DNA of 64,000 nt from Bacteroidota bacterium (GTDB lineage: Bacteria; Bacteroidota; Bacteroidia; Chitinophagales; Chitinophagaceae): contig JAHEFK010000016.1 of NCBI GenBank assembly GCA_024640225.1, positions 1 through 64,000 on the forward strand, in the 5' to 3' direction. A program made the position numbers and the translations under genes. Under the pieces are notes generated by a model. That model ran no database searches. It had not been told where the DNA came from and saw only the letters and a list, made by a program, of their open reading frames with translations. Shown here in pieces: positions 1 through 64,000 of the stretch; position 1 is the first letter of the stretch; every line of letters starts with the position of its first letter.

Positions 1-119
1 AGACGGTCTAAATAGGGTTGTGTATCTCGTAAGGGATCTACGATAGCGGCTTCTCCATTTGCTTTTAAGTAATAAGCTGCTTCGGCAATACAGCCGGTAT
101 AAATTTGTTCGATTTGCAT
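1..119 (-). CDS. MBL-fold metallo-hydrolase, N-terminal fragment
   Basis: Only the first 39 codons are present; the gene continues past the left edge of the window. The start is ATG at 119-117, and the peptide begins MQIEQIYTGCIAEAAYY, followed by GEAAIVDPLRDTQPYLDR. This opening matches Bacteroidota MBL-fold hydrolases that often carry a rhodanese domain (persulfide dioxygenase-like proteins). The zinc-binding HxHxDH motif would lie outside the window, so the activity is inferred from the N-terminus alone. The downstream-facing neighbours (DUF6132, methyltransferase, DUF2892) are frequent companions of rhodanese/MBL proteins and support the call. Confidence 0.7.
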   Translation of the reverse strand, partial: MQIEQIYTGCIAEAAYYLKANGEAAIVDPLRDTQPYLDR

Positions 120-215
120 AAATTAGATCTTTAATAATCCTCAAATAAACTATTTTATAGTTTAGTAAGTACTGACGAGCATTGCACTATGCTATGATTC
201 TTGTCAGTTAATGAT

Positions 216-410
216 TTAAGTGTTTGACTTCTTAAATGCAGAAAAGAGCAGGCCACCCATCATCGCACCATACAAGGTGCTATTAACAGGACTGGATGTA
301 ATAGCACAGGTACCGTTGGCGCAGCCTACTTGAGCATAATACAAATAACCGGCTATGGCGCCAAACAACACACCCAAAATAGAAAGCTTATGGTTCTTAA
401 TTATTTTCAT
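216..410 (-). CDS. DUF6132 family small membrane protein
   Basis: A 64-residue protein starting at ATG 410-408 (MKIIKNHKLSILGV). The frame stays open upstream to 473, but that part overlaps the methyltransferase gene, so the internal Met is preferred. Two hydrophobic stretches are visible at about residues 9-27 and 43-58. Between them lies a Cys-rich link (VGCANGTCAITSSPVNSTLYG) with the CxxGxCxITSSP pattern typical of DUF6132. The family is small and uncharacterised and is commonly found beside rhodanese or sulfur-handling genes in Bacteroidota. It lies 10 nt after the methyltransferase stop and is probably co-transcribed with it. Confidence 0.75.
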   Translation of the reverse strand: MKIIKNHKLSILGVLFGAIAGYLYYAQVGCANGTCAITSSPVNSTLYGAMMGGLLFSAFKKSNT

Positions 411-420
411 ACGTATGATT

Positions 421-1017
421 TTATTTTTTTCCAATAAATCTAAGCACTTCTGCCGCACCCTGATGAAAAGCACCTTCAGCTAATACAATCTGCGTTTGCT
501 CCAAAAAGCAAGTTGTTAAACTTTTAAAATCTTGTTGTATGATTTCTTGTGTATATAACATATCGATATCTTTCGGACCACCACTAGCATTGCCCAACTG
601 CGATACATGAAATGCTTCTAAAAGTAAAGCGCCACCCGGTTTCAAAAACGATACCAGCCGTTGATGAATGGACTGTCGAACAGCACTTGGAAAATGCGCA
701 TAAACCAATACCACTAAATCAAAATTATCTTTTGGATATTGAACTTCTAGAGCATCTGCTACTTGATAGGAAATAGTTTGACCTTGTGCAACAGCTAGTT
801 GCATAGCTTTGCTTTTAGCTACTTCACTGCTGTCAAAAGCAGCAACCTGCCAAGCTTGCGAAGAGGCATATACAGCATTTCTACCTTCTCCCTCGGCTAC
901 GAACAGGGCACGACCCGGTTGTAGGTTATCCAAATAGTCTTTTAAAAACTGATTAGGCACAATGCCATAGGCATATTCTTTCTCGCTATATCGAGCATTC
1001 CAAAATGCTTGTTGCAT
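421..1017 (-). CDS. Class I SAM-dependent methyltransferase
   Basis: A 198-residue soluble protein with a Rossmann methyltransferase fold. The glycine-rich SAM-binding motif I is at about residues 39-47 (VAEGEGRNA), an acidic FDSSE loop follows at 61-65, the motif FDLVVLVYAHFP is at 99-110, and LKPGGALLLEAF is at 125-136. The layout resembles TehB/thiopurine-type methyltransferases, which act on small thiol-like or chalcogen substrates. It sits between DUF2892 and DUF6132 genes on the same strand. The cluster suggests a role in sulfur or chalcogen detoxification, but the substrate cannot be read from sequence. Confidence 0.8.
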   Translation of the reverse strand: MQQAFWNARYSEKEYAYGIVPNQFLKDYLDNLQPGRALFVAEGEGRNAVYASSQAWQVAAFDSSEVAKSKAMQLAVAQGQTISYQVADALEVQYPKDNFDLVVLVYAHFPSAVRQSIHQRLVSFLKPGGALLLEAFHVSQLGNASGGPKDIDMLYTQEIIQQDFKSLTTCFLEQTQIVLAEGAFHQGAAEVLRFIGKK

Positions 1018-1029
1018 AAAAATTGAATA

Positions 1030-1233
1030 TTAATTTTTGGAACGCGTAGATATCTTAAATGGGAGATACAATGGGCAAAATTGTAACAAACTTGTCAGCA
1101 AAAAAACAATTGCTATACTTATTGTAATGATTGCTGTCCTACCTGTAACTGCATCTGTAAAATTCAGCACCATAAGCACTATTGCTAATATTACACGTAT
1201 GCTGCGATCAAGAATACCCATATTTTTTTTCAT
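1030..1233 (-). CDS. DUF2892 (YgaP-type) inner membrane protein
   Basis: A 67-residue protein starting at ATG 1233-1231 (MKKNMGILDRSIRV); a second Met at codon 5 is an equally possible start. The longer upstream reading adds a non-homologous stretch and was not used. There are two hydrophobic helices (about 12-28 and 34-52) ending in the characteristic FCPLYLPF. DUF2892 domains occur fused to rhodanese in YgaP or as stand-alone partners of rhodanese/MBL sulfur-transfer proteins. It is 12 nt upstream of the methyltransferase and is likely first in that operon. Its precise role is unknown. Confidence 0.75.
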   Translation of the reverse strand: MKKNMGILDRSIRVILAIVLMVLNFTDAVTGRTAIITISIAIVFLLTSLLQFCPLYLPFKISTRSKN

Positions 1234-1484
1234 ACTAAAGAGTTTAATTAATTTTTTAATAGTACAAAATTGCAATAAAATATAGACTCCCTTTGCAACT
1301 GATGTTACATAAGCGATAATGCAACTAAAATAAAGGATGAAATCAATATTGAGATTAAGCATAAGACATTGCACCCTTATGAAACTCAGTATGTTCGTTT
1401 ATACAATCCACTTTAACTAAAGAAAAGCATGCCTGTAATCTTTAAGCACAAAGAACCTTCAATCGTGCAGGTGCAACAACGCAC

Positions 1485-1868
1485 TCACCATCGCAGTTTT
1501 TTTTCTTTACGAAAAGTGACATAGCCATACAACAACACCCCAATCAACAGCACATAAATAGTGCTGTCTATGGGCGTGTCGGGTAAGGGGTCGGGAATCC
1601 CTCCCAATGCTGCTCCGTCACTACCTATTGGTAATTTAAAGAGCATGTTGCTAGCAGGGGCATCATCATTGATAGACGATTGCAACAAGCGAGCCGCTGC
1701 CGGATCAGTTTCATACCAATTCCATTCACTATTATCATCGTTATTGTCAGCTTGATCAAGCGTTTCATCGGTATAGCTTTCTGCTTGATGGGTATTGTAA
1801 GTTTGCGCTTGTATTGGCAAGCTATGTCCTATGCTTAAAAGCAAAGCCATATAAATCTTTCTTTTCAT
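1485..1868 (-). CDS. Small secreted protein with PID-CTERM-like anchor
   Basis: A 127-residue protein with an N-terminal signal peptide (about 1-22, ending PIQAQ). An acidic low-complexity middle follows (DQADNNDDNSEWNW, residues 39-51). The C-terminal module is a Pro-Ile-Asp motif (99-101), a hydrophobic helix (about 102-118) and a basic tail (RKEKKLRW). That tripartite C-terminus resembles the PID-CTERM sorting signal described in Bacteroidota, analogous to PEP-CTERM/LPXTG anchors. The gene follows the 961-residue T9SS protein by 25 nt on the same strand and is probably co-transcribed. No enzymatic domain is visible; the role may be structural at the envelope. Confidence 0.6.
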   Translation of the reverse strand: MKRKIYMALLLSIGHSLPIQAQTYNTHQAESYTDETLDQADNNDDNSEWNWYETDPAAARLLQSSINDDAPASNMLFKLPIGSDGAALGGIPDPLPDTPIDSTIYVLLIGVLLYGYVTFRKEKKLRW

Positions 1869-1893
1869 TTTTAATAGTTATAATAACGTACAA

Positions 1894-4779
1894 TTAATTT
1901 TTGTAAACTTTCTGTCTAGCACGAAGCCCATTTTCTTGTTGCAGTTCAACGATATACATACCTGCCGCTAAGTCTTTTAGAGAAAGGGTCATGGAGCCTG
2001 CTTTTTCAAACGTAGCTTTTGTGTGCATCACTTCGGCACCCATAATAGCAAAGACATGAATCTGATACACCCCTGCTTCTAATGATGGATCAGTGATTGT
2101 AATTATATCCTTTGTGGGATTGGGATACACATATAAATCATCGGCAGTCAGCTTTGCTGTAGTAGCTGTAGTTGTATGAAACAATAATTTAAATCGAGTG
2201 CTAGTAGTGGTATGCGCAGCTAGCGTAAAAGAATAATTAGGCATCGTTTTCACATTTTGTATACGAGCTTCTTCTAGATCCAAAAGATATACTTCTTGAT
2301 TGACCAATCCTTGATATTCACTAAACTTGAATTGATAGGTACCTGCCTGCTGCGCATGAACAGACAAAGAAACGGTATCGGCTTGCACTACATACGGTCG
2401 CGTTTGAATAGCTAACGCATTAGTATCTTTTAATGTTTTAATCCATTGCTGACCAGCATTTAAAGAAGTCACATCAAAAGTATTCATAGCGGGTGTTATC
2501 AGAGCATCCTCTCCAAATCGAATCACTACCTCGTCTTGTCGAAGTCCTTGTTGATTAAGGAATCCAATTCGGATTCGTTCTTTCCAAGCTTGAGTAGTTT
2601 TAAAATTACCATTATCTGCAATGGTCGACTTATGACTTTCTTTAAATGTAATAGTTGCAGTAGCATTGCCCGTATTGTGCAACAAGAAAGACTGACCATT
2701 TGCAATTTGCGGTGTGGCATCATTGATGCTGGTGCCTGCGCTATAGGTAGAGAAGGTATAATTGCTATTGGTTGGATAATATGTCCAATATTTATGTTCT
2801 ATAAAACCACTATTTGCAGCATCTAAAACAAAATTTGAAAACTCCAATTCGCAAGGATAGGGATTGCCAACTAAATTATATCCCGGGTATAAGGTTTTAG
2901 TAATAGTTCCCTGTCCCACTATTCCTTTTGCAACTAAGGTAACATCGGAAGCAATATTTGCTGCCTGATCATCGGCTGCTAATAATGCACAACCACCATT
3001 TACAGGATCATTTCTATCGCCACGTACCAATGCCATATAGCCAACACCTGGTGTAAGCATATAAGCATTGGTGCCCGTAGTATTCGGTATAAAATTATCA
3101 GTAAGCGCATCATACGTATAAAAAGAAGGATTTTGCGTTTGTGTTACATCAAACCCATTACTATGTGTTACCATACTACCGGCATTAGTATAATTCGTAC
3201 ACATACTACCACCTGTTCCTGGTCCGGTAATATGAATTTGTTGTTGCCATGCAGCAGCTAATGATTGCGTAACAGGGCTTGCTAAAAAAGACCATCGTCG
3301 CGACCATTTACCAGGCACATAACGCTCTTGTGTAATAGCACCAGAAATAGTGCCTCCACTTTCTGCAATACGGGCAGTACCATTTGCATCAGATTGCAAT
3401 CGTAAATAACCTCCTGTCTGTAAAGTTTTATTGCTACTGAGTTGCACCGTACCGGCAGTGCTACCTGCACACATATTTAACAACGTAGCTAAGCTTATAG
3501 TGCCTGTTCCGCTTAAAGATAAATTCTGTAGCGCATTAGAATAACCCGGATCACTTTGATCGAAATAGAGCGTGCTACTTGCATTGCTATTAATGTTTAA
3601 CGACGAGGTAATAGCACCTTTAATAGTGCCTGTTCCAGTAAGAGCTCCCATAAGTGTTAGATCAAAGCCGTTCAGCGCTAATTTTGCACCCGATTGTATC
3701 TCTAAATTAGCTATACTAGCATCGGCCATTAGTACAGGCAATGCTTTTACACAAGTTGCAATAGCAGGTACTATAACTGTATGCGTAGCACTTGGAGGAA
3801 CACTAGCAATACTATACCCCGTTGCCGTAGTATAATTAAACCAATTAGTTGCCGTATTAAAACTAGTATTAGTGGTAGCTCCAAAAACATAAGCACCCGA
3901 GACAGGTGCGGTGCTCAGAGGAGGTGTAACAACAACGGTATAAGGCGAAGTGCTCGATGTACTATTGCTATTTGTACATTTGACCAAACACTTATATTGT
4001 GTATTCGTGAATAAATTAGGCGTAATATACGTTGCCGTTGTAGCACCTGAGCCACCTACAACATTTGCCCATGTCGATCCATTTAGCTGTTGCCATTGAA
4101 AGGTAATACCGGAGCCTATTGAAAAACCTGCAACAGAAAGTATCGTTGATGCACCTATACAAGTTGATGCACCAGCAACGGTTCCGGCAGTTGGAATACC
4201 AGAACAAGGACCAGCTGCTAAAACAGTAAAGTTATAATCTTCCGTTTCACCAGGATAATTTGTTGTCCCACAACAACTGGTTAAGGTCGGCACATCATTA
4301 TATCTACATTGCACCCGCATTCTGGTAGTGCCTATTGTTGCCGATGCGGGTACGGTAATGGCAACTGTAAAAATAGAGAAACTTGCATTTGGCGATACAT
4401 ATACATCTTCTCCCGGATCGGCAAAGCTGTTATTTTTATTCCAATCGATCCATACTCTAAAACCTTGCACCCACATAGTGCCGCATTGCATATGCAAGGT
4501 GATTTGTTGACCTTGCATTTGAGAACATGTTTTAGTACTGAAATAGGTATAGGTACTTGTAATAAAGGTTCCACTATAAGTACCATTACAGCCTGTATTT
4601 AGATTACTAATATTCGACACACCACCCGTGGTGTAAAAATCATCTATCCAATCTTCAGAACAATCAAACTGGGGAATAGGTACACAGTATTGTGCAAAAA
4701 GGGACGCATGAAAAAAAGCAAGTACAACAAAAAGGAATGTAAAACGCAAGCGTTTAGAAAGAAGTAAGGGTGATAACAT
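1894..4779 (-). CDS. GEVED/Ig-like T9SS-secreted surface protein
   Basis: A 961-residue exported protein. It has a signal peptide (about 1-30, ending FHASLFAQ), a Cys-rich start, then a GEVED-type domain at about 108-187 (WIDWNKNNSFADPGEDVYV ... GETEDYNFTV). An Ig/PKD-like segment follows (about 190-290), then a long Ser/Thr/Gly-rich beta region. The T9SS type A sorting domain covers roughly the last 75 residues (YVYPNPTKDIITI ... LAAGMYIVELQQENG ... KVYKN). Proteins of this kind are exported through SprA and attached to or released from the cell surface, often as adhesins. No catalytic motif was recognised. The small PID-CTERM-like gene lies directly behind it. Confidence 0.85.
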   Translation of the reverse strand: MLSPLLLSKRLRFTFLFVVLAFFHASLFAQYCVPIPQFDCSEDWIDDFYTTGGVSNISNLNTGCNGTYSGTFITSTYTYFSTKTCSQMQGQQITLHMQCGTMWVQGFRVWIDWNKNNSFADPGEDVYVSPNASFSIFTVAITVPASATIGTTRMRVQCRYNDVPTLTSCCGTTNYPGETEDYNFTVLAAGPCSGIPTAGTVAGASTCIGASTILSVAGFSIGSGITFQWQQLNGSTWANVVGGSGATTATYITPNLFTNTQYKCLVKCTNSNSTSSTSPYTVVVTPPLSTAPVSGAYVFGATTNTSFNTATNWFNYTTATGYSIASVPPSATHTVIVPAIATCVKALPVLMADASIANLEIQSGAKLALNGFDLTLMGALTGTGTIKGAITSSLNINSNASSTLYFDQSDPGYSNALQNLSLSGTGTISLATLLNMCAGSTAGTVQLSSNKTLQTGGYLRLQSDANGTARIAESGGTISGAITQERYVPGKWSRRWSFLASPVTQSLAAAWQQQIHITGPGTGGSMCTNYTNAGSMVTHSNGFDVTQTQNPSFYTYDALTDNFIPNTTGTNAYMLTPGVGYMALVRGDRNDPVNGGCALLAADDQAANIASDVTLVAKGIVGQGTITKTLYPGYNLVGNPYPCELEFSNFVLDAANSGFIEHKYWTYYPTNSNYTFSTYSAGTSINDATPQIANGQSFLLHNTGNATATITFKESHKSTIADNGNFKTTQAWKERIRIGFLNQQGLRQDEVVIRFGEDALITPAMNTFDVTSLNAGQQWIKTLKDTNALAIQTRPYVVQADTVSLSVHAQQAGTYQFKFSEYQGLVNQEVYLLDLEEARIQNVKTMPNYSFTLAAHTTTSTRFKLLFHTTTATTAKLTADDLYVYPNPTKDIITITDPSLEAGVYQIHVFAIMGAEVMHTKATFEKAGSMTLSLKDLAAGMYIVELQQENGLRARQKVYKN

Positions 4780-4911
4780 GCTAACTTTATTTTAAAATGA
4801 AACAAAACGGTAATTAATAATGCTTGCAAATTAATTAAAAAAATCATATTGCAGGACCCCTTAACAATTATTTTTCAAAACAGACAAGGGTATTGTATTA
4901 TGGGTTTAAAT

Positions 4912-4943
4912 AAAAAACGCCCACATCAATGATGTGGGCGTTT
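4912..4943 (-). terminator. Rho-independent terminator after the PKD/T9SS gene
   Basis: A perfect 13-bp stem (4915-4927 with 4931-4943, core AACGCCCACATC) has a 3-nt loop and a run of U on the minus-strand transcript (the A run at 4912-4917). It lies 17 nt past the stop of the 600-residue T9SS gene and separates it from the GEVED protein gene. Confidence 0.85.
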
Positions 4944-4959
4944 CTCTTGTAGGTGTAAT

Positions 4960-6762
4960 TTATTTTTGTAAGATTAATTTTTCTACTTGTTGCGTAGCAC
5001 CTGAACTAATTTTTAAATAGTACATGCCCGCTGGGATTGTTGTCAATGATAGCGTCATATCCGCTGCACCGTCATTACTTTCAGTAAGTAAAACTCGGCC
5101 TGTCATATCTACTAATTGAAGCGTAGTTGCACTTGCATTTCCTAATGCGTGAATAGTAACCAAGTCATTAGTTGGATTTGGATACACACTAAAATTATGC
5201 GTTAATTGTGTTTGTGCTACACTTAAATTGTTAGGAATAATTTTTTTAGAATTCTTAGTGAAATCGATGCCATTAAATGTTGTGTTGGTAGCCGAAATAG
5301 TAAAGGCAGCAGAAGGGGTTGTAACCTGTGGCATATTCTCAGGATAAATGGTATAGGTACCTAAAGGCACATTGCTAAACGAGTAATCACCGTTAGCATT
5401 GGTAAAGGTGCTTTTGATAAGTTGGTTCGATACATTTCTTAAAATAATTAAGAGATTAGGAACACCTGTTGCGGTTCCTTTTCCAGCACCTAAGGTAACA
5501 TTACCAGCCACAAAGCCAGGACCATTTGCAGAGCTACCAGCTTGCATATAGATATTTCTATTTGCAGAAGCTCCAGCTGTATGATTTACTAAAGTTGCAT
5601 TTGCCCAATAGGTGGTAGCATTGTGATAGGTAGGCGCCATTTGCGAATATCCTGCAGCGCCAGGCGTTACTGCCGCTTTTACACGATAAGTGCCTGCTGC
5701 TTTATTATTAAATTGGTAAGCCACTTGACCGTAAGCACCTGATGCAGTTATGGAATCTACTGCATTAATAATATTGGTTGTAGTATCAAAGGTAATTAAC
5801 CATACTTTGAATGAACTTGCAGCGATATTTAAAGTGCTATCCCAATAAATATTACCAGCAATATAATTAGCTGTTGTGCCCGTAACCGTAAGCGTTTGAT
5901 ACGCCGTATCTCTACAATAAACAGTATTAGCGTTTGCAGAATCTACATATTTATTAATTAAACGAACGGTATAGGTACCCGCACTTGCATAGGTATGCGA
6001 CACGCTCGAGTAGGTGTTATTAGCCACACCACCATCTCCAAATGTCCAATCAGACACTCTTGATATAACCGGATTGGTATTATTTACTACTGATGACGTG
6101 TTATTAAAGGTCACACTCAAATTGTTTTGTGTTTTTGTAAAACTTGCAACTAAAGCAGCACAGTTGAATGAAGTGTTTTGATAATTTACGGTATAGGTGG
6201 TCGTGCAAGTCATACCGTTAAGGGTAGTGGTAAGCGTAACGGTATACACACCTGGATTTGCATAGGTATGATTAGTAGTCGCAACATTACCTGCACTTGT
6301 ACCATCACCAAAACTCCAAGCATAGGTCATACCCGCTGCTTGATTGCTCGATGCAAATGAATAAGAACCATTACCATTATTGGTTGTAGTAATACTTGTA
6401 TTACAAGCTGCAGTAACAAGGGTTATTGTAGCATTATAAGTACTAGAACATAATAGTGTATTATTTAAAGAATCATATACGTTCATGGTTAATACCGCGG
6501 TATAGGTTCCCGCTGCCGTATAATTATGGGTTGTACTACCTGTTGGATTAATTCCTGATGTGCCATTTCCCCAATTCATCGTATAGGTTGTGAACGCATA
6601 TACGGGAGCACCAGTAAGCGTGCTGGTATTTACTACCGTCACTTGATACGGATTAGCACTCGTAGGTGTTTGACTCCAAGTGAAAGAAGGATTGCAAGCA
6701 ATTTGAGCATAACTTACGATAGATAGCAAGCTGGCTACTAATAATAGTAATTGTTTTTTCAT
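4960..6762 (-). CDS. PKD-repeat T9SS-secreted surface protein
   Basis: A 600-residue exported protein with signal peptide MKKQLLLLVASLLSIVSYAQ. It has three PKD-like units, recognisable by NWGNGTSG, WSFGDGTSAGN and WTFGDGGV, each followed by a HTYANPGVYTVTL-type strand (about 25-115, 118-195, 200-295). A carboxypeptidase-regulatory/SdrD B-like segment follows (GVPNLLIILRN ... NANGDYSFSNVPLGTYTI). It ends in a T9SS type A sorting domain (SVYPNPTNDLVTI ... IPAGMYYLKISSG ... KLILQK). The predicted location is the cell surface. No enzyme domain is seen; adhesion or matrix functions are typical for this architecture. It is a monocistronic unit with its own terminator. Confidence 0.85.
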   Translation of the reverse strand: MKKQLLLLVASLLSIVSYAQIACNPSFTWSQTPTSANPYQVTVVNTSTLTGAPVYAFTTYTMNWGNGTSGINPTGSTTHNYTAAGTYTAVLTMNVYDSLNNTLLCSSTYNATITLVTAACNTSITTTNNGNGSYSFASSNQAAGMTYAWSFGDGTSAGNVATTNHTYANPGVYTVTLTTTLNGMTCTTTYTVNYQNTSFNCAALVASFTKTQNNLSVTFNNTSSVVNNTNPVISRVSDWTFGDGGVANNTYSSVSHTYASAGTYTVRLINKYVDSANANTVYCRDTAYQTLTVTGTTANYIAGNIYWDSTLNIAASSFKVWLITFDTTTNIINAVDSITASGAYGQVAYQFNNKAAGTYRVKAAVTPGAAGYSQMAPTYHNATTYWANATLVNHTAGASANRNIYMQAGSSANGPGFVAGNVTLGAGKGTATGVPNLLIILRNVSNQLIKSTFTNANGDYSFSNVPLGTYTIYPENMPQVTTPSAAFTISATNTTFNGIDFTKNSKKIIPNNLSVAQTQLTHNFSVYPNPTNDLVTIHALGNASATTLQLVDMTGRVLLTESNDGAADMTLSLTTIPAGMYYLKISSGATQQVEKLILQK

Positions 6763-6894
6763 ACAAATGGTTTATTAAGGTTGTATTGGTAGACTTAAAA
6801 TTAAGAAAAAAGGTTTGCATAAAGCATATAATAAACAGGTTAATACAAACTGTATTAACAATCAATAGTTTATGTACATTAATTTTAGTTTATG

Positions 6895-8808
6895 CTATAA
6901 TTTACCGTCCACAATACTCGCTATAACACTCGGGTCTAACAAGGTAGACGTATCGCCTAGTTGATCTAAAGCACCTTCTGCAATTTTTCTCAAAATTCTA
7001 CGCATGATTTTACCACTGCGCGTTTTGGGCAAGCCATGCACAAACTGAATTTTGTCGGGTTTGGCAATAGCACCTATAACACGCGCTACCGTTTGTGCAA
7101 TATCTAACTGGGTGAGTTGAGCATCGCCATGAAGGGAGTCGATAATAACAAAAGCATAAATGCCTTGCCCTTTTATATCATGCGGATAGCCCACCACAGC
7201 AGATTCTACTACGCCGGTATGACTATTAATTGCATTTTCAACTTCAGCGGTGCCAATGCGGTGACCACTTACATTGAGCACATCATCTACCCTACCGGTA
7301 ATTCTATAATTGCCTTGTTCATCTCTATAACAGCCATCGCCCGTGAAATATAAATTATCGTAAGTAGCAAAATAATTGGTTCTACAACGTTCGTGATCGC
7401 CATAAGTAGTGCGTAGCATACCGGGCCATGGAAATTGAATACATAAATTGCCACTGATCGCATTACCCTCAAGTATCGTTCCTTTTTCATCGACCAATAC
7501 GGGCTGTATACCTGGCAATGGAAGCGTTGCATATGCTGGCTTAGCAGGTGTAATACCCGCCATGTTTGAAATTAAAATACCACCCGTTTCGGTTTGCCAC
7601 CACGTATCTACAATAGGACATTGTTTTTTACCAATATGTTCGTCGTACCAATGCCATGCTTCTTCATTTATGGGTTCCCCTACCGTACCTAAGACTTTAA
7701 GCGAGTGCAACTCTTTTCCTTCCAAAGGGGCTAGTCCAAAACCCATTAAACTTCTTATGGCTGTAGGAGCCGTATATAAATTGGCCACGCGATGTTTGTC
7801 TACAATATCCCAAAATCGTCCGGCATTGGGCCATGTAGGAATTCCTTCAAATAATAAGGTAGTAGCCCCGGCACATAAAGGGCCATAAACAATATAGCTA
7901 TGTCCGGTTATCCATCCTATATCAGCGGTACAAAAATGCACATCACCTTTTTGATATTGGAATACATTTACAAAAGTATATGTGGCGTAAACCATATAAC
8001 CACCAACCGTATGCACCACCCCTTTTGGCTTACCTGTAGAACCTGAAGTGTATAAGATAAATAAAGGATCTTCGGCATCCATAGCTACGGCTGGAAAAAA
8101 TGTTTGTTGTGCTGCTATAACTTTTTGTACTTCATCTTCCCACCACACATCTCTATCTTTTTTCATACTGATGGGCGTTTGTGTATGCATATATACAATA
8201 ACACGTTGCACAAAAGGACATTGTACAAGGGCATCATCTATCACATTTTTTAAATCGATTGTTTTATTACCACGATGCGCGCCATCGCAAGTAATGATAA
8301 ATGCGGCTTGTGCATCTTGCAAGCGATCGGCAATACTTTGTGCGCTAAAACCTCCAAAGATGACCGAATGAATAGCGCCAATGCGCGCGCAAGCTAGGGT
8401 TGCAATGGCTAATGCTGGAATCATCCCCATATACAAACACACACGATCGCCTTTTTTAACTCCGTTATTATGGAGCACCCAAGCAAACTGATTGACTTTA
8501 TCAAACAATTCTTGATAGGTAAATTGTTGTGCAGGTGTAGTAACATCATTCGGTTCAAAAATCATAGCTAGCGAATTGGCATCTTCTGCTAAATGACGAT
8601 CTAAACAATTTTCAGTAATATTTAATTGTCCACCTTTAAACCAGCTTATACGAGGTTCTTTGAAATTCCATTCCAATACTTGATCCCATTTTTTTTGCCA
8701 TTGAAAGGTTTGGGCTATAGCTTCCCAAAATTGCTCGGGATGGGCAACACTTTGCTGATAGGCTTGATGATAAGCCGCTTCACTTTTTATTTGGAATGGA
8801 TAAGACAT
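6895..8808 (-). CDS. acs: Acetyl-CoA synthetase (acetate-CoA ligase, AMP-forming)
   Basis: A 637-residue cytoplasmic enzyme converting acetate, ATP and CoA to acetyl-CoA, AMP and PPi. The length is normal for Acs (about 630-650). The P-loop-like A3 motif YTSGSTGKPKG is at 253-263, the WWQTETGG motif follows, then the hinge region with YFTGDGCYRDEQGNYRITGR and VDDVLNVSGHR. Near the C-terminus the motif SGKIMRR carries catalytic Lys600, the residue usually regulated by acetylation. It stands alone between a T9SS gene and a DUF1801 gene; no deacetylase gene is adjacent. It serves acetate assimilation and scavenging. Confidence 0.96.
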   Translation of the reverse strand: MSYPFQIKSEAAYHQAYQQSVAHPEQFWEAIAQTFQWQKKWDQVLEWNFKEPRISWFKGGQLNITENCLDRHLAEDANSLAMIFEPNDVTTPAQQFTYQELFDKVNQFAWVLHNNGVKKGDRVCLYMGMIPALAIATLACARIGAIHSVIFGGFSAQSIADRLQDAQAAFIITCDGAHRGNKTIDLKNVIDDALVQCPFVQRVIVYMHTQTPISMKKDRDVWWEDEVQKVIAAQQTFFPAVAMDAEDPLFILYTSGSTGKPKGVVHTVGGYMVYATYTFVNVFQYQKGDVHFCTADIGWITGHSYIVYGPLCAGATTLLFEGIPTWPNAGRFWDIVDKHRVANLYTAPTAIRSLMGFGLAPLEGKELHSLKVLGTVGEPINEEAWHWYDEHIGKKQCPIVDTWWQTETGGILISNMAGITPAKPAYATLPLPGIQPVLVDEKGTILEGNAISGNLCIQFPWPGMLRTTYGDHERCRTNYFATYDNLYFTGDGCYRDEQGNYRITGRVDDVLNVSGHRIGTAEVENAINSHTGVVESAVVGYPHDIKGQGIYAFVIIDSLHGDAQLTQLDIAQTVARVIGAIAKPDKIQFVHGLPKTRSGKIMRRILRKIAEGALDQLGDTSTLLDPSVIASIVDGKL

Positions 8809-8890
8809 GATATTGCAATTTTGAATAACTATTCAATTTAACTATAATTTTTATATTGCTAACATTAAAATTTTAACCACCACAACTGAA

Positions 8891-9250
8891 TTATCGCTTC
8901 TTCAAATTCAACGCTACTTTATAAGCAATTATATGCTTGATGATATCCAAGGGCAAAGGCTCTGTTAAGGGAAATTGAATGGCTCCTTTACTTGTCTTAT
9001 ACGCTTGCAGTATTTCGCTAAAATGAGCAATGGGTGCAGCCGTAGGATATAAGCCTATATGATTTTTAAAGGCCGCCATACAAAGTACAAGACCTTTGTA
9101 TTTATAGGCTGGCATTTGATAACTGATGCCTTCTTCAGCATCAGGAATCAATTCAAAAACACATGCTCTAATTTGCAATAGCTTTTCTTTTACAGACGGC
9201 TCTAGGGTATTTAAATAAGCCGCTACTGAATCATGAAGCATCTTCGCCAT
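8891..9250 (-). CDS. DUF1801 family protein
   Basis: A 119-residue soluble protein of the DUF1801/YdhG family (frataxin-like fold, sometimes annotated as iron chaperone). The family pattern is visible: YLNTLEPSVKEKLLQIRACV, then EGISYQMPAYKYKG, HIGLYPTAAPIAHF, and GAIQFPLTEPLPLDII near the end. The start ATG 9250-9248 is immediately followed by a typical N-terminus (MAKMLHDSVAAYL); the internal Met at codon 4 is also possible. It sits 82 nt upstream of acs without an obvious operonic partner. Biochemical function is uncertain for the family. Confidence 0.85.
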   Translation of the reverse strand: MAKMLHDSVAAYLNTLEPSVKEKLLQIRACVFELIPDAEEGISYQMPAYKYKGLVLCMAAFKNHIGLYPTAAPIAHFSEILQAYKTSKGAIQFPLTEPLPLDIIKHIIAYKVALNLKKR

Positions 9251-9311
9251 ACGATATACATTACAATTAAATTATAAATAAAAATGTAATTTAGAAGATT
9301 ATTTAAATAAA

Positions 9312-9779
9312 ATGAAACGCTTTTCTTTACCCTCAATATTTATACTGAGCCTAATCTTACTCTTGGGCAGCTGTACTAAAAATGCGCGCATACAAGGTAA
9401 TGCCAACAGTATTTTGCTCTATAAAATATGCGGATCCTATGTGGGCACCTTACAACATCGTGCACAAACAAATACAGGCAGCGCTATCTACAAAGACAGT
9501 ACCAGCATCTTAGACACAATTACAATAAGCAAAATTGGCACCGATACATTTCTACTCAATAAACCCATTTGGGATATCTGCAACCCAGGATTTAAAGTAT
9601 TAAACACCTCCACTTATTTACGAAGCAGAGGCACTACTGCTTTCAATGATCATTTAGATGAAATCAATATACAATTCGATACCATTTCTCATTCCCTTAG
9701 TATTCATAAACATTATGTGTTCGTTAGTTCTTGGCTTATGGAAAACTGGGATGACTTTTCTGGCATCCAAGTTCCCTAA
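9312..9779 (+). CDS. Hypothetical lipoprotein
   Basis: A 155-residue protein with a lipoprotein signal: hydrophobic segment 6-19 and lipobox LLGSC with Cys21. The mature part begins TKNARIQGNAN and is rich in Ser, Thr and Ile, with a beta-strand-like pattern (GSYVGTLQHRAQTN, DTITISKIGTDTFLL). This resembles the short lipocalin-like lipoproteins common in Bacteroidota, but no family was recognised with certainty. It is a single gene, divergent from DUF1801 and convergent with the PiT transporter, with a shared terminator downstream. A TAATTTAG sequence at 9287-9294 is a weak -7 candidate. Confidence 0.7.
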   Translation: MKRFSLPSIFILSLILLLGSCTKNARIQGNANSILLYKICGSYVGTLQHRAQTNTGSAIYKDSTSILDTITISKIGTDTFLLNKPIWDICNPGFKVLNTSTYLRSRGTTAFNDHLDEINIQFDTISHSLSIHKHYVFVSSWLMENWDDFSGIQVP

Positions 9780-9787
9780 AATCTAAA

Positions 9788-9823
9788 TAAAAAAAGCCCC
9801 ATCGTTTGATGGGGCTTTTTTTT
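9788..9823. terminator. Bidirectional terminator
   Basis: A perfect 13-bp stem (9791-9803 with 9808-9820, core AAGCCCCATC) has the loop GTTT and A/T runs on both sides. It lies between the convergent lipoprotein and PiT transporter genes, so it can serve both strands. Confidence 0.88.
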
Positions 9824-9837
9824 ATTTAACTACTATG

Positions 9838-11514
9838 CTATTTCACAAAGAAACTCACTATCCAGTATACCAAGCCTGCTACTGCAGCACTTACTGGAAT
9901 GGTAAGAATCCAAGCCCAAATTAAATTAAAGGTAACGCCCCATCTTACAGCCGATAAGCGTCTTGATGCGCCTACACCCATAATAGCACCAGTGATCGTA
10001 TGTGTTGTAGAAACCGGAATACCCATTTGTTCGGTCATGAACAACGTGAAGGCACCTGCCGTTTCAGCTGTTACACCTTCTAACGGACTAACCTTTGTGA
10101 TTTTAGAACCCATTGTTTTAACAATTTTCCAACCACCACTCAAGGTTCCTAAACCTATTGCAGTATAACATGCTAAAGGCACCCAAGGCAATTCTTTTAA
10201 AGCGGCACCAACATCGCCGTACTTTTGACTATTGTAAGCCACAAAAGCAGCACCAATAATACCCATTACTTTTTGCGCATCATTACCACCATGTCCTAAA
10301 CTGAAGGCTGCAGAGGATAATAATTGTAAACGCTTAAAAATATTTGCTTTTCTAAAAGCATTAGGCTCTCTCAAAACATCTACATATAAATAAGTAAGAA
10401 TGAAAATAACTACTAAACCTATCAAGCAATTTACTAAGAACGAATTATCTGCTTTTTTAAGCGCTTTCACCACTTCGGTTTTAGCATTAATTTCAGCAAT
10501 AGCTTTTCCAATTTTTTCTTGTTGCTTTTCAGACAATACAAATGTTGATGAAAGGGTATCTAATAAAACCGCATTATCAACCGTACCATAAAGTGCATAG
10601 AGTTTTTTACCCTCATCTAATTTTTTAGTGATGCTATCGGCAATAACTTTTACACTGGCATCTGTTTTACCTAATTTCGTTAAGCTATCCATTTTAAAGG
10701 CTTTTTTCAAAGCATCTTTAACACGAGTGCTTTCAATTGGTTTTAATAAACCATTATGCTGCATACTATCTGCAACGAAATCTGCGCCAATTTTATCATA
10801 CTTCGCAACAAAGACCATGGCTTCGCTGGTATGTTTTTTAGCTTTTTCTAATTTTACTTTTACTTCTTCGTTGCTAGGATCTTTAGCTACTTCTTTTTCG
10901 TATTTATCAACCTTGTACAACTTAGAGATATTTTCTTGCATTTTATTTTGCTCGAAAATATTGAATAAGAAAACTGTAAAAATAGTAGTAACAATAATGA
11001 TGCCGATTCTAGCCCATACATTGCGCATGATAGTAACCAAGGTCATGAACATGGATATCGCCATACCAATAATAGGTGCCAAGAAAATAAACAAAACCGT
11101 TTTACCGATTTTTTCCATTTCTACGATGCTGCTGAATGCCACAAAACCTTTAGTCATGTAAGCATGCGTAATAGCAGCACCAGCAAAACCACCTATAAGT
11201 GTATGGGATGACGAGGAAGGAATACCAAACCACCAGGTTAGTAAATTCCAAAATATAGCTGCAATCAAACCAGAGAAAATAACGGGCAAGGTAATAAACT
11301 CAGGATATACCGTTTTACCAATAGTATTAGCAACCGCATGATCTTGAAATATAAAATAGGCAGCAAAGTTGAATGCAGCAGCCCAAATTACCGCTTGGAC
11401 TGGCGAAAGCACTTTGGTAGAAACAATCGTTGCGATTGAGTTAGCGGCATCGTGAAAACCATTGATATAATCAAATATCAAGGCCAATGCAATAATGACA
11501 ATTAAAAAGGTCAT
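9838..11514 (-). CDS. PiT-family inorganic phosphate transporter with long central insert
   Basis: A 558-residue inner-membrane carrier for low-affinity, cation-coupled phosphate uptake. The two PiT signature repeats are present: FDYINGFHDAANSIATIVSTK near residue 14 and SLGHGGNDAQKVMG in the second half, each inside bundles of hydrophobic helices. Between the halves, residues about 185-350 form a charged, Lys/Glu/Asp-rich segment with coiled-coil character, making the protein longer than common bacterial PiT proteins. It is the last gene of the porin-DUF47-PiT operon, 15 nt after the DUF47 gene. DUF47 proteins are the usual regulators of PiT carriers. Confidence 0.92.
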   Translation of the reverse strand: MTFLIVIIALALIFDYINGFHDAANSIATIVSTKVLSPVQAVIWAAAFNFAAYFIFQDHAVANTIGKTVYPEFITLPVIFSGLIAAIFWNLLTWWFGIPSSSSHTLIGGFAGAAITHAYMTKGFVAFSSIVEMEKIGKTVLFIFLAPIIGMAISMFMTLVTIMRNVWARIGIIIVTTIFTVFLFNIFEQNKMQENISKLYKVDKYEKEVAKDPSNEEVKVKLEKAKKHTSEAMVFVAKYDKIGADFVADSMQHNGLLKPIESTRVKDALKKAFKMDSLTKLGKTDASVKVIADSITKKLDEGKKLYALYGTVDNAVLLDTLSSTFVLSEKQQEKIGKAIAEINAKTEVVKALKKADNSFLVNCLIGLVVIFILTYLYVDVLREPNAFRKANIFKRLQLLSSAAFSLGHGGNDAQKVMGIIGAAFVAYNSQKYGDVGAALKELPWVPLACYTAIGLGTLSGGWKIVKTMGSKITKVSPLEGVTAETAGAFTLFMTEQMGIPVSTTHTITGAIMGVGASRRLSAVRWGVTFNLIWAWILTIPVSAAVAGLVYWIVSFFVK

Positions 11515-11529
11515 GTTAAAAAAGTTTTA

Positions 11530-12177
11530 TTATGCGTATTTAATAATAATAGATTCAATCACATTAGCAGCATCTTCACACTTATCGGTAACGATTTCTA
11601 ACATTTGATATAGATCTTTTTTCTTGATCACTTCTATTGGATCTTTCTCCGTGCTAAACAAAGCCACCATAGAGCTATCTAATAAATCATCCGCTTCGTT
11701 TTCAAAACTGTTGATACGAACACAAGCTTCTGTAATCGCGCGCATATTTTTCATGCCTCTCAACTCTTTAACTCCTTTATGCAATTCACTAATAGAATTA
11801 TGAATTACGGTAGAGAAACTTTTGGTTGAAGCATCAATATCCACCATATTATAGTTAACGATACGTTTTGCAGCACCCCATATATAATCTGCGACATCAT
11901 CTAATGAAGTAGCTAAATAGTGAATATCCTCTCTATCGAACGGGGTAATAAAATTTCTACCTAATTCAATAAAAATTTGATGGGTTACCTCATCGTTTTT
12001 ATGTTCTAAATCTTCTAGGCTTTTCAAAAGCGCTACTCGCTTTTGATAATCAGTTTCATGCATCGCTTCATGAAAAGTTGCCCCCATTTGAGCTAATGTA
12101 GACGTTACTTGTTCAAACAAAGAATAAAACGTTTTGTCTTTTGGTTGAAAGAAATTTAAAATGGATTTAAGTGACAT
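11530..12177 (-). CDS. DUF47 (PhoU-like) phosphate transport regulator
   Basis: A 215-residue, all-helical soluble protein of the DUF47/PhoU_div family. The family pattern includes FYSLFEQVTSTLAQMGATFHE, EDLEHKNDEVTHQIF, TPFDREDIHYLATSLDDVADYI, and INSFENEADDLLDSSM. The conserved acidic E/DxxxD repeats are the metal-binding positions of PhoU-like proteins. It sits between the porin and PiT genes with short gaps (33 and 15 nt), the standard arrangement in which DUF47 modulates or couples to PiT. The start ATG at 12177 gives a typical MSLKSILNFFQPKDK opening. Confidence 0.92.
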   Translation of the reverse strand: MSLKSILNFFQPKDKTFYSLFEQVTSTLAQMGATFHEAMHETDYQKRVALLKSLEDLEHKNDEVTHQIFIELGRNFITPFDREDIHYLATSLDDVADYIWGAAKRIVNYNMVDIDASTKSFSTVIHNSISELHKGVKELRGMKNMRAITEACVRINSFENEADDLLDSSMVALFSTEKDPIEVIKKKDLYQMLEIVTDKCEDAANVIESIIIKYA

Positions 12178-12210
12178 AGATTTAAATTTAATGGTTTATT
12201 TGAAAAAGGA

Positions 12211-13551
12211 TTAAAAACGATATTGAATTCGACATGTAAAGATATTATCTTTTAGATCACCCGTATAATTTACAAGGCTAGTTTTCTCATTGTTAACAAT
12301 AGCATAATATACGCATAACTTTAAATTCGTATTAGCATAATAATTATATCCAATACCTATTGTAGTAAATTTAATATCTGCAGCAGTAAATCCTTTAGTA
12401 GGGTCTATAGACAAACCGGCAACTTTTGTATTAGGGTCATACCAGTCATATTTTAATACTAGTTGGTGTTTAGCACTTCCTAAATGTTGTAAATAATAGA
12501 TATACGCTCCATTAAAATTACGCTCGCACAAGCCTTGACTAATGCCATTTGTAACTGGATAAACGCCTGGCGATTCCGAATTAGAAACAGTACCTGATTG
12601 CGTTCCAGCAATATATTCAGCTCTTAATTCTGAAAAACCTACTTTATTTGGAATTTTCACTTGTACATCCGCTCCGTAATACGTTCTTTTAGCAATTCGG
12701 CCCACATTAGTCGCGGATGAATCTTTAACTAAAACGTACCCCCCTCCATTATCTTTATGAGAATACATCAGGTTACTCTGATTGGTAATCCCTCCAAAAT
12801 AACCCGAAACGCCTCCAGTAAGTGTACTTTTAGACTTACCAATTTTCAGGGTTTTCGTACTAATTCTACCAATGATATCTTTATGACTATCATAATCTGT
12901 TGAAGTAGACACCATATTTCCACTTACTGTTTGGGCAGATAATCCTTGTCCATTGAACACGCCAATATTAGCTATTAACCAATTAGCATGTTTCAATTTC
13001 ACTCTAGGCTCAAATGTTAACATCACCCCCATATCACGTTCTGTTTTCATAAGAATTTGCGACATTCTTCCACGTTCAGGACTTTCTCTATCTGCAGAAC
13101 CCAAATTCACTTCATAACCAAACGGACGAGCAAACATACCGGTGGTTATTGAGAATAAATTGTATTTGGTATCGAAGATACGGCCCCAAAAGTCTCTAAT
13201 AAAAAAACCTCGTTCCGTACCATCAAATTGAAAAACAAAATGAACCGTAGGCTGGTTTTTTTCATTAAAATTGGCATAGTCCATTCTTAAACGACCTCTT
13301 CTAAGCATAAATCGATTATTGGAATTAGCACTAAAATCGCCACCTTCATAGTTTTTAGCGCCTGCAGTGTCCGCCATTTGAAATTGTGCTTGAATATATC
13401 CCGAGAATTTTAATCGGTCATATTTTTTGTAAATGCCATACATACTCTTACCTAATGGGGATGTCGTATCCATCATATCAGTAAGCATTTTTTGCGCACG
13501 CCCTTGTTGTGTTATACTAACAAATAGTGCAAAAAGTAGTATTTTTTTCAT
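12211..13551 (-). CDS. OprO/OprP-type phosphate-selective porin
   Basis: A 446-residue outer-membrane beta-barrel. The signal peptide is about 1-20 (ending QQGRAQ). The mature protein shows the porin O/P pattern: KFSGYIQAQFQM near the start, RFMLRRGRLRMDYANF, a segment of alternating hydrophobic strands with many Tyr/Lys/Arg, and a C-terminal strand ending IFTCRIQYRF (terminal Phe, as required for BAM recognition). The gene heads the phosphate operon, so it probably admits phosphate or other anions to the periplasm for PiT. A TAGTTTTG -7 element lies about 30 nt upstream. Confidence 0.88.
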   Translation of the reverse strand: MKKILLFALFVSITQQGRAQKMLTDMMDTTSPLGKSMYGIYKKYDRLKFSGYIQAQFQMADTAGAKNYEGGDFSANSNNRFMLRRGRLRMDYANFNEKNQPTVHFVFQFDGTERGFFIRDFWGRIFDTKYNLFSITTGMFARPFGYEVNLGSADRESPERGRMSQILMKTERDMGVMLTFEPRVKLKHANWLIANIGVFNGQGLSAQTVSGNMVSTSTDYDSHKDIIGRISTKTLKIGKSKSTLTGGVSGYFGGITNQSNLMYSHKDNGGGYVLVKDSSATNVGRIAKRTYYGADVQVKIPNKVGFSELRAEYIAGTQSGTVSNSESPGVYPVTNGISQGLCERNFNGAYIYYLQHLGSAKHQLVLKYDWYDPNTKVAGLSIDPTKGFTAADIKFTTIGIGYNYYANTNLKLCVYYAIVNNEKTSLVNYTGDLKDNIFTCRIQYRF

Positions 13552-13581
13552 GTTATCTTTTTATGAATTAATTGTTAAGTG

Positions 13582-13589
13582 CAAAACTA
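13582..13589 (-). promoter_or_regulatory. Putative -7 element of the phosphate operon
   Basis: The minus-strand sequence TAGTTTTG matches the Bacteroidota -7 consensus TAnnTTTG, 30 nt before the porin ATG. No clear TTTG at -33 is present, so the call rests on the -7 box and its position. Confidence 0.4.
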
Positions 13590-13748
13590 TTACCCCTTTT
13601 TAAGAATTAAAAGAAATAATAGAAAGTTAATAATTTGGTAACATTGGATTTACACTAATACTATATGCATTTTCTTTAAATCGAAGTCAATTGGCAGCTC
13701 AATGCAACAAATTCAATATTAAACGGTATTTTTACAACCTTAATTCTG

Positions 13749-15950
13749 GTGCTTTTGCAAGACAAGCTATTACTACTTACACCGCCATTTACCCAATTAA
13801 ATACGCCTTACCCCGCAACGGCGTATTTGAAAGGCTTTCTGAATACCAAAAAGATTTGCTCTTTTCAGGTAGACCTGGGTATTGAAGTACTCTTAGCCGT
13901 ATTTTCGAAAAAAGGATTAGAACATGTTTTTGAGCAATATGTTGCTACCGATACGTATTCTGAAAACGCCCAACGAATAGCCTTACTTAAAGATCACTAT
14001 TGTAATACGATTGATGCCGTCATTTCCTTTTTACAAGGCAAAAACCCCAATTTAGCACATCTTATCGCTCAACGCAGTTTCCTACCCGAAGCTAATCGAT
14101 TTGCGCAGATTGAAGATTTGCAATGGGCATTTGGTGCCATGGGCATTCAAGACAAAGCCAAATATATTGCAACTATGTACTTGGAGGATGTGGCCGATTT
14201 TATTCAAGAATGCATCGATCCGCATTTTGGTTTTAGTCGCTACGCAGAAAAAATAAGTCGTTCAGCCAACCGCTTCGACGAACTACACCATGCACTAGAA
14301 AACAACTTGAGCTTTATAGACACCTATACCATTGCCTTACTAAAAGAGAAAATAGAACAAGAACAACCTACCGTCGTAGCCATTAGCGTTCCCTTTCCAG
14401 GCAATCTCTATGCTGCTTTGCGTTGTGGCCAATTTATAAAAAACAACTACCCACACATTAAAGTAGCGCTGGGTGGCGGCTATGCCAATACCGAATTGCG
14501 CAGCATTGAAGACAAACGCGTTTTTGCCTATGTCGATTTTATTTGCTTGGATGATGGAGAAGCCCCTATGGAACAATTACTTGCTTATTGCAAGGGAACA
14601 ATAGAAGCTACCGACCTTAAACGCACTTTTTTAGTACAAGATAACGAACTCGTTTATAGCAATTCTAGCGCTTGCAAGGATTATAAACAAGCTGACGTGG
14701 GCACACCTGATTACAGTGATTTACGACTCGATCAATATATCTCTGTAATAGAAATGATCAACCCCATGCATAGCCTATGGAGTGATGGCAGATGGAATAA
14801 ACTCACCATGGCACATGGTTGTTATTGGGGCAAATGCACCTTCTGTGATATTTCGCTAGATTATATCAAACTGTACGAACCAGTGGCTGCCAGTTTGCTC
14901 TGCGATAGAATGGAAGCCATTATTCAACAAACAGGCACGAATGGTTTTCATTTTGTAGACGAGGCAGCACCGCCTTCTTTAATGCAGGCATTAGCCCTTG
15001 AAATCATAAAAAGAAAATTAGTTGTTGCATGGTGGACCAATATCCGCTTTGAGAAAAAATTTACCCGCGACCTGTGTCTGCTCTTAAAAAAAGCAGGTTG
15101 TATTGGAGTGTCTGGTGGATTGGAAGTGGCCTCTGATCGCTTATTAGCCTTAATTCAAAAAGGCATTACAGTAGCGCAAGTAGCTAAAGTAAACCAACAT
15201 TTTTGTGAGGCCGGCATTATGGTGCATGCCTATCTGATGTATGGTTTCCCAACGCAAACCGCACAAGAAACGATTGACTCCTTGGAGATGGTGCGACAAT
15301 TATTTGAAGCTAACATTTTGCATTCTGCATATTGGCATCAGTTTACCATGACCGTTCATAGCCCCGTTGGTATGCATCCTGAAAAATTTCAAGTTGAAAT
15401 TGCCACCCCTGAAAAGGGTTCGTTTGCTAATAATGATCTCCTCCATATCGACCCAACAGGAACAGATCACGAAGCCTATAGCTATGGCTTAAAAAAGTCG
15501 CTTTTCAATTATATGCATAAAGCCTGCTTCGATTATCCTTTGCATAAATGGTTTGATTTCAAAGTGCCGAAAACGAGCATAGCTAGCGACTTTATAAAAA
15601 CAGCTTTAGAAAATTCCGATGTAAACTCCGCAAGTCCTCACGCAAAAGTCATTTTTTTAGGCAGTCAACCTAGCTTAAGCATTCAAACGAAATCTAAAAA
15701 AGGAGCTACTTGGGAAGTTGCAAGTTTGAAATTTACAAATCCCCAAGGCGACCTAGAAATTAAAGTAGCACCAGAACAAGGAACATGGTTAGCCTTTATA
15801 TTAAAAGCGCTCCATAATAGCCAAGAAAAAACATGGACGCTCAAAGAAATTAAAGCCCATTACGAGCAAAATGGTTTGGAAGACTTTGAACTATTTTGGG
15901 ATAATAAACCTATCAATTCCTTGTATAAAGTGGGGTTATACCATTTGTAA
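13749..15950 (+). CDS. B12-binding-domain radical SAM protein, CX4CX2C variant
   Basis: A protein of about 733 residues starting at GTG 13749; no ATG precedes the conserved LLLLTPPFTQLNTPYPATAYL opening, so a GTG or nearby TTG start is required. The N-terminal half contains a cobalamin-binding-like Rossmann domain (PTVVAISVPFPGNLYAAL ... VALGGGYANTELR). The radical SAM core begins at GCYWGKCTFCD, with Cys358, Cys363 and Cys366; the first spacing is four residues instead of the classical three. It continues with GGLEVASDRLLALIQKGIT and YLMYGFPTQTAQET. The reaction is unknown. The stop codon abuts the ATG of a pseudouridine synthase gene, so the two are translationally adjacent. Confidence 0.85.
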   Translation: MLLQDKLLLLTPPFTQLNTPYPATAYLKGFLNTKKICSFQVDLGIEVLLAVFSKKGLEHVFEQYVATDTYSENAQRIALLKDHYCNTIDAVISFLQGKNPNLAHLIAQRSFLPEANRFAQIEDLQWAFGAMGIQDKAKYIATMYLEDVADFIQECIDPHFGFSRYAEKISRSANRFDELHHALENNLSFIDTYTIALLKEKIEQEQPTVVAISVPFPGNLYAALRCGQFIKNNYPHIKVALGGGYANTELRSIEDKRVFAYVDFICLDDGEAPMEQLLAYCKGTIEATDLKRTFLVQDNELVYSNSSACKDYKQADVGTPDYSDLRLDQYISVIEMINPMHSLWSDGRWNKLTMAHGCYWGKCTFCDISLDYIKLYEPVAASLLCDRMEAIIQQTGTNGFHFVDEAAPPSLMQALALEIIKRKLVVAWWTNIRFEKKFTRDLCLLLKKAGCIGVSGGLEVASDRLLALIQKGITVAQVAKVNQHFCEAGIMVHAYLMYGFPTQTAQETIDSLEMVRQLFEANILHSAYWHQFTMTVHSPVGMHPEKFQVEIATPEKGSFANNDLLHIDPTGTDHEAYSYGLKKSLFNYMHKACFDYPLHKWFDFKVPKTSIASDFIKTALENSDVNSASPHAKVIFLGSQPSLSIQTKSKKGATWEVASLKFTNPQGDLEIKVAPEQGTWLAFILKALHNSQEKTWTLKEIKAHYEQNGLEDFELFWDNKPINSLYKVGLYHL

Positions 15951-16547
15951 ATGGAAGCACTTCGTTATTTTATTATCAATAAACCGAGAGGCATGTTGTC
16001 GCAATTTAAAAGCGATGGAGATGCTGTATTATTAGGCGACTTATCGTATACCTTTCCCGAAGGCACCAATGCGGTGGGTCGATTAGATAAAGACTCTGAA
16101 GGCTTATTATTGCTTACCAACAATAAAAAAATAGTACGCTTACTTTTTCAAAGTAAAATACCTCATTACCGCGTATATGCTGTGCTGGTTGCAGGGATCG
16201 TAACTGACGAAACTATTGAGGAATGGCGTGCAGGAGTTCCCATTCGTATTGGCGAAAGCACCCACTTCACTACCACTGCATGTAAAGTAAAACGCATTGA
16301 GGATCCTGAAAATACCCTTTACGATTATAAAATAACTAACACGCGCATACCAGAAACTTGGTTGGAGTTCACCTTACAAGAAGGGCGTTTTCATCAAGTG
16401 CGAAAAATGGTTTTTAGTAAAGGACATCGATGCAAACGACTCATAAGAACAGCTATTGAGCAAATTGAATTAAACCCTTTATTACCAGGTGATGTGAAAG
16501 AACTCAACGAAGTCGATTTTTTTAATCGATTAAATCTTTCCCTTTAA
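15951..16547 (+). CDS. rRNA/tRNA pseudouridine synthase, RluE-like
   Basis: A 198-residue RsuA/RluE-type pseudouridine synthase without an S4 domain. It begins directly with the catalytic domain (RYFIINKPRGMLSQF), has catalytic Asp46 in VGRLDKDSEGLLLLTN, and carries the later motif LEFTLQEGRFHQVRKM. The length and lack of S4 fit RluE, which modifies 23S rRNA U2457 in E. coli, but the target here is inferred. The ATG immediately follows the TAA of the radical SAM gene (TAAATG), so translation is probably coupled. It converges with the helicase gene, with stops 5 nt apart. Confidence 0.9.
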   Translation: MEALRYFIINKPRGMLSQFKSDGDAVLLGDLSYTFPEGTNAVGRLDKDSEGLLLLTNNKKIVRLLFQSKIPHYRVYAVLVAGIVTDETIEEWRAGVPIRIGESTHFTTTACKVKRIEDPENTLYDYKITNTRIPETWLEFTLQEGRFHQVRKMVFSKGHRCKRLIRTAIEQIELNPLLPGDVKELNEVDFFNRLNLSL

Positions 16548-16552
16548 TTTCC

Positions 16553-17884
16553 TTATCTTTTTTTAGGTCTGCTTTTAGGCTTACCATATTTTTTAAGCAT
16601 CTTATCTTTATGACTAACCTTTTTGTTGGTTTTAGAATTTTTAGCCGACTTTTCATGGAAAGCACTCCCTGCATTAGGATCGCGTTTCAAAGGTTTTATG
16701 AAATCCGTTTTCATTCTAATCACCGGCATTTCTTCTGCAATTAACACTTCCGAAATTTCAATATTTTCTGGGAGCACTGATGTTGCAATGGGCTGTTGCA
16801 TCAACTGTTCGATGGCTTCCACAAAAGGCATTTCTTTTTCGGTCGCAAAACTGATAGCAATCCCTTTTTTATCTGCCCTACCAGTTCTACCAATTCTATG
16901 AATATAATTTTCTGGCGTATCGGGAATATCGAAATTGATAACATGTGTAACCTCGGCGACATCCAATCCACGTGCAATAATATCCGTAGCAATTAAACAC
17001 GTATAATCGCCTTTTTCAAATTTTTGCACCGTCGCAAAACGATTATTTTGTGCTTTATTGGAGTGAATAACACCAACTTGTTCGCCCAAAACAGGCGTTA
17101 GGGATTCAAATACTTTATCGGCAAATTTCTTGGTGCTAACAAATACCAACACTTTCGTCATGCTCTTGTCTGTTTGCAACAAGCTACTTAAATAATCAAT
17201 TTTAGTGTTGAAATTTGGTACGGCAGTTAAGGACTGATCAATTTGTAACAATGGCGTACCGGTTGGCGCAGCGGTAATTTGCTCTGGACTTTTAAAATAA
17301 ACCTGCAATAATTTTTCTACATCATCTGTAATAGTAGCGGAGAATAAAAGATTTTGTCTTTTCTCTGGTAGATTATCTAAGATGCGTTCGATTTGTACTC
17401 TAAATCCCAAATTCAACATCTCATCCATCTCATCAATCACTAATTTTTTTACCGCTTTTAATTTGAGTGAGCCACTTAAAAATAAATCATACAAACGACC
17501 AGGCGTTCCAATTACAATATTACACCCCTGCTCTAAAGCATTCATTTGGTTGCGCATATTGACCCCTCCATAAACACCTTGAATGTCTATACTCATGGAA
17601 GCACTCAATAATTTGGCCGCTTTTAAAACTTGTAAAACCAATTCTCTCGTAGGCACTAAAATAATAACCGAAGGTGTTTTGTCATTAGTAAAAACAAATT
17701 GCCTTAAGATCGGCAATAAATAAGCAAAGGTCTTTCCCGTTCCGGTTTGTGCAATACCACAAACATCTTTACCCGACATGATGGTGTTGAATGATTTATA
17801 TTGAATAGGTGTTGGTTGTTGCAAACCCATTTTTTTTAAAGCAAGAATTAAGGGCTTATTTAAATTTAAATCATCAAAAGTCAT
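16553..17884 (-). CDS. DEAD-box ATP-dependent RNA helicase (DEMD motif)
   Basis: A 443-residue RNA helicase, RhlE/DbpA-like. The Q motif TPIQ is at 25-28, motif I AQTGTGKT at 45-52, Ia PTREL at 78-82, Ib TPGR, motif II DEMD at 151-154 (Met in place of Ala), motif III SAT at 182-184, and motif VI HRIGRTGR. The C-terminus is a basic tail (KKYGKPKSRPKKR) typical for nonspecific RNA contact. It probably acts in ribosome assembly or RNA turnover in the cytoplasm. It is a single gene that converges with the pseudouridine synthase. Confidence 0.93.
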   Translation of the reverse strand: MTFDDLNLNKPLILALKKMGLQQPTPIQYKSFNTIMSGKDVCGIAQTGTGKTFAYLLPILRQFVFTNDKTPSVIILVPTRELVLQVLKAAKLLSASMSIDIQGVYGGVNMRNQMNALEQGCNIVIGTPGRLYDLFLSGSLKLKAVKKLVIDEMDEMLNLGFRVQIERILDNLPEKRQNLLFSATITDDVEKLLQVYFKSPEQITAAPTGTPLLQIDQSLTAVPNFNTKIDYLSSLLQTDKSMTKVLVFVSTKKFADKVFESLTPVLGEQVGVIHSNKAQNNRFATVQKFEKGDYTCLIATDIIARGLDVAEVTHVINFDIPDTPENYIHRIGRTGRADKKGIAISFATEKEMPFVEAIEQLMQQPIATSVLPENIEISEVLIAEEMPVIRMKTDFIKPLKRDPNAGSAFHEKSAKNSKTNKKVSHKDKMLKKYGKPKSRPKKR

Positions 17885-17910
17885 AAAAGATAGTTTGCTA
17901 AATAATAAAA

Positions 17911-17936
17911 ATATGGATGCCTTGAGGCATCCATAT
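17911..17936 (-). terminator. Rho-independent terminator of the GH3-RmlC-ALDH operon
   Basis: A perfect 11-bp stem (17911-17921 with 17926-17936, ATATGGATGCC) has the loop TTGA and is followed by U-rich sequence on the minus transcript. It lies 18 nt beyond the ALDH stop. Confidence 0.8.
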
Positions 17937-17953
17937 CATAAAGTTGTTGTTTC

Positions 17954-19486
17954 TTATAAGTTAAACTTAATACCTTGTGCTAATGGCAAGCTATCGCTCC
18001 AATTGATAGTATTGGTTTGTCGGCGCATATATACTTTCCAGCTATCAGAGCCACTCTCGCGACCTCCACCGGTTTCTTTTTCACCACCAAATGCACCACC
18101 AATCTCAGCACCACTGGTACCAATATTCACATTGGCAATACCACAATCGCTTCCTTTGTGCGATAAGAAGGTTTCTGCTTCGCGCATATTAAGCGTCATG
18201 ATTGCAGAAGATAAGCCTTGCGGCACGGCATTTTGCAATGCAATAGCTTGCTCTAAGGTTTTATATGGCATGATATACAAAATTGGAGCAAATGTTTCGT
18301 GTTGTACAATTTCCCATGCATTATCTACTTCAAAAATACATGGCTTAACATAGCAAGCACTTTCAAATCCTTTTCCACTTAATACACCCGCTTTCACCAC
18401 TTCTTTACCGCCCATTTTTTTAACAGCTGCCACCGTATTCAAATAGGCATTTACAGCATCAGTATCAATTAATGGCCCTACGTGATTGCTAGCATCTAAT
18501 GGATTACCAATTTTAATTTGTTTATAGGCAGCAACTAATTTCTTTTTGAAGGCATCATAAATAGACTCATGAATAATCAATCGACGCGTAGTGGTGCAAC
18601 GTTGCCCGGCAGTACCTACCGCACCAAACACAGCGCCTATTAAAGACATATTTAGATCGGCATGCTGAGAAATAATTATTGCATTATTACCACCCAATTC
18701 TAAAAGCGATTTACCTAAGCGACCTGCCACCGTTGCAGCCACTGCTTTACCCATACGGGTAGAGCCCGTTGCAGAAACTAAAGGCACTCGGCTATCTTTT
18801 GACATCAAAATACCCATATCAGCAGCGCCATTAATAAGGCAAGAAACGCCTTCTGGAACACCATTGGCTTTAAAAACTTTTTCAGTAATTTTTTGACACG
18901 CAATGGCGGTCAATGGCGTTTTTTCACTTGGTTTCCAAACGCAAGTATTACCACAAACCCATGCTAAAAAGCTATTCCAACTCCATACGGCCACTGGGAA
19001 ATTAAATGCAGAAATAATCCCCACAACACCTAGTGGATGCCATTGCTCATACATTCTATGCATTGGGCGCTCGCTATGAATAGTCAATCCATAGAGTTGG
19101 CGCGAAAGACCCACTGCAAAATCTGCGATATCAATCATCTCTTGCACTTCTCCCAATCCCTCTTGCAAACTTTTGCCCATTTCATAACTCACTAGAGTGC
19201 CTAAGGCTTCTTTATGTTTGCGTAATTCATTACCTATTTGACGCACCACTTCACCTCTTTTGGGTGCTGGCCACATACGCCAGTCGTTAAAAGCAGCAGC
19301 TGCTTTGTCGATTACTGCATGGTACGTTTTTTCATCTGCGGTGGTAGCTATTGCAATTTTCTTTCCATCAACTGGTGAATAAGAAGTGAGCACTGGGGCA
19401 TTGGTTTTAATCCATTTTGCACCTGTAGACACACCGATATTGGTTTTATCGATAGCTAATGACTTTAATACTTTTTGAATATTCAT
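17954..19486 (-). CDS. ALDH7-type aldehyde dehydrogenase (aminoadipate-semialdehyde dehydrogenase-like)
   Basis: A 510-residue NAD(P)-dependent aldehyde dehydrogenase. The catalytic Cys297 is in GTAGQRCTTTRR and the general-base Glu263 in LLELGGNNA. The C-terminal GGEKETGGGRESGSDSWK is characteristic of the ALDH7 (antiquitin/AmaB) subgroup, which oxidises alpha-aminoadipate semialdehyde in lysine breakdown; related members act on other semialdehydes. The ATG overlaps the stop of the upstream RmlC-like gene (ATGA), showing coupled translation. It is the last gene of a GH3-RmlC-ALDH operon. No lysine degradation genes are nearby, so the substrate is open. Confidence 0.9.
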   Translation of the reverse strand: MNIQKVLKSLAIDKTNIGVSTGAKWIKTNAPVLTSYSPVDGKKIAIATTADEKTYHAVIDKAAAAFNDWRMWPAPKRGEVVRQIGNELRKHKEALGTLVSYEMGKSLQEGLGEVQEMIDIADFAVGLSRQLYGLTIHSERPMHRMYEQWHPLGVVGIISAFNFPVAVWSWNSFLAWVCGNTCVWKPSEKTPLTAIACQKITEKVFKANGVPEGVSCLINGAADMGILMSKDSRVPLVSATGSTRMGKAVAATVAGRLGKSLLELGGNNAIIISQHADLNMSLIGAVFGAVGTAGQRCTTTRRLIIHESIYDAFKKKLVAAYKQIKIGNPLDASNHVGPLIDTDAVNAYLNTVAAVKKMGGKEVVKAGVLSGKGFESACYVKPCIFEVDNAWEIVQHETFAPILYIMPYKTLEQAIALQNAVPQGLSSAIMTLNMREAETFLSHKGSDCGIANVNIGTSGAEIGGAFGGEKETGGGRESGSDSWKVYMRRQTNTINWSDSLPLAQGIKFNL

Positions 19487-20040
19487 AGTGTATTGGTTAT
19501 ACGTTTAAAAGGAGATTGAAATTCGGTTATGGAAGGAAATGATTGATCTCTTTTGGATATTATTGGGTTTGCAATACCCCAATCAAATCCAAAAGATTGG
19601 TAATGAATGCCCGCATCAGCGCTGGCATCATATGCACTCGACACAAAATAATTAGTGATCGTATGATCTGCCAATGATTTAAATCCATGAGCACAACCTG
19701 CAGGTATAAATAAAGCTTGCGGTTTTGAAGCCTGTAATTCGACACTAATAAATTGCATATAGCTTGGAGAATCTTTTCGCAAATCGAGCACCACATCTAC
19801 AATTGCACCATGCGAGCAGAAAACGAGTTTGCTATGCTGACTTGGGGGTAATTGAAAATGCATACCACGAATAACATCTTTATTAGAGATAGAATAGAAA
19901 GACTCTTTAATTTCCATGTCTAATTGATATTTTTCGAAATCTATTGCATGAAACGTTTTAACGAAATCGCCTCGCTCATCTGCACTATGATACAAGTGCA
20001 AAAGCTTTAAATCGGATATGGAAAGCGTTTGAATATTCAT
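19483..20040 (-). CDS. RmlC-type dTDP-4-dehydrorhamnose 3,5-epimerase family protein
   Basis: A cupin-fold protein of 185 residues starting at ATG 20040-20038; a TTG four codons upstream overlaps the GH3 gene and is less likely. The RmlC hallmarks are present: the RGMHFQ segment with the catalytic His, KLVFCSHGAIVDVVLDLR, and IPAGCAHGF. The family epimerises C3/C5 of 4-keto-6-deoxy nucleotide sugars. It lies between a GH3 ligase (1 nt after its stop) and the ALDH gene (4-nt overlap). It is not next to rmlA, rmlB or rmlD, so the substrate may be another keto-sugar nucleotide such as the CDP-sugar made by RfbF/RfbG 6 kb away. Confidence 0.85.
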   Translation of the reverse strand: MNIQTLSISDLKLLHLYHSADERGDFVKTFHAIDFEKYQLDMEIKESFYSISNKDVIRGMHFQLPPSQHSKLVFCSHGAIVDVVLDLRKDSPSYMQFISVELQASKPQALFIPAGCAHGFKSLADHTITNYFVSSAYDASADAGIHYQSFGFDWGIANPIISKRDQSFPSITEFQSPFKRITNTL

Positions 20041-20041
20041 A

Positions 20042-21580
20042 TTATTCTGCAATTTGTTGGATAAATTGCTCCCACTTATCTTTTGTATTTCCTTTAAGCA
20101 CTCTTGGAAATTTATTCATGGCGCCATCTTTACCCATAGATTTCATGTAGTCGTAAAATACTTTGTTGGGTACTAAGGTAACATAAATTGATTTTAAAGC
20201 CGAACTTCTTTCCACTTCGTAATCATCGTTTAGAGCACACAGAGCTTTGTCGAGGCTTGCAGCAATTTCTTGTTCGTTAATCGATGCATCATCGCAACCA
20301 ATATACCATCTGTGTGCAAAATAATTAGCTTCAGGAAAACCAATTACCGTAAATTCATTAATGGCTATATTAAACTCTTTAGAAACCTGCTCAATGGCTT
20401 TATTCATATTATCGACCGACAAATGCTCTCCACATAAACTCAAAAATTGTTTAGTTCGACCAACAATCATCATCTCATGTTCTGCAGCGTTTGTGAAGCG
20501 AATAACATCACCAATAATATAACGCCATGCACCCGAGCAAGTTGAAAGCATCACTGCGTATTCTGTATGCTCATCTACTTCATTAATTAATACCGAACTT
20601 ACTTGTGCATAAGGATTGCCATCTTCATCAAAATTAGTTTCATTGAAGGGGACAAATTCATAGAAAATACCTGCATTTAAAACGAGCTTAATACCAGACG
20701 CATCAGGGTGTGCCTTAAATCCGAACGATCCTTCAGAAGCCATATATGTTTCCACAAAAGATATAGGCTTGCCTAATAATTTTGAGAAACTTTCTTTATA
20801 AGGCTCAAAGGAAACCCCTCCATGAATATAAATATTTAAGTTGGGCCAAATATCGTGGATAGTGTTGAGTTGGTGATATTTAATAATCTCTTCCAATACA
20901 ATTTGCACCCAAGCAGGCACACCGCAAACTGTACCCACATCCCATTTTTTAGCATTCCTAACAATTAACTTGATGCGATCTTCCCATTTGGGTTTTTTAG
21001 CAATCTTTTTGCCTGGCTTGTATAATAGTGCTGACATCCATCGGGGCATATTCTTTGCACTAATGCCACTCATATCCCCTTCGTAATATTCGCCTTTTTC
21101 AAACAAACTTGTGGTGCCCCCCAACATTAAAACTCCTTTTTGAAAAGTAGCTGAAGGGATATCAAAATTAGTAAGACTACACAATTGCTTAAACCCAACG
21201 CGCTTGATGGACTTGATCATGTCTTGGGTAACTGGAATATGTTTGCTTGCCGACTCTGAGGTGCCTGAACTTAAAGCAAAATATTTAACTTTTCCAGGCC
21301 AACTTACATCTGAAATACCTTCCTGGCATTTGTGCCACCATTGGTCATACATCTCATTATATGTGTGCACAGGAACATTTTTACGAAATTCCGTTATGAA
21401 AGTAGTTTCATTATTGAGTAATTGAGAAAATTGATAATGCTTACCAAATAACGTATCTTGACTTTTTGTCATCAACTTTTTGAGGGTATTCGTTTGATAC
21501 TTGATAGGTGTAGCCACCTTTGGAGTCATGCGCTTTCTAATGTATAACGACCGAGCAATTAGATTACCTAATATTGCCAT
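20042..21580 (-). CDS. GH3 auxin-responsive promoter family adenylating enzyme
   Basis: A 512-residue member of the GH3 family, an ANL-like acyl-adenylating fold that in plants conjugates carboxylic acids to amino acids. It shows the ATP-binding Ser/Thr-rich loop KYFALSSGTSESASKHIPV (near residues 98-116), FVETYMASEGSFGF, and the C-domain segment GRTKQFLSLCGEHLSVDN. Bacteroidota commonly carry one or two GH3 genes of unknown substrate. It is first in an operon with RmlC-like and ALDH genes and has a TAAATTTG -7 box 30 nt before its ATG. The acyl substrate and acceptor cannot be deduced. Confidence 0.88.
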   Translation of the reverse strand: MAILGNLIARSLYIRKRMTPKVATPIKYQTNTLKKLMTKSQDTLFGKHYQFSQLLNNETTFITEFRKNVPVHTYNEMYDQWWHKCQEGISDVSWPGKVKYFALSSGTSESASKHIPVTQDMIKSIKRVGFKQLCSLTNFDIPSATFQKGVLMLGGTTSLFEKGEYYEGDMSGISAKNMPRWMSALLYKPGKKIAKKPKWEDRIKLIVRNAKKWDVGTVCGVPAWVQIVLEEIIKYHQLNTIHDIWPNLNIYIHGGVSFEPYKESFSKLLGKPISFVETYMASEGSFGFKAHPDASGIKLVLNAGIFYEFVPFNETNFDEDGNPYAQVSSVLINEVDEHTEYAVMLSTCSGAWRYIIGDVIRFTNAAEHEMMIVGRTKQFLSLCGEHLSVDNMNKAIEQVSKEFNIAINEFTVIGFPEANYFAHRWYIGCDDASINEQEIAASLDKALCALNDDYEVERSSALKSIYVTLVPNKVFYDYMKSMGKDGAMNKFPRVLKGNTKDKWEQFIQQIAE

Positions 21581-21610
21581 ATTTGAATGAAATTTATTAA
21601 TTTAATTACA

Positions 21611-21618
21611 CAAATTTA
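21611..21618 (-). promoter_or_regulatory. Putative -7 element for the GH3 operon
   Basis: The minus-strand TAAATTTG exactly fits TAnnTTTG and lies about 30 nt before the GH3 start. A near-match TCTG to the -33 TTTG element is found 18 bp upstream. Confidence 0.45.
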
Positions 21619-21726
21619 ACTTAAAATAACTGTTAACAGAAAAGTACTTGTTAATTCATCATTAAAATTAACTAATGTAGGCGTATTTAGCCTTCTTTAA
21701 AGTTCTATTTTTTAAAATGAAAGAGT

Positions 21727-21734
21727 ACATTTGC
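21727..21734 (+). promoter_or_regulatory. Putative -7 element for dut
   Basis: TACATTTG matches TAnnTTTG and ends 13 nt before the dut ATG, implying a very short leader. No convincing -33 box was seen. Confidence 0.4.
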
Positions 21735-21747
21735 AAAGCTTTATAGT

Positions 21748-22188
21748 ATGAAAACACGCGTAAAGATTATTAACAAATCAAAGCATCCATTACCTTTTTA
21801 CCAAACAACGGGTTCGGCAGGAATGGATTTGCGTGCCTTTTTAACGGAGCCTATTGAATTAAAACCCCTAGAACGCAAACTTATACCAACCGGTTTGTTT
21901 ATTGCTTTACCAGCTTTTCATGAAGCACAAATTAGACCCCGAAGCGGAATGGCTATCAAAAAAGGTTTAACTCTAGTCAATACGCCAGGAACCATTGACG
22001 CGGATTATAGAGGCGAATTAATGATACCCATGATCAATCTTTCAAATGAAGCTCAAATCATTGAAGATGGCGACCGCATTGCTCAAATGATAATTGCAAC
22101 GTATGAAGTAATAGATTGGGAGCTCAGCGAAACACTCGATGATACAGATAGAGGATCAGGTGGATTTGGACATACCGGAAAAAAATAA
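21748..22188 (+). CDS. dut: Deoxyuridine 5'-triphosphate nucleotidohydrolase
   Basis: A 146-residue trimeric dUTPase that hydrolyses dUTP to dUMP and PPi, keeping uracil out of DNA and feeding dTMP synthesis. All five motifs are visible: GSAGMDLRA (1), PRSGMA (2), [11 protein letters not shown] (3, with the catalytic Asp and Tyr), GDRIAQM (4), and [10 protein letters not shown] (5, the flexible lid). The length is standard. It heads a tight run with the sugar nucleotidyltransferase (9-nt gap), TPR and DUF4292 genes, an order often seen in Bacteroidota. Confidence 0.97.
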
Positions 22189-22197
22189 ACTATACAT

Positions 22198-23208
22198 ATG
22201 AATATCATTATCCCAATGGCAGGCATGGGCAAACGAATGAGGCCCCATACCCTTACAACCCCCAAACCATTAATTCCAATAGCGGGCAAACCAATTGTGC
22301 AACGCATTGTAGAAGATATCATTGCTACTTGCTCAGAAAAAATTGAACATATTGCTTTTGTTATTGGCCCCAACTTTGGCAAGGATGTAGCCGCACATTT
22401 ATTAGCCGTAGCGAATACGCTTGGTGCAACCGGTCATATTTTTGTTCAAGAAGAGCCTAAAGGAACAGCGCATGCTATTTTATGTGCAGAAAAAGTACTC
22501 GAGGGCAATACCTTTATTGCATTTGCAGACACTTTATTTAACGCAACATTTAGCATCGACACGCAAAAGGATGCTATTATCTGGACTCAAAAAATTGAAG
22601 ACCCAAGTAATTTTGGGGTAGTAAAATTAAGCGATGGCAATAAAATTGAAGCATTTGTAGAAAAGCCTAAAGAATTTGTATCCGACCTAGCAATTATAGG
22701 CGTGTATTATTTCAAAGATGGCGCCCAACTTAAAAAAGAACTACAACGCTTAATCGATAATAATATCCAACAAAAAGGTGAATATCAAATTACCGATGCC
22801 ATGGAGCACATGTTGCAAAATGGATTAAATTTCTATACCGATCAAGTAAGTGAATGGTTAGATTGTGGCAATAAAGATGCTACGGTATATACTAATCAAC
22901 GCATCTTATCCATTAAATATCAAAACGACTCGCACATAGATTCCTCGGCATCTATTACCAACACCACAATCATTCATCCTTGTTTCATTGGAGCAAACGT
23001 AACTATTACTAATTCGGTTATAGGACCTCATGTTTCTATTGAACAAGGAGCCACTATCAATCAAGCTATCATAAGCAATAGTATCATTCAAGAAAAAGCG
23101 ATCATTGAAAAAGCCAACTTAAGCAATTCGCTTATTGGTAAAGAATGCAACTTGAAAGGCAAAACAGAATCATTTAGTATTGGCGACTATTCAACTCAAG
23201 ATGCTTAA
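22198..23208 (+). CDS. Sugar phosphate nucleotidyltransferase
   Basis: A 336-residue nucleotidyltransferase. The N-terminal GT-A domain starts IIPMAGMGKRMRPHTLTTPKPLIPIAGKP (GxGxRxxPxTxxxPKP motif). FADTLFN probably carries the metal-binding Asp, and VEKPKE follows. The C-terminal left-handed beta-helix shows hexapeptide-type repeats (IDSSASITNTTIIHPCFIGANVTI). It resembles RmlA/GlmU-like enzymes activating sugar-1-phosphates, but the nucleotide and sugar cannot be assigned. Its stop abuts the TPR gene start. Confidence 0.9.
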   Translation: MNIIIPMAGMGKRMRPHTLTTPKPLIPIAGKPIVQRIVEDIIATCSEKIEHIAFVIGPNFGKDVAAHLLAVANTLGATGHIFVQEEPKGTAHAILCAEKVLEGNTFIAFADTLFNATFSIDTQKDAIIWTQKIEDPSNFGVVKLSDGNKIEAFVEKPKEFVSDLAIIGVYYFKDGAQLKKELQRLIDNNIQQKGEYQITDAMEHMLQNGLNFYTDQVSEWLDCGNKDATVYTNQRILSIKYQNDSHIDSSASITNTTIIHPCFIGANVTITNSVIGPHVSIEQGATINQAIISNSIIQEKAIIEKANLSNSLIGKECNLKGKTESFSIGDYSTQDA

Positions 23209-24906
23209 ATGGATACAACGCTAAAAAGTTTCTTTATTTGCACCCTCAGTTGTTGCTTGCTACTTTCCAATATTGGGAAAGCACAAGAAAAGAACTATAC
23301 TGATAAAGGAGCCTTTTATGAGGGCTTACGCCTTAAATACCTAAACCGACTTCGTGATGCCGAAGAGCAAATGCAGCAATTTGCCCAAGCCAATCCGAAG
23401 GAAAGCGTAGCGTATTTCGAATTAGCTAAAATTGCCATTCAAAATAAAAATTTGATTAAAGCGCAATTACAAATTAAAAAAGCAATTGCTCTAGACACAT
23501 CCAATCAATGGTATCAAAATTTATTAGGTGACATCCTCTTAGAACAAGGAAATTATACGGAAGCGGCTACGCTGTATGCGCAATTAGCAAAAAAAGAAAA
23601 GTATAATGACCAATACTTAATGCAAGCATGCAGGCTTTATCAAATTGAAAAAAAATATGATTTAGCCATTGAACAAATGCGCATTTTAATTAATCAAAAT
23701 AAAGACGACAATGAAGATTTATTGCTTCAAATGCAAGAGCTTTTCATTAAAAACAATCAGCTTGATAGTGCCCTAATTTTAAGCGAACAATTAGTAGCTC
23801 AACACAAAGACGAACCAAAATACTATCTTCTATTTAGCGAGCTCTACGGTGCTAGTAAAAAAACAAGTGAAAAAAATAAACTCGACGCGCTCATCACTAA
23901 GAAATTTCCAGAGAATGGCATGGTATTATTAAATAAGATAAGTACTTCCTTAGCGAATCATGATACCCTAGCCTATAAAGCACAAATAGAAAAAATTATC
24001 ACCCATAAAACTATTGCTATTGAAGATAAGATTGCCGTATTTGTCCCTTACATAGAAATCAGTAAAGACAGCGCTAGCAATATTCATTATGCCCAAATAC
24101 TCTGTAATTCGAATGCGAATGACTATACTGTTTTCCAGCTATTAGGTGATCTCTTCGCACTTTACAACAACACTTCGGAGGCTACTATTGCGTATAAAAA
24201 ATCAATACAATTAAATCCAAGCAATTATAAAGCATGGGAGCAATTAGTCATTAATACAATAAGCAAGGAAACGGCTGATAGTTTGGTTATCTATGCAGAA
24301 AGAGCCATTCGATTGTTTCCCAATCAAGCAGATTTATATTATTTTGCAGGATTAGGGTATGCTTTTTTGAATTTACATGCCAATGCTATCCGAAACTACA
24401 ACCGATGTTTAGACTTAATAGACGAAAACAAAAAAGCAATGCTTTCAGAAGTAAATGCATCCTTAGCTGAATCGTATAATGAATTAAAGGAATTTAACAA
24501 ATCGGATGTGCATTTTGAAGAGGCATTAAAGTGGAATGATAAAAATGTAAATGCACTCAATAATTACAGTTATTATTTATCTATAAGAAAAGAACGACTT
24601 GCTTATGCAGAAAAATTGGCAAAAAAAGCCATTGAATTAAGTCCTTCCATTGGCTCCTACCAGGATACTTACGGATGGATTATGTATCAATTAAAAAATT
24701 ATGCTAAAGCAAAACAATATGTACAAAAAGCAATTGAATTAAACACCCCAAATGCAGATGCTACCCTATACGATCATTTAGGAGACATCGAATTTCAATT
24801 GGGCAACATAAAGGAAGCAGAGGAAAATTGGAAAATAGCAAAACAGAAAGGAATGCAAAGTGATGAACTGGATAATAAACTAAAAAACAAACGCATTAAT
24901 GAATAA
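23209..24906 (+). CDS. Secreted tetratricopeptide repeat protein
   Basis: A 565-residue protein with a signal peptide (about 1-26, ending NIGKAQ) followed almost entirely by TPR units. Examples are ESVAYFELAKIAIQNKNLIKAQ, WYQNLLGDILLEQGNYTEAATLY, YKAWEQLVINTI, and near the end YDHLGDIEFQLGNIKEAEENW. It probably resides in the periplasm or on the outer membrane as a scaffold. Its 3' end overlaps the DUF4292 lipoprotein gene by 8 nt. The pair is conserved in Bacteroidota and is likely to act together in the envelope, but no function is established. Confidence 0.85.
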   Translation: MDTTLKSFFICTLSCCLLLSNIGKAQEKNYTDKGAFYEGLRLKYLNRLRDAEEQMQQFAQANPKESVAYFELAKIAIQNKNLIKAQLQIKKAIALDTSNQWYQNLLGDILLEQGNYTEAATLYAQLAKKEKYNDQYLMQACRLYQIEKKYDLAIEQMRILINQNKDDNEDLLLQMQELFIKNNQLDSALILSEQLVAQHKDEPKYYLLFSELYGASKKTSEKNKLDALITKKFPENGMVLLNKISTSLANHDTLAYKAQIEKIITHKTIAIEDKIAVFVPYIEISKDSASNIHYAQILCNSNANDYTVFQLLGDLFALYNNTSEATIAYKKSIQLNPSNYKAWEQLVINTISKETADSLVIYAERAIRLFPNQADLYYFAGLGYAFLNLHANAIRNYNRCLDLIDENKKAMLSEVNASLAESYNELKEFNKSDVHFEEALKWNDKNVNALNNYSYYLSIRKERLAYAEKLAKKAIELSPSIGSYQDTYGWIMYQLKNYAKAKQYVQKAIELNTPNADATLYDHLGDIEFQLGNIKEAEENWKIAKQKGMQSDELDNKLKNKRINE

Positions 24907-25729
24907 AGTAACTAATTATATTTTATTACTCATTACAAGCACTTTCATTATAAGTAGTTGTAAAATAAGCAAGCATGCTATTAGAAAAAAAACAGCTGTT
25001 GACTCCAGCGCGCTAGTGCATCAGAAATTTCTTTTAGACAGCTTAGCTAATCAAGCACTAATAGAGCAATACAAGCCTATTTGGGAACCGCGTAATGATT
25101 TTGAAACTTTTAGCTGTAAAACAAAAATGCGTTATGATGGTAAAAATGAAAAACAAACTTTTAGCGCAAGCATACGCATTGTTAAAGACCAACAAATATG
25201 GGTTCATATTAGTGCTTTAGATATTTTTAATGTAGCACGAGTAGTAATTACTCCAGACACTTTAAAAATGTTGCTATACACTAAAAACGAAGCGTATATC
25301 TTACCCTATGCCGAGCTAAGTAATTACCTACCTGTAACATTGGATTTCAAAGACCTACAGAACTTACTTGTTGGCAATCCCTTAGAAAATAGCACAAATG
25401 CCTATAATGCCACTGAAACAGAAAGTACGCTTACCTTACAAAGTGTTTTAAAATCATTCTTACAATCAACCACTTACAATAAACAAGATAGCTTAATAAA
25501 ATCGATTGGACTTCAATCAAGCGACGAAAATGGACCTTCTTGTATCGTTCAGTTTTTCAACTATAATAAAGAAAATTTTAATAGATTCGCAAATGTAAAA
25601 ACGTTTAATATTAACAATAAAGGGGACAATTATTTCATTGACATGCAAATTCAAAAATTTACTTTCAATGAAAAATTAGAAATGCCCTTTTCGATACCTA
25701 AAAGTTTCATTTTAAAAAATAATCCATAA
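24899..25729 (+). CDS. DUF4292 lipoprotein
   Basis: A 276-residue lipoprotein with hydrophobic segment about 6-18 and lipidation Cys21 (FIISSC). It carries the DUF4292 pattern, related in fold to LolA/LolB-like lipoprotein carriers: ETFSCKTKMRYDGKNEKQTFSASIRI, IWVHISALDIFNVARVVITPD, and FKDLQNLLVGNPL. The predicted location is the periplasmic face of the outer or inner membrane. It overlaps the TPR gene by 8 nt and shares a TAATG junction with rfbF. A role in lipoprotein or envelope handling is inferred only from fold resemblance. Confidence 0.85.
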   Translation: MNKVTNYILLLITSTFIISSCKISKHAIRKKTAVDSSALVHQKFLLDSLANQALIEQYKPIWEPRNDFETFSCKTKMRYDGKNEKQTFSASIRIVKDQQIWVHISALDIFNVARVVITPDTLKMLLYTKNEAYILPYAELSNYLPVTLDFKDLQNLLVGNPLENSTNAYNATETESTLTLQSVLKSFLQSTTYNKQDSLIKSIGLQSSDENGPSCIVQFFNYNKENFNRFANVKTFNINNKGDNYFIDMQIQKFTFNEKLEMPFSIPKSFILKNNP

Positions 25730-26502
25730 TGAAAGTAGTATTATTTGCCGGCGGAAGAGGCACTCGAATTTCTGAAGAATCCTCTTTAAGACCTAAACCC
25801 ATGATTGAAATAGGTGGCAAGCCTATTTTATGGCATATCATGAAACTATACGCAGCATTTGGTCATACAGAATTTATAATATGCTTAGGTTATAAAGGAT
25901 GGGTTATAAAAGAGTACTTCATAAACTACTTCATGCACAATGCAGACGTAACCGTAAACTTAGGGGACAACTCCTTGCAAGTGCATCAAAACAATGCAGA
26001 ACCTTTTAAAATCTCACTAATTGATACCGGATTAGACACCATGACGGCAGGAAGGCTTAAAAGAGTTTTACCTTACGTAGGCAATGAGACTTTTATGCTA
26101 ACTTATGGTGATGGCGTTTGCGATATTGACATGAATGCGCTATTAGCACATCATAAAAACCATCAAAAAATCTGCACTATGACTGCTATACAAGCAACTA
26201 GTCGTTTTGGTGTTATTGAAATGCAAGAAGATGGATTAATTAATAGCTTTGAAGAAAAACCTGCAGATAGTGGGACTTGGATAAATGGCGGATTTTTTAT
26301 TATCGAGCCAAGTATCGCTAAGTATTTAAATAATGACGCAGACGATATCATGTGGGAACGACAACCAATGGACGACTTAGCAAGAGACAAACAAATTAGC
26401 GCCTATAAACATAATGGATTTTGGAAATGTATGGATACGCTCAGAGATAAAGAAGAATTAGAAGCAATGTGGGAACAAGGAGCTCCTTGGAAAAAATGGT
26501 AA
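25729..26502 (+). CDS. rfbF: Glucose-1-phosphate cytidylyltransferase
   Basis: A 257-residue enzyme making CDP-glucose from CTP and glucose-1-phosphate. The nucleotide-binding loop is LFAGGRGTRISEESSLRPKPM at the N-terminus; GKPILWHIMK follows, then TYGDGVCDID with the metal-binding Asp, and the family-specific WINGGFFIIEP and FWKCMDTLRDKE. The length equals that of enterobacterial RfbF. The ATG overlaps the DUF4292 stop (TAATG) and rfbG follows directly, so the three are likely co-transcribed. It feeds CDP-linked deoxy-sugar synthesis for surface polysaccharide. Confidence 0.93.
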   Translation: MKVVLFAGGRGTRISEESSLRPKPMIEIGGKPILWHIMKLYAAFGHTEFIICLGYKGWVIKEYFINYFMHNADVTVNLGDNSLQVHQNNAEPFKISLIDTGLDTMTAGRLKRVLPYVGNETFMLTYGDGVCDIDMNALLAHHKNHQKICTMTAIQATSRFGVIEMQEDGLINSFEEKPADSGTWINGGFFIIEPSIAKYLNNDADDIMWERQPMDDLARDKQISAYKHNGFWKCMDTLRDKEELEAMWEQGAPWKKW

Positions 26503-26504
26503 TC

Positions 26505-27584
26505 ATGAAGTATACTTTACTAAAAGAACAGTTTAAAAATAAAAAAGTATTTGTAACCGGCCATACAGGTTTCAAAGGCTCTTGGCTGCTACTTATTTTA
26601 AAGGAATTGGGAGCACAAGTGCGTGGCTATGCACTAGCACCCGAAAATGAGCATGATCTTTTTAACCAGTTGAATGGAGCGCAATATTGTGAAAAATCAA
26701 TTATAGCAGATATCCTAGATGCTGATCTATTAAAAAAAGAAATTCTTGCATTTCAGCCTGATTATGTTTTTCATTTAGCAGCACAGGCACTTGTAAGAAA
26801 AAGTTATGAAAACCCAATTGAAACCTATATGGTGAATACGATTGGAACCGCGAATGTATTGGACGCAATGCGATCTTTACCGAATGCTTGTGTAGGCATA
26901 ATGGTCACAACCGACAAAGTATATGAAAACCCAGAAAGAGGAACAGCCTTTGTTGAAAGTGACAAATTAGGCGGCTACGACCCCTACTCAGCTAGTAAAG
27001 CAACTTGCGAAATAGTAATCGATTCTTACAGAAATTCTTTTTTTAATAAGCAAGATTTTAATCTGCATAAAAAGTCTATTGCTTCAGTGAGAGCTGGGAA
27101 TGTGATAGGTGGAGGAGATTTTTCAAAAGACCGAATTATACCAGACATCGTACGATCTATTCAAAATCATACCGCAATTAGTTTAAGAAACCCAAATGCT
27201 ACTAGGCCGTGGCAACATGTATTAGAACCTTTAGGTGCCTATTTATTACTTGCAGCTCATATGCATCAACACCCCGAAGCATTTAATGAAGCATTCAACT
27301 TCGGACCAGCTATTGATGATGTGTTAACCGTAAAAGAAGTTACACAATCATTTATATCAGCATTTGGTGCTTCCCAACAGGAAATTGCAATCGATGATAA
27401 GCAGCATGTTCATGAAGCGAATCTATTGATGCTAAATAGTGAAAAAGCTAAACTTAAAATCAATTGGACACCCAAATGGAATGCAACAGAAGCTATTCAA
27501 CAAACAGCTTGGTGGTATGCAAATAATCAAATAGAAGTAAGTAAGCGTTGCATGACACAAATCAATAATTACTTTGCTTCATAA
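26505..27584 (+). CDS. rfbG: CDP-glucose 4,6-dehydratase
   Basis: A 359-residue NAD-dependent short-chain dehydrogenase/reductase. The start ATG 26505 lies 2 nt after rfbF; an in-frame ATG at 26496 overlaps rfbF and is less likely. The Rossmann motif GHTGFKGSW is near the N-terminus, VTTDKVYENPE follows, and the catalytic Tyr-Lys pair is in YDPYSASKATCE; the NVIGGGDFSKDRIIPD segment is typical of this subfamily. It produces CDP-4-keto-6-deoxyglucose. No rfbH 3-dehydrase gene follows, so the further fate of the sugar is not evident in this window. Confidence 0.93.
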   Translation: MKYTLLKEQFKNKKVFVTGHTGFKGSWLLLILKELGAQVRGYALAPENEHDLFNQLNGAQYCEKSIIADILDADLLKKEILAFQPDYVFHLAAQALVRKSYENPIETYMVNTIGTANVLDAMRSLPNACVGIMVTTDKVYENPERGTAFVESDKLGGYDPYSASKATCEIVIDSYRNSFFNKQDFNLHKKSIASVRAGNVIGGGDFSKDRIIPDIVRSIQNHTAISLRNPNATRPWQHVLEPLGAYLLLAAHMHQHPEAFNEAFNFGPAIDDVLTVKEVTQSFISAFGASQQEIAIDDKQHVHEANLLMLNSEKAKLKINWTPKWNATEAIQQTAWWYANNQIEVSKRCMTQINNYFAS

Positions 27585-27640
27585 GTAAATAATCTCTTAA
27601 AGTAGGCCCTATTAATGCCTGTTTTTTAAAGCAATTGAGT

Positions 27641-27648
27641 TATTTTTG
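27641..27648 (+). promoter_or_regulatory. Putative -7 element for the TamB-like gene
   Basis: TATTTTTG matches TAnnTTTG and ends 17 nt before the proposed CTG start of the TamB-like gene. The -33 region shows no clear TTTG. Confidence 0.4.
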
Positions 27649-27665
27649 TAGAAAGTTAAACTCTA

Positions 27666-30600
27666 CTGAAAAAAATACTTCAATATATTAAAAAGACGGT
27701 GTTTGCAATTTTTATATTAATTGCAACAAGCATGCTTTTGATAAATTTTACTCCTGTACAAAAAATACTAGTAGACAAGGCTACCGCTTACCTTAGTAAA
27801 AAATTAAATACAGCAATTCATATCGATTATATCTCGCTGTCTTTTTTGTATCAAATAAAAATTGAAGGCTTACAAATTAAGGACAGAAATAATAACAACC
27901 TCCTTCAAATAGGTTTAGCTAATGTCAATTTCAACAATTGGTTTATTTTCAAAGACAAATTAGTATTGAAGTACATTAGTATAAAAAATGCACGTGTTAA
28001 TACCTACAGAACGATTCAGAATAACCAATGGAATTATAGTTTTATAGAAGATGCACTTACATCCAATACTACCAATAAAAAAAATAGAAACGGTTTTGAA
28101 TTATCAATTCAAAAAATACAATTAGAGCGCATCAACTATAGCGAAGAAGATGCTTGGGTGGGAAGCAATATGTATGTGTCAATCGGTAAAGGGGCAATAG
28201 ACATAGACACCTTCAATGAAACAAAAAGAAAAATAACCATAAAGGACATAAACTTCAGTGAGCCATCCATTGAATTAAAAGATTATCCAGCTAGCCCCTT
28301 CCGTCCAAAAAACAACATTAGCAAGCAAATCGATACCAGTTGTTTTAATAAAGGCAATTGGCAGGTCGCTATCAAACAAATTAAGGTAGCCAATGGCATT
28401 TTTAAATTAAACTATAATAATAAGCAACCTATTATTAATGAATTTGATGCCGAGCATATGGACATCACCCATATCAACCTTTTGATTAAAAACACCACTA
28501 TTCTAAAAGATACGATCAAGGGCAGCATTAGTTACTTAAATGCCAAGGAGCGTTGTGGATTACAACTAAAACAATTTAAATGTAATGTTATAGTATCTCC
28601 CAACAAAACTATTTGCAATCAACTATATATCGCAACAAACAATAGTGAAATTGGAGATTACTATGCTATGTATTATAAGCGCTTCCCAGACTTCTTGGAT
28701 TATATGCAAGCTGTAACAATGACAGCTAATTTCAAAAATGCCAAAATAGATTTAAAAGATGTAGCCTATTTTTCTAGAAATGTAGCTGTAATTCCCTACC
28801 AACTTACAGTAAATACCAATTTCAAAGGCACCGTTTCGAAATTCAAAGCTACTGCTACAGACATTAAAGCACCCTATGCCCAATTTAAGGGTAATATAAG
28901 CATTGACGGTTTACCTAACTGGGAAGAGAGCATACTTCAAATAGAAAATGCCAAATTAAACATTGATAAAAAAGGGCTTGACTATTATGCTCCTAATCTT
29001 GCCAAAGAGAGTCCAATTAAATTTTCAACATTGGGGAATTTTAATATTGAAGGATCATTTAATGGAAAAATAAATCATTTTGCAACAAACAATAAGATTG
29101 CCACAGCAATTGGAAATGCGCAAATAAATTTGGAAATCAACATCCCTGAAGAGAAAAATAAATTAACAGTATACAGTGGAACAATAAACGGTGAAAATAT
29201 AGATATTGGGGTACTACTAAACAATAAGGAATTTGGCAAAGTTGATGCCAATTTGAAAGTCAAAGGAGAAGGCTTTGACATAAATAACGCAGATATTTAC
29301 TTAGATGGCAATTTAGATAAATTTGAATTTAAAAACTATGCCTATAAACAAATTCTAATTAAAGGATCTTTAGATCAGAAAGTATTTAAAGGTAATTTAA
29401 TAGTAGATGACGAAAACTTAGCATTATCTTTTAATGGTGAATTTGATTTTGCGAATGAAAAAAAACACATTAATGCATTAGCCAATCTCTTACATGCCGA
29501 CTTTCAAAAAATTGGTTTGAGCAAAGAGCCATTTAATGGCAATGCCGATTTTGATCTGAATCTATACGGAAGCAATATAAATGACCTAGAAGGCACTGCT
29601 CAATTAAACAATATTGATCTAAAAAGAGGTAAAGAAAAACTCAATATTGATTTCATTCAATTACATTCAAAAATTGCATCAGCAATAAATCACGAAATTA
29701 ATATTGAAAGCAATGATTTTAAATTAGGAATAAAAGGACTTTTTAAAGTTGAAAACATTATTGATGCTTCCAAACAATATCTCTATAAATATTTACCAAG
29801 CTACATAAGCAAAAGTAAATACAATGGGGAAGCACAGAATTTTTCATTTAATATAGCTACTAAAAAAATCGACAAGCTTATTCACCTCGTCAATAGAGAC
29901 TTAGATGGCTTTAACAATACTATTATTGAGGGAAGTATTAATACCAACGAAAAACAATTATTATTAAATGGTACAATTCCTTTCTGTAAAATAAATGCTA
30001 TCCGAATAAACAAAGCTGAATTTCATGGAATTGGTAATCTTGAAAACCTAAGCCTTTCCTCCAATATTCAACAATTGATGCTGGGAGATACCCTATGGAA
30101 CACACAAGTGCAGTTAGCTACCAACATCCAAAACGATAGTATTCATTGCGAATTGAAAACGAACTCATTTAACAGATTTGGAAATGCAAACATAGCTGCA
30201 GATATAATAACAAAACTAGACACCATTTCCGTTAATTTTTCAAATTCAAACTTTTATATAAATAATTCAATCTGGAATATAACGAACAGTAAAAAAATTA
30301 AAATAACAGCTGATAAATTATTTGTAAATGAACTAAAATTCAAGTCAAACAACCAAACAATAGCAATCAATAGTATAGACAACAACGAAAACACACTCGA
30401 AATTAAAATAAATGACTTAGACTTATCACAAATAGGAACCTTAGCGCAACAAGAATATTATCAACCCTATGGTCATTTAAATGCCCAATTAAGTATTGAT
30501 AACCCAATTACCAATCCCACAACTAAAGGATTAGTAACAATAGATTCCACGACCATTAAAAATGAAAACTTAGGCAAACTTAATGCAAGCTTTAAAATAA

Positions 30601-32405
30601 ATGAGAATGGATGGGAAGTGTATGAAGGATCAGGCATTTCAAATGATAACAATGCACTACAATTCAATGGCAGTAGTTTAAACAACCAATTGAATGCCAC
30701 TATTAAATGCATTAATACGCCCTTAAAATGGGCTTCTATTTTCATGTCCGACTATATTAGTGACATCGATGGGCAAACAAATGGCACCATTAAAATAAAT
30801 GGGAGCAGCGAAAAACCAACTATGAAAGGTAGTTTATCACTTATCGAAACAAAAACTAAAGTAATATATTTAGGCACCTATTACACAATACCTTTGGCCA
30901 CAATAAATTTTGAGGATAATAAAATTGATCTGGGTAAAATCACACTCTATGATCGTTTTAAAAACAAAGCAATAGCAACAGGTTCAATAACACATTCAAA
31001 TTTAAGCAACTTTTATTTTAAGAATATTGAAATCAATTCCAACCAAATAGAAGCAATTAATTTATCATCCTATGAAAATGATATTTTTTATGGTAATGCA
31101 ATAACAAAAGTAAACACAAGCATAAATGGACCAATAGATGACATCACTATGAATGTGATAGCAAGCCCTGCTCAAGCATCCCACATCTACTTACCATTTG
31201 GCAATACAGCTGTTTACAACTACAACTTTATAAACTTTAAAACACCTCAAAACGAGCCATCCATTTTAAAGAAAAAGAATGCTAGTAAATTTGCATTGAA
31301 TATAACGGCTATTACCAATCCTCTGGCAGAAATTACAATGATTTTAGATGCTAAAACCGGCGATCAAATTAGTGGTTATGGGAATGGAACCATCAATATA
31401 AATGTACCTGCAGATAATGACGTTAAAATTTATAATACATTTGAAATTACCAGTGGATACTATAAATTCTCTATAAATAATTTTATTAAACCATGGAACT
31501 TTAAAATTAACAACGGAAGTAAAGTGACTTTTAATGGACCTATTACAAAAATAAACTTAGATATAAACGCTAGCTACACTACAAAAGCGCGCCTCTATGA
31601 TTTACTTAATGAAAATGAAAAAAAACCAGGTGTAATACCCGAAAATGAACTGACAGATACTAAAGCAAAACAAAATATTGATGTAAAGTTACGTTTAGAT
31701 GGAACATTCGAAGAACCTAAACCAAGTTACAAAATTGAGCTTCAAGATAAACGATTACAAGGTACGTATGCCTACAACAAATTAGAGCGTATTAATCTTA
31801 GTCCAGAGAGTTTATTTAATCAAGTTGCCTCCTTACTATTGATTGAACAATTTATGCCTCCAGAGGGCATTGTAAATACAGCATCAGCAAGTAGTACTGC
31901 TATTACAAGTGTAGGCGAAAAGCTCTCTTCTACCGTTTCTTCGCAATTAACCAATTGGGCAAATAAAATATTAGGAGATCCAAATTTAGCGATCAACCTA
32001 AACTATAAAAACTACAATGTGAATACAGATAATGCTAGCAGCTCTGCCATATATAGAAACGAAGTGAAGTTAAACGCAAAAAGAAACTTCATGCAAGATC
32101 GATTAATGTTAGAAATTGAAGGCGCCTATGATTGGGGCAATGCTGCAATGCAACAAAACACGAATTCAAACATCAACCTCACGGGTGATTTTAGAGGGCA
32201 GTACAAACTTACAGAAGATGGAAGAATCAGAATGAGTATATTTAGAAATAGCAATTATGATGTACTTATCGATAGACCTATCTCTAGAAGCGGCATAGGA
32301 CTTTCTTGGTCTAAGTCTTTCAATTCGTTAGCAGACTTATGGAAAAGCAAACAATCGAAACGACTTCCTGCAAATGATAGCGCTACTATCTTAGAATCTA
32401 ATTAA
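27666..32405 (+). CDS. TamB/AsmA-like envelope lipid-transport protein
   Basis: A very large protein (about 1579 residues) anchored by one N-terminal helix, otherwise made of long beta-rich repeats, ending in a TamB (DUF490) domain (GYGNGTININVPAD ... YKFSINNFIKPWNFKINNGS). TamB/YhdP/AsmA proteins form grooves bridging inner and outer membranes and move phospholipids or help barrel assembly. The frame opens after TAA at 27657; the first credible start is CTG 27666 (KKILQYIKKTVFAIFI follows, a typical N-terminus), whereas GTG 27699 would cut the basic anchor region. It ends in an 8-nt tail-to-tail overlap with a glycosyltransferase gene. Confidence 0.85.
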   Translation: MKKILQYIKKTVFAIFILIATSMLLINFTPVQKILVDKATAYLSKKLNTAIHIDYISLSFLYQIKIEGLQIKDRNNNNLLQIGLANVNFNNWFIFKDKLVLKYISIKNARVNTYRTIQNNQWNYSFIEDALTSNTTNKKNRNGFELSIQKIQLERINYSEEDAWVGSNMYVSIGKGAIDIDTFNETKRKITIKDINFSEPSIELKDYPASPFRPKNNISKQIDTSCFNKGNWQVAIKQIKVANGIFKLNYNNKQPIINEFDAEHMDITHINLLIKNTTILKDTIKGSISYLNAKERCGLQLKQFKCNVIVSPNKTICNQLYIATNNSEIGDYYAMYYKRFPDFLDYMQAVTMTANFKNAKIDLKDVAYFSRNVAVIPYQLTVNTNFKGTVSKFKATATDIKAPYAQFKGNISIDGLPNWEESILQIENAKLNIDKKGLDYYAPNLAKESPIKFSTLGNFNIEGSFNGKINHFATNNKIATAIGNAQINLEINIPEEKNKLTVYSGTINGENIDIGVLLNNKEFGKVDANLKVKGEGFDINNADIYLDGNLDKFEFKNYAYKQILIKGSLDQKVFKGNLIVDDENLALSFNGEFDFANEKKHINALANLLHADFQKIGLSKEPFNGNADFDLNLYGSNINDLEGTAQLNNIDLKRGKEKLNIDFIQLHSKIASAINHEINIESNDFKLGIKGLFKVENIIDASKQYLYKYLPSYISKSKYNGEAQNFSFNIATKKIDKLIHLVNRDLDGFNNTIIEGSINTNEKQLLLNGTIPFCKINAIRINKAEFHGIGNLENLSLSSNIQQLMLGDTLWNTQVQLATNIQNDSIHCELKTNSFNRFGNANIAADIITKLDTISVNFSNSNFYINNSIWNITNSKKIKITADKLFVNELKFKSNNQTIAINSIDNNENTLEIKINDLDLSQIGTLAQQEYYQPYGHLNAQLSIDNPITNPTTKGLVTIDSTTIKNENLGKLNASFKINENGWEVYEGSGISNDNNALQFNGSSLNNQLNATIKCINTPLKWASIFMSDYISDIDGQTNGTIKINGSSEKPTMKGSLSLIETKTKVIYLGTYYTIPLATINFEDNKIDLGKITLYDRFKNKAIATGSITHSNLSNFYFKNIEINSNQIEAINLSSYENDIFYGNAITKVNTSINGPIDDITMNVIASPAQASHIYLPFGNTAVYNYNFINFKTPQNEPSILKKKNASKFALNITAITNPLAEITMILDAKTGDQISGYGNGTININVPADNDVKIYNTFEITSGYYKFSINNFIKPWNFKINNGSKVTFNGPITKINLDINASYTTKARLYDLLNENEKKPGVIPENELTDTKAKQNIDVKLRLDGTFEEPKPSYKIELQDKRLQGTYAYNKLERINLSPESLFNQVASLLLIEQFMPPEGIVNTASASSTAITSVGEKLSSTVSSQLTNWANKILGDPNLAINLNYKNYNVNTDNASSSAIYRNEVKLNAKRNFMQDRLMLEIEGAYDWGNAAMQQNTNSNINLTGDFRGQYKLTEDGRIRMSIFRNSNYDVLIDRPISRSGIGLSWSKSFNSLADLWKSKQSKRLPANDSATILESN

Positions 32406-33579
32406 GCGCTGTAAAGTAGTCCTGTAATTGCTGTGCTACTTTTTTCCAATCAAATTTAGACTGCACTACTTGCATACCCTTTTCACCAACTGATTTTCTA
32501 ATAGCATTATTACCCAGCAACGTTAATATCCTATTAGTAAAAGCTTCTTTATTTGACTCCATATAAACACCCTCTCCACTGGCAACCCCTAAGCCCTGAA
32601 ACCCAATATGGGTACATACTACAGGCACGGCCATAGCCATTGCTTCTAACACTTTATTTTGAGTACCCGCCCCAAATCGAAGAGGCGCAACTACAATACT
32701 TGCAGATCTATAAACACTTGGAAAATCTTTTACAAAACCAGTAACAACAACATGTTCATTAGCTAAAGCTAAAACAGATTTTACAGGCCTTTGACCTGCT
32801 ATAATAAATTTAATTATTGGAAATTGGTCTTTTATAACGGGTAAAATTTCAGCAACAAAATAATTTACAGCATCAATGTTGGGAGCATAATCCATATTGC
32901 CTGTAAACAGCAATACAGCGTTATCTTCATAATTATGTTGACTACCATTAAACGCATCAACATCAACTCCATTTGGAAGTATAGATACCGTAGACAATGA
33001 ATGCTCTAATTCAAGATAAGAAGCATCTTCCGAGGAGCATACAAGCACTTTTGGAAATTGTTGCAATACCTTATGCTCATAGTTCCAGAGTCGATTGCGC
33101 TCTACTTTATTTATAAATTTCTCAATAAAGTTTGTTGCATTCTTAACCCGTCTATCCCAATACAATGAAAAAGCATCTGGCAAATCCAATATTTTATTTT
33201 CCACTTTAATTGCTAATCCATAAGGTGCCATTCTAATATGTTGAATATGTACCGCATCAAATTGTTCTAATGTTAGCAATTGCTGAATAGCTACCGCCAT
33301 TTTATTTGATTTGAAATAAGCAACTTGAAGTGGCAAAGCAGAAAATAAGGCGCAAAGCACATTCCAATATGACTTCCATTTAGGTAAAGCAATCAGGGTA
33401 ACAGATGCGAATATTTTTTCTAATTCTGCTTTGTAGACAATGTCTTTTTTATTTTCTAAAAAAGCTATCAAGTGCACTTCATTGTATGCTGATAAACACT
33501 TACCTAAATGATAAATCTTTAATTTATCACCTCTGTAAGGCGGATAAGGAATTCTATTAGCAACGAATAACAGTTTCAT
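32398..33579 (-). CDS. GT4-family glycosyltransferase
   Basis: A 393-residue GT-B fold glycosyltransferase. The N-terminus [21 protein letters not shown] with GDK is typical of the group related to TIGR03087 (exopolysaccharide-associated sugar transferases). The donor-binding half shows LLFTGNMDYAPNIDAVNYF and APLRFGAGTQNKVLEAMAMAVPVV, holding the E(x)7E-like acidic contact. No signal or membrane helices are present, so it acts at the cytoplasmic side. Its ATG shares a TAATG junction with the ribBA stop, so it is co-transcribed with ribBA, although the functions appear unrelated. Acceptor and donor are unknown. Confidence 0.88.
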   Translation of the reverse strand: MKLLFVANRIPYPPYRGDKLKIYHLGKCLSAYNEVHLIAFLENKKDIVYKAELEKIFASVTLIALPKWKSYWNVLCALFSALPLQVAYFKSNKMAVAIQQLLTLEQFDAVHIQHIRMAPYGLAIKVENKILDLPDAFSLYWDRRVKNATNFIEKFINKVERNRLWNYEHKVLQQFPKVLVCSSEDASYLELEHSLSTVSILPNGVDVDAFNGSQHNYEDNAVLLFTGNMDYAPNIDAVNYFVAEILPVIKDQFPIIKFIIAGQRPVKSVLALANEHVVVTGFVKDFPSVYRSASIVVAPLRFGAGTQNKVLEAMAMAVPVVCTHIGFQGLGVASGEGVYMESNKEAFTNRILTLLGNNAIRKSVGEKGMQVVQSKFDWKKVAQQLQDYFTALN

Positions 33580-34784
33580 TATTTATCTTTCAAAATGGAA
33601 TGACCTAATTTATCTCTCTTAGTTTTTAAGTAATTTTCATTATGCGGATTAGATGCAATCTCAATTGCAATTGTTTCTGTAATCTCCAATCCATAACCAA
33701 TTAACCCAACCCTCTTTTTAGGGTTATTTGAGATTAACTTTATTTTCTGTATTCCTAATTGTCTTAAAATCTGAGCCCCAATACCATAGTCTCGTTCATC
33801 TTGTTGAAAACCTAAACTAAGATTAGCCTCTACCGTATCCATCCCTTCTTCTTGCAATTTATACGCTTTCAATTTATTTAGTAATCCAATGCCTCTACCC
33901 TCTTGATTCATATATAAAACCACCCCTTTCCCTTCAGCTTCTATCATTTCCATTGCCGCATCTAATTGATCTCCACAATCGCATCGTAAGGAATGTAAAA
34001 TATCTCCCGTAAAACAAGAGCTATGCACACGAACCATTACAGACTCGTCCTTGCTCCATGTCCCTTTGATTAACGCTAAATGTTGCTCATTAGTATGTGT
34101 TTGACGAAACGCAACTAGCTTAAAATGCCCTTTTTTGGTAGGCATATCAACACTTACCAATTCTTCAATTAAGGAATCTTTTTGAAGTCTATATTCGATC
34201 AAATCTTTGATAGAAATAATTTTCAAATCAAATTTTTTGGCAATTTCTAACAATTGAGGAAGACGAGCCATCGTACCATCTTCATTCATAATCTCTACAA
34301 TAATGCCTGCTGGTTCAAATCCTGCTAAGCGAGCCAGATCAACACTTGCTTCCGTATGACCAGCTCTTCTCAATACGCCTTCATCTTTTGCTTTCAATGG
34401 AAAGATATGACCAGGTCTGCCCAAATCACTAGGCTTTGTTTTAGGATCTATTAATGCCTGAATGGTTTTCGCTCTATCTTGTGCAGATATACCTGTAGTA
34501 CATCCGTTACCAATTAAATCTACAGAAACAGTAAATGGAGTTTGATGCAAGACTGTATTATCTTGTACCATAAGATTTAAATCCAATTCCTTACAACGTT
34601 GTTCTGAAATAGGCGCACAAATTAGGCCTCTGCCATGCGTGGCCATGAAATTAATCAATTCGGGCGTTGCATTTCTTGCAGCTGTTAAAAAATCACCTTC
34701 ATTTTCTCGATCTTCATCGTCTACAACAATAATGAGTTTACCTTTTTTTATGTCTTCAATCGCCTCTATTATAGTATTAAGCAT
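33579..34784 (-). CDS. ribBA: Bifunctional DHBP synthase / GTP cyclohydrolase II (riboflavin synthesis)
   Basis: A 401-residue fusion. The RibB part (about 1-200) has [10 protein letters not shown] (23-31), THGRGLI and [14 protein letters not shown], and converts ribulose-5-phosphate to 3,4-dihydroxy-2-butanone-4-phosphate. The RibA part (about 205-401) has the zinc cysteines Cys257, Cys268 and Cys270 ([18 protein letters not shown]) and the NQEGRGIGL motif, and opens GTP to the pyrimidine precursor of riboflavin. Both active sites look complete. The leader is about 20 nt from the proposed promoter, too short for an FMN riboswitch. The gene lies upstream of a glycosyltransferase with TAATG overlap. 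Confidence 0.96.
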
Positions 34785-34807
34785 AGTATCGTTTAAAAAT
34801 TAGAAGG

Positions 34808-34815
34808 CAAAGTTA
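34808..34815 (-). promoter_or_regulatory. Putative -7 element for ribBA
   Basis: The minus-strand TAACTTTG fits TAnnTTTG and lies 24 nt before the ribBA ATG. No strong -33 match was found. Confidence 0.4.
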
Positions 34816-34960
34816 CTGTTTTGGCACTAAGAATGTGATGTAAACTTGAAATTTTACCTTGTTGAAATGGTATATTTATTATTTCCTTTTAAAAAACAAC
34901 TAATCAAATAAATTTGTTGAGAAAGATTAATAAATTGAACTTAAATTGCAATAAAAAAAA

Positions 34961-36055
34961 TTGAAGCGAATCGTATTTTCCATTACTTCTGACCCCAATT
35001 ATGATCAGCGAATGATTCGCATTTGCAATACTTTGCAAAAAAATGGATATTCAGTTTTACTTATAGGCAGAGAACGACCCAATAGCAAAGAGCTTATTTC
35101 AAGAAATTTTGATCAATTCAGAATAAAACAACGAATAGACAGCGGCAAATTATTTTATTTAAGCTTTTGGTGGAAACTATTCTTTAGATTATTATTTACT
35201 AAAGCAGATGCCTATTGCGCCATAGACTTAGACACCATAATACCTGCACTACTTGTAGCTAAGTTAAAAAGAAAGAAAATAGTTTACGATGCACACGAAT
35301 TATTCTGCGAACTAGAAGAAGTAGTCCATAGGCCCCTAACCTTGAAGGTTTGGCAATGGATTGAAAAATTTAGCATTCCTAAAATGGATGCTTGTTATAC
35401 TGTAAACAATAGTTTGAAAGCTATTTTTGAAAAAAAATATAAAAAGCATTTTGACATAGTTAGAAACATAAGCTTACATAAAAACAATCCAATACAATAC
35501 AACTTTACCAATGGCTATATTTTATACCAAGGAGCCGTTAATGTAGGTCGATGTTTTGAATTTTTAATCCCGGCTATGCAGCAGGTAGACAGAACATTAA
35601 TTATATGCGGAGAAGGTAATTATCTTACAAAGGCAAAAGAATTAGTAAATAAGTTGAAGCTTCAACACAAAGTGATTTTCAAGGGCTATATTCCTCCACA
35701 TGAACTGGAAAGCATCACCCAAAAAGCATGCATTGGCATAACGTTATTCATTGCTACAAGTAATAACAATAAACTTTCTCTAGCCAATCGTTTTTTTGAT
35801 TATATGCAAGCAGGCGTGCCGCAACTTGCCATGAACTATCCAGAATATGCTGTCATTAATACACAAATTGAAGTTGCTCATTTGATAGACACCCCTAGTG
35901 AGACAACTATAGCTAAGGCATTAAATGCACTATTAAGTGACGAAGCATATTATCAAAAACTGCACCAAAATAGCTTATTAGCAAAGCATACCTATTGTTG
36001 GGAAAACGAAGAACAAGTATTATTAAACATTTACAAACAATTATTTCATGATTAA
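34961..36055 (+). CDS. GT4-like glycosyltransferase
   Basis: A 364-residue GT-B glycosyltransferase starting at TTG 34961; the encoded MKRIVFSITSDPNYDQRMIRI is a normal N-terminus for this Bacteroidota group and no ATG lies near. The first domain contains KRKKIVYDAHELFCELEEVV, the second GYILYQGAVNVGRCFEFL, HKVIFKGYIPPHELE and SLANRFFDYMQAGVPQLA. A mildly hydrophobic stretch (LSFWWKLFFRLLF) may tether it to the membrane. It overlaps the following GT2 gene by 8 nt, so the two probably act in the same glycan pathway. Confidence 0.88.
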   Translation: MKRIVFSITSDPNYDQRMIRICNTLQKNGYSVLLIGRERPNSKELISRNFDQFRIKQRIDSGKLFYLSFWWKLFFRLLFTKADAYCAIDLDTIIPALLVAKLKRKKIVYDAHELFCELEEVVHRPLTLKVWQWIEKFSIPKMDACYTVNNSLKAIFEKKYKKHFDIVRNISLHKNNPIQYNFTNGYILYQGAVNVGRCFEFLIPAMQQVDRTLIICGEGNYLTKAKELVNKLKLQHKVIFKGYIPPHELESITQKACIGITLFIATSNNNKLSLANRFFDYMQAGVPQLAMNYPEYAVINTQIEVAHLIDTPSETTIAKALNALLSDEAYYQKLHQNSLLAKHTYCWENEEQVLLNIYKQLFHD

Positions 36056-36815
36056 TAATACGAGTATTCAGTTTTCAATAATTATCCCTGTATTCAATAA
36101 TGAGCAAACAATTGAAAGGGCTATTCAATCTTGCTTGTCGCAAACCCTGCAATCTTTTGAGTTAATTATTATAAATGATGGGAGTATTGACAATAGCAAG
36201 GCTATTATTAATGCTTATAGCAATTACAAAAACATCACTATCCTTCATAACACTTCTAATATGGGTGTATCCTATAGTAGAAATAGAGGTATTGCAATGG
36301 CAAAGGGTGAATACATTTGCTTTTTAGATGCCGATGATTATTTTGCACCAACAAAATTAGCATTAATCCAGAAGTGCTTACAAGACAATCCGAATATTCA
36401 TTTTCTATTCCATTCCTTTACTTATAATAAGCATAGCACTTCTATAACAGCAGAACCAAAACGCTGGAACAAATACAGATTGTATTTGGGCAATACAATA
36501 GCCACTCCATGTGTGACCATCAAGAATGTGCATCCATTAATGTTTAACGAACATATGCATTATATGGAAGATTATGATTTATGGTTGCGCTATTCTAATG
36601 ACCAAACCATCTATTTTTTAGATGAAGCACTTACTATATTAGGCAGGCCCATACTAAGTAAAGGAGGTGCAAGTAATAGCAAAATAAAAATGCGCATAGG
36701 GGAATTAACCGCCTATACGCATCATTGTTTTCACAAACCACTTCTTTTACTTACAATTCCTTTTTTCGTGACCCTTCAGCTTATCAAAGCTATAATCAAG
36801 CTGCCAATTAAATAA
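36048..36815 (+). CDS. GT2-family glycosyltransferase
   Basis: A 255-residue GT-A glycosyltransferase. It shows FSIIIPVFNNEQTIERAIQSCLSQ, LIIINDGSIDNS (nucleotide-binding), NRGIAMAKGEYICFLDADDYF (DxD-type metal motif) and the catalytic-side segment MEDYDLWLRYS. A hydrophobic C-terminal stretch (LLLLTIPFFVTLQLI) may associate with the membrane. It is second in a two-gene unit after the GT4-like gene (8-nt overlap) and ends tail-to-tail with the FtsE-like gene, overlapping it by 8 nt. The sugar transferred is unknown. Confidence 0.9.
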   Translation: MINNTSIQFSIIIPVFNNEQTIERAIQSCLSQTLQSFELIIINDGSIDNSKAIINAYSNYKNITILHNTSNMGVSYSRNRGIAMAKGEYICFLDADDYFAPTKLALIQKCLQDNPNIHFLFHSFTYNKHSTSITAEPKRWNKYRLYLGNTIATPCVTIKNVHPLMFNEHMHYMEDYDLWLRYSNDQTIYFLDEALTILGRPILSKGGASNSKIKMRIGELTAYTHHCFHKPLLLLTIPFFVTLQLIKAIIKLPIK

Positions 36816-37503
36816 TTCCAGCTGCCATATTAGTTTCAAATACTTTGCCTTGTTCCACTTTTAAAACCTTTGAGGGGAATTTTTGTATGATGGAATAATC
36901 GTGGGTAGCCATAATTATGGTTGTATTATAATCGCTGCATATACTCCAAAGTAGTTGCATAATCTCATCGGTAGTTTCTGGATCTAAATTTCCAGTAGGC
37001 TCATCGGCAAGAATCAATTTGGGATTGTTTAACAAAGCTCGTGCTATATCTACACGTTGTTGCTCGCCACCCGACATTTCGTAAGGCATTTTAAAGCCTT
37101 TATTTTTCAGTCCAACTTTCTGTAAAACACTTTCAATTTTCTCTTTAATCAATAAGGTATCTTTCCAACCAGTTGCTTTTAATACAAATTCTAAATTCTC
37201 ATAAACATTTCTATCGGTCAATAATCTAAAATCTTGGTAAATGATCCCTAAGTTTCTTCTAAGCATGGGAACAGTCTTCCAAGTCAATGTTGCTAAATCA
37301 AAATTAGCCACTAATCCACTACCTTGTTTTAATTGAATATCGCCATATAAAGTTTTAAGCAAGCTAGACTTACCTGTTCCGGTTTTCCCAATTAAATATA
37401 TAAATTCTCCTTTATTAATTTCTAAATTAACATCACTTAAAATCAACGTATCCGATTGAAAGATTTGTGCATGCTTAAGGGAAAGTATAGTGGTTTCAGA
37501 CAT
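36808..37503 (-). CDS. ftsE: FtsE-like ABC transporter ATP-binding protein
   Basis: A 231-residue ABC ATPase starting at ATG 37503-37501 ([16 protein letters not shown]); the longer reading upstream lacks homology. Walker A is [12 protein letters not shown], the Q-loop IYQDFRLL, the signature [16 protein letters not shown], Walker [13 protein letters not shown], and the switch His ATHDY. The short size and the [10 protein letters not shown] region match FtsE, which works with FtsX at the divisome to activate peptidoglycan hydrolases. The ftsX gene is not adjacent. A TATATTTG -7 box lies about 16 nt before the start. Confidence 0.85.
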
Positions 37504-37518
37504 AATAGATAATTTGTA

Positions 37519-37526
37519 CAAATATA
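37519..37526 (-). promoter_or_regulatory. Putative -7 element for ftsE
   Basis: The minus-strand TATATTTG matches TAnnTTTG and lies about 16 nt before the ftsE ATG. No -33 box was seen. Confidence 0.35.
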
Positions 37527-37555
37527 CTATCTAAAGAGGAAATTATATTTATTAA

Positions 37556-37585
37556 ATAAAAAAAGGGGACTAAAAGTCCCCTTTT
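37556..37585 (-). terminator. Rho-independent terminator of the M43 protease gene
   Basis: A perfect 10-bp stem (37561-37570 with 37576-37585, AAAAGGGGAC) has a 5-nt loop, followed by a U run on the minus transcript. It lies 21 nt after the protease stop. Confidence 0.82.
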
Positions 37586-37605
37586 CAATTTCACTAAATC
37601 CTATA

Positions 37606-39840
37606 TTAATTCTTAATTAATTTCTGAACAAGCGTTTTGTCATTGGTCAATACGTGAACAACATACATACCTTTTGCAGTAATTGCATCAGCAGGAATTT
37701 GAACTTTTGTAGTTGCATCAAAAACAAATTCTTTAGCTGTGTAAACTAATTTACCCGTAACATCAAAAATCTGTACACCTACTTCTTGATTAGTAACACC
37801 ATCAACTGAAATAAAGGAATTGCCAGCAGTTGGATTTGGAGAAATCGTCATTCCTTTTTCTTTTAATTCCACCGTATTTACACCAAGAGGCATGTTAGAT
37901 ACATAAATTCGATCGATATAGAAATTATTACCAGAACCAAAATCGAATGTACTGAAAACACCTGGGCGATATCTAAATCTGAAGAAAACACTTGAATTTC
38001 TTAATGTTCCTAAGTCAATGGAATTTAATTTCCAATCTCCTTGCCATTGTGGAACGAAGAATTCTGAGCGGGTACCTACAGTTGCAATATCTGCTTTAGA
38101 AATTTTCTTAATAGTTGTATAATTAGTACCACAAGTTGCTGTATAAGCAATTTCTAAGGTATCATTCATATCATCAAAATTTGCAGATCTAAATGCACCT
38201 GATGAAAAGAAATTTAAATTTAATGGACTTCCAACTGGAGTAGCCGATAAATCGAAAGCAGTGGTATAAAAATCATCGTAGTCGCCTTCTGGTGTATTTA
38301 ATGCCAAGCCAGCAGTTCCAGATCTTGTATCGTAGTTATGATAACGAATACATTTATTGTCATAATAACCTACATCTGCTAACTCCCATTTCCATGCATT
38401 ATTGAAATAATTGAACATTGGATATTGCGCAACATCTGCTCCAGAAAATTCTTGGAAATAACCAATTGCTTGATTACCTGCTGGATCAGCAACATAAACT
38501 TGTGTTTTTGAAATGGTATCAGCACCTGCATTAGAAGTAGCTACTAAGCTAGCGGTAGCCCAACCAGTTTGAGAAAAGGTGTTAGCAACCGTTGAAGTGC
38601 TTGCCGTTGCAACACTTGCACCATTAGAAAAATTCCAACTCCATCCTGTTACGGTATCTCTCCAACTTCTATCTCTAAATGTTACGCCTGTTCCTAATGG
38701 AGCACCTGTTTTACAAACGAAATAAGTATTCGTAGAAAAATCGGCTACTGGTTTTAAATCAACACGAGGAGCTAATGCACCCGTTTTAGAAAGGTTTGTA
38801 GAAGAAATTAAATTATTTCTACTAGCCGTTGAACTATTTAAAGCTGCTCTCATTCTAACTGTTTGTCCAATCGTAAACATTTTAGAACAATAGGTATAGT
38901 CCATTACATTTTGAGAATTACACGTATCAGGATAATCCACCAAAGAGTCTAATGCCCCTGTAGATGGTCTTACATACACTTTACTGTAACCTCTAGCACA
39001 AGTTGTATCATACAAAGCACCTGCAATACATCCGGTTGTATTATAACCTTTTGTAGGTGGAGTATCATCAACACCATCATCACCACAAGCATTGGTAAAC
39101 CAAATACCAGATTGTGTTCCATTACCATTGGTATTACCAAAGGTGTGGTCTAAATTTAATTCATGCCCTAATTCGTGTGAAATCGTATTGTCCGTATTTA
39201 AATAAGAAGCTACTGTAATAACGCCATCATAAAATGCGAAATAGGGAATAGCAGCTGTTGCTGGCTTGTATGCATAAGCTGCAGCAGATGCATGATCGCT
39301 GCTAAATTTATTTACAATCCATACGTTCATGTAAGAATCTGGAGCCCATTGGTCAAATTTTGCTAAATCACCAGCATTTGTTGACATGTAGGAAAATCTT
39401 CTTGTGATACCGTTGGTTGGGTTGCCCTGAGGATCTTTAGTAGGAAAAACAAATTTGATATTAGCTTTACCAATCCATTTCTTAAATGGCGCAATTACCT
39501 GAACGGTATCTGGATTTTGTTTGTTGTACATCATGTTGATGTCTGCAACGCATTTGTAGATCTCATTATCGGATACATATTCAGATCCGTAAGTGTGAAT
39601 TACGTGAAAAACAATTGGAACATATAAAATAGTATCCGCAGTGGTTTTAGCTAATTGTTTTTTGGATAACGCTTTAATGTAATTATCCATTTGAAGGGCT
39701 AATTGCTTTTCAATATCCTTGATAATTGGATATTTTTTAACCGCTTGGTTGTTAACTACATCTGTCTCACAATGGTTTTGTGCAGATGTAAATAAGGAAC
39801 TCAACCCTAAGGCTACTAAAAGTATCGATTTCTTAAACAT
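37606..39840 (-). CDS. M43-type zinc metalloprotease with PKD and T9SS sorting domain
   Basis: A 744-residue secreted protease. It has a signal peptide (1-20, LFTSAQ), a propeptide, and a catalytic domain with zinc motif HELGHELNLDH at 222-232 (HExxHxxNxxH, Asn at the usual Gly position). The Met-turn is in NVMDYTYCSKMF. A PKD-like domain follows (GWSWNFSNGASVATAS), then a MAM/jelly-roll-like segment, and the T9SS sorting domain (TISPNPTAGNSFISV ... GMYVVHVLTNDKTLVQKLIKN). M43 (pappalysin/cytophagalysin) enzymes degrade extracellular proteins. The gene is monocistronic, with the clearest promoter of the window upstream and a terminator downstream. Confidence 0.92.
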   Translation of the reverse strand: MFKKSILLVALGLSSLFTSAQNHCETDVVNNQAVKKYPIIKDIEKQLALQMDNYIKALSKKQLAKTTADTILYVPIVFHVIHTYGSEYVSDNEIYKCVADINMMYNKQNPDTVQVIAPFKKWIGKANIKFVFPTKDPQGNPTNGITRRFSYMSTNAGDLAKFDQWAPDSYMNVWIVNKFSSDHASAAAYAYKPATAAIPYFAFYDGVITVASYLNTDNTISHELGHELNLDHTFGNTNGNGTQSGIWFTNACGDDGVDDTPPTKGYNTTGCIAGALYDTTCARGYSKVYVRPSTGALDSLVDYPDTCNSQNVMDYTYCSKMFTIGQTVRMRAALNSSTASRNNLISSTNLSKTGALAPRVDLKPVADFSTNTYFVCKTGAPLGTGVTFRDRSWRDTVTGWSWNFSNGASVATASTSTVANTFSQTGWATASLVATSNAGADTISKTQVYVADPAGNQAIGYFQEFSGADVAQYPMFNYFNNAWKWELADVGYYDNKCIRYHNYDTRSGTAGLALNTPEGDYDDFYTTAFDLSATPVGSPLNLNFFSSGAFRSANFDDMNDTLEIAYTATCGTNYTTIKKISKADIATVGTRSEFFVPQWQGDWKLNSIDLGTLRNSSVFFRFRYRPGVFSTFDFGSGNNFYIDRIYVSNMPLGVNTVELKEKGMTISPNPTAGNSFISVDGVTNQEVGVQIFDVTGKLVYTAKEFVFDATTKVQIPADAITAKGMYVVHVLTNDKTLVQKLIKN

Positions 39841-39872
39841 AAATTTGAGAATAGTTAATGTTAACTAATTCC

Positions 39873-39904
39873 CAAAAATATACATTCCGACTTAAAAAAA
39901 CAAA
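39873..39904 (-). promoter_or_regulatory. Bacteroidota-type promoter of the M43 protease gene
   Basis: On the minus strand, TTTG (39904-39901) and TATTTTTG (39880-39873) are separated by 20 bp, matching the TTTG-N(19-21)-TAnnTTTG consensus of the primary sigma factor in this phylum. The leader to the ATG at 39840 is about 28 nt. Confidence 0.65.
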
Positions 39905-39934
39905 TTTAAACTAGGAATTTAAAGCCTAATATCT

Positions 39935-40927
39935 TTATTGATTCAACAAAAGTAAACTGCAACCCCTTAATGCCGTATGATCCATTCTACCAATCACTTC
40001 AAAGTCGCTACTAGTAAACACTTTACCCAAATCTTCTGTAGCAATAAAAGAGCAAGAATTTACATTGGCTAAATCAATAAAATTGAGTGCCCCTACCCCT
40101 TCTTGGCTAACTTCAAACGGATCATTTACATCTCTAACTAAAACACGCAAAGAAGCACAGGTTTTAAAGTGCCCATTTGATTGGGCATAGGCTTGCGAAA
40201 GGAGTTCCGTCATACCGTATTCAGCGTTAACGGCTTCTAAATTCCATTGTTGCTTTAAAAAGGCATGCAATTCCATTCTAGTGATTTCTTTTTTTCGTCC
40301 TTTCATGCCTCCAGTTTCCATAACGATAATTGTTGAAAAATCGCCAGGAAATTGAGCTGCAAAATCCATCAGCGCGAAACTTACACCAATCAAGATGATT
40401 TTTTTATTTTCATTACGCAATTCATTAATTCTATTGTATAATCCTTGGAATTCATTTAAATAAAAACCTTCAAAATCCTGTCCTGATTGCTGCATAAAAT
40501 AATTCACCATAAATACCAACGAAGCATTATTCCGTTCTAAATAGGATGGCAATAGCGCTAGTACGGTATAGTCCTTAATGGATCCATAATACTCTTGGAA
40601 ACCTAGCAAGGCGTTTTGTTGATAAAATGCTTTGGAACGAACGCAATGTTTGCTAGCCACTTCGCCAGTTGTCTTGCTACTTTCAAATATGATTTCAGGT
40701 TCAAAATTGCCTGTAATAATGGAATGTGACTTGAAAAACGAAATGGGTAAAAAAGGTATTTTACGAATACTATCAACTTTTTCAATGTCCATTTTTATTG
40801 CCTGCACATAAGACCGATATAGTTCATTGTGCTCATATTGATAACGAAAAACCGCTAGTGCTTTTTTTTCAAAAGCACTATTTTCTCTTAGAAAAAAATC
40901 ATTAACATCTATTGTATCTAAATTCAT
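39935..40927 (-). CDS. LuxE/PaaK-like acyl-protein synthetase family protein
   Basis: A 330-residue ANL-superfamily protein related to LuxE (long-chain fatty acid-protein ligase). It has the opening FFLRENSAFEKKALAVFRYQYEHN, FLPISFFKSHSI, a Ser/Thr-rich loop FESSKTTGEVASKH, METGGMKGRKKEITR, and NAEYGMTELLSQAYA, the last resembling the adenylation-domain Y(G)xTE motif. It would activate a fatty or other acid as acyl-adenylate. The family is widespread in Bacteroidota, often near aminotransferases or lipid genes. It is divergent from two small lipoprotein genes, with only 23 nt between start codons. No partner acyl carrier protein is visible nearby. Confidence 0.8.
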   Translation of the reverse strand: MNLDTIDVNDFFLRENSAFEKKALAVFRYQYEHNELYRSYVQAIKMDIEKVDSIRKIPFLPISFFKSHSIITGNFEPEIIFESSKTTGEVASKHCVRSKAFYQQNALLGFQEYYGSIKDYTVLALLPSYLERNNASLVFMVNYFMQQSGQDFEGFYLNEFQGLYNRINELRNENKKIILIGVSFALMDFAAQFPGDFSTIIVMETGGMKGRKKEITRMELHAFLKQQWNLEAVNAEYGMTELLSQAYAQSNGHFKTCASLRVLVRDVNDPFEVSQEGVGALNFIDLANVNSCSFIATEDLGKVFTSSDFEVIGRMDHTALRGCSLLLLNQ

Positions 40928-40938
40928 TTGTAATGTTA

Positions 40939-40946
40939 TATCTTTG
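40939..40946 (+). promoter_or_regulatory. Putative -7 element, near-leaderless lipoprotein gene
   Basis: TATCTTTG matches TAnnTTTG and ends 4 nt before the ATG at 40951, so transcription would begin at or beside the start codon. The position is suggestive of a leaderless message. Confidence 0.35.
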
Positions 40947-40950
40947 AAAT

Positions 40951-41415
40951 ATGTCTAGGTTTTTCCTAATAGCAACATCCATTATTCTACTATCTTTTTA
41001 CAGTTGTAAAAAGGCGCTTTATAGTGTCATTCCTACTATTGAACAGCTAAAGTTGAGTAAGCAAACCCTTCAATCAAACAACCCCAAAGATAGTTTATTA
41101 ATTTCTTTTTACGTGTATGATGGAGATGCCGATTTAGGCGTAGACAGAAACTCTGGGTCTTATGATATTTACATGGACGAAAGTAGAACCATTCAGAATT
41201 TACGCTTTTATTTTCCAGAAATCAACGGTGCAATACCAGGTGCTGGAAAAGGCATTGAAGGACTTTGCAATGTTTACATTACTGGGAAACAATTAAAAAT
41301 TGATTCTACTGATTACCCTAAAAGTGCCGACACACTGTACTTAAAAGTATATGTAGTAGACAAGGCTGGACATAAAAGCAACACCCTATTTACAAATCCT
41401 ATTTATTTAAAATAA
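40951..41415 (+). CDS. Hypothetical lipoprotein
   Basis: A 154-residue protein with a hydrophobic signal segment and a possible lipidation Cys19 in SFYSC, a weak lipobox because of Tyr at -2. The mature part looks beta-rich (SLLISFYVYDGDADLGVDRNSG, DTLYLKVYVVDKAGHKSN). The acidic DGDADLGVD stretch could bind calcium, though this is only a composition-based guess. No family was recognised. It is followed after 2 nt by a DUF4296 lipoprotein gene starting with TTG, so the two form a small envelope operon. Confidence 0.7.
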   Translation: MSRFFLIATSIILLSFYSCKKALYSVIPTIEQLKLSKQTLQSNNPKDSLLISFYVYDGDADLGVDRNSGSYDIYMDESRTIQNLRFYFPEINGAIPGAGKGIEGLCNVYITGKQLKIDSTDYPKSADTLYLKVYVVDKAGHKSNTLFTNPIYLK

Positions 41416-41417
41416 CC

Positions 41418-41768
41418 TTGAAATTTTATTTTCTTTTTGCCCTATTGTTTCTGCTCGTTGCATGCAATCATAGCAACCATTCAAGCATCATTGAACAAAA
41501 CAAAATGGCGGCTATATTAACTGATATTCATTTAGCGGAAAGCTACAGCACGCTATTAAAAGACAGTCTTCATCAATCTGGCGAGCGCAATCTAGATTCC
41601 TTAAATGCACTCTACCAAACCATTTTAGGACATTACAACATAACACTTAAAGAATTCAACATCAGTTTTGAATGGTATAAAAAACACCCTTCAGATCTTG
41701 ATAGTATCTACCAAAAAGTAATCACTAATTACAGTATTATGGAAGATAGTCTTTCGAAATTACACTAA
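41418..41768 (+). CDS. DUF4296 lipoprotein
   Basis: A 116-residue lipoprotein starting at TTG 41418; MKFYFLFALLFLLVAC supplies a clear lipobox (LVAC, Cys16). The DUF4296 pattern is visible: MAAILTDIHLAESYSTLL, LNALYQTILGHYNITLKEF, and SFEWYKKHPSDLDSIYQKV. The family is restricted to Bacteroidota and its function is unknown. It is the second gene of a two-lipoprotein unit. Its 3' end overlaps the convergent aminotransferase gene by 9 nt. Confidence 0.85.
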   Translation: MKFYFLFALLFLLVACNHSNHSSIIEQNKMAAILTDIHLAESYSTLLKDSLHQSGERNLDSLNALYQTILGHYNITLKEFNISFEWYKKHPSDLDSIYQKVITNYSIMEDSLSKLH

Positions 41769-42950
41769 CTTAGAAAGTGCATCAGCCATTCTTTTCATAG
41801 CTTCCGTTAATTGCTCCATGCTTGTTGCATATGAAATTCGAATACAATGAGGCTCACCAAAAGCGCTTCCATTCACGGTGGTTAGATGTCCTTCATGTAA
41901 TAGATACATCGAAAGATCTTCGTCGTTTTGAATAACATTGCCATTAAAGGATTTGCCAAAGAAAGCACTGATATCTGGAAAGGCATAAAATGCCCCATCT
42001 GGCATGGCACATTTTACATTGGGCATATTGCGTAGCGCAGCTACAACAAAATCTCTCCTTTGTTTATAGGCCTCTACCATGCTATGGGTTGGAGCCATAT
42101 CTCCTAAAAGTGCTGCCACACCCGCTTTTTGAGCAATAGCATTAGCGCCAGAAGTATATTGACTTTGATATTTTTCACATGCTTGTACTAATTCCTTAGG
42201 TGCGGCTATATATCCTAAACGCCAACCCGTCATTGCATAACCTTTCGAAAATCCATTTACAACAATAACGCTATCAAAAACACTTGGAAATGAAGCTATA
42301 CTAGTATGCTTCCCAACATAGTTAATATATTCATAGATTTCATCGCTTACAATATAAACCTGTGGATGCTTTTCGAAAACCTGCACTAAGGCAGCTAATT
42401 CCTCTTTTGAATAAATACTACCCGTTGGATTGCAAGGAGATGAGAAAATAAACATCTTTGTAGCGGGTGTTATGGCCGCTTCTAATTGCGCAGGAGTAAT
42501 TTTAAAATCCGTATCTATTCCACAAGAAACATGCTTTACCGTACCCTCTGCTAAATTAACCAGAGCACTATAGGTAACCCAATAAGGAGTTGGAATGATG
42601 ACTTCATCACCTTTATCAATCAAACACAAAATAACATTGGCAAGCGATTGCTTGGCCCCCGTACTCACCAAGATATTTTCGGGGGAATAGTGTAATGCAT
42701 TATCGCGTTTAAGTTTTTCAACAATTGCACTTCTCAAATCAGGAATACCAGCTACCGGCGTGTATTTGGTAAAACCATCTTCCATGGCTTTTGTTGCCGC
42801 AGCTATTATATGTTGAGGTGTAGCAAAATCAGGTTCTCCCAAACTAAGATCAACAATATTAACGCCTTCAGCTTTCAAGGCTCTTGTAAGCTTAGCCATC
42901 TTGATGGTTTGAGGCTCGGTAATTCTACTTAATCTATTGGAAAATTTCAT
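41760..42950 (-). CDS. aspC: Pyridoxal phosphate-dependent aspartate/aromatic aminotransferase
   Basis: A 396-residue fold-type I, class I/II aminotransferase (subgroup I-gamma/AspC type). Key segments are DLSLGEPDFATPQHI, LVSTGAKQSLANVI, PTPYWVTY, FSSPCNPTGSIY, IVSDEIYEYINY, and the PLP-lysine segment NGFSKGYAMTGWRLGY, with CIRISYATS near the end holding the carboxylate-binding Arg. It transfers the amino group between aspartate and 2-oxoglutarate; related enzymes also accept aromatic substrates. It stands alone and overlaps the DUF4296 gene tail-to-tail by 9 nt. Confidence 0.92.
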   Translation of the reverse strand: MKFSNRLSRITEPQTIKMAKLTRALKAEGVNIVDLSLGEPDFATPQHIIAAATKAMEDGFTKYTPVAGIPDLRSAIVEKLKRDNALHYSPENILVSTGAKQSLANVILCLIDKGDEVIIPTPYWVTYSALVNLAEGTVKHVSCGIDTDFKITPAQLEAAITPATKMFIFSSPCNPTGSIYSKEELAALVQVFEKHPQVYIVSDEIYEYINYVGKHTSIASFPSVFDSVIVVNGFSKGYAMTGWRLGYIAAPKELVQACEKYQSQYTSGANAIAQKAGVAALLGDMAPTHSMVEAYKQRRDFVVAALRNMPNVKCAMPDGAFYAFPDISAFFGKSFNGNVIQNDEDLSMYLLHEGHLTTVNGSAFGEPHCIRISYATSMEQLTEAMKRMADALSKLV

Positions 42951-42971
42951 TTACACTCAATTAATTAAAAA

Positions 42972-42997
42972 ACAAAAAAGCTGCAAATGCAGCTTTT
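42972..42997 (-). terminator. Rho-independent terminator after the receiver gene
   Basis: The stem AAAGCTGCA/TGCAGCTTT (42977-42985 with 42988-42996) has a short AA-centred loop and is followed by a U run on the minus transcript. It lies 20 nt past the stop at 43016. Confidence 0.75.
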
Positions 42998-43015
42998 AAT
43001 TGCAAATTTATATGC

Positions 43016-43519
43016 TTAAAATGTTCTGTAAAACATAAACCACAAGGTAGCAGCAATAAATATCGACAACCCTATGCCTAAATATATGATGGTTCTTTTA
43101 TAGGCATTATTGATGGATTTGTATTTATGCAACTCACTTATGTTATTCATTATGTTCTCAATCCTTGAAAATGCAGTTTCGCCTTTTAAAACATAGTCAT
43201 ACGCACCATATTTCATACTCTCCACAGCTACTTCAATTTTGTCTTGACCAGAAAGCATAATCACCTCTACTTTGGGGTAATTATCCTTAATCATTTTCAA
43301 AACCTCTACACCATTTTTAGCCGACTTATCATGTGCATTCAAATGATAGTCTAAAACGATAACCTCAGGACCTAAGTGCATTTCTTTCATTGCCTCCTCT
43401 CCATTATCAAACGTTTTAATGTGTGATAAGAAGCGATCTGCTAAAAAGTCTTTCAACATTTCGTTTTGAATGGGTTCATCATCGATAAGAAACACGAACC
43501 TTTTTTCTTGCACTTCCAT
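43016..43519 (-). CDS. Receiver-domain protein with C-terminal membrane anchor
   Basis: A 167-residue protein with a CheY-like receiver at residues 7-125: acidic pair Asp13/Asp14, phospho-acceptor Asp57 (VIVLDYHLN), Ser90 and Lys112 (YVLKGE) are all present. There is no DNA-binding or enzymatic output domain. After a short helix (HKYKSINNAYKRT) comes a single hydrophobic helix at about 143-163 and only three to four residues beyond, so the receiver is predicted to be tail-anchored with the domain in the cytoplasm. It lies 62 nt downstream of the TPR hybrid histidine kinase, which carries an HPt domain, so it is the probable terminal acceptor of that phosphorelay. Confidence 0.85.
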   Translation of the reverse strand: MEVQEKRFVFLIDDEPIQNEMLKDFLADRFLSHIKTFDNGEEAMKEMHLGPEVIVLDYHLNAHDKSAKNGVEVLKMIKDNYPKVEVIMLSGQDKIEVAVESMKYGAYDYVLKGETAFSRIENIMNNISELHKYKSINNAYKRTIIYLGIGLSIFIAATLWFMFYRTF

Positions 43520-43581
43520 AGGGTTAAATTTTTAAGAAAATTACAAACTATAATTTATAAAGTCAATACAATGTACACTTT

Positions 43582-46191
43582 TTATTTTTTTTGATTTAAC
43601 TCCGCATAGACTTGATTACAAACTCTATTTAAATTTGCAACTAGATTAGGTAATTGCTCAGTATGTGTTTGTGTACCCGCCAATTGCTCAATCATTAAAA
43701 TATGACTCACCTCTTCATCAATACCCATATACGACATTTGAGGCTTTAGTGAATGGGCTGCAATTTTAACTTCTTCATAATCCAGCTTTTCCATCCCAAG
43801 TTCCAATCTACTTAATAATTTTGGTGCATTTTCTAAAAACATGCCAATATACTTATTCAGCTTTTGCTGATCATTATTTGTAAACTGTTTCAAAAAATCT
43901 AAATTAGTATACGTTTTTGAAACGCTTTGTTGTTCTTCTACCTGCGCTACTGATTGCTCATTGATTGCTACCCCATGCAATAGTTTGCTAATTTTCTGAA
44001 TTAGCACTTTTATTTCAAATGGTTTAGAAATATAATCATTCATGCCAGACGCTAAATAATGCTTGATATCTTCCTCAAACACATTAGCCGTCATCGCAAT
44101 GATAGGCACCTGGCTATTGGGTATGGGCAATTTTCTTATCAATTTTGTTGCGGTTACGCCATCCATTTTAGGCATCTGGATATCCATTAAAATAAAATCA
44201 TAGCACTTTTCTTTTGCACGCTCAAAAGCGATTTCACCATTTACAGCAAAATCTATTTGAGGATTAGTTAAAAACAATTTTAAGGTATCTTCAGCAACCA
44301 TTTTATTGAATTCATTATCCTCTACTAAAAGAATTTGTAATGCACTCGGCAACACTTCGCTTAATGTATATTCTTCATCTTTAACATTATGGGTTTGATC
44401 AGCCGATAGTTCTATTGGCAGTAGCACTTTAAAGGTGGTACCTTTTGCCAATTCGCTTTCTACAGAAATTTGACCTTTCATTAAATCAACCAATTGCTTG
44501 GAGATAGTTAGACCCAATCCTGTCCCACCAAATTTTCTCGTAACATCCGTACCTGCTTGTGTAAAACTATCAAAAATACTATCTAGATACTCTTTTGATA
44601 TACCAATGCCGGTGTCTATAATTTCAAACACAATAAAATAGGTAGATGCAACTATTTTTTCTATACCTACTTTTATTTTCACATACCCTTTTTCAGTAAA
44701 CTTGATAGCATTGCCCGCAAGATTTATTAATACTTGGTTGATTCTAGTAGGATCACCATTGTAATAAGCAGGCAAAGCAGGATCTATTTGAATTTCAAAA
44801 TCTATTTGTTTCTCCTGTGCTTTAAAGGATAACATATCTTGTATATAACCCAAACATTGTGGTATTGAAAATCTAGTATGCTCTATAATAATTTTCCCAG
44901 CTTCAATTTTAGACAAGTCTAAAATATCATTTATAATTACTAATAAATTATTGGCTGATTGCTGAATCGATTTGAGATATTTTAATTCTTCACCATAGTG
45001 CTCTTTACTTAGCAGCAAATTCGTCATGCCCAATATCGCATTCATAGGCGTTCTGATTTCATGGCTCATATTAGCCATAAATTGCTGCTTTAAATTAGCA
45101 GTTTTTTCTGCTACTTCTTTTTCTTTTTGGGCCAATTCAATTTCTTGACGAATCTGAATGTTCTTTAACCTATTAAAGGTGGCTTGAGAGAAAATCTCTT
45201 CTTTTAATTGCTCATATTGTTTTAAATGATAGAAGGCTTTAGGAATATCATTGGTCTTGTCGAATAAATTAGAAAGCAATTCATGAATACTCATTACATC
45301 ATGCTTTCTATTGTAATCACTCGCCAATGCTAATGCGGCTTCAAAATGCTCCCGAGCTTCTTCAAAAGCATTTAAATCTAATTTTAATCTCCCCAGATAG
45401 AACTTACAGATAATTTGTACTTCTACATGCTGCAATAATTCAGATTGCAAAAGCGCATCTTGCAAATGATTTTCTGCATCTTTAAAATTATGCATTTTGT
45501 AGTACACCTTGCCCATCCCGCTTATTGCGGTTGCATACGCCAAGGTATCGGGTTCGTTTTGATCTGCATTTTGTTTAAAATAAGTCAACGCTTCCTCGTA
45601 ATCATCCATTTTAAAATAGATATTACCCAAAGTATTGTTTAATTGTAGCAAACGCACACTATCATTAAAGGATCTAAAGATGGCTAACGATTTCAATGCA
45701 TAGTCAAGCGCACTCTCATAATCATATAAATCATAATGGATGTTTGCTAAGCTGAATAAACAAACGGATTGACTTAAATGATCTTCTAATTTTTCAGTGA
45801 TAACAAGTGCATTCTCATAGTATTTTAAAGCGGTAGATAGTTGCGCTAAATCCCTATAGATATTTCCGTAATTAATAAATATACGGGCCAACAAACTTTG
45901 ATTCTGAATTTTAATGGCTACTTTTTCTGCCTTATTCAAAATCGCCAATCCTTCATCATAATCGCCGTGCAACCATAAGCAAAAGCCCAATAAATTATAC
46001 CCTCTCCCTTCACCCAAGGTGAAATTAATTTGCTGCGCACGCTGAATAACTTCTTCTGCCATGACTGTCGCCTTTGGCAAATCAAAACTTCTTGTTTCTA
46101 ATGCCAACTCAATTAAGGCGCTTATTTTCTCTTTTTCATCTATCGCATGTTCATAAGCATCTTCTAATTGATGTAATTTATTTATATCCAT
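43582..46191 (-). CDS. Cytoplasmic TPR hybrid histidine kinase with receiver and HPt
   Basis: An 869-residue protein. There are seven to eight TPR units (about 20-330; for example ALKYYENALVITEKL, LQLNNTLGNIYFKMDDYEEAL), then a coiled coil at 340-370 and HisKA with His377 (MSHEIRTPMNAILG). HATPase_c is about 480-592 (N-box NLAGNAIKFTE, DTGIGIS, GGTGLGL), the receiver about 617-735 (Asp670, Lys723), and the HPt about 765-869 (His813, AAHSLKPQM). There is no signal peptide or membrane helix, so it senses a cytoplasmic cue or partner through the TPRs. All relay residues for H377-D670-H813 transfer are intact. It is co-directional with the tail-anchored receiver gene. Confidence 0.92.
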   Translation of the reverse strand: MDINKLHQLEDAYEHAIDEKEKISALIELALETRSFDLPKATVMAEEVIQRAQQINFTLGEGRGYNLLGFCLWLHGDYDEGLAILNKAEKVAIKIQNQSLLARIFINYGNIYRDLAQLSTALKYYENALVITEKLEDHLSQSVCLFSLANIHYDLYDYESALDYALKSLAIFRSFNDSVRLLQLNNTLGNIYFKMDDYEEALTYFKQNADQNEPDTLAYATAISGMGKVYYKMHNFKDAENHLQDALLQSELLQHVEVQIICKFYLGRLKLDLNAFEEAREHFEAALALASDYNRKHDVMSIHELLSNLFDKTNDIPKAFYHLKQYEQLKEEIFSQATFNRLKNIQIRQEIELAQKEKEVAEKTANLKQQFMANMSHEIRTPMNAILGMTNLLLSKEHYGEELKYLKSIQQSANNLLVIINDILDLSKIEAGKIIIEHTRFSIPQCLGYIQDMLSFKAQEKQIDFEIQIDPALPAYYNGDPTRINQVLINLAGNAIKFTEKGYVKIKVGIEKIVASTYFIVFEIIDTGIGISKEYLDSIFDSFTQAGTDVTRKFGGTGLGLTISKQLVDLMKGQISVESELAKGTTFKVLLPIELSADQTHNVKDEEYTLSEVLPSALQILLVEDNEFNKMVAEDTLKLFLTNPQIDFAVNGEIAFERAKEKCYDFILMDIQMPKMDGVTATKLIRKLPIPNSQVPIIAMTANVFEEDIKHYLASGMNDYISKPFEIKVLIQKISKLLHGVAINEQSVAQVEEQQSVSKTYTNLDFLKQFTNNDQQKLNKYIGMFLENAPKLLSRLELGMEKLDYEEVKIAAHSLKPQMSYMGIDEEVSHILMIEQLAGTQTHTEQLPNLVANLNRVCNQVYAELNQKK

Positions 46192-46203
46192 GTAAGTCTA
46201 GTT

Positions 46204-46237
46204 AAAAAAACAAGCCCCTTGCAAATGCAAGGGGCTT
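46204..46237 (-). terminator. Rho-independent terminator after the 2TM gene
   Basis: A perfect 11-bp stem (46212-46222 with 46227-46237, AAGCCCCTTGC) has the loop AAAT, followed by seven U on the minus transcript. It separates the 2TM gene from the hybrid kinase gene. Confidence 0.85.
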
Positions 46238-46252
46238 AATATAGTAATGAAA

Positions 46253-46504
46253 TTATCCGTTATCTGACATTCGCATAAATTCGTCGTAATTCTTATCTTC
46301 GAAAGTAGTCCACAATGCGCACCAGTGACCTACTACTGCTAAAGCCCAAGCCGCAGTCAACCAAGCTGGCCAAGGATAAACCCATCCTGTAGCTCCTTTA
46401 TCATACATAGTCCACATTAAGAAGTTTGCAATTGCAAAAACTACTAAATGGATATAGAAAATCGATTTTTGTTTTGAGGTAGGTAAAATCTGCTTAAGTG
46501 CCAT
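46253..46504 (-). CDS. 2TM domain protein
   Basis: An 83-residue membrane protein starting at ATG 46504-46502 (MALKQILPTSKQK); seven codons of upstream frame are not needed. Two hydrophobic helices are visible (about 17-34, FYIHLVVFAIANFLMW, and about 46-64, PAWLTAAWALAVVGHW). The second contains the HWC...W pattern of the 2TM family. The tail is EDKNYDEFMRM. In Bacteroidota the 2TM domain often accompanies LytTR or histidine kinase genes; here the hybrid kinase gene follows beyond a terminator. Function is unknown. Confidence 0.8.
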   Translation of the reverse strand: MALKQILPTSKQKSIFYIHLVVFAIANFLMWTMYDKGATGWVYPWPAWLTAAWALAVVGHWCALWTTFEDKNYDEFMRMSDNG

Positions 46505-46522
46505 AATCAAAATGAATTTATG

Positions 46523-46530
46523 CAAATATA
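46523..46530 (-). promoter_or_regulatory. Putative -7 element for the 2TM gene
   Basis: The minus-strand TATATTTG matches TAnnTTTG, 19 nt before the 2TM ATG. A TTTTTG at 46548-46543 lies only 12 bp upstream, too close for a standard -33 element. Confidence 0.35.
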
Positions 46531-46643
46531 TAAGGTATTTTGCAAAAAGTAAAATATAACAGCCTAAAAAGGATATGATTTTTATTAATTTTTTAGCTAA
46601 TTTTATTATCCCCGTTATTATTTATTAGAACTGTTCAAATGTT

Positions 46644-47495
46644 ATGAAAAACTGGAAAAAAATTGGGTGGCGCTCTCCCTTAAAAATGAGTAGACAAGAG
46701 CGTATTGCCAGTATCTCATTATTATGCGTTGGTATTATTTTAGTATTCCTTTTATTACTAAGAAAGCATGCACAAGAAGGTATTTTTATTACAAACATCA
46801 AGCCATTAAAGTACTCCACTTCTCCTTACCCTGATAATAATGAGTCAAATACAATAAGCGAATTACATCCATTCCCATTTGATCCAAATACACTCGACTC
46901 GCTTGGGTTTTCTAAATTAGGCTTGCGAGAAAAGACTATTAAAATGATTATGAACTATCGTAAAAAAGGTGGTCATTTTTATAAATCAGCAGATTTTGCT
47001 AAAGTTTGGACTTTATCGGAACAAGAATTTAAGCAATTGGAGACGTTTATTCAACTAAGCGCTTATGAAAACAATATAAGGATCAAGTCAGAAACCGTTC
47101 GTCAAATAGATTGGAATAATATAGATTCCGCCACCCTTACAAAGGTAAATGGCATCGGGCCCTATATTGCACACAAGCTTATAAGTTATCGTAAGTTGCT
47201 TGGGGGCTATATTCATAGTGAGCAACTTCTAGAAGCTTATAAACTAAAAGATAGCCTGTATAACTATATCGTTGCCCTGAGTGTATTTAATTCAGCTTAT
47301 TTAATAAAAATACCGATCAATACAATTACGGAACAAGAGCTGAGTAAACACCCCTATATTGGCGATAAAATGGCTAAAAACATACTACTATTAAGAAGCA
47401 GCTTCAAGAAATTTGATAAAATTGAACAATTAAAACAAGTTCCTTTGATGAATGAAGAAAAATATCGTAAAATTGCACCCTACATTCAATTATAA
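46644..47495 (+). CDS. Helix-hairpin-helix protein with N-terminal membrane anchor
   Basis: A 283-residue protein. After a basic N-terminus a hydrophobic helix (about 23-40, ASISLLCVGIILVFLLLL) anchors it. The rest contains three HhH/ComEA-like segments: DPNTLDSLGFSKLGLREKTIKMIMNYRKKGG, NNIDSATLTKVNGIGPYIAHKLISYRKLLGG, and INTITEQELSKHPYIGDKMAKNILLLR. Such proteins may bind DNA in the periplasm (competence) or serve other roles; no comEC gene is nearby. It precedes the acyl-CoA dehydrogenase gene by 3 nt, probably co-transcribed, a neighbourhood without obvious functional logic. Confidence 0.85.
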   Translation: MKNWKKIGWRSPLKMSRQERIASISLLCVGIILVFLLLLRKHAQEGIFITNIKPLKYSTSPYPDNNESNTISELHPFPFDPNTLDSLGFSKLGLREKTIKMIMNYRKKGGHFYKSADFAKVWTLSEQEFKQLETFIQLSAYENNIRIKSETVRQIDWNNIDSATLTKVNGIGPYIAHKLISYRKLLGGYIHSEQLLEAYKLKDSLYNYIVALSVFNSAYLIKIPINTITEQELSKHPYIGDKMAKNILLLRSSFKKFDKIEQLKQVPLMNEEKYRKIAPYIQL

Positions 47496-47498
47496 CTC

Positions 47499-48641
47499 AT
47501 GAATTTTAATGCTACTGATACCCAACTACAAATTGCTGAAATGATTCGCGATTTTGGGAACAAACATATTCGCCCAAATATGATGGAATGGGATGAACAA
47601 CAAATTTTCCCCATCGATGTATTTAAAAAATTAGGTGAATTGGGCTTGATGGGTGTATTGGTACCGGAAGAGTATGGAGGTTCTGGCTTAGGTTATTTTG
47701 AATATGTAACGGTAGTTAGTGAAATTGCTAAAGTATGCAGTTCTATTGGTTTATCAGTAGCTGCACACAATTCTTTATGTGTTGGCCACATATTGTATTT
47801 TGGCAATGAAGAACAAAAGAAAAAATACCTACCTAAATTAGCCAGTGCAGAATGGATAGGTGCTTGGGGATTAACAGAAGCCAACACCGGTAGTGATGCG
47901 AGCAATATGCGATGCGTTGCTACTAAGGAGGGTAACGACTGGATATTAAATGGCTCTAAAAACTGGATTACCCATGGCATCACAGGTGACGTTGCAGTGG
48001 TATTAGCGCGCACAGGTGATCCAAGAACTAGTGGCAACAGCACTGCTTTTATTGTTGAAAGAGGTACACCTGGATTTTTGGCGGGTAAAAAAGAAAACAA
48101 ATTAGGCATGCGCGCATCTGAAACGGCCGAAATGATATTTGATAATTGTAGAATCTCTGATGCACAACGACTTGGAGCGGTGGGCGATGGCTTTAGACAA
48201 GCTATGAAAGTTTTAGATGGTGGCAGAATCTCAATTGCAGCACTATCATTAGGTATTGCTAAAGGCGCTTATGAAGCTGCATTAAAATATGCAAAAGAGC
48301 GAGAGCAGTTTGATCAACCTATTGCAAATTTTCAAGCAATTGCATTTAAACTAGCCGATATGTTTACGCAAATTCAAGCATCCGAAGCATTGATTTACCA
48401 AGCATCGGACTTGAAAAACAGAGGCGAGAAAATGACTAAGGAATCTGCTATGGCAAAATACTATGCATCGGAAGCTTGCGTAAGAATTGCAACGGAAGCC
48501 GTTCAGATTTTTGGAGGCTACGGTTATACTAAAGATTTTCCTGTAGAGAAATTTTATCGTGATAGTAAATTATGTACCATTGGTGAAGGCACTAGTGAAA
48601 TACAAAAACTAGTTATTTCAAGAAACATTTTACACAGTTAA
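47499..48641 (+). CDS. Short-chain type acyl-CoA dehydrogenase
   Basis: A 380-residue FAD enzyme introducing a trans-2 double bond in acyl-CoA. Signatures are GAWGLTEANTGSDASNM (FAD/substrate contact), NGSKNWITHG, RISIAALSLGIAKGAYEAALKYAKERE, FGGYGYTKDFPVEKFYRD, and GEGTSEIQ, where the Glu sits at the catalytic-base position used by short- and medium-chain enzymes. The length is normal. It transfers electrons to ETF. No ETF, thiolase or hydratase genes are adjacent; the only partner is the HhH gene just upstream. Chain-length preference is not certain from sequence. Confidence 0.93.
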   Translation: MNFNATDTQLQIAEMIRDFGNKHIRPNMMEWDEQQIFPIDVFKKLGELGLMGVLVPEEYGGSGLGYFEYVTVVSEIAKVCSSIGLSVAAHNSLCVGHILYFGNEEQKKKYLPKLASAEWIGAWGLTEANTGSDASNMRCVATKEGNDWILNGSKNWITHGITGDVAVVLARTGDPRTSGNSTAFIVERGTPGFLAGKKENKLGMRASETAEMIFDNCRISDAQRLGAVGDGFRQAMKVLDGGRISIAALSLGIAKGAYEAALKYAKEREQFDQPIANFQAIAFKLADMFTQIQASEALIYQASDLKNRGEKMTKESAMAKYYASEACVRIATEAVQIFGGYGYTKDFPVEKFYRDSKLCTIGEGTSEIQKLVISRNILHS

Positions 48642-48644
48642 AAT

Positions 48645-48671
48645 TAAAAGCCCCGATAATCGGGGCTTTTA
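48645..48671. terminator. Bidirectional terminator
   Basis: The stem TAAAAGCCCCGA/TCGGGGCTTTTA (48645-48656 with 48660-48671) has a 3-nt loop. It sits between the convergent acyl-CoA dehydrogenase and zinc protease genes, with A/T runs on both strands. Confidence 0.85.
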
Positions 48672-48689
48672 ATTTAAGTTCCTATCCTT

Positions 48690-51176
48690 CTATTTAGGAT
48701 CTAAAGCTTGTTTGATTTTATCTGACAGATCTTGATAATGATATTTTGTAGTAGCATCCGTTGTTAAAGGAATATTAGCTTGTATTTGAGTTCTAAAACG
48801 CTGTAAAGCAATTTTGGAAAACGTGAAGGCATCTGTGTTTTTGACACTGGCCGCATTAGGACTTTTCAAATCAATAGTACTACTCAATGTTTCTACAAAT
48901 GCTCTTTGCAAATTTCTTCTGTATAAATCTGCACTTGCATGGGTATTCATCTCTACCGTAAGTGTTTTTAATACTTCTTTTAATAATTCATCAATCGATA
49001 AATAATCTGAAGCAGCTAAATTAAATCGGTTTGCACTTGCAGCAATCCTATTTAGGCGAGCAGGCGCAATCAAACTGTTTAGAACGTTGATTTGAATTGT
49101 ATTTACATTCTCATTGCCTAAAGGCATTGTTATTTTATTTAGTATCGATTTATCAAGCAACCATGTAGGTGTAGTAAATAATTGTTTATTTAAAAATTGT
49201 AAAGCCGCTACTTGTTTTACTTTAGGTGTTGGTTCATAAATATCTCCTGCTTGCTCTTCACTCTTTGGTGTTTCATAAATTCCACCAATATTTCTTAATA
49301 CATGATTCATGTATCTATTGAATTGTCCCAGCATAGCCGTGTACATAATTTGCAGATTTTCATAATGCCCTGCTTCTTCTTTGGTCCAATTGATTAAGTT
49401 GGCAGCTAAGCGCTTCATGTTTTTAATTCCGTATTCACTTGCCACAACATTATCATCACTTAAATCTTCTGTTTGCGAACGAGGATCGAAAGGATTGGTT
49501 TCTGTACCAAACCACAATCTAGGATTGGCCTTTAAGCTATCAATGATCCATTTATTAACTATTTTTTTGTCGGCTTGTTCATCTGCCACCGGCAAATAAG
49601 TATAACCCCATTGAATAGCCCATTTATCATAAGCGCCTATACGTGGGAAAATACCTTTCTGACTGATATGATCTTCTGGTTGCGCTACATAATTAAAGCG
49701 CGCATAGTCCATAATAGACGCTGTGTGTCCGTTCGCCTCAACCCAATTTTTATCGCGCAATTTTTCAACTGGTGTTTTACTACTACTTCCCATATTATGG
49801 CGCAAACCTAAAGTATGACCCACTTCATGAGAAGAAACAAAGCGAATTAATTGACCCATTAATTCATCATTAAACTCCATCGTTCTTGCTTGTGAATCTA
49901 TACTAGAAGCTTGTATCATATACCAATCATGAACCAATTTCATTACGTTATGATACCATCCAATATGACTTTCAATGATTTCACCACTTCTTGGATCGTG
50001 CACATTTGGTCCGTATGCATTTGCAATATCCGAAGGCAAATAGCGCATAACAGAATATTGAGCATCCTCCAAATTCATGGTAGAATCATTTTCTGGCCAC
50101 TCTTTAGCTACAATCGCATTTTTAAATCCAGCTTGCTCAAAAGCAGCTTGCCAATCATTTACTCCTTGCATTAAATAAGGTCTCCATTTTTTGGGAGTAG
50201 CCGGGTCTATATAATAAACAATTTGTTTTTTAGGCTCAACCAAAATTCCTTTTTTATATTTTTCTACATCCTCTGGTTTGGGTTCTAAACGCCATCTTAC
50301 AATAAAAACTTGATTATCCACCTTTTGCTGATCGTCTGTAAATACAGAAAACTCGTCTGCAAAAAAACCTACTCTATCATCAAACAATCTTTTTTTCATG
50401 GGCACCTTCGGCAACAATACAAATGAGTTATTCATTTCTAAGGTTACCGCTCCGGCTGCGTAAGCCGCTGGCAAAGTTGTTGAAGGAAACGGACTCGGCA
50501 TGGAAGGGCCAAAAGAAGGAGTTGAAGAGAACGTTCTTACTACTCTTATTTCGGTATTGAGTGGAAAGCTTGATATATGATGAATATAGGTTCTATCGCT
50601 TAACTGTGCCGATAAATTCAATCGCTTTTTATTCATTACACTTAGAGAAACCGGTAGATTGTCGCCTTTGAAAAAGTCAGTAACATCAATCACACTTGCA
50701 CTAGAATCCTTAGCTATTGTTTTAATTTCAAAATTAGCAACAATGGGATTCAGGTTAGAGTTTTTAACTGCTTTAATAATATCTGTTGTAGAGTCGGCTA
50801 CACTTAATACAGTAACTACTCGCAACAATATATTTTTGTTGATACCTTTTTCAAATACTACCGTTTGCTCATTGTCTTTTTCTCCAGCATATACACCACC
50901 ACCACCAGCTATCTTACTAAATCTTGATGTCATCATCATTTCTCTTCCTAATAAGCTATCCGGAATTTCGAAATAATACTTGTCTTCAACTTTGTGTACT
51001 TTAAACAAACCTTTTTGGGTGATAGCTTTATCTGTAATTACTTTTGCATAGGGTTTAAAGGGACCTTTTGTTGCAGTATCTACGGCCGTAGGGGCAACAG
51101 CTAACGGTTTCTTTTCCGAAGCAAAGGTTGGGATACTTAAAAAAAGTAACCCAATGATAAGTGATCTTGATTTCAT
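48690..51176 (-). CDS. Zinc-dependent metalloprotease, DUF5117/DUF5118 type
   Basis: An 828-residue secreted protein with signal peptide about 1-19. An N-terminal DUF5118/5117 region follows (YYFEIPDSLLGREMMMTSRFSKIAGG ...), then a metzincin-like catalytic domain with zinc motif HEVGHTLGLRH at 450-460 and Met-turn SIMDYARFNYV, and a helical C-terminal part (DUF4953-like). It lacks a T9SS sorting domain, so it probably remains periplasmic or outer-membrane associated. Several Bacteroidota paralogues exist; natural substrates are unknown. It is co-directional with, and 7 nt after, a small secreted protein gene, suggesting one transcript. Confidence 0.9.
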   Translation of the reverse strand: MKSRSLIIGLLFLSIPTFASEKKPLAVAPTAVDTATKGPFKPYAKVITDKAITQKGLFKVHKVEDKYYFEIPDSLLGREMMMTSRFSKIAGGGGVYAGEKDNEQTVVFEKGINKNILLRVVTVLSVADSTTDIIKAVKNSNLNPIVANFEIKTIAKDSSASVIDVTDFFKGDNLPVSLSVMNKKRLNLSAQLSDRTYIHHISSFPLNTEIRVVRTFSSTPSFGPSMPSPFPSTTLPAAYAAGAVTLEMNNSFVLLPKVPMKKRLFDDRVGFFADEFSVFTDDQQKVDNQVFIVRWRLEPKPEDVEKYKKGILVEPKKQIVYYIDPATPKKWRPYLMQGVNDWQAAFEQAGFKNAIVAKEWPENDSTMNLEDAQYSVMRYLPSDIANAYGPNVHDPRSGEIIESHIGWYHNVMKLVHDWYMIQASSIDSQARTMEFNDELMGQLIRFVSSHEVGHTLGLRHNMGSSSKTPVEKLRDKNWVEANGHTASIMDYARFNYVAQPEDHISQKGIFPRIGAYDKWAIQWGYTYLPVADEQADKKIVNKWIIDSLKANPRLWFGTETNPFDPRSQTEDLSDDNVVASEYGIKNMKRLAANLINWTKEEAGHYENLQIMYTAMLGQFNRYMNHVLRNIGGIYETPKSEEQAGDIYEPTPKVKQVAALQFLNKQLFTTPTWLLDKSILNKITMPLGNENVNTIQINVLNSLIAPARLNRIAASANRFNLAASDYLSIDELLKEVLKTLTVEMNTHASADLYRRNLQRAFVETLSSTIDLKSPNAASVKNTDAFTFSKIALQRFRTQIQANIPLTTDATTKYHYQDLSDKIKQALDPK

Positions 51177-51183
51177 AAAATTT

Positions 51184-51987
51184 TTAAAGGAGTTTAAGAT
51201 GAACTAAATGAGCAGCAACTGCTTGAGCATAAGCTTCTGGAGTCCCACCAAATGGAAAACTAAAGGCTCTATCGTCATCCTTTTTACGTTCTCCATTTAC
51301 AAAAATATAAGCATTGGGTATCGTAGATATATTTACCCAACTCGCCGCAACGATTTGACCTTTGATATTTCTGAACAAGAAAAGCATTTCACTTATGCCA
51401 TTCTTAACCGACAATTTTTCCCAATACCCAATTACAACATCACCTTGTCCAATTTTGCCTAAATAATTTACAGTAATTGCTTTGTTTTTATTTCGTTCTA
51501 CTAATTCTGTATTGGTATTAAGTAAACTAGCAATAGAATCTTGACTATGTTTCCAATTCGCAATAATATCTACATTTTTTGCTTGTGCATAAGCTAAAGC
51601 GTTGGTTGCATTCCAAGTACCGCTGGGGTCTAATAACTGAGCATTCAACAATTCTTCACCTACCTCTCTAAAGGTATTGAGCATGCCTGTGAAAATTGGT
51701 CGAGTAAACTCAATTTTATCTTTGACAAGATACCCATGATAAAAAAGTTGGTCTTGACCTCCCAAAATATCTGGCATTTTATCAAATTCATACTTAACTA
51801 AAGTGTCATTAGAAGCAGATAAGAGAACATAGTTTTTATAGCCTTGTCCTTTTATTTTAATATCCATCAATGTAGCGACTAGAACGTCGCCATTTTTAAA
51901 ACTACCATCCTTTTTATTAAACTGTATGGGTTGAGCTTTCAAGGTAGATAATCCTAAACAAATCAAAAGTAATAATATATTTTTCAT
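51184..51987 (-). CDS. Secreted protein of unknown family
   Basis: A 267-residue protein with signal peptide about 1-18 (LGLSTLKAQ). The mature part alternates short hydrophobic strands and polar turns (VLVATLMDIKIKGQGYKNYVLL, KAITVNYLGKIGQGDVVIGYWEKL, EMLFLFRNIKGQIVAASWVNI), with a GGTPEAYAQAVAAHLVHL helix at the end. No known domain was recognised. It lies immediately upstream of the zinc protease gene (7-nt gap), so it may be an accessory or periplasmic partner of that enzyme; this is inference from position only. Confidence 0.7.
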   Translation of the reverse strand: MKNILLLLICLGLSTLKAQPIQFNKKDGSFKNGDVLVATLMDIKIKGQGYKNYVLLSASNDTLVKYEFDKMPDILGGQDQLFYHGYLVKDKIEFTRPIFTGMLNTFREVGEELLNAQLLDPSGTWNATNALAYAQAKNVDIIANWKHSQDSIASLLNTNTELVERNKNKAITVNYLGKIGQGDVVIGYWEKLSVKNGISEMLFLFRNIKGQIVAASWVNISTIPNAYIFVNGERKKDDDRAFSFPFGGTPEAYAQAVAAHLVHLKLL

Positions 51988-52037
51988 AGCAATAAATATA
52001 ATAAAAATTAAGTAGCTTGCAAAAAAATAACCAATTC

Positions 52038-52751
52038 ATGTCCCTAAAAAAAATCACTCTATCGGTAGTAGCCTTATTATTATTAAGCGCTTCAACAATG
52101 CATGCACAAACAAAATTATTAGACAAATTAAAGAAATTTGCAGGTCCAAGCGATGAGCTCATCAAAATGGATTCAAAAGGAAATTATTATTTGGAAGATA
52201 ATGGAACTGTTTTTTTTGCAGATAATACACAACAAAATGGCGTTATTCACTTTTCACTAGACGAGCCTACTAAAATTTTATTTCACCCTGCAGATAAAAT
52301 GAAACCAGAGTTGGTAAAAAGTAAATTAATTCATCATTTTATATTAGCTGGTAAAACTTTCTATGCGGTTACATTTAAAGAATCAAGCTTAGCTATTGGT
52401 AAAGAAAAGTCGTTTATGGAAATGGTCAACACAGACATCAACGATAAATTCAAATTATTTTATTTACGTCAACAAAATATCAATAAAGAAAAGCAATTTC
52501 AAAATACGCCATTCATCGTAGATCATGCTTATTTTGTTCAATTTCAGGATTGGGAAAAAGCACACGATAGCCAAGACTTAACCTTTATACCATTTGCTAA
52601 AAAAATGAGCGAATATGTAAAAGACTGTACTGAACTTTCTAAAAAAATCAGCGACAAAGAAGATGGTTATAAAGTAAGTATGTTTGGTGGCAATGCAAAC
52701 AACGAAGTAGTCATTCGTATTATGCAAGAATATAATGCTTGTGGGAAATAA
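52038..52751 (+). CDS. Secreted protein of unknown family
   Basis: A 237-residue protein starting at ATG 52038 (MSLKKITLSVVALLLLSASTMHAQ, a clear signal peptide); an upstream in-frame ATG at 52017 would add a non-signal-like extension. The mature part is mixed: KLLDKLKKFAGPSDELIKMDSKGNYYLEDNG, a Lys/Gln-rich middle, and a C-terminal helix DCTELSKKISDKEDGY. No family recognised. It is divergent from the preceding secreted protein gene (50 nt apart), suggesting a shared regulatory gap. It ends at a strong bidirectional terminator. Confidence 0.7.
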   Translation: MSLKKITLSVVALLLLSASTMHAQTKLLDKLKKFAGPSDELIKMDSKGNYYLEDNGTVFFADNTQQNGVIHFSLDEPTKILFHPADKMKPELVKSKLIHHFILAGKTFYAVTFKESSLAIGKEKSFMEMVNTDINDKFKLFYLRQQNINKEKQFQNTPFIVDHAYFVQFQDWEKAHDSQDLTFIPFAKKMSEYVKDCTELSKKISDKEDGYKVSMFGGNANNEVVIRIMQEYNACGK

Positions 52752-52767
52752 TACAAAGCTCCTATAA

Positions 52768-52799
52768 ATAAAAAAGGCTCGCAATGCGAGCCTTTTTTA
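52768..52799. terminator. Bidirectional terminator
   Basis: A perfect 13-bp stem (52770-52782 with 52786-52798, core AAGGCTCGC) has a 3-nt loop and is flanked by A and T runs. It lies between the convergent secreted protein and transketolase genes. Confidence 0.88.
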
Positions 52800-52813
52800 T
52801 TTATACTTTAAAA

Positions 52814-53653
52814 TTAGTAATCTCCTAAAGTTTCAGAAAGTTGAGCAAGGGCACTTTCTAATTGTTGATCATTAGGTGCAATACCATGCCATTCGTGAGT
52901 TCCTTCCATAAAATCTACTCCTTTACCCATTTCTGTTTTCATCAAAATAACAATTGGTTTGCCTTGACCCGTTAATGATCTTGCATGCGTCAACATGCTA
53001 TCCAATGCTTCCATATGGTTGCCATCCACTTCTAAAACAGTCCAGTTAAATGCTTCAAATTTCGATCTTAAAGAATCTAAATTCATTACACTTTTTGTTG
53101 AACCGTCAATTTGTTGACCATTAACATCAACAGTAGCAATTAAATTGTCAATCTTATTGTGTGCTGCAAATAAAATCGCTTCCCAATTTTGACCCTCTTG
53201 CAATTCTCCATCACCATGCAATGTATAAACGATGGAAGTATCTTTATTCATTTTTTTAGTAAGTGCTGCACCACATGCAACACTTAATCCTTGACCTAAA
53301 GAACCACTTGCCATTCTTACACCTGGCAAATGCTCGTGGGTGGTAGGATGTCCTTGCAAGCGAGTATTTAGCTTTCTAAAGCTTGCTAACTCCGATTTGT
53401 CAAAATAACCAGCTCTTGATAATACACTATAAAATACAGGAGAAATATGACCATTGGATAAGAAGAAAATATCTTCACCAATGCCATCCATTTTAAACTC
53501 CGTTTGAATGTTCATGTGTTTGAAGTAGAGTGCTACTAAAAAATCAGCACAGCCTAAGGATCCGCCTGGATGTCCACTTTGCACCCCGTGTACCATTCTC
53601 ACAATATCTCTTCTTACTTGCGAAGCAACTGCTTCTAATTGTTGAATATCCAT
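52814..53653 (-). CDS. Transketolase, N-terminal (TPP-binding) subunit
   Basis: A 279-residue protein starting at ATG 53653-53651 (MDIQQLEAVASQVRRDIVRM); the upstream frame is non-homologous and contains the promoter. It covers only the N-terminal, TPP-binding half of transketolase: VHGVQSGHPGGSLG, SNGHISPVFYSVL, GSLGQGLSVACGAA, and the TPP motif HGDGELQEGQNWEAI ... VDVNGQQIDG. Many Bacteroidota encode transketolase as two genes, with the C-terminal pyrimidine-binding subunit next door; here the downstream gene is an unrelated convergent one, so the partner must lie elsewhere. It serves the non-oxidative pentose phosphate pathway. Confidence 0.93.
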   Translation of the reverse strand: MDIQQLEAVASQVRRDIVRMVHGVQSGHPGGSLGCADFLVALYFKHMNIQTEFKMDGIGEDIFFLSNGHISPVFYSVLSRAGYFDKSELASFRKLNTRLQGHPTTHEHLPGVRMASGSLGQGLSVACGAALTKKMNKDTSIVYTLHGDGELQEGQNWEAILFAAHNKIDNLIATVDVNGQQIDGSTKSVMNLDSLRSKFEAFNWTVLEVDGNHMEALDSMLTHARSLTGQGKPIVILMKTEMGKGVDFMEGTHEWHGIAPNDQQLESALAQLSETLGDY

Positions 53654-53672
53654 TTTTAAAAAATTATTGACA

Positions 53673-53680
53673 CAAAGGTA
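53673..53680 (-). promoter_or_regulatory. Putative -7 element for the transketolase gene
   Basis: The minus-strand TACCTTTG matches TAnnTTTG and lies 20 nt before the ATG at 53653. This placement also argues against the longer reading frame starting at 53740. Confidence 0.45.
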
Positions 53681-53785
53681 CTTGTAAAATTGAAATTTTA
53701 AAAAGCCAATGCTTACTAAATATGCATAAGTTATTAACACTGTAATACGTAAAATTTTTGTAATCTTGTACTTGCCCTCAGAACT

Positions 53786-54844
53786 ATGCTTTCAAACCCA
53801 ATAAAAAAGAAATTTACTTCCACATTACTGGATTGGCATGCACATGAAAATTTCCGAACGCTACCTTGGAAGGAGGAAAGCGATCCTTATAAAATTTGGC
53901 TTTCAGAAATTATTCTTCAACAAACCCGTGCAGAGCAAGGATTACCCTACTACCTTAAATTCATAGACCAATACCCTACGGTTACAGACCTAGCAAATGC
54001 TAAGGATGATGAAATATTCAAACTTTGGGAAGGATTAGGCTATTATAATAGATGTAGAAATTTATTGGCTACTGCACGATATATCAAGGAGCATCACCAA
54101 GGACTATTCCCAAATCAATACGAGGATATAATTAATTTAAAAGGGGTTGGAAGCTATACCGCAGCCGCAATTGCTTCCTTTGCTTACAACATGCCCTATG
54201 CAGTTGTTGATGGTAATGTTTATAGAGTTTTAGCAAGATTCGCTGGGATGGAACTACCAATAGATGGCAAAGAAGGTAAAAATATTATCACTGCTCTTGC
54301 CCAAGATTTATTGCCCAAAAATAAAGCTGCAGCATATAACCAAGCCATTATGGATTTCGGTGCTAGTATTTGCAAACCGCAAAACCCCTTATGTAATGAC
54401 TGCCCTTTTCAAAGAAATTGCAAAGCTTACTCCGACAACACCGTTACCCTATTACCTATTAAGTCAAAAACAATAAAGATTCGAAAACGATATTTCAATT
54501 ATATCATCATTGAATCGCCCACACAAATCTGGATAGAGAAAAGAACGAAAGCTGATATTTGGCGTGATTTACATCAACCATTGCTAATTGAATCTGAAAA
54601 AAAAATAAGTCCACAACAGTTAAATAAGATATTGATAGCACAAGAACTACTTACTGAAGTCGCTCCCCTAGTCCTACTCGACCATAAAGAGCAAAAACTA
54701 TCTCATCAATTAATTATCAGCACCATTTATAATATAAAAATTAATAATATAAAAAAATGCTTGCTACCAAAACAAAACTGGGTATCAAAAAAGGATATGC
54801 ACAAATATGCATTCCCTAAAACCCTCTCTGAAATTTTCAATTAA
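53786..54844 (+). CDS. mutY: A/G-specific adenine DNA glycosylase
   Basis: A 352-residue base-excision repair enzyme that removes adenine mispaired with 8-oxoguanine. It has catalytic Glu41 (SEIILQQTRAEQG), the HhH-GPD motif NLKGVGSYTAAAIASFA with Asp142 in AVVDGNVYRVLAR, and the 4Fe-4S cluster cysteines Cys196, Cys203, Cys206 and Cys212 (CX6CX2CX5C). The C-terminal NUDIX-like domain (about 230-352) recognises 8-oxoG. The order mutY-ssb-gldE is common in Bacteroidota. The gene is divergent from the transketolase gene. Confidence 0.96.
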   Translation: MLSNPIKKKFTSTLLDWHAHENFRTLPWKEESDPYKIWLSEIILQQTRAEQGLPYYLKFIDQYPTVTDLANAKDDEIFKLWEGLGYYNRCRNLLATARYIKEHHQGLFPNQYEDIINLKGVGSYTAAAIASFAYNMPYAVVDGNVYRVLARFAGMELPIDGKEGKNIITALAQDLLPKNKAAAYNQAIMDFGASICKPQNPLCNDCPFQRNCKAYSDNTVTLLPIKSKTIKIRKRYFNYIIIESPTQIWIEKRTKADIWRDLHQPLLIESEKKISPQQLNKILIAQELLTEVAPLVLLDHKEQKLSHQLIISTIYNIKINNIKKCLLPKQNWVSKKDMHKYAFPKTLSEIFN

Positions 54845-54907
54845 AAAATGGATTTTTTTTAAAATATATGTTAAATTTATAGAAATCAACTAATTTTTAC
54901 TTTACTT

Positions 54908-55324
54908 ATGAGAGGCGTAAACAGAGTTATTTTAATTGGTAATCTTGGTAAAGATCCAGAAGTACAACACTTGGAGGGTAATATTGCTGTAGCAAAATTT
55001 CCGCTTGCAACAACTGAAACGCATAAAGACAAAAATGGCAATTTAGTTTCTCAAACAGAATGGCATACCATTGTCTTATGGAGAGGGTTGGCAGAATTAG
55101 CCTTAAAATACTTACACAAAGGGAGCTTAGTATATATTGAAGGTCGTTTACGCACCCGCAATTGGGAAGACAAAGACAAAAATAAACGTTCTATTACAGA
55201 AATAGTTGGTGACAACCTTGTAATGCTCGATAAACGAAAAGAAAACGAGGCAGACCTTCCTAAAGATGATGATTCCGCAAGCTTTGGAATGGGCATGATG
55301 AATGACAGCGATATAAGTTTATAA
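54908..55324 (+). CDS. ssb: Single-stranded DNA-binding protein
   Basis: A 138-residue SSB with the OB-fold opening RGVNRVILIGNLGKDPEVQ, then KFPLATTETHKDKNG ... TEWHTIVLWRGLAELALKYLHKGSLVYIEGRLRTRNWEDKD. The linker is short and the C-terminal tip reads MMNDSDISL, deviating from the DDDIPF tip that recruits repair and replication partners (no Pro-Phe). It binds single-stranded DNA as a tetramer. It lies between mutY and gldE and is followed by its own terminator. Confidence 0.95.
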   Translation: MRGVNRVILIGNLGKDPEVQHLEGNIAVAKFPLATTETHKDKNGNLVSQTEWHTIVLWRGLAELALKYLHKGSLVYIEGRLRTRNWEDKDKNKRSITEIVGDNLVMLDKRKENEADLPKDDDSASFGMGMMNDSDISL

Positions 55325-55339
55325 AAAAAATAACAATAG

Positions 55340-55377
55340 AAAAGGGATAGAAATGCGTTTTTCAATCCCTTTTTTTT
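55340..55377 (+). terminator. Rho-independent terminator after ssb
   Basis: A 9-bp stem (AAAAGGGAT 55340-55348 with 55365-55373) has an inner GAAA/TTTC pairing and is followed by a long T run. It separates ssb from gldE despite their conserved adjacency. Confidence 0.75.
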
Positions 55378-55432
55378 AATTTTACACCTTACAAAAAAAA
55401 ATATTTTGGGCAGTATATCCGACGGAGAATCG

Positions 55433-56746
55433 ATGCAATTATTATTTAGTTTATTGCAATCTACTTCATTCACAGCACCAACCGTTACCTTACTATCGGT
55501 AATCATCTTCTTACTTCTCATTATGACCGGTATTACTGCCGGAGCAGAAACAGCTTATTTTTCGCTTACCGCAAAAGATATTAATTATCTAAAAACAAAA
55601 GAAGGACAAAGCGCAATACAATCTATTCAACTACTAGAGCAACCTAAAATGCTGCTAGCTACCATTGTTGTAGCAAATAACTTTATCAATATCGCCATTG
55701 TTATTACTACTAATCAGTTGGTAACGGGACTTTTACCCGCAGATTTGCCTTCAATTTATTCTTTTTTGATTCAAGTAATTGCCGTCACTTTTCTATTAGT
55801 ATTGTTTGGAGAAGTTTTACCAAAAGTATATGCCACACAAAACAATATGAGAATGGCTCTTTTTTCAGCGCCCATTATCAAAGTACTGTTTAGCATATTC
55901 AAACCCGTAAGTAGCCTTTTAGTCAACTCTTCTAATTTTATAGAAAAAAGAATGGGTAGCAAACAAGCTAATAATATTAGTAATGAAGACTTTGAGCATG
56001 CTATCGAACTAACGGTAGGACATACAGCAACGAAAGAAGAAGTAAATATCTTCAAAGGCATTTTAAAATTTGGGAATATTACTGCTAAGCAAATCATGCG
56101 TACCCGTATGGATGTAAGTGGCATTGATTATGCTATGAATTTTGAAGCTGTGCAAGCTAAAGCAATTGAAGTTGGCTATTCACGACTGCCTGTATATGAC
56201 GACAGCTTAGATACCATTAAAGGTGTTATTCATACAAAAGATTTTTTACCGCACACCGAAGAAGTTGATTTCAACTGGCATACGCTAATTAGAAACGCTT
56301 TTTTTGTTCATGAAGGCAAACTCATTGAAGACTTGCTTAAGGAGTTTCAACAAAAGAGAATACACTTTGCAATTGTAGTAGATGAATTTGGTGGAACATC
56401 CGGTATCATTACATTGGAAGACATTATGGAAGAAATCATCGGTGATATCAAAGATGAATTTGATGAAGATGATTTAAACTACCGAAAAATTGACGATAAT
56501 AATTATATTTTCGAAGGCAAAATGCTTATCAACGATATGTGTAGGGTATTAAACCTACAAGCAGAAATCTTTGAAGATAGTAGAGGAGAAAGCGATTCTA
56601 TAGCAGGTTTAATTTTAGAAATCTCCGGTAGATTCCCGAAAATAAACGAAACGGTTTCTTTTAAAGAATATAAATTTACCGTTTTAGAGTTAGAGAAAAT
56701 GAGAATAAAACGAGTAAAACTGAGAATTCAAGCAAATGAGGCATAA
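55433..56746 (+). CDS. gldE: Gliding motility-associated protein GldE (CNNM/CorC family)
   Basis: A 437-residue membrane protein. The chosen start is ATG 55433, which has GGAG 5-8 nt upstream, one of the few Shine-Dalgarno-like sites here; a TTG nine codons earlier is less likely. The CNNM (DUF21) region with three to four helices is about 15-170 (MTGITAGAETAYFSLTAKD, VLFGEVLPKVYA). A CBS pair follows (IMRTRMDVSGI ... RLPVYDDSLDTIKGVIH; FQQKRIHFAIVVDEFGGTSGIITLEDIMEEIIGDI), then a CorC_HlyC domain. GldE supports GldD in gliding/T9SS function in Flavobacterium. The gldD gene does not follow here. Confidence 0.88.
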   Translation: MQLLFSLLQSTSFTAPTVTLLSVIIFLLLIMTGITAGAETAYFSLTAKDINYLKTKEGQSAIQSIQLLEQPKMLLATIVVANNFINIAIVITTNQLVTGLLPADLPSIYSFLIQVIAVTFLLVLFGEVLPKVYATQNNMRMALFSAPIIKVLFSIFKPVSSLLVNSSNFIEKRMGSKQANNISNEDFEHAIELTVGHTATKEEVNIFKGILKFGNITAKQIMRTRMDVSGIDYAMNFEAVQAKAIEVGYSRLPVYDDSLDTIKGVIHTKDFLPHTEEVDFNWHTLIRNAFFVHEGKLIEDLLKEFQQKRIHFAIVVDEFGGTSGIITLEDIMEEIIGDIKDEFDEDDLNYRKIDDNNYIFEGKMLINDMCRVLNLQAEIFEDSRGESDSIAGLILEISGRFPKINETVSFKEYKFTVLELEKMRIKRVKLRIQANEA

Positions 56747-56747
56747 T

Positions 56748-56778
56748 AAAAAAGAGGAGCAATGCTCCTCTTTTTTAT
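56748..56778. terminator. Bidirectional terminator
   Basis: A perfect 13-bp stem (56748-56760 with 56764-56776, core AAGAGGAGC) has a 3-nt loop. It serves gldE on the plus strand and the cytochrome c gene on the minus strand; the latter's stop codon overlaps the right arm. Confidence 0.82.
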
Positions 56779-57131
56779 TTACAAGATGCTAAAAGGTATT
56801 TTTTAATACTAGCTTGTGTTGCATCGTCGATTTTTGCTTTTCTAGACATGCTTGGCAAAATACTGTTCCATTGTGCCGCTGTATAATCAGAAGGATTTTT
56901 CATAGCATGACAAGAAACACAATTACTAACATATAATTTTTTACCGTCTTCCATTTCTTTCAACGAAACAACATCTTTGACTACAGCGGCAGTAACTGGC
57001 GCTTGCTGTTGAGCCGCTACTTGATTTTCCTTAGTGGACTGAGTTGCAACGTTTGAGGTAGTTGTGTTTTTTTTAGATACGCTACAAGCTGTTAAAAAAA
57101 ACAAGGCGATCGATAGGTATTTCAATTTCAT
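56775..57131 (-). CDS. Monoheme cytochrome c lipoprotein
   Basis: A 118-residue lipoprotein starting at ATG 57131-57129 (MKLKYLSIALFFLTAC, lipobox LTAC, Cys16). A Ser/Thr/Gln-rich linker (about 20-55) precedes a small c-type cytochrome domain with heme motif CVSCH (Cys71, Cys74, His75) and a likely axial Met95 (LPSMSRKAKI). It would be tethered in the periplasm or at the surface and carry single electrons. The gene follows the CDVCG barrel gene by 39 nt on the same strand and lies near a redoxin and a multicopper oxidase, indicating a shared redox or copper context. Confidence 0.85.
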   Translation of the reverse strand: MKLKYLSIALFFLTACSVSKKNTTTSNVATQSTKENQVAAQQQAPVTAAVVKDVVSLKEMEDGKKLYVSNCVSCHAMKNPSDYTAAQWNSILPSMSRKAKIDDATQASIKKYLLASCK

Positions 57132-57170
57132 ACGTTGATTTTTGTATTTCATAAAAGTATAAAAATATCT

Positions 57171-58070
57171 TTACTTATTGAAAAAAAAATACAAGATCCG
57201 CACACTAACTTTTGATTCATGACATGAATAACCAGCATTCCAGTTTTGAGCAATCGGTTTTAAATACTGAAGCCCGAGCATGAAATTTTTAATTTTAAAA
57301 TCTGTTCCAAATTGCAAATTCCATTCATACCCCCCTGTATATAGCACCTCGTTTGAAGCATTTATATCAGCTTGACTTGATAAACAACCTATTGCTATAA
57401 AAGGAATAAAAGTAGCGACGGATGTATTTTTATTATAAAACATTTTAAAGTTCCCGTTACTTTGATTGCCCATTTTATAGGAGCACTTATTAGTTGCATT
57501 GTATTTTATACTAAAATCCAAATTAAATCCAATGTGCTTATTATTAATAATATAATTGATAGCCGGCATAATATCCCAAGTTCCAGTTCCAGGATATAAA
57601 TGCTCGTTGAATGTAGGTATACTAAAATCACTTTTATAAGTTCCTGTAGGCATTTTAATTCCCCCAGTAAGTTGCAATGCGTGATAGAAAGAAGTACCAC
57701 CAATTTTTGTAGTGGGCATAGCAGCATAAGTAACAAATGCACTTATATCGCCCCAACCTTTTGTATGTATATTGTCAGATCCAACTTGTTGGTTTATGGC
57801 AAAAGGCACAGAAAAGGAGCATTGAAAACGCTTAGAGCATACATACCGACCTGTAAGTTCGATCTGCATAAAACGATCTGCTTCTTTATCATTATCATCT
57901 GGGTGCGTTGTAATAAAGTTTTGATTCGCATAACGGAAACCCAAAAAAGAGTTTGAAAACTGAGGCAGCAAGCCCATTGTATTGATTGCATTGCCATATC
58001 CGCAAACATCACATGCATTACTTGTTGAGGCAATGCAATAAAAAAATAAATAAAACACTAACTTTTTCAT
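57171..58070 (-). CDS. Outer-membrane barrel-like protein with N-terminal CDVCG motif
   Basis: A 299-residue exported protein starting at ATG 58070-58068 (MKKLVFYLFFYCIASTSNA signal peptide). The mature N-terminus is predicted to begin at or near CDVCGYGN, a Cys-x-x-Cys motif shared by a Bacteroidota family annotated as transporter or phenol-degradation MetA-like barrel. The remaining sequence shows alternating strands (FMQIELTGRYVCSKRFQCSFSVPFAI, WNLQFGTDFKIKNFMLGLQYLKP, ESKVSVRILYFFF). The terminal hydrophobic pattern suits a barrel. Position beside cytochrome c, redoxin and multicopper oxidase genes suggests metal binding by the CxxC, which is inference. Confidence 0.7.
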   Translation of the reverse strand: MKKLVFYLFFYCIASTSNACDVCGYGNAINTMGLLPQFSNSFLGFRYANQNFITTHPDDNDKEADRFMQIELTGRYVCSKRFQCSFSVPFAINQQVGSDNIHTKGWGDISAFVTYAAMPTTKIGGTSFYHALQLTGGIKMPTGTYKSDFSIPTFNEHLYPGTGTWDIMPAINYIINNKHIGFNLDFSIKYNATNKCSYKMGNQSNGNFKMFYNKNTSVATFIPFIAIGCLSSQADINASNEVLYTGGYEWNLQFGTDFKIKNFMLGLQYLKPIAQNWNAGYSCHESKVSVRILYFFFNK

Positions 58071-58088
58071 AAATAAATAATCTGAATG

Positions 58089-58096
58089 CAAAAGTA
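58089..58096 (-). promoter_or_regulatory. Putative -7 element for the barrel-cytochrome operon
   Basis: The minus-strand TACTTTTG matches TAnnTTTG and lies 19 nt before the ATG at 58070. No -33 match was seen. Confidence 0.4.
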
Positions 58097-58140
58097 AAAT
58101 TAAATTGCTAAGGCACTTTTTTTTTATACAATGAGATTTA

Positions 58141-58743
58141 TCATTTTCTCAACATAATTCTACACCCAAAAGATTCTGTTTTAGGCTGCAACACGGGCTT
58201 GCCTGCCAATAGCTGCCTAAGCGCTTGCGCTACATATGGGATTGCCTTTTCAGGATGCTGACCATTATCATCGATCGCTCCATTGTATTTAATAAGCCAT
58301 TTATTATTTTCTCTCCAAATAATGAACGCTTGGGGTGTATGATTAGCCCCAAATAATTTTACTACCGATTGACTTGCATCTTGCAAATACAAAAATTGAT
58401 ACCCTTCTTTTTTTGCACGATCTTGCATGAATGCAAAGGTTTCTTCTTCATACAATATAGAATCCATAGAGTTGATTGCCAACAAAGGCACACCTTGCTT
58501 TGAATATATACGGTTCAACTCATTTAAACGCTTTGTATATAATTTAGCAAAAGGGCAGTGATTGCAAGTAAATACAACAATATACCCTTTAGCTTTATTG
58601 CTTTTGGTATTAAAAATTTTGTTATCAATACCTTTCAAGCTAAAATCTTGAATATAACTTGGACTTTCTCTTAATTTATCATTAGAGAAACTTAACAAAA
58701 CCAACGCGAGAATACTATATGCCCAAAAGAATCTTTTCATCAT
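58141..58743 (-). CDS. Exported thioredoxin-fold redoxin
   Basis: A 200-residue protein with an N-terminal signal or anchor helix (about 5-20) and a thioredoxin/AhpC-TSA-like fold. The active site is FTCNHCPFAKLYTKRL with Cys60 and Cys63 (CxxC), followed by GVPLLAINSMDS and NHTPQAFII with the cis-Pro. This subgroup (TlpA/redoxin-like, CNHCPFA) occurs in many bacteria and reduces periplasmic thiols or takes part in metal-centre assembly. Its ATG overlaps the stop of the multicopper oxidase gene (TAATG), so expression is coupled to that oxidase. Confidence 0.85.
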   Translation of the reverse strand: MMKRFFWAYSILALVLLSFSNDKLRESPSYIQDFSLKGIDNKIFNTKSNKAKGYIVVFTCNHCPFAKLYTKRLNELNRIYSKQGVPLLAINSMDSILYEEETFAFMQDRAKKEGYQFLYLQDASQSVVKLFGANHTPQAFIIWRENNKWLIKYNGAIDDNGQHPEKAIPYVAQALRQLLAGKPVLQPKTESFGCRIMLRK

Positions 58744-60479
58744 TATTCTATTACAAATGACTTAGTCACTGTTTTCTTTTTAAGTTGATCTGTTACAAGC
58801 AAATAATAAACTCCTTTAGATAAATTTGAAATATCAATTCCTTCTCCTAATTGCGGTTGCGGCAATAGTAAGACTGTTCTACCAATTGTATTCAGCACAC
58901 GCACATAATAAGCAGAGTTAGCAGGTTCTTTAAATTGAACAAATACTTTGTCTTTTGCAGGATTGGGATACACCTCTAATTCATCTTCATGAAGTGATAA
59001 AGCATTGATATTAGTAGGATTGGTTACCACAAACTGCCCCATCATACCTTCATCTTCATGTAAAGAGATGTGACAATGAAACATGAATGGATGTAAAGCA
59101 TCTGCATAATCATCAAATTTTGCAATAAATTTCACCACACTTGGTGTGCCTTGCGTTCCAGGACCACCGCCAATTGCGCCGGGTACAAATACTACATCCT
59201 TCCAGCCTGCTTGTGAAGCATCAGGTGCAACACCATTAACGCTTATAATATTAAACTCAACATCATGAATATGAAAAGGATGACCAAAAGCAGTGGAGTT
59301 CGTAATTTGCCAAATTTCGGTATTGTTTAAAGGCACTTGATAATCTATTACATTTAGACTAAATAATTTATGATTTAAAATAAAGGCATTGGGACCTAGC
59401 ACACCCGGCACGCCTGCGCTATCAGACATGGTAAGATAACGTGTGGTTTGCGCACTTGATGTAGGAATCGTTGTGACACTTACTAAAGAAGTTGGGATAG
59501 CCGTAATAGGACTTGTAGAAGGCGCTACAATATTTAATTTCAAAATATTGAAATCAATTTTTCCTAAGGCATTGGCAAATGGTCCGTTTGGAAAATTTTC
59601 TCCTCCGGCAATGAAATTGCCTAACAACGAATTAAAAGCCTTTATAAATACCGAAGTGCCATTTTGCCCACTACAATTCACTAAAATTTCTATTCGTTCA
59701 CCCGCATGCAATAAGTATTTTGTTGCAGCCACTGGAGCATTCAGCAAGCCACCATCTGATGTAATTACATAAAAAGTACGATTATCGCTAAAGCCAATAT
59801 TATAAGATCGTTCTATTGCTGCATTCAAAATTCTAAACCTAAGTACTTGAGCAGGTACATTGTATTGCGCTCTGAGGGTGCCATTAGTGAGCATACTATC
59901 ACCATAGGGAACAACTTGAAATTGATTGGAAGAACTAAAATCTCTATCTGTTAATATTAAAGGAATGTCATCCACTCCATACTTTCTTGGTAAGGCCAAT
60001 GCACTTTCAATAGCATCTCTAACTATAATGAGACCACCAATCCCTTTGGTTATTTGCGCTTCTGTTGTTTCATGTAGATGTGGATGATACCAATAGGTAG
60101 CCGCATTGTTGCTTACCAACCAATAAGGCTTCCAAGTGCTGCCTGGTGGTATTACTTGATGAGGGCCTCCATCCATTACCGCAGGCAAATGCATGCCATG
60201 CCAATGCAGTGTGGTGCTATCATTCAAATAATTCTTCACATTCATATGAACCGTATCGCCTTTATTAATAAATAAAGTTGGTCCCCAAAAATTACTATTG
60301 ATACCACCCGTGATGGTCTGCTGACCCGCAGCAACAATTTGCCTAAACGTATCTTTAATATTCAAATTAAAGCTTGTACCCGATAAGGTATCCGGTATCC
60401 AAAGGGTATTATATTGAGCTGTTACCGAATTTAAAAGCAATACCAGTAAGGCTGAAAAAAGCAGCAATTTTTGTTTCAT
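58743..60479 (-). CDS. T9SS-secreted multicopper oxidase
   Basis: A 578-residue secreted oxidase with signal peptide about 1-22. Three cupredoxin domains carry all four copper motifs: HWHGMH (92-97), WYHPHLHETTE (H132/H134/H136), HPFHIHD, and FHCHISLHEDEGMM near 480, with the type 1 His-Cys-His and a likely axial Met. It ends in a T9SS sorting domain (EVYPNPAKDKVFV ... LSKGVYYLLVTDQ ... SFVIE), so the enzyme is sent to the cell surface. It probably oxidises a metal or phenolic substrate with O2 reduced to water. A redoxin gene is translationally coupled downstream. Confidence 0.93.
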   Translation of the reverse strand: MKQKLLLFSALLVLLLNSVTAQYNTLWIPDTLSGTSFNLNIKDTFRQIVAAGQQTITGGINSNFWGPTLFINKGDTVHMNVKNYLNDSTTLHWHGMHLPAVMDGGPHQVIPPGSTWKPYWLVSNNAATYWYHPHLHETTEAQITKGIGGLIIVRDAIESALALPRKYGVDDIPLILTDRDFSSSNQFQVVPYGDSMLTNGTLRAQYNVPAQVLRFRILNAAIERSYNIGFSDNRTFYVITSDGGLLNAPVAATKYLLHAGERIEILVNCSGQNGTSVFIKAFNSLLGNFIAGGENFPNGPFANALGKIDFNILKLNIVAPSTSPITAIPTSLVSVTTIPTSSAQTTRYLTMSDSAGVPGVLGPNAFILNHKLFSLNVIDYQVPLNNTEIWQITNSTAFGHPFHIHDVEFNIISVNGVAPDASQAGWKDVVFVPGAIGGGPGTQGTPSVVKFIAKFDDYADALHPFMFHCHISLHEDEGMMGQFVVTNPTNINALSLHEDELEVYPNPAKDKVFVQFKEPANSAYYVRVLNTIGRTVLLLPQPQLGEGIDISNLSKGVYYLLVTDQLKKKTVTKSFVIE

Positions 60480-60783
60480 AAATTATATTTAAATAATTAG
60501 ACGAAGATACTAAGATAAACACGCAGTAGCTAACTATTAGATTGCCACTAAGCCAAGGTTGTAAAGGCTTTTATAATTAATACTAATTTGTTTTGTAATG
60601 TAATCAAACACTAAAAAACAATCGCAATTGCTTAACAAACCTGTAAAACAACGTAATTACTACAAAGCAAAAAGCGATGGTAAAGTAAATTCCTTTTTGC
60701 ATTAACTATATTATTTAAAATAAGTACTATATGTAGACTATCAATAATAAAATAGTTTAATCCAATTCAAAAAATTCCTTAAA
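60480..60783. other. AT-rich intergenic stretch, no gene seen
   Basis: About 300 nt between the multicopper oxidase start and the tRNA terminator. It is AT-rich with frequent stops in all frames; no convincing ORF, RNA gene or repeat was found. It must hold the promoter of the oxidase gene, but no TAnnTTTG box stands out near 60480. Confidence 0.6.
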
Positions 60784-60819
60784 AACAAAAAAGACAATCT
60801 TTTTCAAGATTGTCTTTTT
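60784..60819 (-). terminator. Rho-independent terminator of the tRNA unit
   Basis: A 14-bp stem (60788-60801 with 60806-60819, core AGACAATCTT) has a 4-nt loop and A/T runs on both sides. It lies 9 nt after the tRNA-Pro 3' end. Confidence 0.82.
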
Positions 60820-60826
60820 GCAATTT

Positions 60827-60901
<75 letters not shown>

Positions 60902-60940
60902 AACATATTTAAAAAACTGCTTTGCCGAAAAAGCAGCTCG

Positions 60941-61029
60941 CGGTGAGGGCGGGATTCGAACCCGCGGAACGGTTTGACCCGTTCGGCAGTTTAGCAAACT
61001 ACTGGTATCGGCCTCTCACCCACCTCACC
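60941..61029 (-). tRNA. tRNA-Ser (anticodon GCT)
   Basis: An 89-nt tRNA with a long variable arm, as expected for serine. The acceptor stem is GGTGAGG/CCTCACC with discriminator G, the anticodon arm GTAGT-TTGCTAA-ACTGC, and the T arm GGGTTCGAATCCC. Anticodon GCT reads AGC/AGU. CCA is not encoded. It lies between dnaA and tRNA-Pro on the same strand. Confidence 0.95.
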
Positions 61030-61139
61030 TACATTGTAAACACAATGTTATAAAAGATCTTAATTTTAAAACTGATGTCTTAAAAAGGAATGCAAAGATA
61101 CTATTTCTAAGTAAAAAAAAAAGCTTTTGTACTACTTTT

Positions 61140-62618
61140 TTACAAACTTGCTAATTGTACTTTTTGCTGAAGTTCTGCTACTTGCTCTTTATACTCCATA
61201 TCGGTATCCATTAAGTTCTCTACCGTTTGGCAGGAGTGTATTACCGTAGTATGATCAAAGCCTCCAAAATGCTCACCTATATTTTTCAACGAACATTTCG
61301 TGAACTTTTTAGCTAAGAACATCGTGATTTGTCTAGCTTGCACCACTTCGCGTTTTCTGGTTTTAGCCAATAAACGATCGTAAGGCATATGGAAGAATTC
61401 GCAAACCATTTTTTGAATATTCTCAATAGACAACTCTTTTGAAGCAGTCTTAATGAAATTTTTCATTACACGTTTTGCTAACTCAATATCAATTTCTTTT
61501 TTATTAAGCATGGCTTGAGCAAGCAATGCAATTAAAGCTCCTTCTAGTTCGCGCACATTACTTGGTACATTATACGCAATATACTTCACTACATCTTCCG
61601 GTATATCGATACCTTCAATACCCATTTTCACTTTTAAAATTTCTTGGCGTGTTTCAAAACTTGGCGCTTGCACATCTGCATTTAAACCCCATCTAAAACG
61701 ACTCAACAAACGCTCTTGCATACCTTCTAAATCTTTAGGTGCCGTATCACTTGTCAATACGATTTGCTTACCACTTTGGTGCAAATGATTGAATATAGCG
61801 AAAAAGGCATCTTGCGTTTTAGGTGCTTTTGAAAAATCGTGAATATCATCTAAGATGAGCACATCTATCATTTGATAGAAGTTGATAAAATCATTAATCG
61901 CTTGATTTTTTGCATGATCAATATATTGATTAATGAATTTCTCAGCGCTAACATATAATACCGTTTTATTAGGATGTAATTTTCTTACTTCGTTGCCTAT
62001 TGCTTGTGCAATATGCGATTTACCCCAACCATTACCACCAAAAATTACTAAAGGATTGAATGAAGTAGCGCCTGGCTTTTGAGCAACATGCAAACCTGCA
62101 GAACGAGCAACACGATTACAATCACCTTCAACAAAATTATCAAAAACGAATTTTGAATTTAGTTGTGGGTCTATTTGAACTCTTTTTAAGCCTGGAATAG
62201 AATACGGATTTTTGATGCTGCTCGGATCTTTCAAATGCGAAGGCAAATCAATCACATTACTTTCGTGAGAAGTTTTGGAAGCGGTTCCAGCTGCCATTTT
62301 AATAGAAGCAGGTTGTTTGTTACTACTGCTTTCCATTAAGATTCTATATTCTAATCTAGCCGTTCTTCCTAATACTCGTTTAATTGTTTTACCTAATAAT
62401 TCCACATAATGCTCTTCCAACCACTCATAAAAAAACTGAGAGGGAATTTGCAATGTTAGAGCGCTTTGATTTAACTCTACCGCTACGATAGGTTCAAACC
62501 AAGTTTGATAAGCTCTCCAACTTACATTATCTTTTATAATACTAAGACACTTCTGCCAAACAGCTTCTGTATCTCCTAATTTTGAATATGCATCTGGCAC
62601 ATTATTGTTCATTTCCAT
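61140..62618 (-). CDS. dnaA: Chromosomal replication initiator DnaA
   Basis: A 492-residue AAA+ initiator that opens oriC and binds DnaA boxes. Domain I is about 18-95 (VWQKCLSIIKDNVSWRAYQTWFEPI), domain II a Ser/Lys-rich linker (about 96-150). Domain III has Walker A FGGNGWGKSH at 193-202 (Trp where Leu is usual) and Walker B LILDDIHDF. Domain IV carries the signature GGFDHTTVIHS, with Phe454 replacing the near-invariant Arg of GGRDH. The core length is normal. It is followed by tRNA-Ser and tRNA-Pro. The region upstream has one DnaA-box-like 9-mer and an inverted repeat. Confidence 0.96.
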   Translation of the reverse strand: MEMNNNVPDAYSKLGDTEAVWQKCLSIIKDNVSWRAYQTWFEPIVAVELNQSALTLQIPSQFFYEWLEEHYVELLGKTIKRVLGRTARLEYRILMESSSNKQPASIKMAAGTASKTSHESNVIDLPSHLKDPSSIKNPYSIPGLKRVQIDPQLNSKFVFDNFVEGDCNRVARSAGLHVAQKPGATSFNPLVIFGGNGWGKSHIAQAIGNEVRKLHPNKTVLYVSAEKFINQYIDHAKNQAINDFINFYQMIDVLILDDIHDFSKAPKTQDAFFAIFNHLHQSGKQIVLTSDTAPKDLEGMQERLLSRFRWGLNADVQAPSFETRQEILKVKMGIEGIDIPEDVVKYIAYNVPSNVRELEGALIALLAQAMLNKKEIDIELAKRVMKNFIKTASKELSIENIQKMVCEFFHMPYDRLLAKTRKREVVQARQITMFLAKKFTKCSLKNIGEHFGGFDHTTVIHSCQTVENLMDTDMEYKEQVAELQQKVQLASL

Positions 62619-62662
62619 CTTTACTCAAAATACTATTATTGGTTAAACTACTTTTATGTCAA

Positions 62663-62684
62663 TGACCACTTTTTAAGTTGGTCA
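62663..62684. repeat. Inverted repeat upstream of dnaA
   Basis: TGACCA and TGGTCA arms (62663-62668 and 62679-62684) are separated by 10 nt and lie 45-66 nt before the dnaA start. The spacing of the arms would suit a dimeric regulator. No U tract follows, so it is not a terminator. Confidence 0.4.
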
Positions 62685-62689
62685 GTTAT

Positions 62690-62698
62690 TTATCCTCA
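62690..62698 (+). promoter_or_regulatory. DnaA-box-like 9-mer upstream of dnaA
   Basis: TTATCCTCA differs at one position from the consensus TTATCCACA. It is a single copy, 72 nt before the dnaA ATG; it could support autoregulation, but by itself does not define oriC. Confidence 0.3.
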
Positions 62699-62801
62699 AT
62701 TTACCTTAAAATGTGCAAAAAATTATGAAAATTCGCAAATTTTGAACAGGAGGACGAAGATGCTAACAAATTGTTGAAAAAAAAAATCTTTTTACTATTG
62801 A

Positions 62802-63722
62802 TTATTTTGAAATAATTACAGAATGGGCTTTTGCGAGATTTTTTCTAGAAAAATTTCCAAATTCATAGTCCAAACGACCTAAGCGTAATCCGGCCCAACC
62901 CACCTGATTAATCACCACCTCTTTTCCTTGTTTATTAGTTAAAATAGTGGGCTGGTCTAAAAAGGTATGAGTATGCCCTCCAATAATCAAATCAATGTTC
63001 TCCGACTGCTTAGCTAGTATCAAATCGCTGACTTTTCTACCCTCATATTCATAGCCTAAATGAGATAAGCAAATTACCATATCGCAAGACTCTTTTCGCT
63101 TTAGCATAGCAGCCGTGGCATTGGCAATTTGAATAGGCTCTAAATAATGGGTATTTTGATACTGTGCTTCACCAACAAGCCCTTTTAATTCTATACCTAT
63201 ACCAAACACCCCTATTTTTAAGCCCCCTTTATTAAATATTTTATAGGGCTGTGTTTTATGTTCCAACACTGTATTTGTAAAATCATAATTTGCAATCAAT
63301 ACCGGAAAATTTGCTAAAGGTAATTGCTTGGCGAACCCCTCAATTCCTGCATCAAAATCATGATTACCCATAGTTACCGCATCATAGCCCATTAAACTCA
63401 TAGCCTTTATTTCTGGTTCTCCGTTATATAAATTAAAATACGGCGTACCTTGAAATATATCTCCTGCATCTAACAACAAAACATGTTCTTGCTCCGCTCT
63501 AATCTTATTAATTAAGGCCATGCGCGCTACAACTCCTCCTTCACCTTGATGCCTACTCCCATCCATTGGAAACGGCTCTAAACGGCTATGCACATCGTTA
63601 GTATGCAAAATGGTTAATCGTTTTACATCTTCTTTAGCAAAACTCTGAAAGGGAAATTGACCCACTGCCAACAAGCCGCCACCAATTAGCGACTTTTTTA
63701 AAAAACTTCTTCTATTCTGCAT
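62802..63722 (-). CDS. Tat-exported 5'-nucleotidase metallophosphatase domain protein
   Basis: A 306-residue protein starting at ATG 63722-63720 (MQNRRSFLKKSLIGGG); the longer frame upstream belongs to the overlap with the neighbouring gene. The RRSFLKK followed by a hydrophobic stretch is a Tat signal. The calcineurin-like metallophosphatase motifs are complete: HTNDVHSRLEP, DAGDIFQGTP, GNHDFDAG, CLSHLGYEYEG, and GGHTHTF. The usual C-terminal 5'-nucleotidase substrate domain is missing and is encoded by the upstream, overlapping gene. Together they would dephosphorylate nucleotides in the periplasm. Confidence 0.9.
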   Translation of the reverse strand: MQNRRSFLKKSLIGGGLLAVGQFPFQSFAKEDVKRLTILHTNDVHSRLEPFPMDGSRHQGEGGVVARMALINKIRAEQEHVLLLDAGDIFQGTPYFNLYNGEPEIKAMSLMGYDAVTMGNHDFDAGIEGFAKQLPLANFPVLIANYDFTNTVLEHKTQPYKIFNKGGLKIGVFGIGIELKGLVGEAQYQNTHYLEPIQIANATAAMLKRKESCDMVICLSHLGYEYEGRKVSDLILAKQSENIDLIIGGHTHTFLDQPTILTNKQGKEVVINQVGWAGLRLGRLDYEFGNFSRKNLAKAHSVIISK

Positions 63723-64000
63723 AGCTAATTCTATTTTCAAGTTCGGTATGATATACTTTATGCTGTTGATTGATTGCCACTAAATAATTGATAATAGCCT
63801 CTCTTATCAGTATATCTGTAAATCGTTTAGTAGCCTTTTGCATAAATTCAAAATTATCACCACCTCTAGCGACATAATCGTTAATAGCTATTTTATATAC
63901 AATACTTTCATTGATAGCATGTCCATTTACTTTGATATTGATTGCTTTTTTATCTTTTATTTGAAAACTAAGACCTGCAATTGGCCATCCTTTTCTGATA
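63712..64000 (-). CDS. 5'-nucleotidase C-terminal domain protein, C-terminal part
   Basis: An open frame entering from the right edge and ending at the TAG 63714-63712; about 95 codons are visible. The peptide contains RKGWPIAGLSFQIKDKKAI, then VNGHAINESIVYKIAINDYV and ARGGDNFEFM, matching the 5'_nucleotid_C domain that binds the nucleotide base. It overlaps the metallophosphatase gene start by 11 nt (63712-63722) on the same strand, so the two halves of a classical 5'-nucleotidase are made as separate, translationally coupled polypeptides. Confidence 0.85.
   Translation of the reverse strand, partial: IRKGWPIAGLSFQIKDKKAINIKVNGHAINESIVYKIAINDYVARGGDNFEFMQKATKRFTDILIREAIINYLVAINQQHKVYHTELENRISYAE

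Follow-up and report, generated by a model that had tools for sequence, protein, structure and literature searches.

A soluble hybrid kinase and a response regulator with a predicted membrane anchor: a putative phosphorelay of the Chitinophagaceae that may act at the membrane

Introduction

Response regulators are usually sorted by their soluble output domains. The locus considered here raises the question of how a phosphorelay might act when its last receiver carries no such domain and ends in what appears to be a membrane helix. The locus lies in a 64,000-nt window of a Bacteroidota bacterium of the family Chitinophagaceae (assembly GCA_024640225.1, contig JAHEFK010000016.1; positions below are those of the window) and consists of a hybrid histidine kinase gene and, downstream on the same minus strand after an intergenic gap of 62 nt, a gene encoding a short receiver protein. 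Few relays remain in this 1.85-Mb genome, in which only ten receiver matches were found, and the pair is one of them. An earlier note, made from the sequence alone, had regarded the topology as reversed (soluble sensor, membrane-bound final receiver) and the receiver as lacking an output domain, and had proposed that phosphorylation controls something at the membrane by protein contact rather than transcription. We favour, with a probability of roughly 0.55, a reading in which a cytosolic phosphorelay ends in a membrane-anchored terminal receiver that acts by contact, helix alpha5 of the receiver domain and the transmembrane (TM) segment being part of the switch.

Results

The kinase carries a complete relay and no membrane segment

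The kinase gene and its parts are as follows.

43582..46191, minus strand: soluble hybrid kinase, 869 aa, TPR-HisKA-HATPase_c-REC-HPt (Pfam, hydropathy, AlphaFold2)
45202..46191, minus strand: TPR sensor region, aa 1-330 (Pfam TPR_12, AlphaFold2)
44896..45090, minus strand: HisKA, aa 368-432, phospho-acceptor H377 (Pfam)
44410..44757, minus strand: HATPase_c, aa 479-594 (Pfam)
43990..44334, minus strand: internal receiver (Response_reg), aa 620-734, D670 (Pfam)
43585..43866, minus strand: HPt, aa 776-869, H813 (Pfam Hpt match 781-852)

The protein thus has the HisKA, HATPase_c, REC and HPt domains and the His-Asp-His series of a hybrid kinase with HPt. Its relay residues H377, D670 and H813, like D57 of the receiver, stand at the positions that the earlier note had named, and none of the three kinase residues varies among the 58 kinases that exceed 800 aa. 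The Hpt match scores 20.8 bits alone, under the Pfam cut-off of 24.6, and 24.9 bits, counted over the cut-off, together with its frame neighbours; it is the only Pfam HPt match of the whole genome. Hydropathy (Kyte-Doolittle, 19-residue mean) peaks at 1.66 within the ATP-binding domain, bearing out the view that the kinase has no membrane segment, and the kinase is likewise soluble in all 60 members of the cluster that exceed 600 aa. In the AlphaFold2 model (mean pLDDT 81.6, pTM 0.45) the TPR region is built of 16 helices, followed by a single helix (316-395) that runs into HisKA.

The receiver domain fits the terminal position of a relay

The receiver gene contains the following features.

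43016..43519, minus strand: single-domain response regulator, tail-anchored by sequence, 167 aa, D57 (Pfam, hydropathy, AlphaFold2)
43136..43498, minus strand: receiver domain, aa 8-128, with D13, D14, D57, S90, Y109 and K112 (Pfam, alignment)
43028..43174, minus strand: one predicted helix, aa 116-164, comprising alpha5, a juxtamembrane stretch and the membrane segment (AlphaFold2, conservation period, spacing)
43034..43090, minus strand: C-terminal transmembrane segment, aa 144-162 (hydropathy, conservation)

Response_reg (residues 9-114) is the sole Pfam domain of the protein, in which Pfam finds no DNA-binding or enzymatic domain; it is a single-domain response regulator to which a membrane helix has been added. 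The phosphorylation quintet (acidic pair, D, S/T, K) is present. In an alignment of 99 receivers that includes some near-copies, D14, D57, Y109 and K112 are invariant, D13 is found in 97 and replaced by E in the rest, position 90 is S in 98 and T in one, and a Lys-Gly pair stands in 93 at the place after beta5 where Lys-Pro is usual, the latter being what the part of PMC9981736 drawn on here leads one to expect. Mean entropy is low on the surfaces alpha1 (0.32 bits), alpha4 (0.54), beta5 (0.27) and alpha5 (0.68) and higher in the variable helices alpha2 (1.31) and alpha3 (1.29), so that alpha1 is the most conserved surface helix, alpha4 the next and alpha5 the third. The beta3-alpha3 loop of the protein encoded at 43016-43519 is presumably lengthened relative to typical receivers.

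The same portion of PMC9981736 describes alpha1 as the docking site of phosphotransfer partners and associates S/T-Y coupling with terminal receivers and a FATGUY motif with intermediary receivers (Rec-inter, of the CckA/MrrA type). We found no FATGUY-like motif at beta4 of this receiver, which reads MLSGQD, and its beta5 aromatic residue is the invariant Y109. S90 and Y109, as read from the alignment, would fit a terminal receiver.

The membrane helix appears to continue alpha5

The receiver contains a single hydrophobic segment, with a mean hydropathy of 2.13 at residues 144-162 (Kyte-Doolittle, 19-residue), which bears out the helix of the earlier description; the 62-nt spacing from the kinase agrees with it exactly. 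The note had proposed a genome search for such receivers beside TPR kinases. We scanned one genome per species (84,980 species) and retained the best 80 of 106 stretches; there are at least 80 orthologous receiver loci, at 56-99% identity. Among these best 80, a C-terminal membrane segment is present in every receiver, residues 145-161 hold no D, E, K, R, N, Q or H in 78 and one such residue in the other two, the net charge of residues 134-143 averages +2.85, and the tail after the helix averages 8.3 aa. The membrane helix is accordingly supported by hydropathy, by the positive charge that precedes it, by conservation and by the AlphaFold2 helix; judged by its residues, the receiver has what defines a tail-anchored protein: a single helix near the C terminus, a short tail and a cytosolic N-terminal domain.

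Several observations, made on inspection and not corrected for phylogeny, bear on how the helix is joined to the domain. In the receiver model built with 34 relatives (mean pLDDT 88.0, pTM 0.75) the helix 116-164 is continuous; long helices in single-chain AlphaFold2 models tend to come out straight. Across 62 non-redundant orthologues, conservation repeats every 3.45 positions over residues 129-162 (permutation p = 0.0012 for residues and 0.0052 for residue groups, statistics of the helix pattern that ignore phylogeny), and the resulting heptad-like stripe, which includes L130, K134, N137, Y140, K141, I144 and L147, extends into the membrane. The distance from K112 to the membrane boundary is 29-34 residues in 40 TM receivers. 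At K112+28/+29, an offset picked after inspection, 12 of the 16 receivers from beyond the orthologue clade and 20 of the 24 within it have an ungapped [YQF][KR] pair; at 19 other offsets from K112 at most 2 of the 16 do.

Related receivers occur with and without the helix. TM receivers at 31-49% identity adjoin other hybrid kinases in other families of the order: PAS hybrid kinases (L200, L236, L240, L241) and hybrid kinases with extra receivers (L209, L212). In five loci (L208, L209, L210, L212, L241) a separate HPt gene stands directly upstream of the TM receiver, which speaks for the relay order given below. In locus L203 (1802-5826), an H-NOX gene (PF07700, E 5.3e-52) is followed by an HNOBA-PAS-HK-REC-HPt kinase and then by a TM receiver, an arrangement in which a nitric oxide sensor may signal to a receiver anchored in the membrane. 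The TM-less branch (L195, L202, L204, L215-L220, L222-L224, L227, L229-L234) comprises proteins of about 143-146 aa that adjoin soluble hybrid kinases; the gene often overlaps the upstream kinase gene by 4 nt, and the proteins end where the membrane helix would start, in a tail like KKMEKEL-WYM-RM (WYMxRM), most of them with a tyrosine at the K112+28/+29 place. A tree of 76 receiver domains, in which L205, cut at a contig end with its tail unseen, was scored as TM-less, mixes the two forms with six label changes, at least four of them forced (few columns); the membrane helix has therefore been gained or lost several times. The full-length form was found in only 2 of 395 genomes of a phylum sample (E <1e-60); divergent TM-bearing receivers (L226, L228) occur in a further two genomes, which belong to a different family, f57.

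These relatives also qualify the reversed topology. The kinase is indeed soluble and the receiver membrane-bound by sequence; this is not the distinctive point, because kinases paired with TM-less relatives are soluble as well and because one kinase (L210, 1101-2408), whose gene is followed by those for an HPt protein and a TM receiver, has an N-terminal membrane segment, so that soluble kinases are not a universal rule. An exchange of anchors, in which the kinase would be soluble since the receiver had taken over its anchor, was rejected, as the kinases beside TM-less relatives are also soluble.

The helix might nonetheless do no more than concentrate a CheY-like receiver at the membrane, leaving it to the phosphorylated surface to contact a membrane protein. 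The TM-less members of the same family lend this some credit, as does EpsW of Myxococcus xanthus, an anchorless single-domain regulator that, in the portion of PMC12802240 consulted, switches the membrane enzyme EpsZ, a phosphoglycosyl transferase, post-translationally by contact. Neither the fixed spacing nor the conserved stripe, both of them observed, would be required of a passive anchor, and we consider this alternative possible but rather improbable. The helix does not have the look of a loosely attached anchor: alpha5 and the TM segment form one helix in the AlphaFold2 model, the spacing from K112 is nearly fixed and the conserved stripe enters the membrane. By the same token, to call the receiver devoid of an output domain is right as far as Pfam goes, Response_reg being alone, and may mislead otherwise, as the alpha5-TM helix, of fixed length and patterned, looks like an output element.

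Kinase and receiver are inherited together

In 62 of the best 80 of 106 loci the kinase lies directly upstream of the receiver. One of these 62 (L094) has a REC-headed kinase in place of the TPR type; its twin is L254 (4360-6959, genome G096), where a second TM receiver stands beside a REC-HK-REC-HPt kinase that itself follows a TPR kinase containing three membrane segments. G096 also has an unlinked copy of the receiver (L102) and a TPR hybrid kinase. In the other 18 of the best 80, unrelated genes or a contig end lie upstream of the receiver, and the kinase is found elsewhere in all 18 genomes; it is full length in 17, one of them with an internal stop codon, and is seen just as a fragment at a contig end in G092.

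Profile searches of 195 genomes of the family gave a full-length receiver in 39 (E up to 4.2e-60) and the kinase in 41 (E up to 1e-130). The next receiver matches (E 4.7e-45) stop before the membrane segment, and the receiver threshold was chosen after this gap had been seen. All 39 receiver genomes contain the kinase, and 39 of the 41 kinase genomes contain the receiver, the two others being G034, whose kinase is a fragment, and G194, which is 69% complete. By coordinates, the genes are linked in 23 of the 39, unlinked in 13 and undecidable at contig ends in three. G156, a relative of G007 and G226, has neither gene at the thresholds used. The count of 39 overstates independence because all of these genomes lie in one clade; after separation of the two genes in several genera, neither has been lost, and the pairing is beyond chance.

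Joint maintenance would also be expected if the receiver served feedback, either as a phosphate sink or by docking the soluble kinase at the membrane. The conserved alpha1 helix, the docking surface for phosphotransfer partners (PMC9981736, in the portion cited above), and the receiver-like kinase inhibitors described in the accessible part of PMC12471899 are in keeping with this. Such a role would leave the genome's sole HPt without another evident receiver in its own operon, and would not explain the retained S90/Y109 switch or the conserved alpha4-beta5-alpha5 face; we judge it unlikely. It is very improbable that the HPt has its main target in another receiver of the genome and that the neighbouring position of the TM receiver is secondary: the genome's ten receiver matches and a mirror-tree test with no special HPt-receiver coupling (receiver-HPt partial correlation 0.07, not above that of other kinase domains) would allow it, and the joint occurrence in 39 of 39 genomes, unlinked ones included, and the separate HPt genes directly beside TM receivers in five loci speak against it.

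The pair resembles a two-gene unit

Three features flank the pair.

42976..42997, minus strand: hairpin resembling a terminator, downstream of the receiver gene, with a stem of 9 bp and a T run (z -1.13)
46211..46238, minus strand: hairpin resembling a terminator, in the gap that separates the 2TM gene from the kinase gene, with a 12-bp stem containing 7 G-C pairs and a T run (z -5.46)
46253..46525, minus strand: small 2TM-domain membrane protein (PF13239; Pfam)

The second hairpin is strong, and the first has an energy ordinary for its composition. Because hairpins with T runs flank them, kinase and receiver look, in the nucleotide sequence, like a two-gene unit.

Of the 195 family genomes, 38 have a close orthologue of the 2TM protein (E up to 2.7e-20), and 37 of these also have the TM receiver (37 of the 39 receiver genomes); the protein is a weak candidate for a partner of the receiver. 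As a third operon member it is less convincing: the strong hairpin separates its gene from the kinase, it stands upstream in just 29 of 75 loci, and G156 has it with no full-length receiver or kinase at the thresholds used. No persistent neighbour gene names a target among the best 80 of 106 loci, where the kinase alone recurs; an aminotransferase gene (34 of these 80) and others were set aside as guides to the target, since they look like syntenic housekeeping genes. Searches of an open-access collection for papers on membrane-bound or tail-anchored receivers, and on 2TM domains beside kinases, turned up no account of this family.

Discussion

A plausible course of events can be proposed for a cytosolic relay ending in an anchored receiver. 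The TPR domain would sense a cytosolic protein or peptide signal, H377 would become phosphorylated, and the phosphoryl group would pass to D670, to H813 and from there to D57 of the receiver, whose domain, by hydropathy and charge, probably sits at the inner membrane on its cytoplasmic side. The S90/Y109 switch would read the phosphorylation and the alpha4-beta5-alpha5 face would change; because alpha5 continues as one helix into the membrane, pairing of the receiver with itself or with a membrane partner might then be altered through the alpha5-TM helix. The output would be post-translational, at the membrane and through protein contact. On this last point the earlier proposal remains the best reading of the sequences, given a soluble kinase, a receiver that is membrane-bound by sequence, their joint inheritance and a receiver with no DNA-binding or enzymatic domain in Pfam. 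If alpha5 and the TM segment are coupled, lengthening or shortening the stretch that joins them should abolish or reverse signalling.

A bolder version, which we regard as doubtful, is an inside-out transmembrane switch in which phosphorylation in the cytosol rotates two paired alpha5-TM helices or moves them apart and passes the signal into or across the inner membrane, as an output class of the Bacteroidota. If true, it would be the mirror image of a sensor kinase, reused behind TPR, PAS and H-NOX cytosolic sensors. More generally, two-component signalling would gain an output at the membrane from a conserved family that has, as its only recognisable output feature, a membrane helix rigidly joined to alpha5.

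Among known systems, the closest solved receivers by sequence and fold belong to the NtrC family (Aquifex NtrC1, NtrX; 1zy2, 4l4u, 1ny5), in which an AAA+ sigma-54 domain and a Fis-type HTH follow the receiver; both are absent here according to Pfam, and a membrane helix takes their place. A helical linker follows alpha5 in NtrC1. CheY, Spo0F, CpdR and EpsW, like the protein described here, have one receiver domain with an intact phosphorylation site and no DNA-binding or enzymatic domain, and their output is protein contact, as it would be here; they are described as receiver-only, whereas alpha5 of this receiver is joined to a conserved membrane helix at the C terminus. EpsW itself, as the consulted portion of PMC12802240 presents it, is fed by a chemosensory system and has a known target, EpsZ. 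A membrane anchor on a response regulator is shared with the MetOD3-REC-MetOD2 regulators of Methanoregula, four of which are listed in the relevant passages of PMC5847659; there the anchor is N-terminal and about 180 aa long, and a second domain follows the receiver. The same passages put archaeal kinases without membrane segments at 62%, so that soluble kinases are not rare in archaea. Finally, TM-HPts (RcsD and, in the available part of PMC13206810, plant proteins) also place in the membrane a relay component that acts after the kinase; in these it is the phosphotransfer protein that is anchored, and here it is the final receiver.
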